From Siniperca chuatsi (Eukaryota > Chordata > Actinopteri > Centrarchiformes > Sinipercidae), in the NCBI RefSeq assembly GCF_020085105.1, contig NC_058063.1, forward strand, positions 8,707,422-8,771,421: a DNA stretch of 64,000 nt, given 5' to 3'. Within the stretch, counting starts at the first letter, position 1. Each line of letters starts with the position of its first letter. The position numbers and the translations under genes were made by a program. This document shows, piece after piece, positions 1 through 64,000 of the stretch. The notes under the pieces were generated by a model, which was not told the DNA's origin, made no database searches, and saw only the letters and a list, made by a program, of their open reading frames with translations.

Positions 1-3000
1 AGTCTGAAGGCATCTGGTACAGGACTGTCAAGCTTACAGATAATTTTATATATCCCTTTCTTCCAGCAGGGGTCGCTGTCTCTCCCAGTCCAAATGGCAG
101 AATAAAACTCCCTCAGAGCCACCTCCGAAACCTCGATAAACCTCTCTGGGACCTGCAGACAGAAATCTGAATGTCAAAAGATAAAATACTTCAAGGTCTA
201 CAGAATTAGGGCTTTAAAAGTCTGGACGTACTTGGAAATGAGCTCAAATTCACATAAAAAAGCCCAAGAGTTGAATGGTTGAAATTGTGCCCCCTGTCAG
301 CTCTACCATAATTCACACAAACTATACCTACAAGCAAAATGCTGTATAAATGCTGTACTAAAATGATCTTATTATAACAAGAACAATTTGTCATTACAAT
401 GAAAATGAAATGAAAAGTTTCATACAGCTACTATAATGAGAAAAAGATCCAGTCAAAGCCTAGAGAAGACATTGTAGTCTGTTGTATAGAACTGTGTGTG
501 TGTGATTGAGAGAAGCCCATTAATATGTATGTAGTTCTACCATTGGTCTGCTTTGTCCACACGGAAAATAATCCTCTGTAGAATACACACAGACACTGTA
601 CATTAATCCAGGACTAGGACGTCTTTCCATCCAGCCTTTTGTGGCCCCTTTAGCTGGTGAATAAGATATAACACTACTTCAGATTCTTTTCTTCGTTACA
701 GCCTCACCCCTTTCTAAAATCTTGTATTCAAAGCCATATTGTGCTCAATAGTTGTGCTCATAAAAGCAGATTCTCCACGCATCTCATTCAAAGCATGAAA
801 TAAAATCAATTACCATATCATTAATAAAATCAACTTGTAAACAAGTCTTTTTCATTTCTCCAGTATAGGCTCTTCTCTTTGACTCAATCTTTTTTTCTCC
901 TTATAATAACACCCTACATAAGTTTATGTAACTTATTGGGTTTATTCATAGTTACTTATCTGTTATCATAAGTTAATGAGTGAAGTTAAAATAAGTCATT
1001 ATAACATAAATCTGTCTTGCTAAAATCGAGAAAAAGACAAGATATTATAATGAGAAAAGGGGTAGGTTAAGATGAGAAACTGAGCAGAAGAACGTGTGTG
1101 TCAATGCAATCCACACATCTACCACTGTAAAATTACATCGTCGCCATTCAGACCAGGGGGATTTCTGCAGAATCACACCATATGTACTCTGTATTCATGG
1201 CCGGTTAGCTCAGTTGGTTAGAGCGTGGTGCTAATAACGCCAAGGTCGCGGGTTCGATCCCCGTACGGGCCACGTTGCTTTTGAGGAAGTACGAGTTGGT
1301 GGAACTCTAATAATACTCATTACTCCGCGATGTATATGTAAATATGCCTGATTGGACTCAAATGCTATTACATTGCACGCAGGGGTCTTAATATTTAGCT
1401 TGAACTTGTTTCATTTCTAAAACGTCATTTACTCATTTGTTATAAAATCCCTTAATTATTGTTACGACAATTTCAACCTCAGTTGGTTAGAGCGTGGTGC
1501 TAATAACGCCAAGGTCGCGGGATCGATCCTCGTACGGGCCACGGTGATTTTGAAACATTCACAAACAGCTTAACATTTCTCAATAATGATTTATTCAGCC
1601 AGAATTGTCCTATAGTCACATAGCAGGCAAAATTGCTTGTTTGTCCACTCACCATGTCAGAACATACCCCAGGAAATACAATATATGTGGCATCTGCGAG
1701 ACAAATGCGATTCCTGCCCCTTCATTTGCACATCGTGTACAACTCATTGTGTAGCAACTCCATTTTTTACACAGTTTGCCAAGAATGGGCTTTGTATATT
1801 ACAGTAGTTGAGAGACATACATATCAAGCAGACATAATTTAACTTAAATTTAACTAACTAATAATGATGCTTTAAGACAAGTGACAACCAAGCCTAGGGA
1901 GAATGAATGAAGGCAGCTTAAGTTTCCATTCAATGAACAGAATAGAAGTGAAGAAAAAAAGCTTTTGTGTATGTATGTGGAAATAAGTCCTCACAGCAGT
2001 TAGTTAAAAACAAAAAATATAAACAAAACAATCCTAAAAATACAATAAATCAGTTATTTCACATGGTGAAAATACAACAGCGCTCCATCAGACAGAGCGC
2101 AAGTCCACATGCATGTCCCTCCCTGTCGAGGCCATGTCATTCTTGTTCTCATGTTTGTGCGCAGAAGATTTGGAGCTAATCGTACTCGAGGTCCCCAATC
2201 CAAAAAAATTATTAAAGCATCCAACATCATCCTTCATACAGTTATATAATTAGCAAGTTGAAAGCTATAACTACAGAGGAAAAAAGACATGCTGCATATT
2301 GACACACTCTCCTTACCTGGTAGACGTTACTTTTGTTGTAGTGCATGTTCAGTATGCGATAAAGCTCTGTATCACGGCCCACTCGCAGCTGACTCTCTCT
2401 GCCCAGACGAGGTGCACCTTCCCTGGGTGACACAGATGGACAAACAGATTTTTATTTAAATTAAATCACTGTAAAATCCATGCTGACTATCCTGAAGCTG
2501 ACATTTATTTGTATTATTTATATTCAGCTAGTATTTATTTTTGACAATTGACCTTCTGGATCTTTTCTGGCATTGTATTATGTCCAGTAAGAATTAAAGT
2601 GCTATTTGTTTGTTTGAACAGTTCTGAGGTTGCACAACTGTGGCAAAATTCTGACCACTCAGACTGAAATATTAATGGACATTACATACACACTTATGTT
2701 GTAAAACAAATCCAATATCTGCCTGGTACTTAAATTGTCTTAAATAGTAGCAAGTACCAAGTGGTAGTGGTAGTAGTGGTGGTAAATCCACACTTAATAA
2801 AATAAATGATTATCAGAAATGCTCTATAATCTCTTTGCCACAAGCATGACTACCTCACAACCAGTCAAAATTTTCGACAATTTATAAAATATATAAGATA
2901 CAATGTAAATTATGAATTGACTGACTGAATTGAATGACTGGCAGGGAGGAAACCATGATGCTTCACACTGTTATGCTGCATAAAACAGGAAAGCCTGGAG

Positions 3001-6000
3001 CATGATACAACAAAGTTTTGTCTTTCTGCAATTTGTAATTTTTTCTTTCTACAAATATGCAGGACAACACATACATCTGATGCATAAATCAGACAGAATG
3101 GCAGCTCCTCTGTGAAAATGCCAACATGCTAGCTCCTATAAAACCCAGTCAAACAATGGAAGTTTTGCAGCAAATGAGTTTAACATGAACCAGTGCCAAC
3201 TCAAACCGACCGGGTGAGAGCCTCGCGGACAGCCTGTCGTGCAAAGCGCTCCATCTGGATGTAGAAGAACTCTCTGAAGTTACTGAACCATTTAATCATC
3301 TGGGAGGTCACACAGCGATTAAACTAGACAGTGGACAGGAAAACAGCAGGACAGGAAGTGAACAGGTGAGGACAGCAAGAGAGGGCTGCTTATTAGATGA
3401 TTTCATTTAGCATTAATAATTATATAAATAAAAACCTGACAGCTCAAAGAAAGAGTAAATGTGTTTTGGTGATTCATAATTTAAAATGTTATTACTCACA
3501 TATTAATATAATAATATATGAGAACAACACACCTTTCTTTGGTTGTGAACCCCAATTTGGATTGTAATTGGTTAAAGAAATAAAAACAACTTTCGGATTG
3601 TGACAGTTTTTGCTGTGTTTGTCGTTTGTAATTTGTTGTTTATAATGATTGTATTTCCAGTAAGTTAACTGTTCAAAATGTTGTACAGTTGCTGTTATTT
3701 CTAATAGTAAAGGTTACTCTTTAACTGTAGAATTTCCTCCCTCAGTATATTTTCATCATAGCTCTTTAATGACATAATTAGAGTGATCCTTTCCATAAAA
3801 TAAAAAAATAAAATGTGGAAACAATCCTTACTGTGGTTAATCGGACAGTAACTGACAGTAACATTACGACTCCCGACTAAAAGCTCATCTGAAACCCAGT
3901 AAATAAGGCCGGTTAGCTCAGTTGGTTAGAGCGTGGTGCTAATAACGCCAAGGTCGCGGGTTCGATCCCCGTACGGGCCACGTTGATTTTGAGCATTGAG
4001 TGTTAGCAGTTTGTGATTTCATAATGTAATAATGACAACACAACTCAAAGGCCACAGAAAGACAGTATACATTAACACCACTGAATCTTTGAAAAACATC
4101 TTCCAAACTATCACTTAATATGAGAGAGCTACCACTGCTGGTGGGAAGTAGAGTTCTGAGATACTTGATTTGAGTATTTAAGTTTTATGCTACTTTTACT
4201 TCATTACATTTCAGAGGGAAATGTACTTTTTTACTCCACTTCATTAGCTAAAGTCACTTGTTACTTTGCAGATGAAGATTTTAAGACTATAATCATATTA
4301 AAAAAACAATGCATTGCAGTAAATGAAACCACTCAACAGTATAGTATATTGTTTAACTGTAAAATATTGTAAAATGAGTATATTTTTGTCATAACTCTTA
4401 AATGACCAAATTGTTGGTCATGATAATGTTAATGTCACTTGTGTAAAAACATGAATATGTCATTATTTTATTGTCAAAAAAACCTGTATCAGTCACGCTC
4501 TATTAAAAATGGCTATAGCCACAGGCCTCCCCTTAACCCTAGCATAGTGAACCAAGACGAATGACTAGCCTTTTGCAATAGTGAAACCATGGCTTTGGAT
4601 TCAATGTTGTTCAGTAAAGGACAAAATCGTGAACTAGCACTGTGATGGGGTACACACACCTTGACATCAGGGAAGTAAGTCTTGAGTGTATTGGAGCTGG
4701 GATAGCGTGCGTAAAAGAACATGAGCTTGGCTTTCTTCAGGTGGCAGGGAGACAAGCCCTCCTGGGTGTATTCATGAGGCCAGTTAAGGAGATACATATG
4801 TCCTTTTACACACACTCATAAACAAACACATATGCCCCTCCCTCATTCCTCCCCCCTTGCTGACAAAAGGATATTCCCCCAGCTGTCAGGTAGAGCTCTC
4901 CTCCGTCCATCCCTCCTCTCATCCCCCCATCTCCCCTCATCCCTCTCTCCCTCTCTCTGCCCCCGTGAGCGTGGCGTGCAAGGGAAGGGTCCAGGTGACC
5001 GAGCAAGGGGAGAGGTGGGAAAGAGGGGTGAGACGAGAACTCCAAGAAAGGGTCGGAGTTCAAATAGTCCTTGCGGGACGGGGTGAGGTGGGGGAGCTGA
5101 GGGTGGTGAAGAGAGCGAGAGAAGAGCTGCTGCATGGAGTAGTGGAGAAGGGGGAGAGAGAGGGGGGGAGGGGGAGGGGGAGGAGGAGGGGGAGGAGGAG
5201 GCGCGGGAAAGGAAGATGAGGAAGAAGAGGAGGAGGATGAGGATGGGTGGAAGGAGGAGGAGGAGGGGTCCTTGGGTTGTGAGGCTGGATGCAAGAGGGG
5301 AGGATGAGAAAGAGGAGGAGGGCGAGATAGAGAAGGGTGATGAAGGGAGATGTTCGGATGAGAGGGATTTAGGTGAGCAGAGAGAGGTGGGCCGAGGAGT
5401 GTGTGGGCTTTTCGTATGTCAGGTGACCTTTGAACGGCCAATGGCATCGTCAGATCTGATGGTTCAGCGCGATGAGGCTGTCCTGGAGGCAGGGCGCTCC
5501 CGTTGCTCATTTTCTGGAGCTGCTTCTCTCTTTCTCCATCCTGCGCCCCTGTCTTTTCCTCCTTACCTCTGCTTTTTTCCTCCACTCTTCCACTCGTTAA
5601 CAGTCCCATCCACACTCCCCTCTCCCTCCCTCCATCGTTTCCTGCGTCAGACGGGAGGAAAGAGATGGCGGCAGGAGGAGAGGAAGGAGTGAAATCTGTC
5701 ATCTCGGTATAAAGGCGGAGAACTCGGTCGATGACTCGTGCCACAGCGCTGCCCAACTCCAGCTTCAGCGCCTGAGCAAACTTCTGCCCTCCCTCCTCGC
5801 CCTCGTCTTCTATCCCTCCATGCCAGTCTCCTCTTACCAGCCCTCCGCAATCCAACCACAACCCCGCTCCCTCCATCACGCCCTCCAAGTGCAACCCTCC
5901 TCCTCTTCCTCTCTCTATCCTCCCTTCTCTGTCTTTTTGCCTCTCTTCTCTCCGTTTGTGGAAGTTGTCAAAGGGGGAAACAGAGAGAAGGGAGAAAGTT

Positions 6001-6703
6001 TCCTTTTCTATCTCTCCCCCATCAGTGTCCTCTTCATCATACAGCCCTTCTGTAATGTCCTCCTCCTCCATCATCCCTACATCTGCTTCTCCTCCATCTC
6101 CTCCTCTGTTTCTGTGCCTCCTTTTCTTCTCCTCCTCTGTCATGTGCTTTTCCCCAAAGGCCCTCCATACTTTCTCCTGCAGGGCCTGCAATCTCTCTCT
6201 TGCGTCCTCCAGCTGTTCCTTCAGCTCCTCCCTCTCTCTTCTCTTCCCCTCCCTCCCTCCCTCGCGCCTCCTGCCTCCCTCCTCTGTCTCTCCATCTCTT
6301 GGTCGGCTCTCCAGCTTCATCCTCTTCACTTGACTCCACTCGGCCGCGAGGGCGGCATCACTGTGCCTCTTCTTAACCCCCAACAAGCTGTCCTCTCCCT
6401 CCATCACTCCTTCTTCTCCTCCTTCCATCCCTTGCTCCACCTGTCCATCCCTCTCTCCTCTGTCTTCCTGGTGTTTGTGTGCGCTCAGGTTTGTGTTGAG
6501 TTGCCCTCCAATCCTCCTGGGGGCTCCACCTGGCTGGAGGAGGTGGTGGATGAGGGGGAAGCCAGGGGGTCTAAAGGCAGGAGGAGGGCGACCTGCACTG
6601 GGCTGAGAATGAACTCCAGGGAGCTCTGTAGACCTGTGAGTGGGAGCGAAAGCGTGTATCTGGGAAGCAGAGTCATCGAAAAGATCTGTGGGGGAATCCA
6701 TCA
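1..6703 (-). CDS. prox3: Prospero homeobox transcription factor, probably Prox3 (partial at the 3' end)
   Basis: Nuclear DNA-binding regulator of the prospero class. Coding exons, read on the minus strand: 6703-4875 (ATG at 6701), 4767-4660, 3323-3211, 2398-2317 and 152-1. Phases agree, giving about 760 visible residues; roughly the last 14 codons lie outside the window. The first exon encodes a disordered N-terminus, a basic stretch ([12 protein letters not shown]), a coiled coil ([18 protein letters not shown]) matching the conserved Prox helix, a second conserved block ([20 protein letters not shown]), then Ser and Pro runs. The remaining exons encode the divergent homeodomain ([42 protein letters not shown]) and the prospero domain ([34 protein letters not shown]). 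An acceptor (CTCTCTCCAG) lies two bases before the ATG, so at least one upstream noncoding exon exists. The first intron is AT-AC, U12-type. The prox3 name is inferred from the linkage to snx15; membership of the family is certain. Confidence 0.95.
1199..1272 (+). tRNA. tRNA-Ile (anticodon AAU)
   Basis: 74-nt cloverleaf with acceptor GGCCGGT pairing to the 3' ACGGGCC, intact A and B boxes, and anticodon loop CTAATAA giving anticodon AAU. TTTT follows within 10 nt as a Pol III terminator. It lies antisense within the last visible intron of the prox gene. Its sequence is identical to the copy at 3907. Confidence 0.97.
1478..1541 (+). pseudogene. 5'-truncated tRNA-Ile relic
   Basis: Matches the tRNA-Ile at 1199 from the D-arm to the discriminator base. 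The first acceptor strand and the start of the A box are replaced by unrelated sequence. The T loop carries a T-to-A change (GGGATCGATCC), and there is a further C-to-T change. The downstream flank, including TTTT, still resembles that of the functional copies. It cannot form an acceptor stem. Confidence 0.85.
3907..3980 (+). tRNA. tRNA-Ile (anticodon AAU), second copy
   Basis: 74-nt tRNA with the same sequence as the copy at 1199, followed by CGTTGATTTTG with a TTTT terminator. The similar 3' flanks (CGTTG.TTTTGA) indicate local duplication that included flanking DNA. It lies antisense within the prox intron between the exons at 4767-4660 and 3323-3211. Confidence 0.97.
4145..4330. repeat. 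Interspersed repeat fragment in prox intron
   Basis: ACTTTTACTTCATTACATTT and CAGAGGGAAATGTACTTTTT, matching the start of the composite repeat at 35720. It lies in the prox intron next to the tRNA-Ile at 3907. Confidence 0.5.
4768..4874 (-). other. U12-type AT-AC intron of the prox gene
   Basis: On the minus strand the intron starts ATATCCTTTT at 4874 and ends in AC at 4768. TCCTTAAC, the consensus minor-spliceosome branch site, lies at 4790-4783, 16 nt before the 3' end. Removing it joins codons in phase 0: ...LTAGG followed by [12 protein letters not shown], which aligns with the MQEGLSPNHLKK segment of Prox1. Without this intron the upstream exon runs into a stop near 4806. Confidence 0.9.
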
Positions 6704-6711
6704 CTGGAGAG

Positions 6712-8679
6712 AGAGACAGAGAAATACAGAATTGCTGTTGTTGCTGAGGTTTTTGTTGTTTTGCATAAGAAGCGAGTGGACCAGAGCGAGACCAGACACC
6801 ACATTGATTTAGCTAGGTTCAAGGGTCCTACATTTAAGTACACTTCACCCAAACGACAAAAAATAGATATATTTTCTCATTTATACCTATAATTCTATCA
6901 TGCAGAGAGTTTTGGTTTTATTTGCCGAAGTGTTGACATGTACTGTGTCCCTATACAATGGAGGTAATTTTGTTTGTGATACTCAAAGCTCTAAAAAATG
7001 ACTTTTAAAAAATCAGTGGCAATATATCATTCCACAAACATTGTCCTTGTTATTCTGGATAATCCATAGACCTCGCTGAAGTTGGTTTTTTTTTATGAGA
7101 ACCAGTCTACAGAGAAGAAATAGTCCCTATGAAAACTGTCGATAGTGTGTTCTGGCAGCAAAACTCTGAGATTCACTCCATTGACCTCCACTGTATTGGA
7201 GTAAATGCAGAAATCTCAAATTCTGGGGAAAAAAACAAAACAAAAAGTATCTGCCAGATACCACTAAAGAGTTGAGTATGAAAATATGTCTCTTTTGTAA
7301 TTTGAGTGAACTGACCATTGAAGTTGGTTTTAATACCTAAGTGCACTTAAGGGCCATGTTATCCATCACTTATGTGTCTGTATGGCATTGGTGACTACAC
7401 CATGTTGACAAATGAATAGATGCGCATGATGTGACTGCCACATGACTTCTGCTTACCTGGGCAGCAAAACAGGTCACAGCCACTTCCACTTTAATAGTAA
7501 TACGAATGAGCTGCAATGTCCTTGCATAGAGCTGCAAAACATAAGCATACATTGTGACGGTGTTGAAGAGAGTAAGTTTAGATAAGCACAGAGACGATGA
7601 ATTCCCAGGTGGTCCTAATAGTTATTCAAAGGGTTGATATTCTCCTCTATGGCGTTCTAACATGTCATAGAAGGAAACAGCACACTGCAGAACTGACCAA
7701 AACCCGGTGGAAGACAGAAAGAAAGAGGGTGTCAATGCAGGTCAACAGACTGGGGACCAGACTACGTGTTGGTGGTGCAGTAGGTTAACATCTGGCTCAT
7801 GATCTTTGTCACAAATCTCTTTGTCACTATCTTTCTCTCAACTGTGTGCTGTCACAAAGCACAAACATCATAAAAATATATGTGACAATATGGAGGGAGA
7901 TGTTTGGACATGGATGTTGGCATGGAGCACAATAACAAATTAGTGCTAAAATATTACTGAGCATTTTTACTGGAAAATATTTTTTATACCTGGAAAATTT
8001 GGATACTTGACAGTAGGTCATTTTTAAACCAAATTCTGCATGGTCTCCCACCTGGAACGGCTTGTAAAAAGTAGAACAGAGAATGCTAGGCTGATGAATA
8101 ACAGTACATCTCACTATTTAATCAAGATCAAAAACACACATCCCCATGCTTTCTTTTCAGCATGTAACCTCCTCTCCCTCCTGACACCTCTTTCCCCTTT
8201 TTCCTTCCTCTCTATTCCTCTCTCATCCTCGTTTCCTCTCCTCTCTCTGTTATCAGTTCAGGCAGCTTGTTAAGCACTGTTTGATCAGAGTGTTTACCGT
8301 CAAACACACTCACACACACACACACACACACACATACACATTCACACAAAAGCGAAAGAGGCTTGAGAGAGGGCTAACAATGGTCAATGGTCCTTGGGGA
8401 GTGAAATAGAGTGAGAGTAGCATGTATGTATGTGTCTATGTGTGTGTGCGTGTGTGTGTGTGCATATGCGAGAGTGTGTGTGAACAGTCGTCCTACTTAG
8501 CTTTGATAACACCCCTAATCCACTTCAGATGGATACACTACCACTCACCAAACAGAAAGATGGATGGATGATACATGGACAGAAGGACAGACAAAAAGAG
8601 GTAGAGTAGGTAGTCAAAAATACAGAAAATGTGAACATGCAGTATTTTAAATTTTAGGCCGACTGAGCTACTTGATTAC

Positions 8680-8769
<90 letters not shown>

Positions 8770-9560
8770 CAGCCAGTGCATAGGTCCCCTGTGCAACATG
8801 AAGAAAATAATCCTACTATAAATAGCTAAATATCAATTATTCAAATGCCCTCTCCTCTCTACTATAATACAGCCCAGATGGCAAGCAAGCCAATGCGCTT
8901 ATATCAGGGACAGATTAGCTTTTCAAAGCCAGCGGAAAGCTGCGCAAAATATGAACACTAAGCAATGAAAATGAAAGCTATTAACCACTAGATTAGACTT
9001 AAGAATGGTACTCTTGGACTGCTGTAGCTGTCATTGGGAAAACTGACAAGAGAGGAAACGCACACTGAATAAAGCACACACAACTCACTGGTATTAAATA
9101 ATGTATGTCAGTAAAATATATTTGGAAATTCTAATTTGGGTGTCTATGTGTTAATAGGAAAAAATCACATAGGCCAACAGGTTACCCCTCTATGTCTCAA
9201 ATATTGGACTTGCAGGACTATATGCAGCTGACATTTATTCAAAAATATATTTTTGTGGCCAAACTGTATTGGTATAAATAATGTATAAATATTAACCTTA
9301 ACTGCTGATTTATAGCAGGCTGTCATTACATAAGTAGGCTCTGTGTTTCAATAATATCTCAAATATACAGTATTTCAAATAGATTTCATTAGGAGGCAAT
9401 GGGTCAGTTATTTTTGTTTTGATTTGTCTGGACTTATCATACATACACAAGCTACCTATATACCTTTGTTTTACATGTTTTTTAAAATTATATTTTGTCA
9501 TATTGTTTATTTAATGTTTCAACTATCTAGCTAGCTAGCTGTCTAGCTAGCCATCTATCT
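6712..9560. repeat. prox upstream spacer with microsatellites
   Basis: No coding sequence recognised. It contains a CA repeat (about 8308-8340), TG-rich stretches (8430-8480) and a pure GATA tract (8682-8769, about 22 units). The rest is AT-rich unique-looking sequence; part must be intron, because the prox ATG exon has an acceptor at 6704-6705. Confidence 0.6.
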
Positions 9561-9599
9561 ATCTATGGTGGAAATAATATTACTTTGAATAATTTATAT

Positions 9600-10310
9600 A
9601 ATGTTTGAAGCCTCCGTGTGGCAACGTCTGCCGGTTCTGCCACGCGAGAGGAATCCGCTTTGGACATTCTGACGCACGAGCTGTCAGTTTGTGTGTGCGC
9701 GCGCCCGTGGTGCGTCCTGTGACTAATTGGCAGCGGTGGACTAATGTCGCAGTATGAAAGAAAAAATAAACACACACAGAGAGACCAGCTGAACAGACAC
9801 TGACCCTGTAGCTTATTGAACGTGGAAAATTTCAAACATTATGTTGTGTTTGAAGTTTAAAAAATTTACTCACTCTCAGTCACAGAGAAGCGCTCCAGCG
9901 GTGTTCGTTCCCCGAAGCTTTCCACTCCAGTGGCCGCTCCTGTGCGCTATGCTTCGGTCGACAGTCTTCAGCAGGCACCGGGCGCGCCTCGGACATTGGT
10001 GCGGGCAGAAAGGAACCAGCCAGCAGCGGGTTTCCGGCTATTTCCCGTTCCCCTTCCCTCTTTTTTTGTCCTTTGTTCCGTAACTCTCAGTTTTGCTCTC
10101 ACTCATCAACCGCCTCCTCTTTACTCTAGTTGTGTCACTGTGCAGGTTTTTTTCCTCCCTCGTCAATCCATCTATCTCTAGCTGGCATCATCCTCACGCT
10201 CTGCTCCCGGTGTGGAGTGGCGCGCGGTGGGCGGGTGGGCTCGAGAGCTGGCCACTTGACGGTCCGGTCCCTCCCATGTTGGCATGACCCCCAGTAGGTG
10301 CGCGCGCGCA
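9600..10310 (-). promoter_or_regulatory. CpG-rich island, candidate prox promoter / first exon
   Basis: A GC- and CpG-rich block (GTGCGCGCGCCCGTGG, GCGCGCCTCGGACATTG, GGCGCGCGGTGGGCG) in otherwise AT-rich DNA, with an ATTGG (reverse CCAAT) at about 9727. It lies 3 kb upstream of the prox coding exon, whose acceptor demands an upstream exon. The assignment to prox is inference from position. Confidence 0.4.
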
Positions 10311-10319
10311 TACACACAA

Positions 10320-12550
10320 ACACACATACACACAAAAGATGCTGGTTTAAATAGTCAAAAGTAATGCTAACTGATTTCAAATTAATGCAATTACCTTTTT
10401 TTGATAATTCATTATAGCAACAGTTTGTTGCAGATAGCTAGGCTACTTGTTCGCCACACAGACACCCACAGATAGGCTATGCAGATGGTAAGTCTACCAA
10501 ACAAAGTCTGTAATGCTGAAGCTGCATTGGAGTCACAGCCTTTTAGCAGCATATTCTCACCTACTGTAAAGGTTATATTCACCAGTGAAAGTCAGGTGGT
10601 CATTCATTAACAGTTTTATCTCACCACAGGAATTTTCTATGAAACCAAACACAGAAACCAGCACATTTCCTTCATGCAGTTTGTTACAATGTCAGCTTTA
10701 TAAATTTTCACTGAGTATAAACAATATTTATTCAAAAATAAGGTAACAGGTCTAATCTATTAGAATTACAGTAGACCTAATCTGATTCCAAAATAGCCTA
10801 TATGTTAACAACAAGTAACACGTTAAATTAAATGTGATGGAAATTGAATATTTTGTGAAATTATGAGTGCAAAGATTATGTGGTATATGAGCTACCATCA
10901 AATTTAAACATAGCTTTTGATGACTTTAACTAAAATAACACATATTTAAAATATAGTCTGTAGTGGCGTATCTAAAGGTTTGTTAATATTAAAATATAAC
11001 CATAATGTTGGAGTAACCCCCTTGATGACCACAATATGAAGGTAAACAGCAATCTATGGCAGAGTTCATTGTGAGAGTAAATGGACCATATTTTGAAGCA
11101 GCAGAGGAAAAATACCCTGTTCGTCACAGCCTTTCAGGTGCACCGTAACATTTTTAATGAAGTCTTATTTAAACTACCTGTAATGATTCTCCGCAACCTT
11201 GTTGCTTTAATCATTTGGTCCATTTGGATTCGAGGAAAACATTTATGCCTGACCTTGAGCAGCACTTTGTTACCTGTTGCTGGGAATGTTGCCCATCTAA
11301 ACCCGCTTCCAAACTGTCCACAGGGCCAGTTTCCATTCCTCAGTTTATTCTGATCCTCTTGTTATGTCTTTTTGAGGATCATTTGTTTTGTCATCCATCC
11401 AAAGCATCACCTGAGTAACCTTCTCCTTCCCCATTCACCCCCCACCCCCACCCCCACCCCACCCCTGTCTCATCTCATCTCTGTCTCATCTACTTCTGAT
11501 TAAAAATGGTTAGGCGCTGACTGAAAGGTCTCAGTTGTTATGGAAACGAGGCTGGTAACAAAAGCTGGACACATGGGTACAGAGGGAGAGAAAGAGAGGA
11601 GAGAAAAAGAGGGAGATGTGTTTGAATAAACATAAACATGCAGAGAGGAGGAGAGGGCAGGAAAGAGAGAAAGTGAGAGAGGTCTGAATAAATAAAAACA
11701 TATGCAGAGGGAAGAGGGCGAGAGACAGCCATGTCATGAAATGATGGCTCCATCTGCAATAATAAATAACAAAAGATAATACCAGGGTTTTGTTATTCTA
11801 GGAAGGTGGTTGAACCACAAAGGTGTGTGTTTGTGTGAGTGTATTTGGACAGAGTGGCAGAGTGGGAGAAAGCAATTGATAGATAATACATGGATCTGCT
11901 GCACAAGCTAGAGAATACTAAAAAGCACAAATTGTTCACAGAAAAGCCAACCAAAAAGCCTAAAATTGTGCGCAAGTGTGTGCGTGAGTGCGGGAACTTC
12001 ATCTCTCTGTGGGCTCATATTATGTTAACCACTTAGACCAACATCAGACACTCTCTCTCACTCACGCACACACAGACACACACACACACTCATACACACA
12101 CTTCAGTACAAGCATGAAGGTGCCAGCCATATAAATAGGACGTCCCAGAGCGAGAGATATAAAGAGAAAGGGACTGACAGAGAGAGAGAGAAAGAGAAAG
12201 AGGGAAGAGAGATATTATAAATTCAAAGGGGGTGGAGAGGGGTGAGAAAAAGGATGGGGGAAAGAGTAGAGTGAAAAACTGAGAGAAATAGAGAGGGCAA
12301 GAACAGGAGGGTGTGAGGACAGATAGATATGAAAGGATCAATAGATGGCATAAAGTGTATGTTCATTGATTTACTTACAGGGAGAGAGTGATGGGGGAGA
12401 AAGAGGGAATGAGGGGGAGGGGGAAAGAGAGGGTAGAAAAAGCAGGGAGCAGAGAGAAGCAGAAAGAGGGATAGGAAGGGAGAGAGACAGCCATAATAAG
12501 GAGGAAATAACAGAACCATACTATAAAGTGGATGAGTATGTGAGGTATAA
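10320..12550. other. Intergenic, no gene seen
   Basis: AT-rich sequence, then a C-rich tract (11437-11466) and purine-rich blocks (11575-11730, 12140-12490). The open frames in these blocks are low-complexity and unsupported. Confidence 0.5.
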
Positions 12551-13030
12551 AGACCTAATTAAAGCTGCATTAATCAACATTTTTATATTAAGAATGGGTC
12601 AAATGACTATGAGTAATGTGAAAGGGGTCACTCATAGTGTCAAACCCACAGAGAATTATCATCAACTCTGTAGTTCCCCTCAGCTCTACAGCGCATTTTA
12701 GCCTCTTTAAGCTCACTGCTCGCAAACTCCACTCTCATTCCCAAACGCAGCAGGCAGCTGATTTCAGCGAAAAAGCTCTGATAAACCCACTGTACACCGC
12801 CTGCCCAGCACCAAACAGCTGACAGACACAGTTAGCGACTAGCTGGTGAACGCACTGGAGCATTTAGTAGCTAAAGAGACACATATTTCCTTCAGGAGTT
12901 GATGGAGACCAAAACATAGCTAAAAGGAGAGTGAATATTGTTCATACATTTGTCAGTTTGCCAGAAACACAGACGTCCAAATGAATTTTAATGTTGCTTT
13001 GTCTGCTGGATGTGTAAATACACTTGCTAA
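12551..13030. repeat. Interspersed teleost repeat (unclassified)
   Basis: Contains blocks I recognise from many fish genomes (AGCTGCATTAATCAACATTT, CCTCAGCTCTACAGCGCATT, GTTGATGGAGACCAAAACAT). No coding capacity. Family name not known to me. Confidence 0.5.
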
Positions 13031-14338
13031 GACATTAGCCATAACAGCTTTATAAGGTGATAATATGTCAATTACGTGTTGGAGCTTGTTTTGTTGCCCC
13101 CGAGGCCAAAAAAAGAAAATCTACTTATTGTTGTAATGTTTTTCTATGTTTTTTACTTTATGTATTTTTCTTTGTTGTCCACCTCAGATTACTAGTGTAC
13201 ATTTTGGGTTAAATGTTCAACCATAAACATATGGAAATCTCCTTTATCTTTGAGATCCATCCTGAATTACATTATTATTTGATCAAGTTCTTGGATTAAG
13301 TGTCTGGATATAGTATCATTTTTAAAGTGATTGTTTCACTACGCAATAATATCAGTGGACCCTTCTTATGCCTCTCTAAATGCCCTCTTAATTCAAACCC
13401 CACACTGCTAGTTTGCAATACAGGTTTCCTGTTTAAACGTATATCTCACACCTTAGCCAAAATAACCCTGATGACATCACTATGACATCATCTGGGTTAT
13501 TTTTTCTGACTTTGGCCAGCTCCTACCAGAGCCACAGAAGATATTATTCAACTGTTTTCACAGGCTGTGTACTGTAGTACTCCTTGTGATGAGTAAACTG
13601 AACTTCACGTGTAAAATTGGTGGATTCAAACTGCATCAGGTGTTGATTTACTTAATTGTATCCAGTTGTATTAAGAAGCTTTTGGTGATACTGTTCACCT
13701 AACGACCAGGCCCTGAGTTAAAGTGAAACAGACACTGAGAGACAGATAACATACTGTATGTCAAGACTGACAGTAACAGAAAGAGAGAGACAGGTTGGAA
13801 CAAAGCATGAGGGTGAGACAGACAGAAAGGGAATGAGTGTGTTTATGTGTGTGCGAAAGAGAGAGAAGTGTACTCAAATAGCTCAGGGCAAGGTGACAGA
13901 GAGAAACGAACGGACAGAGAGGGATAACAAGCTCAAAGAGGGGGTATTGTGTGTGTGTGTGTGTGTGTGTTAGAGAATGAGAGAAAAAGGAAGACCGAGA
14001 GTACAGAAGGAGAGAGGGATAGAGGAAGCTGAGGGAACAAAAACAAAAACAGTGAGAGCGCAAGAGAGAGAGAGAGTGTGTGTGTGTGGACATCCGAAGG
14101 TGTCAGAGTGTGCTGTTTGGCTTAATGATGACCCACTGGGCATGTAGGTCATAACGGTTTGAGTCTCAAAGCCATGACTGTATGCCTGTGTGCATCCATT
14201 AGTGTGAGTGTGTGTGAGTGAGCGTGAATAGAAACTCACTAGACACACACATGTAAAGTGGGTCTCTTAGTGTGCGTTTAAGAGAGTGTTTGGTCAGAGG
14301 TTGGAGAAGCAGTTTTTCTAGCCGGTAGGACTCAAAGG

Positions 14339-14379
<41 letters not shown>

Positions 14380-16320
14380 CTCTCTCTCTCATATGCACCC
14401 ACACACGCCGCAAATCCAGTTTTTGGCATAAACACTCACACACCAACAGCTGCCCTTCATGTCATACATGCACATGTAATGCACCATGTATGCCACTAAA
14501 TTATGCACAAATACACACACACACATCTCTTTCTTTTGATCTCTCATGATAACACACACACGTGCGCGCACGCACACACACACACACTCGCTCTCTCTTA
14601 TACACACACACAGGGGGAAGCTATTATGCTCTCAGGCTGGAGTGTTTTGATGGTATAATTGCAGTGGCCAGTGAGGAGAAAGAGACAGAGGGAGGGATGG
14701 AAAGAGGGATGGGGATGGAGGTAGAGAAAAAGAGGAGAGTGCTGACACTCTCAGCATGCTAATGTTGCGAGGCACTACCCCCCCCAGATTTCATCCCTCC
14801 CTCCATCCATCTCTTTGTCTCTCCATCTTCCTCTCTATCTCACATCCTCTACCTTTCTGTCCATCTCTCCCTCTTTCTAGTGCTGCACCTGTGAAATGCA
14901 GAGGTGGAGAGATGAGAGGAAAAGAGGGATATATATAACAGGATGGAGCAATGTTATCTCTTGCTTTCTCTGCCATCCCTCCTTCCTCTTCAAGCTCCCC
15001 ACAATGCTCAGAACAAAGCATGCAAAAAAAAAAGACATGGGGGGATGAAAATAGAGGAAGAGGGAGGGTCAGTTTTTCCATCCCTTTAACAATGGGGGGA
15101 TGATCTCTGCTTATCCTCTAATCACATCCCTCCTTTTTTCCTCTCCTCCGTCCTCTCTGTTATCTCTCGCTCCCGCAACCCCTCTTTTTCGCATCTGGTG
15201 AGAGAGAGGGTAGCCTTTTCCTCTTGCCGGCCTCCCTTTTTTGTCGCCTCTCCATCTGTTTGTCCTTCTAGTCCTCCCTTCATCCCTCTCTCCTCTCCAG
15301 AGAAGGGGTTCTGCTGTATGGCGCTGATCTCTTTCCTCTTTTCCCTCTCTTTTTTTCTCATTCACATTTTTTCTCTCTATCAATCCTCCTCTTTTGTTTA
15401 AATAGTCTAAAATACCAAACCTTAAAAAGCAGGTTGGTCTGATTCTTTAAGATATCATTCAGAACGCAAATTGAATCTCTCCCTAGGTGAATATGAAATA
15501 TTCAGATGTTATTTTGTTAACAAAGTGAGATATGAGTGATGTGTTTATCACCTCTTTAACCGTTCGCTTTGCAGCACTGGAGGGCTTTCTTTCTTTCAGT
15601 ACTTGCTACAGTACATGCAGTACATTTAACATAAGGAAAAACAGAATTAGCTGCAGCTGTTTTTCATTTGATCACTGTAGCACTGTAGACAGAAGAGTTC
15701 ATCCACAGTGCACATTCTAGTTTCCTCGACAGTCCAACAGCTTATTTTAGTGAGCACTAAGCTAAACTGCCGCTTTGCTGTCAAAATTGCTCAGCTGAGC
15801 AAAACAAATATTGATAGTGATATACTGATTTATTGGTGGTGAACACAGGTAATGAGGAGTTTTCTGCACATGAGGATGTGTAATTGATATTATCTAAGAG
15901 CCAACAGCGCCTCTACGAGGTACTGCCTTGCTACTGCAAACCTTCAAACCTGCAAAATCTCTGAAATTATGAAATGATTAAAAATACTACTGGCTACATT
16001 AGTACATACATCATCGTAACATGCTGAATAGGTATAGTTTCAAATCAGTTGTTTTTACACCAGAGAAGGACTGCCAAACACCTCAAACTGGAAGTTTCTA
16101 GCCCCTTATAAACAGAAAAGTTACCATTTGTCACCAAAACAAATCATGTGGATTTATTATAGTGATTCTGACTTTGATTAATGAGGTTAGACCTACTTAA
16201 ATATCCTGGCCTTGTGACTATTATTTTGTCCATCTGATTATGTAATCCAGCAATTGCAGTTACAGTCTTACACATTTTAACCAAGAAAACAGATATCTTA
16301 TTGACTTAAATTAAATCATA
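13031..16320. other. Intergenic, low-complexity rich
   Basis: Purine-rich and TG/CA-rich tracts between 13740 and 15390, including an AC repeat followed by TC at 14341-14390. The remainder is AT-rich. No gene recognised. Confidence 0.5.
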
Positions 16321-16870
16321 TTTATTAACAAATACATTGTGCAAAATGTATATTACTGATATACACATTCACTGTTTTTAACAAGAAAACATTGTAAAAG
16401 GAAGGAAGGAAATAAACAAGAGAAAGAGATAGATAGAGAGAAAGATGAAGGATTATTTATCTATCAATCCATTAAGTTTATGGTTACTTTCAGTTTCCAG
16501 ATTTTCCGATTTTGTAAATCACAGATTTTTCACTAAACAAAGGCAGCTAAAGGAACTGTCTGCGGTGTACCTTAGGAGTGTGTGTGCTGGGGTAGTAGTT
16601 TTGCACCTGAATGAGCTTCTATTTCTGAATGGTGTGGTCCAAACGAGTATGTGTTCTCACTTTATGTATGTGTGTCAACATATCAAACTGTGCATTTGTG
16701 TAAGTATGCCTATGAGTATCTTCATCGAGAGAGAAAGAGTGTGTATGTCTGCATATGTGTGTGACATGTATGTGTGCGTATGTATGTCTCAACCCTGAGC
16801 TTCTTCTGTCTATGATCTGTCTTCATGTGTGTGAACAGTGTATATAAATATACAGTATGTGTGTGTGCAT

Positions 16871-19800
16871 CTAAGGGTCCTGTGTATGTGTGTGTGTAGG
16901 TGTGTGAGTGTGTGTGGGCGAGGAATGCCTGTCAACCAACATCTCAGTGTGCTTCAGATACTGGGCTGTCCTTCTCACCACAGACTCCCTGCGTATCGGA
17001 TCTGGATCTCCTGGACAGACAGACAGACACACAGACCGGAAGACGAAGATGATTATTTTCATTATTATTATCCAGTAATGGCATTAGCGCACCTGGTGCT
17101 GCTGCTGTGGATGCATAAAAAATCTTGAATTGTGTGCAGAGGCTGGTGTAATAAACCTATTATCTGAAATAGCTGACTTGACAACAAACAACATGCCTTT
17201 CAGAGTACAGTTCAACTGACTCTAAATGCACAGTTAGCTCCTTTTTCTATCACATTAAGGAAGCAAGAAAAGATTCCTTGGCACAGGTGGGATTCGAACC
17301 CACGCCCCCAAAGAAACTGGAGCCTTAATCCAGCGCCTTAGACTGCTCGGCCACGCTACCACATTACAGCACACTTATCGTTGTTTGACAGCTCATGGGA
17401 GAGGGGGGTTAACATTAACCCAGTCAAGGGTAGATCTGAACAACACAGATACTGAGAAGGCACAAAGTAAGCATACATAACCCATTAGAGGGTTGTCACA
17501 TGTTAGCATAGTAGCAGATGACACACATACTTGTGTGTTAGTCTGGGAAGTTAATTTAGATCACATTTAATGAATGTAATAGTAATAACATTTGTCTAGA
17601 GTAATGACTGCACAATAACTCTTATCAGAATCAGAAATAGTTTATTGATCCGCGAGGGGAAATCTGTAATTCATTACAACTGAGTACTTTGATCCTGTCA
17701 TTTTCAGAAATGAATGAAAGGGATAACTTGCTGAAGAAATTCTTTTGGCAAGTTCTGATGGTTCTAGGTGTTTCAGCTTTATATAATTCTTTACTTTTCT
17801 GTCTTTCAGAGAAAAAAAACACACTGGCAGCGGTGGGATTCGAACCCACGCCCCCGAAGAGACTGGAGCCTAAATCCAGCGCCTTAGACCGCTCGGCCAC
17901 GCTACCATGTCCAAAATGGAATCCAGTCTGAAGTACAGTAAGCATTTCGTCTTGATATCTACACATACTGTTCTGTCTACATCTATTTACCGGTAAGTCA
18001 TCTTTTGTGGCACCTTTTATATCATGTTGTTGCCAATTTAAAAAAAGATGGCCCTCAAAAGCCTCACTGTCAGTTTCATATGTGGTTTCTATTCCGCTGT
18101 CAGCTTCTGAGCTTCCTTCTACAGGTCATGAACAGCATCCGATTCCGCATGCCTAATTTCTTACTTTATCAGACTTGCCTTGCAAGGGCTGAAGAACTGA
18201 AGAAGGTTCAGGTAAAATGCCATACTGAATTGACTGCGTGTTTTGGACTCAGATGCAAGATTGTGAAAAACCAAAAGAGAAAACACAGAGTGTTGCAGTG
18301 GTGTTTCAAAATGTTGTAGGTTTTACCATGTCCCTCCTCCCTCCTTCTTTCTCCCCCCTGGTCCGCCAACCCATCTTCCTCAATCCCTTCATACATCTTC
18401 TCACCCTGTACTCCAGTGATCAGTATATCCACCGCTGTCCTGTATCCACGAATGGCAGAACTGAATTCTCCCTCCCTTTCCCTCTCCATTGCAGCTGTTA
18501 GCTCATTGGCAGCTTGGTTCAAGTAACCAGCGTCGCCTACATCCGTACTGGTTGGCGGCAGTGAGAACAATTCTGAGTGGTCACAGGAGGAATTGGATCC
18601 TTCTGAAACCGAGAAAAAAAGAGGAAGAGAAAATGATTTACTAGTAGAGAAATGAGAATGGTTTTCCAAAAGTTGTTCTCAGTAAGCCAACTGTGTACAA
18701 CATCCAGCTGAAAAGCTTGGCAGCGGTGGGATTCGAACCCACGCCCCCGAAGAGACTGGAGCCTTAATCCAGCGCCTTAGACCGCTCGGCCACGCTACCT
18801 CAAGGTATACAACTGACTACTAGATATAGCTCCAGTCAGAAAGTTCTCTTCTGACCAGCTGGAGAACTTTTATTTCTCACTGTTTCAAAAGCTTGTTATT
18901 TAGTGTCAGCTTAACATAAGTTCATAAAGCCAGTCAGCCTATATAGACCTATTTTCACAAACAGGCTGTAATTAGATTAAGACAGAGATTTGAGTGGACT
19001 AAGAGCAGTGATATTGTTTTCTATGTATCCATTCACATTTATTTTTACCTTGTTTATAGCAGGGATCAAAGACAGCCAAGTCATTATCAGATAGCGGAGG
19101 TGGACCTTCTTCCTTTGGGGATGGGACTTGCTCTTCTGCCACAGAGTCAAACAGTGAATCAAATTCTTCCTGGGACTCTTGTGATTGGTGGTTTCTGGCT
19201 GGGGATGGGTCAGGTGACGGGACTGGAGGTGGAAACGTGGACCAAAAGGTAAAAACAAGATTAATAAGGAGAGAAAACAAAAGTACAGAACTGTGTAAAT
19301 AGTGTTTGACCCCATCGTACCTCTGTCATCCAGCTCTGTATCGCTAAGCTCCTCTTGGTCTTCTCTCAGAGAATCTCCAATCTCGCTGTAAGCCTCAGCC
19401 GCCACCTCCGGTTCTCCCACTTCTAAGCCCACATTGGTGCCCAGGTCTTGGGGTAAGGTGGGTGCCTCCCGCCCCTCCTCCTCCTCTGCGGGTTCACAGT
19501 CTGAGGCCCTCCGCTTGGGGAGGGGGATGAGAGGGGGAGGCAGAGGCCCGGCAGAGGAAACAGGGGTGGGATCCAGAGGCCTTGTGACCTCACCACCCTG
19601 AGCGAGGAAGACATGGTAGATGTAAGGAGAGAGGAAGGTAGGATGGAAGGAGGTGTTGTGGTGTAGTAGAGCAGTGGGTAGAGGCAAAATGAAAAGGAGT
19701 CCAGTAACATTATGACTCTTGGTCTAGCATATGTTTTTGTGTGTGCAGTGTGCATGGCTATTTCATATCTGTTTCACTTCCTGTATGTGTGTATGCGAGT

Positions 19801-21542
19801 GTGTCTTACTCTGAAGAAGTCCTTGAGCTGTGGGCTATTGTAGAGTGCAGGTATGCTGGTAGTAAACAGAAGCATGGCCTCTGTGGCCTTCCTCCTCTCT
19901 TCAATCACAGCCTCATCAAACCTTCCTGAAACAGAGACAGACAATATAATAACCAATATAATAATGACGCTAGGATGATGATGCTAGGAAATGACATTGC
20001 ATGGAAAAAAACAAAACAAAAACAAACTGGTCAACCTTACAATGTTTGTTTTTGGGGAGACTTTTAGATGTGTTTATTCAAATGGATGTCATTTTTCAGG
20101 TTGTAGTTTGCAGTGTCGTTGAGCAAATATCCAAAGAAGTCAGCATTAGTGAGGGTTTGGAACCACTGTTACTCTTTTCCAAAGCGGTTTGCCTTTGTGC
20201 ATTCAACCGAAGCAGCAAGGCAGCAACTATATGTTGCCTTGAAACTCACTATAAATGGTGACTGTCCGTCCATTGGTATATGACTCAACTGTGTTGCTGC
20301 CTTTGCTGTTGTGAATCTGTAACCACTGAAAAATACTGTAATAGGCCGAGGGGAAATGTCACAAGCGTCATGACAAAATACTAAAAACAGCTACAAACAA
20401 AAAAGCTACAAACCACAGGTGAAAACCACAGCAGACAGTTGAGTCGACAGTGTCAAAACTTCTGTAGTGTATTATGAACTATTTCTGTTATTTATCTAGC
20501 CCCTGTAACACACCAAACAACTCAGTTAGTCAGTGATCGTGGCACTAGGTGACTTGGGTGTATCTATAGTGTATCACAATCTTTGCCCATTATACCAAAG
20601 AGTTGTGCGCGGGGAAAAGGTGGAAACTCCTCCTGTCTTCTGAACAAGTTCTTGTGTGTGTAGGCCAACTCCCCATGGAGCTTCTTCAGCTCTGAGAACC
20701 TCCTCCACACGACCACCTCCTTCACATCTTCGGGATGACGCTTGGACACAAACTACAAACCACAGACGAGAAAGGACAGATGATTTCATTAACTGCATGT
20801 CTGACATTAAGTGTCAGACCAGATTTTTGGCACCTTTGCACATATCAAAGGACAGTCTGTTGAAATTATGGGTGATATTATATCCTACCTATATATATAG
20901 AGGGGTAAGATGCAACAAGTCATGGATCAGTTCAGTTGTTATGTGTAAGTATGTTTGTGTGTAAATATAATGGAGGGTGATGAAGGCTTAGTTCTATGAA
21001 GATGTGATCCCCTCTGATTTTGTATGCATGCCTGTCTAGACCACGAGGTATTAGTGTGGTCATGGGGGTGCGGGAGCTAAATCACAAGTTCGCTCTGCTT
21101 CACTTGAGTGCTGCTCACTGTGCACCACTGACTGCCTCAAATAAAAGGCCCATTGTATATTTCTGCAGGGCCTTTGTGCTTTTATGACTAGTACTGTTGT
21201 GACGTCATTGTGTTATAAACGAATGACAATATAAAGTCACTTACTTTTGATTGATGTTACTGACCAAAGAGTTAAAGGCTACGACATACTAGACAATTTG
21301 TATGTTAATTACTAAAGAGAAATAACAAAACTTGTAGGCAAACCATAAGTAAATTAGAGAGTTATAAGTAACAGAGAGTTATTAAGCATAATAACAACAT
21401 AGGTTTGTATAGCTGATAGTTTAGATAAAGAGTGTAAACCAACCCTTGCTGTCACTTTGTACTCGGTGTGTCCTTTCTCGTGTGTGCGTGGGTCAGTAAC
21501 GGTAAAAAAACGGTAATATTCATCTTTGGGTTTTCGTGACAT
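16871..21542 (-). CDS. snx15: Sorting nexin 15 (PX and MIT domains)
   Basis: Endosomal trafficking protein that binds phosphoinositides through its PX domain. Exons on the minus strand: 21542-21444, 20752-20596, 19925-19810, 19597-19321, 19222-19049, 18602-18405 and 17010-16871. Together they give 386 residues; human SNX15 has about 342. The ATG at 21542 begins MSRKPKDEYYRFFTV, matching the family start. The PX domain (about residues 1-125) contains WRRFSELKKLHGEL, FPPFPRAQLFG and the basic ERRK helix. An acidic, Pro-rich linker follows with two copies of PSP-type motifs and LAVFDPCYK. The MIT domain (about 299-368) ends VVRRTAQYLKHTEMLVD. The final 15 residues (Thr-His repeats, then QDP) come from a CA/TG microsatellite. 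Three tRNA-Leu genes lie in its introns. A minus-strand AATAAA at 16326-16321 is a possible polyadenylation signal. Confidence 0.95.
17279..17360 (-). tRNA. Degenerate tRNA-Leu (AAG), possibly a pseudogene
   Basis: 82-nt tRNA-Leu with long variable arm and anticodon AAG. Compared with the copies at 17825 and 18718, the 3' acceptor strand reads CTGTGCC instead of CGCTGCC, which creates two adjacent mismatches (5-68 and 6-67). The D-stem and variable arm also carry changes. A TTTT follows. It lies in sense within the last intron of snx15. Function is doubtful. Confidence 0.8.
17624..17667. repeat. Short interspersed repeat tail
   Basis: ATCAGAAATAGTTTATTGAT followed by CCGCGAGGGGAAATC, a widespread fish repeat motif. 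It lies between two tRNA-Leu copies inside an snx15 intron. Confidence 0.45.
17825..17906 (-). tRNA. tRNA-Leu (anticodon UAG)
   Basis: 82-nt tRNA-Leu with fully paired acceptor, intact A and B boxes, long variable arm and loop TTTAGGC giving anticodon UAG. A run of eight T follows on the minus strand. It differs from the copy at 18718 by one base, the anticodon wobble position (17872). It lies in sense within the last snx15 intron. Confidence 0.96.
18718..18799 (-). tRNA. tRNA-Leu (anticodon AAG)
   Basis: 82-nt tRNA-Leu with acceptor GGTAGCG/CGCTGCC, loop TTAAGGC giving anticodon AAG, and a downstream TTTT. It lies in sense within the snx15 intron between the exons at 19222-19049 and 18602-18405. 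Confidence 0.97.
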
Positions 21543-21599
21543 GTCCGCTCTCGGTAATAACAGAAACAACTGCGTGCTTCAGAAGCACAAAACAGAACT

Positions 21600-21720
21600 G
21601 TCAAAGCCGTTAAAGCTCTGTTGTGATTCTTCTGTCCCTCCTCTCCGCTGACTTCCTGGCTGGTGACGTTTACAAATGCGTGACCACGTAATGTGCGTCA
21701 AATTTGACGTCAAATTATTT
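21600..21720 (-). promoter_or_regulatory. Probable snx15 promoter with a full CRE
   Basis: Directly upstream of the snx15 ATG. It holds a perfect TGACGTCA (21705-21712) inside a 16-nt palindrome, a second ACGTCACC half-site, and an ETS-like CCAGGAAGT on the minus strand. There is no TATA box at a plausible distance. The transcription start was not determined. Confidence 0.45.
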
Positions 21721-21882
21721 AATTTTTCTCCTATTTTAAAATATGTCTCTCTTTATTCTTAATCTCGTTTTTATTAGTAGCAGTAGTAATATATTTGTAC
21801 ATATTTATATATTTTCTTAGTTGTCTGATGTAATAATATTTAGGAACTATTTTTGAACCTAATTAGCCTACTTGTAACACTC

Positions 21883-22177
21883 ATAATGGCAATGCACTAG
21901 GTTGTTTATCTTTTTTTTTAAATCAGTGTTGTTAGTTACTATTTAGGTTTTGTTTGCACTGCAAATATTTTCTCATGCCTCCCTTTCTCTCATTAGATAT
22001 ACGTCTACTTCATTCAGTGCATTGTCCTTTTAAAGGGGCTGTTGTCAGGTACTGTTTGTGTATTGTTTTGTCTTTGCATTGTATTTGTATCTACATTATG
22101 TATGTTGTATGTGGCATCTTTAAAAATAATAATAAAAACTATAAATCTAAAAAAAAAATTATAATGGCAATGCACTA
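21883..22177 (+). mobile_element. Retro-inserted fragment with 17-bp target duplication
   Basis: ATAATGGCAATGCACTA occurs at 21883-21899 and again at 22161-22177. The 261 nt between them end in AATAATAATAAAAAC followed by a run of A, as expected for a reverse-transcribed polyadenylated RNA whose 5' part was lost. The source transcript was not recognised. Confidence 0.65.
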
Positions 22178-23668
22178 ATTAAATTTTAATGTGGCTCCAA
22201 AGTATGACAGGACAAGTTCAATTTAATAATTCCAGTTGCATTTAACAGTTTACAAAAGTATGATAATATAAAATTTAAGTTGACATTACAATGAATTCCT
22301 ATTGAAACATAATGCCATGACATAAATGTCATCTGCCAGTCTGTGTGTTTTTGTAGTTCAAATGCTGTTGAACTTAGGATGATCTCTTTGCAAATAAGAG
22401 AATCATATTTTGACAGTTCAATCATTTATATGGATAAATCAAGACATCAGATCAGTGCTTGGCACATTGCGCTTTATATTGGAGGTGAGTATATTACTGT
22501 TGCAATCAACTAAGAGGTGTGAGAATCTAATCAAAATATCAAAAAATTTGACAGAGCTTCAATTCCAAGTGCTTCTGAAATGCCATTTGAAATAGAAGGT
22601 CAATGTTTCAGTTCAGAGAATTGATGTAAAACCATGCATTACCTCCTGAACTGACCTGAAAAGCAATTGATATAAGAACAATGTTTGATTGAAATGGGAG
22701 TCAGAGTCATAAAAAACAGTCAAATGTATCATGATATGTGTAATCATCAGTATTGTCTTTGCGCCAATTTTTGCAATCAGTGTAAAGACCATTGGAATAC
22801 TCCAGGGGGCGCTAAAGGTTCATGTAAGTTACACATTGAAGTCTGCTAAAGTGGAAAATGGACTTTATAGTATGTAGAAATGACTGAATTTTCTTTGATG
22901 ATGCCTTTCTGAAATAACCAATGTAAATCTGTATTCATATTATTTGCAGATAAACTAACATGTGTCAACAATGCTAAAATAAGAGAAACACACAAATGAA
23001 GGTCTAGGCCTTGCCCTGTTTGAGACAATACAACAAAGAGAGCAACAACAGACTTCACTGTGATGCTGAGGAAGTTCCAGCTGTGCATTCACATCGTGCA
23101 ACAATCCTTTCCACCTCTTTCCCAAGCTGTTATTTAATTCCCAGCTCTTCTCTATAATATGATCACTTCGAGGTCAGAGGACCTTTCACTATCCATTTTA
23201 CTTTGTCTAATTTACTTTTTCACAGACTCAGAAGGGCGCTGAAATGATCAAACTATTCAGAAGATCCGTATCAGTGTTTTATATCACATAGTCAAAACCT
23301 TCCCAAGGCCTTGAACAATAGATAGCCTGAGTGTGAGTTTATATCTAACAGGCTGTAGCTCAAAGGTCAGTGTTCATCATCACGGCTGCTGCTTTCCTTT
23401 CTGGTAATTGCGTGTTAAATTGAAGGGAAAATGTGTAGCAGACACAAATTAGGTAAATATTTAATTTAAGATAATAAGAAAAATGGGCAAACTCAGTGAC
23501 AGGTAGAGGTTGTGTTCAGGCTAGTATTAATGTGTATTTATGACACCATTCTTTACTATCATACAGAGAGGTATATAGATGGTTTTATGTGGTGGATAGA
23601 GTGTAGACAGAGCACAGATATAATTGCTTAAACTTTTGTAGGACAATGAGAGGATGTTATGTACAAAA

Positions 23669-23740
23669 TAGCAGAGGATGGTTTCGATCCATCGACCTCT
23701 GGGTTATGGGCCCAGCACGCTTCCGCTGCGCCACTCTGCT
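23669..23740 (-). tRNA. Initiator tRNA-Met (CAU)
   Basis: 72-nt initiator tRNA. It has AGCAGAG at the 5' end, the three G-C pairs in the anticodon stem (GGGCCCATAACCC), the A-type T loop (GATCGAAAC) and TTTT immediately downstream. It stands alone between snx15 and slc3a2. Confidence 0.97.
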
Positions 23741-26700
23741 CGCTTACAGTACAAAGGAGAGCTAGAGTAGTGCATCTGTGAATTGAACTGTTTGACCTGT
23801 TTGCATGCACAGAACGGCGCATTCTTACGTAACGTGCCGCCATTGTTTCCTGCTGACAGAAAGAGGAGGGAGAGGGAAAGGGGCTGAGACGAGGGAACAA
23901 GATTCAGAGAGTGAAAAGGAGAGGGGCGGGGGGAACAGTAGAGCTGTGTGTTATGAAACTTTGGTGAAGTGGGAAAGAATGCCATATTGTCTGTATGTGC
24001 TGTCAGCAGGATGTGTTGCTGGTGATTATGAGTTTGTTTTTATTTCTGCAGTTTGTACTGTATTCAATGTGTTTTATTCTTTTATATATGTTGGATGTAT
24101 TTCTGTGGTGAATGTACTAATTTGATGGACTCATTTGTGTTTGCTTTGTCCATATTAGCTCTCTTTTCATGCGAGTAAAGAATTAGAGAGGGAGGCTTTC
24201 CGCATTGAACAGTCTCCCCCTTTGTCTGTGAGAGAACTAGGCCACACGTTCTCATCTGAAGAGAAAGAGGGGAACAAAGACCGAAAAAAGAACAGTGGGT
24301 GAATATACTACAGACAGGAGAGAGATTAGAAGTAGAAAGGTTATTAAAATGTACAATCAGCAAGGCATGGCGTGTGTGTGTGAATGCGAATGTCACTGCG
24401 ATACCCAGTGGTTTAATGTACACCTACAATATACTAGCGATATCAGAACAGAACATAAAGCAATAAAATTACACAATATGACAAAGTCCCCATGAAGTAC
24501 ACCCAATATATTTAATGTGTGTGTGTTGCATGAACTTGTGAAATGTTTCACTCACAACTTTCTCTCTAAATTATTCTCTAAATATCAGTGCAACGTAGTG
24601 GTCGCTGGCTTTTTCTTTATCCTTACATTTCTACACTATACACAGCACAAAAAATATAGTGTGTATGACAGACTGAAAGCAGTGTTGTTCCCTGTTTCAG
24701 TCTGAACTGCAGGACTGCACTTTGCAGTGAGCCTGAAACAATGAGATGAAAGCACAAGACCTCAGCCAAACTGGTCTAAACTGGTCTAGGTCTGCTCTGC
24801 TGTGCTTTTTTTAAATTCTCCTTTTTTTTCTTTCCCAAGCTCACGCTGTCTTGCAAAATAAACTCTCTAAGAGGGATCAGACAGGGATTTATAGTGAGGC
24901 CCTGTGTGTGTGTGTGTGTGTACCTCCAACCCTGCAGACTACATTTTAGTTACAGAACATTACAGGGAACTGGAGGCATCACTAAAATGAAACTTTTAGG
25001 GATTTTAGAATGAAAAAAGAAGAAGTTTATGACTGTGTTCAGACTGCGACCCTGAACCACCTGTGCAATGTAATGTACAGTAATCCCTGCCTGCTCCCCC
25101 TCCCGACTCAGAGAAAACAGGCAAAACTATGCAGCAACTTTGCCCTCCATTCCTCTCTCAATTTTCTTTCCATGTGTGACTGTGTGTGTGCAGGCTTGCG
25201 GACGGATTTAGTGACACCGTCCCCTCCTCTACTGCCAAACATAAACAAAGCACCCTGGCTTTACAAGAGAGCCTTTAGTGTGAATTATTTCATCAGTGTC
25301 CTCCATGAACTATTGCAGGTCTGCAAAACATGTGAATCAATGTGCTGTCACATAAAGTTTCAAATGCTGCTTGGGTGCGGATCTGTTACCATGTAAGTTC
25401 TGCTTGTTAGAGATGTGAAGACTCAACAGGACTCTTTGGAAAAGACACAGTTTTGCTGTAGCTCAGTGCTGGGTTTACATTGATACCCTTGTTCTATTCC
25501 AAATTTTGCTACAGCCTCAGTTCATAAACATGTTTACACATCCCTGCCTCCTCCTTTCTGGGCCACTCCTCCTTACTCTTGTTTCCTAAACTAGCCACTC
25601 ATCTGTCTCTTCCTATTTCCTTGTTTTCTTCCCCAAATCTCCTACTATCCAACATCAATGTCTCTCCAAACATTGTGCCCTTAATTGTCTTTAGTCTATG
25701 AAAGCAGAAAAGTTAGGAAAACAGGGAAGGGATGATGAATAACAGAGAAACTGTGTGCATCACATCACAGTGCGTTCACATCAGCTCGCAGTCAACAGCT
25801 CTTATTACAATCTGACTCTGCCAAACACACACACGCGCACACACACATGATCAACAGGCTGAGATAAAAACAGAAACAGATGGTGTGTGTTTGAGTTTGC
25901 CTAGAGGAGAGAGACAGATAGCATGTTCATGAGCGCGAATGTGTCTGCACCATCTCTACTACACAATAACGCGGCTTTTGGAACCATATTTTGTTCTTGG
26001 CAATATTGAAATGACCATCAGATGAAGCTTCCAGGTCTAAATTTCGAAAGCACTGCTGGTCGCATCATGTTGCTACACGTTACAAAACCTGGCACAATAA
26101 CTGAGGTTGAATATCAGGGTTATAACAGGTTATAATGTCACAAATAGACACACAGCCACCCATGAAGCCCTGCTAAATAAGATTCTATCCCAGACCCAAA
26201 CATAGAAAGGCCTGCATGTAGAAAGATGTTACTGTGAATGTGTTTATATTGAGATGTATGCACTACATGTGGCAAGTTAGCAGGGGTGAGAGTGAAGCCT
26301 GAGATTAGAGAAAAGCTGCATTCTCTCAGTAGCATTATTCCTAGTGCCAAACAAATTATTAAACAAATAATAGTAAATAAGAATATCCTTTAATTTGCAG
26401 GAGACCCACAGGAACTATCTGTAGTGACAACTGTCCACAGACCACAATCTGAGAGCCACAATACCATCGGCTGGGTATTATTAGCCTAAGAACTATATAT
26501 TTTAATACTGGCTTACAAAACAGCCTGATAAATTGGAGGTAACAAAGAAGCGGGAGAAGATACAAGATAGAATTCAAACTTAAAGATATCAGCCACACCG
26601 TCAAGCCTTTAATCAGTCATGAAAAGCGTTTGACTTTGCCATTTGCTTTCTTAGCCAGCCAATCCAATTAGTGTTCTTTACTGTGTAAATGCAAATTTGC

Positions 26701-26817
26701 AACAGTTTGAAAAATTGCAAAACCAAAAAATATTACCCTTGCAACATTTACAACAGATATACCTCACAGGAATATGAGTATTATTTACACGCAGTAATAT
26801 CAAGGCTTATGTGCTTG

Positions 26818-26924
<107 letters not shown>

Positions 26925-28439
26925 GTGTTCTGGCATGAAATCGACTTGCAGGTTGCATACTGTCACTTACTGAGATAAACAACAGCAACAACATCCTCAC
27001 TCTCCTAATCTCCTACTGTAACGTGTACAAATATGGCCTCAAAAACATACCACAACACTTCATGTACATGACAGAGATTTTGTGGCTGCTTTTCCTAGAA
27101 GTTACTGTAACTTTATGAAGATCAACAACAGCTGGGGAAGGCTTCAGGAGCACAAGCACGGACAGGAGGACACTGGTTTTTAGATTAGCTGATCACAAAT
27201 GTTGTCTCTAATATAATACAGACCACATTGCACAGTATTACCTTCTTACTTAATATCATTGATCATCAACATTAATTTGGTCAACCTTTATTCTAATCTT
27301 GCATGTAGAAATGAAAAAGCAGCAATGTCAACAACAACCTGACATTTTAAAATAGGCATTCCAAGCTATTTTTAGAGCCACACGCAGAAAAGACTTATGC
27401 TGTGGGTGTGCATTTGTTTCAACTTCGTACCACAGATCCTGTTCAAAAGGTTTTACTGTATATTAAGGTAAAAATAAGGGACTTGGCTGGCTCTGGACCT
27501 GGTTTAGGAGACTATCTGATTGCCATTAAGCACTCCAGTCCAATCAATCGCTTGCTAATGCAAACTATCCAATGCATCAATCTTTGTCTATATATTCTAC
27601 TTATAAAGACTTAACACATACGTAACAATTATAAAAGGTATTTTCTAATTATCTGCTTACTACAGCACCACTGTTGCTCAGCTACTAAGAGAAAATTGGA
27701 AAGTCCAATTCAGCCTAGAAGGGATTTTTACTTTATTTTGTTGTATTGGTTGGCGCTGTAAGTGTGAGCATGATCATATCATGCTGAACAGATTACTCAG
27801 TGAATGTTTGTCACTTGAGAGGAAACAATGGTGCAAATGAGTTCTGTATGGTAAAACAGAAGGGGGGAATGCGTAAGTGGGGCTCAAATTAGATTTGTGA
27901 AGAACAGAGTGGCAATTTCCACTAATCAAATGATTAAAGGCCTCACCAGGAGCCTAGATAGTATGCAATCAATCCATTTATTAATCAGTCATCAGAATGG
28001 CTTAATCAACTCATTATATTATCTCCAGGAAAAGTCTGCATGGCCAAACTGAATTTGTTAGTTATTGCTCACAATTTTAACAGAATATTTTCCATGAGGA
28101 TTTTGCAGCATAATAAATGTTCATATTAAAACTTGCGAGGGCAACTGTCTTCCACCTCCATTTCATTTAGCCCCTATTTATACTCTTGAGTGAGTGACAA
28201 CAATTTTACTTCAGCCTTAAATAAAAAAACACTGGGGCAAAGGCTGAAACTGTGTAAAGACAGACACAATACACATGAGCGTGTGTAGGACATAAATAGC
28301 CTAACCGATTCTTACATCAATAAATGGGCTTATGGTATATAATGGGGTGTTCTCTAATGTTAGTCTGTTTCTGAGAAGAGAGAGAGAGAGAGACAGGCAG
28401 AGAGGGAGGGAGGGAGGGATTATTGGGTCGTCCCTAGTG

Positions 28440-28558
28440 GGCGGAGAAACCTGGGCAACTACAAATACAGACTGAGCCTGAGATTAGCAGATACCAAGGG
28501 ATAAACGACTGAAAAAGACAAAACAAATCCGGAAGGACTATACGTTGCGTTTTTACAG
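28440..28558 (+). other. slc3a2: slc3a2 5' noncoding exon (start approximate)
   Basis: GC-richer sequence that ends in a good donor (TTTACAG/GTAATG at 28558/28559) and pairs with the acceptor TTCAG at 29631-29634. The 5' boundary is a guess, placed near GGGCGGAGAAACC. Confidence 0.5.
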
Positions 28559-28689
28559 GTAATGTCGAATTTACTTAATCGGGGTTGTATCCACCGAGCA
28601 AATTCAGCGTTGTTTATCAGAGTTAAACTGCGTTGGAGAGTCATGAGTGGAAAGTGAATACCATTCTGCTGCCGCGTGTGCGTTACGCC

Positions 28690-28726
28690 GGCAGGGTGAC
28701 GTGGTGATGGGGCTTGATTTCATCAT
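28690..28726 (+). promoter_or_regulatory. Stress-response-like elements in slc3a2 intron 1
   Basis: TGACGTGG (28697-28704) equals the ATF6/XBP1 unfolded-protein response core. TTTCATCA (28718-28725) fits the reverse C/EBP-ATF composite element (TTKCATCA) bound by ATF4. They lie 14 nt apart, about 140-170 nt inside intron 1. SLC3A2 is an established ATF4 target in mammals; that these sites work here is inference. Confidence 0.4.
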
Positions 28727-29649
28727 CTTCACCGAAAACATTTTACACGATATCAAATATGTTTTTTGGCCGCTGAGTGCGTTAGGTCAATCTTTCACTT
28801 GACTTACTTCGATAAACGAGTTGGGCAGATGTTTCAGTTGAAGAGTTTTTGTTAAACGAATAGGTTATTGAAATGCCGAAGAATCAGAACCAACCGGCAA
28901 ACTAATAGATTTCCGGTACAATAAATAAGCCACAAGGATAGCAATGGTCGTTAAATATTAGCTATTCTTTGCACTTATTTATTAAATGTAGAATCCACTC
29001 TTATTTTGAAAGTTAAGTTTCTGTTTCCGTTGACGAAGCTGTTTGTCTGTAGCTGAATGTAACGTTAACTGACAGCTGGTTCATCAGTTGAACACACAAC
29101 TCTTAACCTTTTCAAGAGTTGTCATCCCAGTAGAATTTTTGTTACAGCAACTAAGCTAATGTTATAACTACAAAGTGCAACGTAAGTAACGTTAGCTAAC
29201 GTACATTTTCCAGCGGACTTAAGGTTGTAGTGTCTGAGCTCTTTATCAGTTACTTCCCCGAAAAGCTGAGCGAACAGAGGCTGTTAGCTAACGTTACGTT
29301 TAGGACCGGTGCAAACGTTAATTAGCAACACCCATTTAATTGCTTTAGGAATTAGCGTTGTCTAACCTAGTTATCTCGTTAATTTTTTGAGTCTAGCTTT
29401 GTTTTCACGTCTTAAATGGGAGGTATTGTATGTAACAGGTGTTAGGCTAACAATTCAAGTGACCTTACGAGTCTTTGTTCTCTTTGGTCATGTGTTTGGT
29501 TACATAGCTTAGTATTTTCCGGTGAAACAAGACTGTTTTTTGCTAAGCACAAGTGTTCAGGGCCCATACCCTTTCTGCTCTGGAGAAGAGCCTAATTAAA
29601 TTTTCCTTTTTGTTGTCAACTCCTCTGTATTCAGAATTCAGACCTAACC

Positions 29650-32200
29650 ATGAACAAGGACACAGAGATTGACATGAAGGAAGTGGAGCTCAATGTACTG
29701 GACCCTGAGAAGCAGCCCATGACAGGCGACGGCCAGGTTGCAGTCGTAGAGAAAAATGGCAGCGTCAAGCTGAAGGTTCCTGAAGAGGAGGTTACATTCA
29801 CCGGCCTGTCCAAAGAGGAGCTGATGAAGGTTGCTGGCACTCCAGGGTAAGACCTACTAGATAAGATTTGCTATAAACACCTTTTTTTTTTTTAACGCTG
29901 GTCTTGTATTGGTGTGTGGCATAAAACCATTGATCATCTTAACATTTTTCCTCACTCTCATCCTCTGTGTTTTTAGATGGGTGCGAACCCGTTGGGTGCT
30001 TCTTGTCCTGTTTTGGCTAGGCTGGGTAGGCATGCTGGCTGGAGCCATAGTGATCATAGTCCAGGCTCCTCGCTGCAAACCCATCCCTGAGATGAACTGG
30101 TGGAACGAAGGACCTCTGTACCAGATCTCTGACCCTGAAGCTTTCTCTGACGGACTGGCAGGTAGAGTGCCTTAGTGAATATGTAGTTTCAGGGTAAATA
30201 TACCATGTTTTTATTCCTTTTTAAGACTTTTAATGTTAAGGGTGATGCCCTTTCTTGCTGCTGTTTGCATGTTCCTTTTTGCTTATGGTGTCAGCCCTAT
30301 TCCCAAAATAAGGCTTTGAGATTCTTTACAAAGTGGTCTGGTCTTGATGTGGTAAGCCACTCTAATTCACAGGGATAAGTCTTGTGACAAGGTCTTGAGT
30401 TTCCTTAGTTCTAAGTGGCCTATTTCAGCTGGCTAGATACCAAACTGCTGAGTAGGCTGACAACAAGTGACTCAATGTCTAAAGGACATGAAAAGCCTAC
30501 GAGTCATGTCTTTCATATCTCTCCTACTCAAATCTGAGGTTAAGGTTGAGCAACCCAGTAAATGCCACTTAATAAGACAGTCACAATTATCGGCCTTTAT
30601 TTTAGAATTTAGATTTTAACCATATAAGTAATTTTTTAAGAGGCACAAAGGAAGGACAAATTGTCCTGCTGTTCTTACAGTGAATTACTAGGGAGCACTC
30701 GGTTTTCCAACAGGCTTGGGCAGAATTCCAACAACCACACGTGACTTGGTGGTGTTTTCACATAAAGGACCTCCTTGTGCTCAGACTTCACATGGCCAGC
30801 AGAGGGTGTGGAGGGAGCCATTCACATGCTCCTGCCTTGAGTCAATACCTAGCTAAAAGAGCAGCACTTTTTACTTAGCTGTTTCCTAAACCATCAAAAT
30901 GTCTCTCCAGCCTTCTGCCCTTTCTTCCTAACCCTCTGACCCTGCTACCTTTCACACATCAGCTCTCTGTTGTCTTTCCCCAATGTGAAATTCACACTGA
31001 CATGACATTTCATTCTCCCTTCCTGTCCCTCTACTTGTCTCTAGGTGTTGAGGCGAGGTTGGACGACGTAAACCAGTTGAAGGTGAAAGGTCTGGTTCTC
31101 GGCCCTCTTCACACCGTTCAGGCCGACCAGCTGCACACACTAAATCTTGAAGAGATCGACCCGAGCCAGGGAACGAAGGAATCCCTGCTCGCTGTGGTGG
31201 AAAAGGCCCACAAGAAGGGTAGGTCGTCATACAACTGAAATCAGTCATTTGTGTGTAAAAGCTCAGACCAGAATTTTTATGACTCACCGATGTTGGGCTC
31301 ATTCTCTGTTAATAATAAGAGAACAGAATCAACTTTTTGCTAGATTTTGTGGTATTTTGGACTGCTCAAGTTAAGGTGTTGTTTGCTGTTTACTTTTTCT
31401 CTTAGGCATTTCTGTGGTGCTTGACCTAACTCCAAACTACTTGGGACAGGCTCCCTGGTTCAGCGCTAGTGATGCTGATGGTGTGATTGAGAAAGTCAAG
31501 GTAGGGGACACACACACTATGTTTGTGATCCTTTGATCACAGGGTGTGAAAGTGAGACAATTGGGTCTAAGTGTTGTATCGATACAACACTTGCTTCTGT
31601 TGTAGTTAAAGTGCTCATGTTCTCTTCCAGGCTGCAGCGGAGCACTGGCTGAGTTTAGGTGTTGATGGCATCAAGATATCTGACCTCACTGTTGCCTCCA
31701 GCTCTGCTGATTGGTCAATGCTGCAGGATGCCGTCCAGGGCAACCGCACGGAGGACACCAAGAAGAGGTAATTATGGCTGCCATTTTCTGACTTTCTAGA
31801 CAATCTGTGCAGGAAAAGAGTGTTTCATTTGCAAGGCTTTTGGATAAATTTAGCTATTTCCTGCAGATTATAGGGAATGCAGTTTTGAGCACTGTTACGA
31901 TTTTATATGAACAATTTTATTTGAACATTAGGTTGTACAAGAAGCTCAAATTGACATTTTTCTGGCTGTGGAGTTCCAAAAAACGAACGCCTCAAAAGAA
32001 CCAATTTTAAACTTGAAGAATTTTGTAGGGCTGATCTTTCTTGGGAAAGTAATTTTCGAAGCATCAGTGAAATGTCAGTTGACAGGGTTATGTTTCCTGA
32101 GAGAAGGTGGAGATTATAAGCATTCCAGTGCTGCAGGGGACTGTGGGTGGGGGTTGGGGAGAGGCATACACAGGCCACTTCTCTTTCTTTCTTTCTTTCT

Positions 32201-32231
<31 letters not shown>

Positions 32232-33894
32232 TAGTAAAGCGACACCTTGTGTTGGGTTTGAGGAATGACACAAAATTGACTTTTTTTTTTTCCTTTTTAA
32301 AAAAAAAAAAATTCACATTTCAACATTCGAGGAGTTATCTCAAGATGCTGAATCACAAAATCAGAATTATGCTATTCTTAAAACAGCTTATGCCCTAACT
32401 TCACATTTTCTACTTTCAACTACCACATTCTCTCCCAGGGTGCTGATGGGTGTGGTTGAAAGTATTTCGGCTAAAACTGTCTCTCACCTCATCAATACCT
32501 CTGGCGTAGATCTCGTCCTGTCTGACCTGCTCAGCAGCAAAAAGGAAGGTAAGCTGCAGCGCCCTGTTTGTCTCACCAAACCTGCATGTGTCTTCTTCCA
32601 TTTTTGACTGATTTGAACACAATATAATATTTTGGACAGAATACATCAAATTTTAATCTTTACTTAATTTCTCCTTAGTCTGTGCATTTTATCATTCATT
32701 GTCCTCATTATATTTAATTATAGTGCCCTTCTTCCTGCAAAATAATGTGGCCTATGCTGTCATTTTTGCAGTGTTTTTGAACAAAATTCCCCATCTTTGT
32801 ATTCCCTGCTGTGTCTCCATCTTTACTTTCTTGGTGACTAAATCAGGAACTAACGATTGCACAGAAACAAATGTCCATTCTTTTGTGCAAAGCAACCAGT
32901 TGGTGCAAAATGGCGTATTGCAGGCGGTAATTTTAAATATGTGCAGGTGGGGAGCGCATCAAGGACTTGGACACCCTCAACTCTCAACAGAGAAGTCTGG
33001 GCTGGGGCCTCGGTGCCACACAACAGGACCAGCTGTCTAAACAGGCAATAACTCCGGGCCTGATCCGTCTCTACCAGCTCCTGCTGTTCACCATGCCTGG
33101 AACCCCAGTGTTTACCTACGGAGATGAGATAGGCCTTCACGCAGGACAGGTAAGCTATAAAACGGAGCAGCTGTTAAAATGTTTCAATAACCCTAGAGCT
33201 GTTACAGAGTGTAACCTTTTTTGTTTCCTAATCAGGGTTCAGAATCTCCTAAGATGGTTTGGGACATAGAGAAGGAACCTGCTGAAGGAGCTGCTGTCAA
33301 TGAGACTGCTGAGGTAAGAGTGTGTTCAGTGTGGAAAAACTAGCAAGGACATGGTCAAAAACACTCATTTGCTTTCAGTGTTTTTATTTAAAAAAAAAAA
33401 AAAAAGTCCTCAATTATCACGTTTACAGGCTGAGCGGAAGGAGCGCATTACTGTAAGGAAGTGGTTCAAATCCCTCAGCGAGCTGCGAGGCAAAGAGCGT
33501 TCTCTCCTCCACGGCGACTACTACCCTCTCTACTCCTCCGCCTCCTCGCTCTCTTTCCTCCGTCTGTGGGACCAGAGCGAGAGATACATAACAACTGTCA
33601 ACTGGGGAGAGTCACCTGAAACGCTCAAAATCACACTGGCACCTACAGGCAAGTTCAACAGAAATATCTAGTAGAAATATCTAATGTCATATCCAGTACC
33701 GTACATTAACAGTAGTTTGTTTTGTTTTATCACCCTGATCTTTTGTTCCTGCAGAGGGCGTGGAGTTGCCAGAGACAGCCAAGGTGCTTCTGTCAACTGA
33801 CAAAGACACAGAGGCAGAAACCACCGTCAGGCTGGACAATATCACACTAGGACCCCGACAAGCGATCCTGCTGCAGTTCCCCTATACAGGCTAA
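29650..33894 (+). CDS. slc3a2: Amino-acid transporter heavy chain 4F2hc / CD98hc
   Basis: Type II membrane glycoprotein that forms a disulfide-linked heterodimer with SLC7 light chains and carries them to the plasma membrane. Exons: 29650-29846, 29977-30161, 31045-31218, 31406-31500, 31631-31767, 32439-32548, 32947-33149, 33236-33313, 33429-33648 and 33755-33894. All phases agree, giving 512 residues. There is a cytosolic N-terminus, one membrane helix (about 72-94, LLVLFWLGWVGMLAG), and Cys99 in APRCKPIPEMNWW at the position of the intersubunit cysteine. A glucosidase-like ectodomain follows (VKGLVLGPLHTVQ, VVLDLTPNYLGQ, LLFTMPGTPVFTYGDEIGL), with sequons NTS, NET and NIT. Motifs match the human protein throughout. 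The intron after 33648 is GC-AG. The neighbouring snx15 is transcribed divergently. Confidence 0.97.
32172..32232. repeat. CTTT and ATAG repeats in slc3a2 intron
   Basis: Four CTTT units followed directly by about nine ATAG units, within the intron between exons 31631-31767 and 32439-32548. A T11/A13 pair follows at 32280-32312. Confidence 0.8.
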
Positions 33895-34543
33895 AGATGG
33901 CGCCAAACTATAGGAAAGTTACCTACAAATTAGCTTTGGTTTACTACAGATTAGATATGGTTTAAAAAGACACTAAAGTCAGTCCTAATCCTTATGAATA
34001 AGATGGCAAAAGATACAGGATATTTCTTTTCACCATAATGAATATGACTTTCTATCAGTTTATTTAGTCAGAACATAAATGAATTTGGTCAAAGAAAATG
34101 CCATACAAATACAGAATGTTGGCCAGTACAAACTCAGTTGAATTCTTTTGGTTTTTATAACGTTAACACATTTTTATTTGTTTTATTTTTGTCGTCTTTG
34201 GGTGCTAGGAAAAGATGCAGCCACTGCAGACATGCACTCATCATTTTGTTCTTTTTATTGTTGACTAGCTGTACATTGTCCAAATGTGTAAAAGACATTC
34301 CATTCTTGTTCTTTGGGCATTCCTTTATGGGGTTTTTTAATTATAAATTTTAAGGAATTCTGTTTTTAGTGACAGTTTTACTTTCTTTCGTGGGCTTTTT
34401 TGTTTCTCACTGAAAGACATTCATCACACAGGAAAAACAAATTAACTTTGAACATGTGGTAACAAGTATTTCAAGAGTGCTAGTAAACAATTATTGTGAA
34501 TGGCATCAACTCTGTCAAGTGAACTGAATTGGAAATTAATAAA
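33895..34543 (+). other. slc3a2: slc3a2 3' UTR with poly(A) signal
   Basis: Follows the TAA at 33892-33894. A canonical AATAAA lies at 34538-34543. AT-rich, with no further coding sequence. The UTR could extend past this signal. Confidence 0.55.
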
Positions 34544-35715
34544 TAGAAAGTTCTGTACCGACTCCTGCGTACCCCTCATATCTTTGTGTGTGAGACAACA
34601 TTCTTATAAGCTGTGTTTAAGCATGTTCTTTGTGCTGAAGATAATATCAAATGAGACGTTCACTATTTTCAGTATGTTTCAGGTGTGTGTAAGTGTGTCA
34701 CAGATGTTAACAGAGGAAGCACGTCTATATTTTATCACCATCCTCAGATGGGTTTAATCGGCTCATTATACTTGACTCTAAAATGTGCGCTGTGCACAAA
34801 CCTACGACTCACTAAATGGGTCATACAAGTAACTACTGTCATAAACCCCCACCATTATGTCACATTTTTCAAAATTGGCAGAGAAAATGTGTTCATTTAC
34901 AACGCTATGCAACACTTTTACCCCAAATAACTTGCAATATGCCTGTAAAAATACCTCTCCTAGAAATACAAACAAATGCAGAGTTTCCAATCCCAGCATG
35001 TCTCACAATAGTCTCTGAAACAGTTCTCTTAAATCTAGTGGGGTTTTTTTTTTTTTTTGTTTTTTTTTTGTGTGTGTGTGTACAACAAACTTCCTGAAAT
35101 ATGAATTGGCCTTGATAAAATCAGGTAGATGACTGTACAATTTGAGAGCTAATAATACTTCCTCGCTGTGGGTACTGTATTTCCCACAGATACCTTTAAC
35201 ATATGAATAATATATCTTGTGTACAATTCACTGAGACGCTTTTTGAGAGAAATTACATATGTGATTTTTTTTTTTTTTTTTTTTTGCTTGAATTATCTCT
35301 CTAGGATGCTTTAGATGATGGCTGAAGAGTTGGGTCCATATACAGTAGACCTGCTTAGTCTGAAACATTGCCTACAGGAGGACTAGCTTTACATACTATA
35401 CTTAATGATAAAGAGGTTGTTTGGTTATCCACACAATTGATTGTTTTGTTCTGTTTTAAGTATTGGCATGTTCAGTTAGAATGGGACAGTGTTACTGTGA
35501 ACCATCAAGGTTTTGTATCTTTATCAACACAGTCTCTGTGGTTTTGCTCTTTACATTGGCCGGCAGCCTTTGTTTGACCAGATTTTACAATCGTACTTGT
35601 TGCTTAAGAAGAACGACAGATTACTACATAACTATTCCTTTTAATCTCATATGAACTGGAGCCCGGTCTGAGGTTCCAGTAACTGGTGTGACATTAAACA
35701 GCAATTCTACTTTGA
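34544..35715. other. AT-rich intergenic sequence
   Basis: Downstream of slc3a2. Long T runs at about 35043-35070 and 35267-35285. No gene recognised. Confidence 0.5.
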
Positions 35716-35719
35716 TTCA

Positions 35720-36310
35720 GCTCTGCAACGTGACTAAGTACAGTTACTCAAGTAGTGTATTTAAGTCCAATTTTGAGGTACTTGTACTTTACTTGAGTTT
35801 TTCAATTTGATGATTCTTATTACTTCTACAGCACTCCACTGCATTTCAGAGAGAACTATGCTAATGTACTTTATCTGGCAGCTGTAGTTACTAGTTATTT
35901 TGTAAATTATAATGTTAAATACAAAACATAATTTCAGCTTTTGAGATACGATATATATACTGTTTTTAATTAAACAACTCAACAGTATATAAAGTTGGTA
36001 AAATTAGCTCCTCCTCAACCAGCTACAACATTAAAATGTGTATCAGACCTTTGTTTTTTATTCTTTCCTCTCCCATTAATCATCTCACGACCCCTCAGAT
36101 TTATCTTGTGATCCTTTGGAGGGGTCCGACCCCTAGGTTGGGAACCACTGGACTAAACTACCTAACAGAATATAAAGCAGGTTAAATTAGCTCCACCTCG
36201 ACCAGCTGCAACATAAAAATGTTGCTTACATATTAAGATATCAGTAATAAAAAAATTCAATAATGTATATAATAATATATCACTCTAAAAGGGACCATTC
36301 TGCATAATTG
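35720..36310. repeat. Composite interspersed teleost repeat
   Basis: Contains TACTTGAGTTTTTC..., CTCCACTGCATTTCAGAG, GACCCCTAGGTTGGGAACCA and two diverged copies of an AGTATATAAAG...TTAGCTCC block (35973-36038 and 36157-36221). A fragment of the same family lies at about 4145-4330. Confidence 0.55.
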
Positions 36311-37595
36311 AATGAGAATGTTTTTAATGTTTTGCTTTTTTGTTTTGAAAATGTTGAATGTTGTACTTGAAGGTATCTTGTTGTAAATTTTGATGTTTTA
36401 TCTTTAATGATGTCTTGTACTTCCAATGTGGGATGGGAAAAATGTTTGAATAGACAAAAAATATACAAATCAACTAACTAAATATTACATAACCATCTAC
36501 ACTGGCAATCTAACTGAAAAAGGTTATTCTTATGCTGTATCTTTTTAGTTAAAATGTTTGATGTCTGGCCAGTTTCATTATACTATTCTGTGTATTGTAA
36601 TGTCATAAAACCTGGCCATTTCTCATTCAAAAACATTGACGTAAAAACCATCCTTTTGATAAAAATGTCAAACAGCCCCTTTAACAGCTGAAACTAAAGT
36701 TATTCTCAGCAGAGTTTCAGGGTCTTGGTACAATACAGGGCCGCTGTGGTATCACAGGGGAGGTTTGAAGTTGATGATACCGGGAATCAGAGCCCGTCTC
36801 TGCACCTTTCTGCGCACCCCACGCCGCTGCGAAACCCAACCACCGTCTCACCCACTGCCATGCACACTCATGACTGACTCTCAGTCTGAGTCTGACACAC
36901 ACACACTTACACCTTTTACATAACAGTGACATGAAGATACATGACCTTTCATCAGCTTTCAAGGAGCTCTGCAGAGACACAGATGTTTTGCACTGAAATA
37001 CAGTAATGTAATCCACTCTTAGCTGCCACTTCATAATGGAAAAGCTGAAAACTGTGTGTGAAAACAAGATATTGTATATTCAAAAAGCAATCATAAAGTG
37101 CGTCACTCCACTCAATATACTGACACTAACTTAACCATTTAATATACCACTTGGTCTTTATATATGTGAAAAATGCTTGTTTCCAAAGCTACCTCTTGTT
37201 GCAGTTATTTTGGTGGTTTTCTCTGTGATAATGACTGAATATCAGTGTTTGACTGTCTACGTTCACCAAAACCTTCATACAGTTTTACACATTCACACCA
37301 TTATGAACTGTTGTCTAATGTGTAGTTCTTCTGGAACATTTTGAGATTATGTGCCTTGTTCAAGGGCATTTCAAGCTTTGTTGTTAAGAGACGGGAGAGA
37401 GATACTCATTCATCTTGTTTTTGAACTTCTAGCCCTCTCCTCAGACTTCTATCAACAATTTATGTCTGTACAGAATGTAACTGTGTTTTCACTCCTGTTT
37501 AGGTCTTACCAGAGCAGGATTAACCATCCCCCAGGCAAGAATGAGCTGCCGGGTGTCTATTAACGTCTGCTTATGGCCTTAAAACAGCAAAGAAA

Positions 37596-38576
37596 ATAAT
37601 GTCACCGACGCAACATTGCAAAAATCAGGCACATCCTGTCTCGAAATTATGCCAAAAAACTAGTGCATGCATTTGTTACTTCTAGGTTGGACTATTGCAA
37701 TTCCTTATTATCAGGCTGTCCGAATAAGTCCCTTAAGACTCTCCAGTTGATCCAGAATGCTGCGGCACGTGTACTGACAAGAACTAGGCAAAGAGATCAT
37801 ATTTCTCCAATATTAGCTTCTCTGCACTGGCTCCCTGTACAATCCAGAATAGAATTTAAAATCCTTCTCCTCACCTACAAAGCTCTTGATGCTCAGGCAC
37901 CATCATATCTTAAAGAGCTCATAATACCGTATTACCCGACTAGAATACTGTGCTCCCAGGATGCAGGATTACTTGTGGTTCCTAGAGTCTCCAAAAATAG
38001 AATGGGAGCCAGAGCCTTCAGTTATCAAGCTCCTCTCCTGTGGAATCAGATCCCAGTTTGGGTTTGGGAGGCAGACACCATCTCCACATTTAAGAGTAAG
38101 CTTATAGTTAGGGCTGGCTCAGGTGAGCCCTGAACCATCCCTTAGTTATGTTGCTATAGGCCTAGACTGCCGGGAGACTTCCAACGATGCACCTCTTTCC
38201 TCCTCTCCCTCTACATCTGTATGCATTTTTATCCCATTACTGCATGTTACTAACTCGACATCTTCTCTGTCCCGTAGTTCAGTGCCTTCTCATTTCTCTC
38301 CTCTCTCTTTCTGTCAGTTTCAGCAAGTATTTCTGCCTCCGGAGCTGCAGAGACTGGATCTGTGGTTGTTTCTGCTCGACAACTGCTACTACAGTTGTTA
38401 TTGGCTCTGTTACTAATACTGACATTATTTTTCCTATAGCTGTCATTCCTATTATTATTAATTTATTAATATTAAAACTACAATTACATTTCTAGTATTA
38501 AAAAAAATTCTAGGTGGTATTTGCATTGTGTCTCCCTCTCTCCCACCACCACCTTTCCCAAAACCTCTCTCTCAAA

Positions 38577-38620
<44 letters not shown>

Positions 38621-38860
38621 ACCTAATACAGCAGTGGCGGATGGCCGCCCACCAATGAGTCTGGTTCTGTCCAAGGTTTCTGCCTCTTAAAGGAAGTTTT
38701 TTCTTGCCACTGTCGCCAAATGCTTGCTCATGATGGGATTTGTTGGGTCTCTGTAAAGAATATATAAAAGAGTCCGGTGTAGACCTGCTCTATAGAAAAA
38801 GTGCAATGAGATAACTTCTGTTATGAATTGGCGCTATATAAATAAAATTGAATTGAATTG
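37596..38860 (+). mobile_element. 5'-truncated LINE (L2/CR1-like) with 3' tail
   Basis: A frame open from 37600 to 38133 encodes the C-terminal part of a non-LTR reverse transcriptase (IRHILSRNYAKKLVHAF, SRLDYCNSLLSG, LQLIQNAAARVLTRTR, LHWLPVQSRIEFKILLLTYK). A 3' UTR with a CT repeat (about 38579-38618) follows, ending in ATATAAATAAAATTG and AATTG repeats at 38846-38860. The polymerase core and endonuclease are missing, so it is not autonomous. Confidence 0.85.
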
Positions 38861-39355
38861 TATACTACAACACTGGAAAACACTAACCACCTTCAATACA
38901 GCATTGGCTAAATGACTTGTGGGGTACCCTCCATCTTGAAAGAATCAGGTATGCTTTGAATGAAAAACTTGATTCAATTCATTGATTTTCTGTGAGAAGT
39001 ACATATCAGTTCGCTACGTAGGGCTGTGCTTTCTTTTCCTGAAATCATTATGAACTAGGGCTGTCACGATATCAGATTTTCACTACACGATTATCATGGC
39101 CAAAAGAATTCACGATAACAATATTATCACAATGTTTATAGAAAATGCATTGTGTTCACTGTACTTGAATACTAACTGGCCCCAGATTTGCTGTTTGGTA
39201 ATTTAATTAAACACAAATAAATTTAGCAACATACAAAATATAAGCACAAAACTGAAATAATTAATGGCTTGACACTGAATTTTGACACAAGGCCTTTTTT
39301 CAGAACAGGGTCTAGACAGTGGGGGGGATTAGATGAAGTAATAGAGCAAAAACCT

Positions 39356-39705
39356 TGGAAATATGCTTATTCAATTCCTTGCCGAAGGTTAGATGAGAGT
39401 TCAAGTCAATTCAGTTTTATTTATATAGCGCCAATTCAAAACAGAAGTTAAGTCATTGCACTTTTCCTATAGAGCAGGTCTAGACCGTACTCTATATTAT
39501 ATTGAAAGCACTCTCATCTCTGTTTATTCAATATAAAGCTACAGCCACTAGCTGGTTAGCTTAGTTTAGTTTAGAATAAAGACTGGAAACGGGAAAGAAG
39601 TTAGCCTGGCTCTGTCCAAAGGTAACAAAATCAGCCCACCAGCACCTACAAGGCTCACTAATTAACATGCTATGTCTTGTTTGTTAAATCCTACAAAAAC
39701 CTTCT
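39356..39705 (+). repeat. Interspersed percomorph-type repeat, split by a LINE fragment
   Basis: AAATATGCTTATTCAATTCC and GGTTAGATGAGAG precede the LINE fragment. GGTTAGCTTAGTTTAG, AATAAAGACTGGAAACGG, CCTGGCTCTGTCCAAAGG and GGCTCACTAATTAACATG follow it. No coding capacity. Confidence 0.6.
39398..39500 (-). mobile_element. LINE 3'-end fragment, inverted
   Basis: The reverse complement of the final 100 nt of the LINE at 38860 (GCGCTATATAAATAAAA..., GACCTGCTCTATAG) lies here. It interrupts another repeat whose parts flank it at 39356-39397 and 39501-39705. Confidence 0.75.
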
Positions 39706-39929
39706 AATCCCACTCCTATCCACCTTCCTTCCACTCTTCCCTTTCTCAAGCCCTCTCCTTTTTTCTCTCTGTTTCTTCTGTCCTCATCCCAATCCAAACA
39801 TCTACCTCCCCTGCTAACTCCTTCTCTGTTAGCCGACCTTGTAGCCTAAACTCAAGGTATGTTCATCTTAAAATGTACTAAAATGTACATTTCCCGGGAA
39901 TAAGACAGAAGTTAAAATTTAGGAGACTT

Positions 39930-40160
39930 CTTTAAGGAATATTTTGACATTTTGGGAAATACACTTATTCGCTTTCTTGAGCGATAAATGAGAAGCTTAG
40001 CATGAGAATATGACATCTTTAGCTTAGCATAAAGACTGGAAACAGGGGAAACAGCTAGCCTGGCTCTGTCCAAAGGTAACAAAATTTGCCTACCAGCACC
40101 TCTGAGGCTCACTAATTAACACGTGTTTGTTTAATTTTTAGGTTTTTGGCTTGGCGCAGT
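39930..40160 (+). repeat. Interspersed percomorph-type repeat, forward copy
   Basis: TTTTGACATTTTGGGAAATA, TAGCTTAGCATAAAGACTGG, CTGGCTCTGTCCAAAGGTAA and GCTCACTAATTAACACGTG. Same family as 39356-39705. Confidence 0.6.
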
Positions 40161-40194
40161 GACTTCCTAAACTACAAATTGTTGTTTTTTTTAC

Positions 40195-40440
40195 ATTTTG
40201 TTTTTTGTACAGATTAAACAAACTAGATATAACGTGTTAATTAGTGAGCTTTAGAAGTGCTGGTAGGTGGATTTTGTTACCTTTGGACAGAGCCCAGTCT
40301 TTGTAGTAAGCTAAGCTAGCCAGCTGCTGGCTGCAGCTACATATTTACCATGAAAGTGGTATTGATCTTCTCATCTAACTCTCGGCAAGGAAAAGAATAC
40401 ATTTTAAACATTTTCTTTAACTTTCCCCAAAACTAGAACA
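40195..40440 (-). repeat. Interspersed percomorph-type repeat, inverted copy
   Basis: Reverse complement of the same family (GTGTTAATTAGTGAGCTTTA, TTTGTTACCTTTGGACAGAG). With the copy at 39930 it forms an inverted pair about 35 nt apart. Confidence 0.6.
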
Positions 40441-40683
40441 GAAGTCCACAACAACAGTGGCCAGGACTTCTTTTTTTGAGAGAGTGAAAAGACAAAAGTG
40501 CAAATATCTGTCCAGAAATTGAATTTATGGTGTTACTTTCACCATACTGACATCGGACCTCGATTATCTGCAAATGTACACCTCCTGGACAAAGAATTTT
40601 TCAAAGTGATGTGCTGGTTATGAGCCTGTACGGTATGTATTTGGTTTTCTCAATGGTTCTATGTGTGTGTATAACATTAAGAT

Positions 40684-40911
40684 GTGTGTGCGTGTGTGTG
40701 TGTGTGTCTGTGTGTGTGTGTGTGTGAGACAGACATAACCAACAGACCAAAAGAGACCATAAGAGAAAATGAGGGATGAGAGGGGAGAAAAAACACCCAC
40801 TCAAACTGAAAGTGTATGCATGTATGTGTGTGTGAGAGAGGTTGAAGCCACACACTAGGGTGTTTTTCTCTTGTTTCCAGCATCACTATGACACAGCTTG
40901 TAACACACATA

Positions 40912-40952
<41 letters not shown>
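40684..40952. repeat. TG and CA microsatellites
   Basis: TG tract at 40684-40728 and CA tract at 40911-40952. Confidence 0.9.
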
Positions 40953-40954
<2 letters not shown>

Positions 40955-41215
40955 GTTTGTTCCACTATCCCTGTGGGGGACAGTCATTGACATAATGCTT
41001 TCCCTACCCCCTTACCCTAAGCTTAACCATCACAACTAAGTGCCTAATCTTAACCTAATTGTAACTTGTACCCGAAAACCAAGTCTTAAACCTCAAAAAG
41101 CAGTCTCTACCCGTGGGGACCTTCATTTTTGTCCCCACAGTGACACAAGTCCCCATGGTTTAGTGTGCATTCAGGTTAGTCCCCACCGGGATATAAGAAC
41201 ATGAAGCACACACAC
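40953..41215. repeat. CA-flanked interspersed repeat
   Basis: Contains CCACTATCCCTGTGGGGGAC, ACCCCCTTACCCTAAGCTTA and GTCCCCACAGTGACACAAG, with CA repeats on both sides. A related fragment lies at 60860-60960. Confidence 0.5.
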
Positions 41216-41599
41216 ACATACACACACTGCCATTATGACAAGGTGGATGAAAGGCTGAAAGATCAACTGAAAGAGCGGCCGTGGTCGATCATCTTTGGTG
41301 AAACTACATCTCTCTCTCTCTCTCTTGTTCGCCATCTCTCTCCTCCCCCTTTCTCACACACATGTCTACCTACCAGCAGACCATACACACATGCATTTTA
41401 CTGCCACTGACACATCTCTCATCGTAATGACAACTTAACAGGTAAGAATACATTTTATTCTCCTTTTGTTTAAGCAGAACACAATAAGGCAGGAGTTTTT
41501 CAGAATGAGTTTAGAGTTGAACTTAACCCAACATTAGCATTAGTAGCATACTACTTAAACACACCTGTCCCCTCTGAGTCTTCTTTATCTGGCATCATT

Positions 41600-41750
41600 T
41601 AACAGTCGCTCTTATCCAAGGGAGACGTTTTTTTACTAACTTAGCCAGTAAAATTTACAACATTTTTAGGGATTTCATGGATTAAATGATTAGATTTGAA
41701 CGTCGCTTTGGATACAAGCATCTGCCAAATGAATACATTTAAATGTAGAT
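41600..41750. repeat. SINE-like 3' tail
   Basis: GTCGCTTTGGATACAAGCAT and CTGCCAAATGAATACATTTA, a conserved fish SINE/LINE tail motif, at 41702-41742. Upstream part poorly preserved. Confidence 0.45.
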
Positions 41751-43029
41751 AAATCCAGTTCAAATTCAGGGATCTGCCCTATTCAGTCACAAAGGAGGAG
41801 ACAGATTTTTCAATTAAAGAGTTGAGATGTGCATTGTGAACAAATAAGGGGCTGCAAGTCAATATTAGGAAGAGATCCATGATATTTGTTCCGTTTTGCA
41901 CATTTAGCACTTAGACAGATATGTGAAAGTGAAAATATAAATGAACTTCAGAATGATTCTCCTGCTTTTTTACATTACTTGGACCGAAATCTATCAAATC
42001 ATTCTAATGAAAGTGCCATTTTGATCTGAAAATGTGCTCCCATTGAATATCCAAGTCCATGTAGAGATGCATATTGCACAAGTAGCTGCAAAATTGTGCT
42101 TTTTTTCTACAGTGACACACTGTACAATACAATACAATAGAGTTCTGAGCCTCAACATTACTTGTAGCATTTCAGTGTTGTTACCCGTAACATGCTGGTT
42201 GTTTCCACCAAACATGCTCTTACACAGAGAGGCTTAAAACCGCAAGCTTGACTTTGTTCATTGTGAACACTTTGTAAAGATATCATGATATGATAAACCA
42301 GAGGGCCTCAACTTACCCCCTGACCCAGGGACAGTTAAACATATTAAGGTTATTGTTTTGCGGGGATCTGTGATGTAACCACAGACGGCATTAATTTGAG
42401 TGTGAATCTATGCTCAGCAGTTCATTTGTTACCCCTAACTAAAACTAACTAACATCCCTGTACTAACTCCTAACTTAAATAAGGTTATAATGGTCACTTT
42501 TTGTTGAAACTGTTTTAGAGAGGTGTTGTTCAACTTCATTGTAATTTTGGAGGCTGTATAATACTTAGTCTATCCAAATTGAAGAAGAGTTTGTGTTGTT
42601 GTTGCTATTTTTGACCTCCCTTGATTTTGTGACCTTCTTTGACATCTGCAGACAGAACGGGGGCAACAGCCGTTTTTGTGTTTTACGCTATGAAGTAAAG
42701 CGTCAGTCTGTGCCAACGAAGGCCCGAATTAAAAACATCTGTATTGATCATTTGAGCTGCTCAACATGACGATCAAAGCCCCGAGGAACCAGATCTGAGT
42801 CGAGTTGCTTTCTCGTTGCAACAGTATTCCTCTTTAAATGGCTTTAGTAACAGTGTTCATGGGCTTCCACACTCTGTCTGGAAGTAGGGGGTGAAACGAG
42901 GAAACGGAAGAAGATTGGGTTGCAGTGCAGTTCAGTTCAGTTGTATCCACAGACGTATGACAATCAAGGAGGATTCAAAGAACTATTCCACTGTTCAAAA
43001 AAATATATATTAAGCTATCGGGCTTCTGA

Positions 43030-43785
43030 TATACAATGCCTATAAGTATTCAGCATACCCCAAAGGACTAAAACACTAACTAACTAAGAACTCACCCGCC
43101 TCGAACAGTACAGGCGCCTATGGGAGCAATAATAGACTGAAGGCTTTGTGGATGGGTCTGAATCATCTTTACACATCTTGAGGCTGCAATCTTTCCCCTT
43201 TCTTCTTTGCAATAGTGCTCAAGCTCTGTTAAGTAGCACTGGGGGCCGTGAGTGAACAGCAATTTAAAGTTCTGCCACATATTCTGGATTGGACTGTGGT
43301 CTGACTTTTGACTTGGCCACTGCAGGATACTAATGTGTTATTTTTCATCTTTTTCTGTGCAGCTGTGTACCTCAGATGTCATGTGACGTTTTTTCGCTGG
43401 TGAAGCATCCGGAAAACAGTAGTCGTATACACAGTGTCTCCCGTCTCAACCATGGAAACCTGTAGCTCCCTCACAGTTGCCGCGGGCCTCTTAGTGGCCT
43501 CCTTCTCTACTTAGCTTCTCATGAAGACACTTACAGTGAAGGGCATACCCAATTCCTTGAAAGTGTTCTAACATTTTTCCCCTGATTGGTGCTCCTCAGT
43601 AACGTCATTGCGGAATAGCCTACAAAATTCCTTTATCTTTATGGTGCAGAAATCGAAACCTAAAATCCCTTGTCACACCTCAACTACAAACAGATGATCG
43701 CCATTCAAATTAGTATGCACCTTCTAATCAATCAGCTGCCCCAGTGATGAATTAAGAGTGTCAAAGGAAAGGGGGGTAAATATCT
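43030..43785 (-). mobile_element. Tc1-like DNA transposon relic
   Basis: The minus strand encodes a decayed Tc1-type transposase C-terminus (LWQ-like WQNFKLL, LTELEHYCKEERGKIAASRC, QSLQSII) at 43092-43280. The rest toward 43785 aligns in order with the usual fish Tc1 copy but has many stops and deletions. Dead element. Confidence 0.7.
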
Positions 43786-43789
43786 CTCT

Positions 43790-46700
43790 GTACTTCATTT
43801 AGGTCCATTTGTAGAGATTTGTCTTTGTGTTGTGTCAAAAATCCTAATTGCATCTCGAGTGATTTACAGCTGTAAATAAATAACACATAAAAAATTCTAG
43901 GCACTCAATATTAACTTTTTTTTATCAATATTAGACTTTGTTATATTTGCTATATTACTCCATTGCGGTGTTATTGTAGTTACATCAGAGCCACTGTCAA
44001 GTGTAAAACTATAATTAACTAATAACAGTAGGAAAACTGGAGTGTAGAACGCTACAGTAATGCAGAGGGAGGACAGAGGTCAATGATATCCATCATCCAT
44101 CAGAATGGAATAAAGAAATGCATCCAGCAGGCAGACCGTGAGTGGATGTAAATACAAGGTGCTTCGCCTCCTCACCGCTGATCTTAGTTAATATGAATCC
44201 ACCGATTACTGTCTGATCACTGCTCACCTACCTGGTTTCAGGAGTGGCTAGACTGATAATCACATGTTTCGCTGTAAACATCATACGCTTACGCTGTGAT
44301 ACAATAAAACTCTAGTGATCCTCATAGGGAAATTGGTTATGATTATGGGATGGCTCCACATGGTGAACATAATAGCACTGATTAGGATCTGTGCAACTCC
44401 TTTTTTTGCTCTCAGAAACACGACATTTTCAAATAGGCCGGTCCCTAATCTGTGATTTGGGTTCATGTGTAAAAGTTATAAATAAATAAAGGTTTCTGAG
44501 TCGATGCATGATGACCAAAATGACGAAGAAGTGCTGCACCTTCCGCCAGTGACACTGGTGTTTTTTTTATCTGGAGAATAAATAGACCGTAATTCATTTT
44601 ATTCTAAAGACTGCAAAAATGCAATCCTTAATGGCTCTACTTATTTACTCTGTGTCAATCATTTTACTGGCAATTTAGCCATATTCACTCACCAGAATTA
44701 TAATATGTTTAGCAGTGCATCAGCGACCAGTTCAATATTTATTGAAATATGGTATATAGTAAATATGTTTTCCAAGCGCAAAAATACATAATACTGTATT
44801 GTAATAATGTAATAATACTGTAGCTTAAAGAAAAGGAAGAATCCCTCGAATGGCGATATCACATTAATTCTGTTTGTAAATTCATAAAATGTGCGGATTA
44901 CTTCTTTCAGCTCAGCTTCCGTTGACCTCTGTAATGTTTATTTGAATGGATTCGTGTACTCAGAATTTAGTCCTTTGCAATTATAAATTAGAATACCGAT
45001 TGTTGGTATTTTGGTATGTATGGGGAAAATACAAAAATGGCAAGTATCATATTATCAGTATCATACTGAACCAGCAGTGTCACATGTTTTGCAGCTTTGT
45101 GTGATCAGACTTGGGATCACAATAAAATGACGGACTTCAACCAAACAGATGGACATGATAGTAGAGTTGCCATTCATTTGTGTCATTTTGGGAGACTACA
45201 GCAAACAGCTTTAGACAGTTTTGGTCGATCAGCGCACCTTGTTTTGTTTTAGATTGCAGCTTTTTCACTGGGCTTCCATAGGAATGCATAGCCAACTTTT
45301 GGCACTTTTTCCCACTTGTATAGATAAATGAAGGTCCATCATTTGAAACTGACAACGTTAGAATGTCCCCCCGGAACCGCATATGTTGAAACAAAGACAA
45401 ATTACGCACTGTGCTCTAGTCAAGTATTCGAACATTTTATGGACTTTTTACAGATTCTTTTAGGTGGGTCCTCCTGTGATGCAGCCTGAAATGGTTTATT
45501 TTAAATGAAAGAAGCCTGTAGCAGTCTTTAGAAGTGTGTAGCATTGCAGCCACACGTGCGCACAGCGGGGTCTCTGAACATTTTCTGGCCTGTGATCTTG
45601 TTTTAGATGTAAAAGCTCTTGTCAAGCTGTCATGTGATTTTCAGGCCCACATGTATTCTTTTGTAAGAGCACCAAATGCATTAGAAGGAAAATATGCTAT
45701 ATTTCCAACTTTATTATTTTTTTGTTAGGATACTTCAAACAATCAATATAGCTGTTTTAGAACTTTTCCTGCAACTCTTCGTGCACATCAAGCAAACCTG
45801 CCAGGGGCCCCGATAACAAAGCTGTGAATATCTGTTTGCAAGTGTATATGACTCAAATACTGATCCTAAATTCCAAGCTACAGGCAAAAAGCATCCGACA
45901 CAGAAATTAGAATTTCACTGCACCGAAGCTTTGCACAAACCTAAATTCCTTGTGAATGTATAAGTTAGATTTAACTGTCTACTAGAATGTTATTACTGTC
46001 TGACAGTGTTTTAGACATAATGGTGTCTTTAACACACTTTCCAGGACTGTTTTCCCAAAGTTAACAAATGGGGATCATTTTGAGATAGGCTACACTGTCA
46101 AGAGTAAATCTCTTGAATTTATTGAATCAGAGTTGCTTTTTAGGGTTTGTCTAAAAAGTTATTAAAGGAAAAGACTACCATTTTGGAAAAAAAAAAATCT
46201 CTTTCACCTACTTCTTGTGTGATGCGCAGTTTGGTAGCAGTTTCACTACTGTGTGTTCAGTATTTCATATACTCCATCATGCTTTTTAGGTGATGTTACA
46301 CTCAGTTAAACATGCATCTACAGTGTCAGCGTGGACCATCGCCACATAACAACAAGGTTATCGAAGGGGAAGGAGCTTAATCCACAAACACCTTGGCATA
46401 ATCGTTTAAGTGCCGGTAGTCAACACGGCTAACTTTAGTGAAATTGCCTGTTTCGTGTTTTGTGATACATAACGATTCATGTTATTTGGTGGTTTGAGTT
46501 CTCCCTCATCCATTCAGGTACTCTGTTCCCGCCAGTCAACACTTCTTTTCTCAGTGTCGAAGAGACGGCCTGGAGAAAAAGTTGAGAGAAAAAGTCCAGA
46601 AGCGCATCTCTCTTTCCCCCTCCTCTGCTCCAGCAAGTTTTTATGGTGAATCTGAGAGAAAACTAGAGAATCGTCTCCCCCGTATTCACTCCTCCGCACA

Positions 46701-48635
46701 CCCCTTCCATCCTCCCACATCCTTTCATTCACACATTTTTTATTCGGCTGTTTTGTCAAGGTTGTGTGCACACGAACACGAATGTATGCAAATGCGTACA
46801 CACAGGAGACAAATTAGCAGACCATGTCAGAATCACTAAAGAGCGTGGGATGTGCTGAATTTTAGTTATAAAAACCAAAAAGTCCAAAAAACTGTAAGAA
46901 ACTACTTTATTTAAGTTTAGGCTTTTGAAGGCTGAACTTGACGCCTTACTGAGGTGCAGAACTAAGCTTTGCAAGACTATATTTGTAGGGCTTTATTCCA
47001 AAAAACATCTTTCATTTAATTAATTGTGATTTTCTTCCCTGCACTTAATTATTGAATATCTTAAAAGAACATTATTTTAACCTTCAGATTCAAAATATTT
47101 GAATGAAATGTAGTGAGGTTATTTGTACCAGCCTGAAGTGACTTCATATAACATGATATAACACATCAATAACATATATTCCCAGATTATCATGTATGCT
47201 AATACTGAGGTTATTGCGTCAGACAAGTTGTAGTTACCACATAATTATCTATTATGCATGTTAATGCTGAGGTTTCCAGCTATGAGAAGTAGTCACACTG
47301 TATGAGTGACCTCAGCATTAACATGATCACACCGACACTCTCACACAGACACACACACTTTTGCTTCTTTTCTTACTCTCTTTTTGTCCACTCTCTGGAA
47401 CGTGATGAAGTTACTTTGTTGGAACATAAACAACAAGTAAATTTATTACCAATAAATGATCTGTTCAAGGACTGTATTTGAAACATGCAAAATTGACTGC
47501 ACATTTAGGATTTAAACACTTTTTAAAATCCAAACAGGGATCCGTTTCACAAAAGCGATTTGCAAGCACCGCTTGCACGCAGATTGCAAATGGCGGCAGC
47601 GCCACGTTTCACAAACAATTGTCACACAAATTGCACATACATTTCAGGGTCTCGCATCCTCATGTATGTTGTGTCGCAAGTATGGTGTTGGTTTTGATGA
47701 GGGGAATGTGTCAAGAAGAAAATGATCTCATGTTGCAAATAGCAGCTCGCATGTTGCCAATTTGATTAAAAGGGGCCCCAAGACTGAATGGGTGACAATC
47801 CGCTGACAGGTTTAGTATTAACTCAACAAAGGACAAAATCTTCAGAACAGTGGAAATGAATGTCAAATAACAGTTTTGGAGATTTGTACTGTTATCAGAA
47901 AGATATTTAAGTCCTTGAATGCAGTTATTTACAACAGATGCTGTCAATTTTGATGCAATGTTCACACAGTTTTCCAGATTTAGAAAGTAGTGAAGTACAT
48001 TAACTCATTTGGTGTACGTGCAATTGGGAGGCAGCGACACTTCCTTTGAGTATTTCTATTTTGTGAGATTTACTTTGTACATATTTTAGTTGACCATATA
48101 CATTATACATACCTTATACTTAATATAATATACTACTGAATATAGCATATACATATATACCGTTATTCCACATTATACATTTACTTCACATATTCTACTT
48201 TTTACTGCTTTCTACTTACTTTTTACAACAATAATTTAATGTGACTGTGCAGGTGATCCTGCAGATTAAGACGTTTATAAAATAAGATGAATTGCTTTGG
48301 TTTTTAACAACTAATAACAAAACTGCTTGAAGGAGTTAGACCTAACATCACCCCGATGACCAACAAAATAAAAATACTGCCAATATGTTAATAAATCATT
48401 AATTTACCATCCTTTGGGATGAGGTTTGTACTTTTTGTACTTTCTTCTCAAATTTCAGAGCTTTTTGTCTTTTACTTTTACAGTAATGGAGTATTTTTAC
48501 ATTTTGATAACTTTTTCACCACAAATTGCAAGCCTGCAGACAAAGAAAATTAGTGTTCGCTTTAATTTAGCGCCAGTAATTTTATTTAAACTGCTTAATC
48601 GTTCCCTGTCTTAACGGGCTTGTGTGTGCATGTGG

Positions 48636-48666
<31 letters not shown>

Positions 48667-49330
48667 AGATTAATGAAGTTGATCACAGACTTGTTGACCT
48701 GTCAGCGGTCGTGTTTGAGGTTACATGTGCATGAGTGAGTAGGTGTTTTAAGGTTACATGACATAACAAAGATACCAAACAGCATACTGGCATGTTATGT
48801 ACATGTGTGTGTGGTGGGTGAGTAGGTGGGGCTGCAGGGTGTTTAGAGGGTTCCCTGAACCTCAGCATTTGTTGCCGTCTTCCTTCCTGTTTCATTCTCT
48901 CTCACTTCCTGTCAGCTGACTCAGCCGGAGAATCTTGATCTGGTAAACATCTACGCTACCGCCTCTGCACACGCACTCTCTCATACACACATACACACAC
49001 ACTTACAAAATGTACTGTATGTATCCACACAAAGATGTATGCATGTACATACACACATATAGAAGCACTAATGTACAAGCACACACTTAAGTGACTTCTG
49101 AAAGACACTTATACATGAATTTTTCACACATACACACACCTTTATTACACCTTACGCAGCCAAATACTTTACAAAGGTCAACCACAGTAGTGCTTTATAC
49201 ATACACCCTATATAATAAGTGTGTATTTATGTAATTAAAGGTGTAAAAAGCACATTTCAATTGGTGATTAGAAAGTTTTTTAACATTGAAGCCTTTTGTA
49301 CACATCCCAAAGTGTTTTAGTAACTCAACC
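43790..49330. other. Intergenic, no gene seen
   Basis: AT-rich with scattered repeats. It includes a 17-bp inverted repeat at 47257-47325 and a TG repeat at about 48640-48667. Open frames here have no recognisable motif. Confidence 0.5.
47257..47325. repeat. Perfect 17-bp inverted repeat
   Basis: CATGTTAATGCTGAGGT at 47257-47273 and its exact reverse complement at 47309-47325, with a 35-nt loop. Confidence 0.85.
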
Positions 49331-49853
49331 TCAGCATAAATGTCTTGAAAGAAAGGAAATACACAAAAAGAAATACAAAAAAGGAGAAGAGAGCCAAAAG
49401 GGGGGTGGGACACTAGAAAAGAACATAGATGCACACCGAAAAGCAGAAGAGACGCAAAGACTGACGAAAGCCGAGAGATAACAAGATGCAAGCAAACGAC
49501 AGAAGAAGAAAGGCAGGACAAGAGAGAGACAGAGAAAACAAAGTTCAGCGCATGGTGAGAAAGACAGAAACAGAGACAGAGAGAGATAAGGACAGGCAAA
49601 GAGACGGAAAGAGAGACAGAGAGATGGAGGAGGGGGGCAGAGAGATAAAGATAGCTGAAAGGAGGGAGATCCGTCAGCGTTTGTTTCCTCAGGATGTGGT
49701 TACCACGACGACGAAAAGGCAAAGAGGCAACATCACTACCCGCTGGTCCCCTCTGACACCTGCAAGTGTGTGTCTGTGAGAGTGTGAAAGTCAGAATGTG
49801 TGTGGGCATATGTACATGTACGTGTGTTTCAGTGAGTAATTGAGTGAGTAAAC

Positions 49854-49924
<71 letters not shown>

Positions 49925-50230
49925 AAAAAGACAGTGTATGTGGTCTGTGAGTTGTTGTGTGTGTCCATTTTGCTTTAGGTATGTGCGACAGAGTGTGTGT
50001 GTGCTGTCAAAGGATACACAGCAAAGAGAGAGAGATAGAGAGAGAGAGAGAGCGACAGATAGGAAGGACTATGTGAGACGAGGCTGAAAATCTGAAGGAC
50101 AAAAGAGCAAAAAAAGTCAGAGAGAACAATGAAGAAAATCAGAAGAACAACCAGGACCCAAAAACGTGAACAACAGAGGACAAACAAATGTGAAAAGGAA
50201 ATTAAGCGCCAAGGACTGGTAAAAAAAAAC
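49330..50230. repeat. Purine-rich tract with TG microsatellite
   Basis: The plus strand is dominated by A and G over roughly 900 nt, broken by a (TG)n tract at 49856-49920. Upstream of the ELM2-SANT gene. Confidence 0.6.
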
Positions 50231-50352
50231 AACCTCAAAACGTATACAGTCTATTTGTCTCTTCATCTCATCTTCTTTCGTTCTTTCTCTTTCTGACTCA
50301 CGCGCTGTCCTATTTAGAGCAGAATGTGGTTTCAAGAAAGAAAGAAAGAAAA

Positions 50353-50388
50353 ACCAACAAAGACTTAAACATTTAAGTCTTTGTTGGT
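50353..50388. repeat. Near-perfect palindrome, 17-bp arms
   Basis: ACCAACAAAGACTTAAA (50353-50369), a CA spacer, then TTTAAGTCTTTGTTGGT (50372-50388). The arms are exact reverse complements. It lies about 465 nt upstream of the first visible exon of the ELM2-SANT gene. Confidence 0.9.
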
Positions 50389-50881
50389 ACATAGGCTGTG
50401 TAAACGTCTGTATGTATATAAAGTGAATTTCTAACAAGCTGCCTTGCGCTTGAAACATTGTTTTTAAATGTTCTAATTGCAATGGTTTTGTTTAACGTAG
50501 CATTACATCTGCTAGCAAAGTTACTTTCTCTTGAGCTTCTTCTTCACCTGCAGCATCAGTTCGGCACACGTGTTCATGCGTTTTTCTTCAGACTGCGTTG
50601 CAGACATTTCCAGTCACATCTGATAATCTCTCACCTGCTTTTGAGGGCAAACAAAACCAAATAGCATCAGTCGAGGTAGACTGTGTTAGCATAAATGCTC
50701 AACAGGAATATGCATCCTAAAAACTGCTAGTCAGAGCTTCGTTTGGAATAAAAAAGGCGCCATTAGTTTAAACCACAGACAGAGGATTTTGGAGATGCAA
50801 CAACTCTTGCCTTCATTTATACTTACACCATGTTTCTGTCTGTATCCCTGTAGGCACTCTAGCTACACCCAGCGAGCCATC

Positions 50882-53800
50882 ATGGAGGACCGTTCATCCA
50901 CCCAATCCTTCCCGAACCACCACCACCATTGCCATCACCCATCCTTTCACCTCACTTTGCCCGGCCTTCAAAGCCCCGAAGTGGGATACCCATCCTCTCA
51001 GTCTGCCCTGGACCCCCAGGATCAATATGGAAGTAGAGGGGAAGAATCCACAACCTCCTTCCCAAATTCAAGCACCTCTTCTGGGGGACGGCGGGGGAGC
51101 TGTGGAGGTGACAGAGGCTTGCTAAACACAAGTGGCAGCGGTTTGGATGGAGATGCTAACTTGGGAGGCCAACTTGATGGAGAAAGCGGGTTGGGCAGCC
51201 ATTTTGCTGACACTTGGTATGGCAAAAAAGAGGAAGTTTGGGAGGATGGGGAGAGTTGCGAAAGCCCTGCAGACGATTATTATAGTAAAGATTGCTACAG
51301 TAACGTTAACGCTAATGATGATTACACCATGAATTGTGGCAATGAGGAAGGACTCAGGCGTAAACTCAGAGCAAACTATAACAATTATGCCCATGTTAGC
51401 TGTGAAACTAAAAATGAAACAGTTTACAATAGGGAGGCTAATGTTAGCCACTTTACTAAACAAATGACTTCCTACAACAGAAGTGTGGCAGGGAGCTTTC
51501 ATGACAGCAGTGTAGATTATTGTAGGACCGATTCAAGAGTGAGTGATAATTATTTAGGAAGAGAAGAAGATTATGGGTCCAGCTGTGGCTCAGGTGAGGA
51601 TCAGCTTCAACCTGCAGAGGTTGAGGGATCCTGGCTCAGCAGTGTCTCTCCCTCGAGTCAGACTGGAGAGGGCAGGTGGAGAGGAACAGCAGACAACCTA
51701 ACTTTGGCCTCAGGGTGCCTACCACAGAGATCACCTATCAACATCAGCAGCGGTGCGTACACTCAGAAACTGGATTCCTTCTCTGAGGCGTTCCTCTCCC
51801 AGCGAAAGAGAAGATTCCCTGTGATTCCCAGTGGGGATTCCTCTGGACAGATTTGGGAATTTGGAGTAAGGAGAGGAGAAAGCCCTGGATTGGTCAAGTC
51901 AAGGCATAGCTGTGCTTTTGATTCAGACTCCTACCTGCCTCCCTCCTCCTCTTCTTCACCCGCTCACCCCTCTCTGCCGTCTTTCCCCTCTCCTCCCACA
52001 TCGTCTCACCTCATGTCTTCAGTTCTTAGTCCTCCTCCCACACCTCTTCCAGCTCCCTCTCACTCTCCCTCCAAAATGGACTCTCCCATTGCATTCGGGG
52101 GCACCGGACATTCAGTGTCCCAGGGGGGAGAATCACTTGGTACACTCCAGTTTTTCGCTTCCCGCCTTCAGTCTCTCCCATCTGTCCATTCCTCTGGGAT
52201 GATATGGAAGTTTCCACTGCTGTCACATTGCTTGCCACAGTTGTCAGACGACCCCAGCAACATCAAGAGCAACCTGAGATCTTCTCATGGTAGTGACTAT
52301 GGCAACACCACAGGTAAGGTATTGTGTGTGCATTTTTGTGAATGAAAGTATAATAGTAAGAAGAAGAATAAAAAATGGATAAAAGTTTATCTGGAGTCTG
52401 TCATAGCTGTTTAAGAAGGAACATAGAACAATAGAACAATAGACTAGAGTACTTAAACATGAAGTAATTTAAATGAACTTAATTTTCCCCCCTGACAAAA
52501 AAAACCACAGGTTAATACCCACATGTAAATTTATGGGACATGTGGGTTTTCGTAGGTGAGCTTGTGAAATTTCCCATTTCCCATATGCAAATTACATTTT
52601 AACTTTTCACAGGTTCACATATGTAACCATTTGTAATCTTTTTTGTACCATTTTACATCATGTGAAAAATGAAATATGATAACCAGCATGTGTATATCCA
52701 GAATGACTGTATGCGTGCTTTGAATTCATATGTGGGTATTCACAGGAATTGATTAGTGTTTCCAAATAACAAACAGATTCTGTCAGTGTCTGGTGTAACG
52801 CTTTCCTGTCTGACAGTGTCCGTATGGAGCATTGACAACATCATGATAATACCATGACTTTCCTCTGTTTTCTACTGTTCTTGTCCTCCCCCCTCTCATT
52901 TTTCCAGCCTCACACGACATCCTTCAGTCTCCAGAATCGCCATTCCTCACTTCCTCTTCCCACCGGTCATCCATCCACCCACCCAGAGCTCTCTGTCCCT
53001 CCAATGCTCCATCCCTCCATTCCTCCTTCCATCTTCCCACTCGTCCTACTCACCTTTCCAGCCAACATTTTGAGGCAGCAGAAAAGATTGCCCCTTACAT
53101 GGTGACCCCGAAAGTAAAGAATGGACCAGCCATTATGAATCAATCACAGCTACAGGTACAGCATGGCACTTGTACTATTTTTCACCACGGGAAACAATCT
53201 GAACAAATTTAAAGAAACAGTTTGACATTTGGGGAAATATGATTGTGCATTTCCTCTTGCTGAGTGTAAGACAAGAAGAGCAATACCAGTTTTGTGTTTA
53301 TGCATCCAGGACTTTGAGGTCCAGCTGAGGTCAAAATTATTGATAATCAGGTTGCCAGGTTGTGAGCCTACACTCAAGTTAGGAAACCTTCAGTTGATTC
53401 ATATCCTCTACTAGCTGGCTTAATATAATTTTAGCCACACAAAATTTTGTGTGGCTTAAAATTAATTAAAATTTAACCTATAGTTTGGTTTATTACCAAA
53501 TAACAACTTGGTGTGTAGTGCTAATTTGCAAATGTTAGCATGCTGTCACGCTAAACTAAGATGGTAAACATGGTAAACATTATACATGCTAAACATCAGC
53601 ATGTTAGCATTGTCAGTGTGAGGCCATTAGCATGCTGACGTTAGCATTTAGCTCACAGACTAGCATGGCTGTTGACTAGAAGACCCACTGGAAGCGAATC
53701 GAATCACTCAACATCGCCTTCGCCACTTCCTGCTCAACGCAGTGGGCGTCTCAACGTTCACAAGCTAGTGACTAGCTTGCTCATTAGCAGACATTGTGTA

Positions 53801-56800
53801 AATAAGCAACCTGCACTTTCTCCCACAATTTACTTGACATTGTAAGCAGCACTTTCTTTTTCTTTGTATCTGTAATATATAAAAAAGGGATCCCAGAAGT
53901 ACAAAAAAAGATCTTAATGTCCACATTCATCCACTGCAGGTAGCTAAACACTAAACTTCCTGTCCCACCACTACATCACTTTTTCTTTGTCAGTTTTTCA
54001 GCAAATCACTACGGAGTTTCCTGGAGAATTTAGCCCTCATTTGTTTTTCAAGTTCAAGTTTTTAACATTGCTGGCCAGTCCCTCTTCGCTTGGAATCCCA
54101 CAATGCCTTGCAAAGCGAATTGTTCATGTCCCATAGAAAATGAATGGGGACAAACTTTGCATCGCCTCACCTCGCACCGAACCGCGTTCATTGGGTCTTT
54201 ACCGCTTTCTCTTTATTAGTCAAGAAGGACAATTCTGTTGACTGTTTGAAACTCTAGTTTTTGCAGGAAGTATCCAGTACAGGCTTTGTGAGTTACAAAA
54301 TAAATAACAAATGTAAAAACAAGACATTGTGTTTTTGAAGCTCTTATGAACATCCACTGCTTCTTTAGAAGCAACATTTTCACAGTGGGGTTGCTAGGTT
54401 TGAACATTGTTGTCACTCTTCCATCAACAAAACCCAGAGACTGGGTAATGAGGAGGCAACAATCACTACAGCTGGACAAGCTGTGCAGATGTAGTGGGCG
54501 GGTACATGGTTGTTTGTCAAGAAATGACATTTGCTCCAGCTGCAGTACTGCTTCTAAAACCACAGTCTGGGTTTTTATTTTAGACGTGATGAATAGATGC
54601 AGTGTGTAATGAGATAGATTTGGTGTTGGTGAGAGGCATGAGCTTTGGGCTAGACAAGTTGTTTCTCCTGTTTCCAAACTAGGCTAAATATGTCATGGAC
54701 TTGTCTCTGTATTTGATACACAGAAATGAAATGGCAATCAATTTGGCTTAGAATACATTTTTGAGGAGTTGCTGTTTTAGATGCCTGTTACCACCACAAA
54801 CATTAGGTCGAAATACTTCAGCTTTTAGAACTTCAGTTGTACACACATTACATTTTTATTTCTGGCTTTTGTTTTTGACTGTGTATTAATCCAAAAAAGA
54901 CAAGGCTAACAGTGTAAATGCTTTTTCCTTGTGTTCTTACAGCAACAAGCCTTCCCAATCTACACTGGAACTCCATTTCCCAGTATCCTTCACTCCAGCA
55001 GGGGTCAAAAGAGGGGTTGCTACACTCCTCGACCCCTCCTCAATCCTGCACGCAGGGGGAAGGGGCTGTACTCCTCCCTCCCATATCTCCATCACAGAGA
55101 GGAGGAAACAGCATGTGGAGAAAAGGAAGAAGAGTGTGGTGTTTTACCGTAAGTAAAATCATGAAGTCGTAGAAAAGGTTTCAGTCGTAGTCATCTGGAC
55201 ACTGTTTTCAGAATCAAGACGTTTCGGCTCCCATCCGGAAGTCATTCTCAATTGTGAAAAAATGGGACGGGAACTAGAAATTTAAGCTACTCCGTGTTAC
55301 ATAAGCCCTGCCCTCAGGAAGGAATCTACCTGAGTATCTGTTGATTAGCTGGTTTCACCTGAAACTGACCTAATTGTTTCCATGATGGCCCAGTAATCAG
55401 TAATCAGACTACAACTGAAACCTTTTCTACAATAGAACACTCCTGGATGAATGAGGGACTACACCGTCTTAAAATCATGAAGGAAAATTTGCTTGAGGTC
55501 TTTTATTAGTTGGCATGATGTCTCAAAAACATGGTGAAGAGTTAGGCCAAGGAACGCGTGATTAGTGTTTTTATTGTAGATCTAGATTCTTGTGCAAGTC
55601 CAAGATTGTTTTGTTTTTTTACTTTTCTCTTTGCAAGACAGTGCGTTAAATGGAAAAAAAAAACTATCTGGCAGATGTATCCTCTGACTGTCAATCGCTG
55701 TGTGTATTTTGTTGCAGATTTAGATACACATGCAGATTAAACAAATCATAATTGATAATTGTAATTAAAAATACAAATTTAGAAAAATATGCACCCTCAG
55801 TGAGGGTATTAGTATTTAGGCATTATCTTTTTTCACTTTCTCCCTTTCACTTTCCTGCCTTCTTTCCTTCTCTCTAGGCATGTCAACGTAGGTCATGATT
55901 TCCAGGCAGAGCTTCCTTCATGCTTTGTGGATGGCAAGGGGTCAGGGGTATGGTCACCAGAGGCGGAATCTCCAAGGGAACAGTTGCTCTGGAAACCGTG
56001 GGACAAACTGGAGGAGAGTACCAACTTACAAGACCAAGGTAAACAGCATGCTAATATACAGCTTTTCAACCGCGCCGGCGACAGCCCGGAGGCATTATGT
56101 TTTCAGGTTGTCCATCCATCTGTCCCATTTTCCTGAACGCAATATCTCATCCACTTGGACTCAAGGATCAACTGATTAGAATTTGGTGGTCATAGGTCAA
56201 AGGTCAAAGTCACTGTGACTTCACAAAACACGTTTTTGGCCATAACTCAAGAGTTGATGCAGTATTTATGACAACATTTCACACAGATGTTTCATGGGAT
56301 ACAACAATGAAGTGATGACATTTTTTTACCCAAAAGGTCAAAGGTCAACTTCACTGTGACATCATGTTGTGCTGGAAAAACACAGAAGGGGAGATTGTGA
56401 CCATATTTCACAGTTAGTCAGACACTGAATAGGTACAAGGTAATTTATTTATCATTTTATAACACAAGGTTGTATAATGAAATGAAAGTTTGTAGTCCCT
56501 TCATGCTACACACGTAGAACATAACAGATAATTAAATTCATATTAAAATAAGGTAACATAAAATAAGTAAAATAAAACAATATATACAGTTATTTATACA
56601 CTTATATACGCGTATACACCCAGGAAATAATTCTGCAGCGCATTATTTGAATTTGGGTCTGGTGGAATGTAAACAGCAGATAGAGATAGTGATGATAATA
56701 AGGTTTCCATCTTCACATAAAAAGTTCGACATTTGTGAAAGTGTCCATCACCTTTGCCTGCGTTTGAGCACCAAGCATCATCGATGTAAACGCAGAGTCC

Positions 56801-59800
56801 TCCTGCTTTCATCTTGTCGGAGTCTTGCGCTCTGTGTCTCGGCTTGGAACACGGTCTGCCCGTCGAGTGCTTGATCCGGGATGTTGATGGAGCAGGTCTC
56901 TGTAAAGATGTGGGCACAACAGTCTCTGGTTCCCATTGCTTGGCCAGCCCATTTCGTCCATGCCGGACATTAGCCAGGAGCAGCCTTAAGTCCAAGCTTG
57001 GCCAGCATGGCTCCTATCCCCGCCTAGCTAATCGTGATCCTGTGAGTGAGTGAGTTTCACCTACAGCTCATCGAGAGGTTTCGCATCTAAAAATGCCCGG
57101 AGAAAACAAAAGCACCACATTTTGTGTAGCTTGGAGTAATAATAGCACAGAAAATGCCAGTGAATTCTCATTTCTTCAACATTACAAGCAACCGATAAGT
57201 TACAAGCTACAGCGACCTGCTAGAATATGAATCTAATATTTTAGTGTACCTATAATGAACTGTATGATGGAGAACTGTTAGATAGACCCTGATAGAAGTT
57301 AGACTCTGAAAACATAAAAATCAGTTAATTGTTTATTATGCTAACTGCGGACATCTTTGTGTGTGTGTGTGTGCGCGTGTGTGTGTGTGCACAGTGGAAA
57401 AGCTGTTGTCCATGTGTAGTTCCAGCTGCGTACCAGGAGGGGGCAGTAACACAGAGCTGGCGCTATACTGTCTGCACTACTGTCAGGGGAACACAATGGT
57501 AAGCAGTGAAGAGGAATATTAATACAGTTTTTTTTTCTTTATTCCTCATTCATTCTTTTACTATGCACTCATGCCATCATTTTCATCATTCCTCCATACA
57601 TCGTGACTTACTCACCTATCATCATTACTCACCTATTCATTCTCTTTGTCATTTCTTTTTCTTTCTTTCTTTTCTTTCTCACTCATTCATATCCAGTTAA
57701 TTCTCTTCAGAATCATTACATGCCTCATCTGTCTGTTCTCTGCATCCTTCATCCCTCTCTCCTGTGCAGGCCACCCTGGAGATGCTGCTGTTCTCACAGC
57801 CCTTGCCAACAGGAGACTACCACTACTCTGGTAACCTTTGACCTCAATCTAACTCATGGGTTTCCTATGCCTGTTGAAAGATCATTCCTAAATTATCACC
57901 CGATAATCAGATAGCTCTTTGGCTTGGTTATGGATATTTAACCTGAGCTGACTCCGCTCTCACCCTGTCATGTTTTTGAGGTGTATTCAAATCAAATCGC
58001 AACTTTGTCAAATTTAACCAGGGGACAGAAATAGGTAAAGTAAAATGAACTAAAATGTGTTGCAGTGAAAGAAGTTTAGTGTTTCTCTACAACAGTCAAC
58101 AGTTGTATGCATGTGCAAATGTGAGTCAGCAAAGGAGTAACCATTTCCACTGTACGTACAATAGTAGCCTTTGTAGAAGCCCAAAAAAAATCGCATGCCA
58201 CCCACCCCACCCCCCTCTCTCTGTCTTTGTCTCTTTGGTGCATTTAATGGTTCTCCACCACCTAACAACAGCTTAACAACATTTAGATGTCTAAAATCCC
58301 TGGCATTTCCCATGACCCCCCCCAGCTATTAAGCATAGGTACATGCAAGTTGCATTGTTAAAGCAGAGTCATTACAATCCACAGTGACAGTGGTATCAGA
58401 CTCATCATCTCCCATTTCTTTCACCAGTTATTGTCGATTTCCTGCAGGACTTTATACGTTTCCCGACAGTGGTTGCATTTCTTGGCATTGCAGCAAGCCG
58501 TGCACTGCAGGATGACCTGTTGGTGTTTGTTTTTGAATTGTTTCTCATGCTTTGCCTCTCACCCTCCTCTCTCTCCCTCTGCAGGTAGTGATTTTTGGAC
58601 AGACAGTGAAAAAAGTCTTTTCAGTGCAGCTCTGGGAACTTATGGAAAAGAATTTTCACTCATACAGAAAATGGTATAACTATTGCTTGTTATTTATGCT
58701 GCATTCTTTTAATGGTTACCTTCTCAGTGCTTTCCTTTTCTAATCTGTCTTTGCACAAGCCTAAAAGTGACATGGACTGTACGTATAACTACACACGTAG
58801 AAATTCTAACTATTTCTGCAGCTATTAAAATGACTGCATGTTGCAACTTGATTCACAAAATTAGCACTCGAAAACTCACTGACTAAATAAAAGGCTGGAG
58901 ATGCCACTTTACAGTATGTTATTGAATGTGTCAGCTTGATATATTATTATTATTATTGATATTTTCTGAAATATGTTGGCTAATATATTTGGAATCAAGC
59001 TGAGGTAGAAAAAGTTACACTGTCAGGTTGATTTTTGAGTGCTAAGTATTCACTATGTGTGTGTTTGTGTGTGTATGTTGCAGGTGAAGACTAAGACCGT
59101 GTGCCAATGTGTTGAATTTTACTACCTGAGCAAGAGGCTCCTGGACAAGCAGAAGAAACAGAAGGAGGAGGAGAACAGAAATGGAGAGATGGAGCAGCAG
59201 AAAAGTGTAAGAAACACCTGAAAGAAGCAGTCGGGAATTTAGTGTTAACATCTTTTTGCCTCTTGTCAAAATGTCCCAGCTGATCCAGGGACTCTGGTAC
59301 CCCGCTGATGTCCCTGATGTTTCTTTTAGTTTGCGTTTTAATATCAGCCTTTAGCGTTAGTGCTCACCCTTTTCCTGTCATTATCTTGTTTCCTGTTGTT
59401 GTTGTCCTGTGGTTTTTTGGCTATTCCCATGATACTCTGTGGGCTCCACTGCGTCATGCATTCTGATCCCTGACAGGTAGGACTATAGAATAGTGTGCTT
59501 GGCGTAGGAAAAAATATGGAGTATTTGTGTAGTCTTGTGTAATGAGTTAAATGCATTAAATGGTTATCTGGTGTGGAATGCAGCTCGACAAATCAATCAC
59601 ACCAAGGTAGCTTACAATTGGTTCTCTTTTCATAGATAACACCCATCTGTCAGCCAGTGGACAGACCGTTTGGACTGGAGGAGGCGGTTCCTGCGCCCTC
59701 ATTGGCCAGCTTCTTCCCCTGCAAGCTGTGTGGCAAGTGAGTAGGACCAGTCATACCAGAGCAAGCTCCAACACAAACTGTCTCTGTGTTTGGCTTTTCA

Positions 59801-60356
59801 AGTCTTCTTTTCAACCGTGTCTTTCTGTTTCCTCTTTCCTTGCCCCAGGATGTTCTATAAAATCAAGTCCCGTAATGCTCACATGAAGATCCATCGCCAG
59901 CCTCAGGAGGATTGGACCGACAGGCGGCTGCAGCACCAGCTCCTCACCCAGCGTCTGGCTCTCAGTCATCCCACCAACCTCATGCCCATCCCAGGCAGTA
60001 ATTTGCTCCCGCCCCAGACCTTTTCCTCCTCTGGCCTCGCTGGAACGCCAAGCAACAACAGCAATGCAGACAATGTCCTCAGCTCTGTAGCCAACACTCC
60101 CAGCAATGCCAGTGTCCTGCATCCCACCACCGTGGTAACATATAGCAACATCGCTGCTTCAAACTCTCACGTAATCACTAATATTGATGGTGGTGACTCA
60201 AATCAAAGAGAGCCCACCACTGTCTTACCTTTCCACCAGTCTTGGGGCTCATTTGGACATGGTCCTGACCCCATTACCTTCTATTGCAACACAGAAGGGA
60301 AAGACGATGTAGGAGCTGGGACAGTGGGGGGAAAAGAGCCAATCAACTGGCAGTAG
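50882..60356 (+). CDS. ELM2-SANT-C2H2 nuclear protein, MIDEAS/TRERF1/ZNF541 family
   Basis: Family members are scaffolds of histone deacetylase complexes (MiDAC in the case of MIDEAS): the ELM2-SANT unit recruits HDAC1/2. Exons: 50882-52313, 52908-53155, 54943-55148, 55878-56038, 57395-57498, 57770-57830, 58585-58673, 59084-59206, 59636-59736 and 59849-60356. Phases agree, giving 1010 residues. The first exon begins at 50854 with 28 nt of 5' UTR, so upstream exons exist; ATCATGG is a good start context. Residues 1-628 are disordered: a His-rich start, an Asn/Tyr/Asp-rich middle, and Ser/Pro runs. ELM2 spans about 630-735 (HVNVGHDFQAELP, LLWKPWDKLEE, CVPGGGSNTELALYCLH). SANT spans about 739-785 (SDFWTDSEKSLFSAAL, VCQCVEFYYLSKR), followed by a charged helix. 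One C2H2 finger uses Cys837, Cys840, His853 and His857 (KIKSRNAHMKIH). The ELM2 looks closer to TRERF1/ZNF541 than to MIDEAS; orthology is unresolved. Confidence 0.93.
53205..53690. repeat. Interspersed repeats in ELM2-SANT gene intron 2
   Basis: AAACAGTTTGACATTTGGGG at the left end resembles the start of the percomorph-type repeat. On the right are GTTAGCATGCTGACGTTAGC-type motifs common in fish. An imperfect palindrome lies at 53427-53463. Confidence 0.5.
55154..55482. mobile_element. Short element with 24-bp inverted repeats and 13-bp target duplication
   Basis: TAAAATCATGAAG occurs at 55154-55166 and 55470-55482. Inside, GTAGAAAAGGTTTCAGTCGT... (55169-55192) is matched by its reverse complement at 55407-55430 in 23 of 24 bases. 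Non-coding. It lies in the third intron of the ELM2-SANT gene, starting 18 nt after the exon end. Confidence 0.75.
56100..56400. repeat. Interspersed repeat carrying DR1 motifs
   Basis: A common fish repeat (CACTGTGACTTCACAAAACA, TTTTTGGCCATAACTCAAGA). It contains AGGTCAAAGGTCA at 56194-56206 and again at 56335-56347. Confidence 0.6.
56590..57010 (-). mobile_element. LINE endonuclease-domain fragment
   Basis: The minus strand reads GGLCVYIDDAWCSN ... KCRTFYVK ... SAVYIPPDPNSNNAL, the typical L2/jockey-type endonuclease segment of fish LINEs. Both ends are broken. It lies in the ELM2-SANT gene intron between exons 55878-56038 and 57395-57498. Confidence 0.7.
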
Positions 60357-60563
60357 TGTTTAACTCTCCCAAAAGCATTACTAGAACTGAGGTCTAAGAC
60401 TCATCAAAGCTGTTTTTTCATACAAATTAAATTCTAAGTTCAGTATATTTTTCAAACATATTTTAAGAAAACATGATCATTTTTTGTATGTTTTTGTTGT
60501 AATTTGTGTAATTAAATGTGTCACATATTTAAATGTTTCTTATGCATTTAACATTTGAATAAA
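60357..60563 (+). other. 3' UTR and poly(A) signal of the ELM2-SANT gene
   Basis: Follows the TAG at 60354-60356. AATAAA lies at 60558-60563, about 200 nt downstream, with a T/G-rich stretch after it. Confidence 0.65.
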
Positions 60564-60569
60564 ATTTGG

Positions 60570-63500
60570 AACCTTACGGCTGTTTTTCAATGTTTCTGAC
60601 TTCAGTAAGAACACAACTTGCCGCGTTTACATCGATTAAACAAACAAGATCTAATATGTTAATTTGTGAGCTTTAGAGGTGCTGCAGGCTAGCTGTCTCC
60701 CGCTGTTTCCTGTCTTTGTGCTAGGCTAAGCTAACTGTCTTCAGGCTGTAGCTTCATATTTAAAAGACAGACATGAGAGTGGTATCGATCTTCCCATCTA
60801 ACTTTTGGCAAGAAAGCGAAAAGGTGTATTTTCCAAAACATGAAACCGTTCCTTTAACTCTCACACAGCCCTTTGAAGAAGTGAGGACAAGCCGAATTGT
60901 CCTCACTTTCCTCGCTCTTAAAGTCTAAAACTCAAATTTGTCCTCACAAAGACAGACATACATGAGCACACATATCCACAGAGACAGACACACACAGCTT
61001 GTTGAAAGGTTTTGATATAACACCATAATGGGCTAATATTGACCTTGGTAGACCATCTCCTCTCTTACAGCCGTCCGAGTACTTGTGTGCCCAGAATTGA
61101 CCTGTTGATGGTTAACTACAGTGTTTGTGTGCGTGTGTTTGTGTGACTGTGTCCTGTAAGATGCTGGGAAAGAGGCATTGTGAATGTATGTGTGAGGGGG
61201 GGGTTAGTGTGTACAGTATCTGAGTGAGAGAGTGGGTCAGCTCAGATGTCACCAACTAACAACTTTGCATAACTTTGCCAAAAAACAACAACTAAATGTT
61301 CTATTTATCTTATGCAGACATAAGTTGATTTTCATACTGACTGCAGAGAATATGTCGTCTCTCCTATGTCATCATGTTTGCTTATAATTCACCTCTACTA
61401 TTTAGGTCAGTTAAATGCTTATCTGGTGGCTCTGGTGCATTGCATCATTTCAAGGCGGTGAGTATTCTTTGGTCCCATATCTTCATGAGTGTTACTGCCA
61501 CTGTGATAATGATAACAGTGTTTGTATGGGCCATATATAATGTCCTTAGGTATCCTTGTTAAAGAAAACTTGTAAGTAAGGGGGTCCTCGTGCATGAGTG
61601 TGTGGATGTGTGTTTGATTTTATGCATCTTTGTGTATGCATGTATTTGTGAGTGTCATGTGTTTACCCCTGTATATGCCTGTAAAAGTTTACAATGGTCT
61701 TTAAAATGGTTCCTCCCCCTGGAACGCTCCCTCCCCCTGACGAAAGTCCACCATGTCTAGCACAGTTTGTCTGCCCTCTTTTTCTGTCTGACGCCTGTTT
61801 TTTTTTTTCAGATTTTTTCTAACACTCCACCTCCCACTTCTGTAATATAGAGTATGAGCTGTTTCTAGTTAATAAATGGGCTCAAGCAGTGTCAGATGTG
61901 TCCTCTTTTCTTGCTTTTGGGGCTATATCTTCCCAAGTTTTAATTTCCCAGAGCTATGATAAGCATTGTAATGGTTGTGTGTGGTGTGTGAGCAGGAGGA
62001 AATCAGAGAGGTAGTGGTAACCAGCAGCAGTCCTGAATGTTGGCCCTTTTCAGAGAGAGAGAGAGAGAGAGAGAGCACAAGCATGTAGATAAAGGGGGAG
62101 AGGGAGACCAGACCAATGGAGTGAGGGAAGGGGGAATGGGGAGAGAATAAACAGAGAAGTTACTGAGCAGTGGCCATTCACCTATTCATGGCGAGCAGCT
62201 CTTTGCCAGTTGACTGAGCTCACGCCCCCACCACAACCCATCCCTTCTTTCTTTCATTTGCTGCTTTTCATTTGTTTTTGTTTTTCCAAGGCCAGAGTGG
62301 TACCAGTAAACAAAAGCAGCTTTTTCAGTCATTTCACGCTTTGCCTTGCCTTGCCAATAAAACTACAGCACTTTTATCGTCATACTCAGAAGAAATGTTG
62401 ACAATGAATGTGTCAGTCAGATTAAATAACCATGACAGCCCAAAGATGAAGTTCTAAACAAGAATAGGATGGTACATTAGAGTAATAACAAATTATATAA
62501 TCAAAAGATTGTTGAAGCAAGTCAGCATATGATTTACTCTACAATCCTTTATGCATATGAGTTTTATCACAGCTACTGCATATTTTTATCCAATACATTG
62601 TATCACTCCTTCCAGAAAAGTAATACGAGACTGCATGGACAACAATCGCAGGGATGTCCTCGTTTGGCACTTTAATGCACACTTAAGAGGCTGGCAACAC
62701 TTTTATGTCTTTATCTCACTGAGAGGTAATAAAAGACTGTCAGAATGCAAACTAGCTGTCATTTAGGGATACTAAAATAGAATTGCTGAACTTATGGAAA
62801 TGGAAAAGAGTGACTGTGAAACCTGACATAATGATTCACTCCCTTTTTACTTTTATAGGATAGCAAAGGTATTTCATCCTCTTCCTCATCTCCTAAAGAA
62901 GAAAATCTTACATTGTGAGAACTTGCTTTTCCCTTCTTGGACAAGTGAGAGTATATGAGAACAGAGGATTAAATCTTAAGGTTTTATCAGTTGTGAGATA
63001 CTGCACAGGGAGGCCGACTGCTGTCATTGACACAGTTGGAGGTTGGGCTCTATATTATGTAATAGTTGGCAGTCATTACATTATTATTATGGACAAACTG
63101 AAAACTTTAAAGTTCTATTCATTAACCTTCTGCTGCTGACACTTAATATTGTGTGGTGGGGAAAAGCTGTACAAGGGTTAATACTTAATATTAGCAGCTG
63201 CGCTGACTGAAAGCATATATAGGTTGGTAAAATCTGCAGTAGCCTCTATAGAGGTGTTCTCAGCTGACTTATTACAAACCAGGTAAATGGGGGGTGAAAG
63301 GTCACTTGGATGATAAATACTGGCTCCCACCAAACACACTCTCTGAACTTTGTGAGTCTGTTATGCAGGGAAGGAGCCCCATAGAAATTCTTTTAGCTAG
63401 GTCCAATGTGGCCTAGCTACACCAGCACTGGTGATGCAACACTTTGGCTTGCTGGTGGTTGGCCCACTTGGCTTGTCTGAGAGGACTCTCTCTGCTTCTA

Positions 63501-64000
63501 AAAGAGGTGTGTGAAAAACTATGAGAGTATGGTATTAATCACAACCTTTAAGAGACTGCCTGAGCACTGGCAGAGAGAAAGAGAGGATGAGTGTGAGCAA
63601 CAGAGAAGGAGCAAAAGCTGTATGTATTGAAGTTCAGTGAGAGAGGGAGTGTAAGGTGATCAGAAAAGTAAAGACAAATTATAGATTATTTTAACTGATC
63701 AGGAATCCCAATCCTACTGTCTCTGCATATTGTTTCTTACTGACTAACTCCTTTGAATGCATCATTGATTGTCACATTAATTTTTGCCCATGCCGTAGAG
63801 CTGGTTGATTTTAAATCTTAGGAATGTCATTGACACAGGCTCTGTTATCTGGAACCGATAAGAGAACACACAAGGGTTCAGAAACAATCACGTATGAGAG
63901 AACCTGTGTCAAGTCCCCGCGTGTGATTGTGTCCGTGTGTGTTACTGAACTTCTGTCCTTGCGTCACTATATGTAAACGTGGACAGGTGCAAAAAAATCC
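60570..64000. other. Intergenic right end, no gene seen
   Basis: An inverted copy of the percomorph-type repeat lies at about 60640-60860, with a CCTCACTTTCC-type fragment to 60960. The rest is AT-rich with short TG and GA tracts (GA at 62051-62075). No coding exon recognised. Confidence 0.5.

Follow-up and report, generated by a model that had tools for sequence, protein, structure and literature searches.

A predicted U12-type AT-AC intron at the homeodomain start of a fast-evolving Siniperca chuatsi prox gene, most likely prox3

The minor-class intron of the prospero/Prox family has already been described in flies, mammals, and zebrafish. In Drosophila, prospero has a U12-type intron with AT-AC ends around its homeodomain (PMC2831892, Table 2), and a U2-type intron nested within it leads to a protein 29 residues longer; as described in PMC3564746, these U2 sites date to early insects. 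Table 2 of PMC2831892 lists pros and PROX1 as orthologous U12 introns, and the human PROX1 intron, which we compare by description, should be AT-AC because, according to the same article, fifteen mammalian orthologues keep the terminal dinucleotides of the fly, the sole exception being a GC-AG case. The zebrafish counterpart is intron 2 of prox1b on chromosome 7, a gene with an additional intron in its 5′ UTR (PMC2956630) and since renamed prox3 (PMC11128278). In print, the vertebrate Prox intron is given as AT/AC.

The window analysed here is a stretch of 64,000 nucleotides from the Siniperca chuatsi genome, and its minus strand carries a member of the same gene family, which almost certainly keeps the ancestral prospero/Prox U12-type AT-AC intron at the first residues of its homeodomain. 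The intron is 107 nt long (4874..4768), starts with ATATCCTTTTGT, and ends with CCTCATGAATAC. U12-type 5′ splice sites have the consensus ATATCCTTT, while the branch site approximates TTCCTTAAC and lies about 10–20 nt from the 3′ end of the intron. In the window gene, the donor ATATCCTTTT and the branch site TCCTTAAC are both perfect, the branch A (in the region CTCCTTAAC) is 16 nt before the last base, the intron ends in AC, and joining the flanking exons keeps the frame: the phase-0 end of the upstream exon, ...ELYLTAGG, runs directly into the exon that opens the Prox homeodomain. Donor, branch site and its distance, AC end, and in-frame junction are those of a U12-type AT-AC intron, as the original prediction held for 4768..4874. 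Removal by the minor spliceosome is predicted from these signals together with the position shared with other Prox genes.

Matrix scoring, which had been proposed as a check, agrees with this class: with approximate matrices, the U12 score of the donor is 15.1 bits and its U2 score −12.3. For introns 2 and 4 of this gene, the U2 matrix gives 9.0 and 11.8 bits, and the U12 matrix −14.3 and −19.8, respectively. We also scanned both strands of the window for pairs of donor-like RTATCCTT and branch-like TCCTTAAC motifs, each with at most one mismatch and 30–3000 nt apart, and the only pair with zero mismatches was that of the intron itself. The number of perfect pairs expected in the window under a first-order Markov model, for spacings of 40–500 nt, is 0.018 on the minus and 0.020 on the plus strand. 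A genome search in which 44 candidates were scored gave one U12 snRNA match (C21:16890534-16890687, 131.1 bits, cut-off 53), and its GTAAGGA region is computed to pair with the branch sites of all five prox loci of this genome, at −5.2 to −7.7 kcal/mol.

The gene itself is a Prox homologue, as first suggested. Its five joined exons give 768 codons without a stop, both matches to the homeo-prospero domain (HPD, Pfam PF05044) lie above the cut-off of 25 bits, and for the joined domain the E values are 2.4e-70 against human PROX1 (PDB 2lmd) and 1.9e-54 against fly prospero (PDB 1mij). Within the domain, 74 of 100 residues are identical to human PROX1, nine linker residues being excluded from that row. 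Among the fish copies the window gene has the longest branch (0.53, from a domain tree in which 0 of 4 inner branches are supported). The upstream exon aligns with just one of the other copies, C16a, and there over 43 columns at 35%, which fits the 35% identity between zebrafish prox1b and Prox1 given in PMC2956630. We therefore take the window gene to be a teleost prox gene that evolves fast; the most likely name for it, reached by exclusion and from its divergence, is prox3, the former zebrafish prox1b. Similar to the 5′ UTR intron of zebrafish prox1b, there is an acceptor-like CTCTCCAG right before the ATG of the window gene; in contrast to the three coding introns of the zebrafish gene, which we know by description (PMC2956630), the window gene would need four, one of them within the homeo-prospero domain.

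Table 1. Features of the window and of the related loci in the same genome.
Feature	Position	Strand	Remarks
First coding exon of the prox gene	4875..6701	-	ATG at 6701; acceptor-like CTCTCCAG directly before ATG
U12-type AT-AC intron (predicted)	4768..4874	-	107 nt, phase 0; donor, branch site, terminal AC
U12 5′ splice site ATATCCTTTT	4865..4874	-	No mismatch to consensus; 15.1 bits, approximate matrix
U12 branch site TCCTTAAC	4783..4790	-	Branch A at 4784; pairing possible with the genome's own U12 snRNA
Exon opening the homeodomain (...DVK)	4660..4767	-	Pfam HPD 57.1 bits; PDB 2lmd
Second homeodomain exon (...ALTR)	3211..3323	-	Within homeo-prospero domain
Extra intron-like interruption	2423-3210	-	788 nt, inside homeo-prospero domain; donor GTCGGT, weak by eye
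Prospero-domain exon (EGAPRLG...)	2317..2422	-	Pfam HPD 31.9 bits
Last domain exon in window (VPERFIEV...)	1..152	-	Continues past window edge at position 1
tRNA-Ile(AAT), two genes	1199-1273; 3907-3981	+	Within prox gene introns, opposite strand to prox
Three tRNA-Leu and one tRNA-Met	17278-17361; 17824-17907; 18718-18799; 23669-23740	-	
MIT-domain match	18208-18678	-	28.6 bits, below cut-off 30
SLC3A2 N-terminus match	29861-30175	+	80.6 bits
Weak Myb-like match	58362-58679	+	Below cut-off
prox loci of the genome	C22 (window); C15:13.23 Mb; C16:15.31 Mb (C16a); C16:14.68 Mb (C16b); C24:7.00 Mb		
GT-AG U12 intron, C16a (assigned to prox1)	C16:15304751-15308631	+	
GT-AG U12 intron, C16b (probable prox2)	C16:14683188-14683614	-	
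GT-AG U12 intron, C24 (assigned to prox1)	C24:7008827-7014246	-	

Around the gene, ARAGORN in its bacterial setting called six tRNA genes in the window (two tRNA-Ile(AAT), three tRNA-Leu, and one tRNA-Met), and a further Ile-like tRNA stretch, uncalled by ARAGORN, is visible by eye near 1480-1545. The MIT-domain neighbour presumably resembles RPS6KC1. RPS6KC1 adjoins PROX1 according to PMC11128278.

In a protein search, the Siniperca chuatsi genome (718.8 Mb, 65 contigs) yielded ten matches, which fall in pairs on five prox loci. At every one of these loci, the exon preceding the domain ends in phase 0 at an RTATCCTT donor without mismatch. All five introns have a U12-like branch site 13–16 nt from their 3′ end, with the exact TCCTTAAC in four and GCCTTAAC in C15, and the acceptor of C16b is displaced by two codons. 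Intron length varies widely: 107 nt in the window gene (C22), 427 in C16b, 1875 in C15, 3881 in C16a, and 5420 in C24. Thus the expectation that other prox genes would have an intron of the same class at the same place is borne out in 5/5 loci here, as well as in fly and mammals and zebrafish through the descriptions in PMC2831892 and PMC2956630. Deep conservation of the intron was correctly proposed, but it is not new, having been in print since 2010, and the window case is otherwise ordinary. Searches of viral_contigs and genome_contigs for Prox relatives returned 10 and 60 pattern matches, respectively, none of which was confirmed.

C16a and C24 are, judged by their sequences, the prox1 pair: their domains are identical at 95 of 102 residues and their upstream exons at 48% over residues 8–422 of the C24 exon, and C16a shares 93 of 101 domain residues with human PROX1. 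For C16b, prox2 is the probable identity, since chromosome 17 of zebrafish carries both prox1a and prox2 (PMC2956630) and C16 likewise carries both C16a and C16b. The upstream exon of C15 is slightly nearer to C16a (132 bits, 29%) than to C16b (108 bits, 27%), its domain is also closer to C16a (84/102 vs. 78/100 identical), and the only link between C15 and C16b is the sequence just upstream of the donor (CLPHVKIE...YM.LN). No credible neighbours shared by C15 and the window were found by local tblastn with six window peptides against 14 stretches of 10 kb (best E 1.3).

The five copies differ in the ends of the intron. The window gene and C15 have AT-AC ends, whereas C16a, C16b, and C24 have GT-AG ends, in all five cases together with U12 signals. 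Since the fly intron is AT-AC and that of mammalian PROX1 should be too, AT-AC is likely the ancestral state. Both prox1 copies and the probable prox2 copy have quite probably gone from AT-AC to GT-AG, in at least one switch and perhaps in two, with the window gene and C15 keeping AT-AC; the count stands at one or two because neither the placement of C15 nor the domain tree fixes the relationships between copies. If the published AT/AC wording covers the intron ends as well, three of the five copies here are at odds with it. GT-AG ends in fish prox genes are without a report in the accessible text of PMC2956630, PMC2831892, PMC2952598, PMC6717393, PMC11128278, PMC8329584, PMC3584512, and PMC8199999 (subscription papers and supplements being outside this scope), and we consider the subtype switching in these copies a small and mildly new point.

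The likeness to the prospero twintron, which the original prediction also drew, did not hold. The window gene shares family and intron position with the fly twintron, and read-through from its donor stays open for 22 codons, so that a nested U2 intron giving a longer isoform might be imagined; it is, however, very improbable. We scanned for U2 donors of at least 4 bits in an approximate matrix, beginning 60 nt upstream of the U12 site and going on until the read-through ends. Acceptors were taken from 159 nt upstream of the next exon up to 30 nt into it, with a pyrimidine fraction of at least 0.6; introns had to measure 60 nt or more, and the scan covered direct donor-to-acceptor joins, with no small exon in between. 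Within these limits, none of the five prox loci yielded a nested in-frame U2 donor/acceptor pair. U2 donors inside the 107-nt intron reach 3.2 bits at best (approximate matrix), and PROX1 is absent from the 18 human twintron genes tabulated in PMC3564746. A twintron was accordingly rejected for the window gene, in keeping with the early-insect age of the prospero U2 sites, and what the fish loci have in common with the prospero twintron is its U12 half alone, no in-frame nested U2 intron having turned up in any of them within the limits of the scan. What stands of the earlier interpretation is the AT-AC U12 class, the prox gene, the position at the start of the homeodomain, and the orthology to the U12 half of prospero. 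More improbable still is that the stretch is coding sequence, or that it is spliced solely by the major spliceosome via cryptic GT-AG sites: GT and AG dinucleotides do occur in and next to it, but a coding reading runs into the stop, no U2 donor inside it exceeds the 3.2 bits just given, and U12 signals are found at the matching position in the other four prox loci.

Somewhat less remote, though still unlikely, is a decaying gene in which the 788-nt interruption of the homeo-prospero domain is an insertion that does not function as an intron, and in which the U12 intron is a relic. The weak donor of the interruption and the long branch of the gene would fit such a history, and in the four paralogues this site lies within a single uninterrupted exon; the linker beside it is also longer in the window gene than in the paralogues. 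None of the 16-mers of the interruption, looked for as a sign of a repeat, recurs elsewhere in the window, and near its ends there is only one inverted pair, a 10-base match with one mismatch. Against decay, the joined frame is free of stops, the residues of the domain are largely retained, and the U12 signals are perfect. A retained ancestral U12-type AT-AC intron thus remains our preferred reading.

In such a gene, U11 and U12, followed by U6atac, would recognise ATATCCTTTT and TCCTTAAC, and the phase-0 exons would be joined. Read-through from the donor meets a stop after 22 codons, ahead of the homeodomain; because of this stop, transcripts that retain the intron would be unable to encode the DNA-binding domain. 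In this way, minor splicing would act as a gate that limits the production of active DNA-binding protein, an idea that agrees with the general proposal, put forward in PMC3728624, of minor introns as switches limited by U6atac.

On this reading, a fast-evolving fish prox copy still carries a minor intron that is among the oldest known, reduced to 107 nt. The five copies differ in the terminal dinucleotides of the intron yet all remain in the minor class, which makes them a gene set for testing selection on minor introns. If true, five copies in one genome, all of the minor class, would offer a natural series in which to study why the ends of such an intron change but its class stays.
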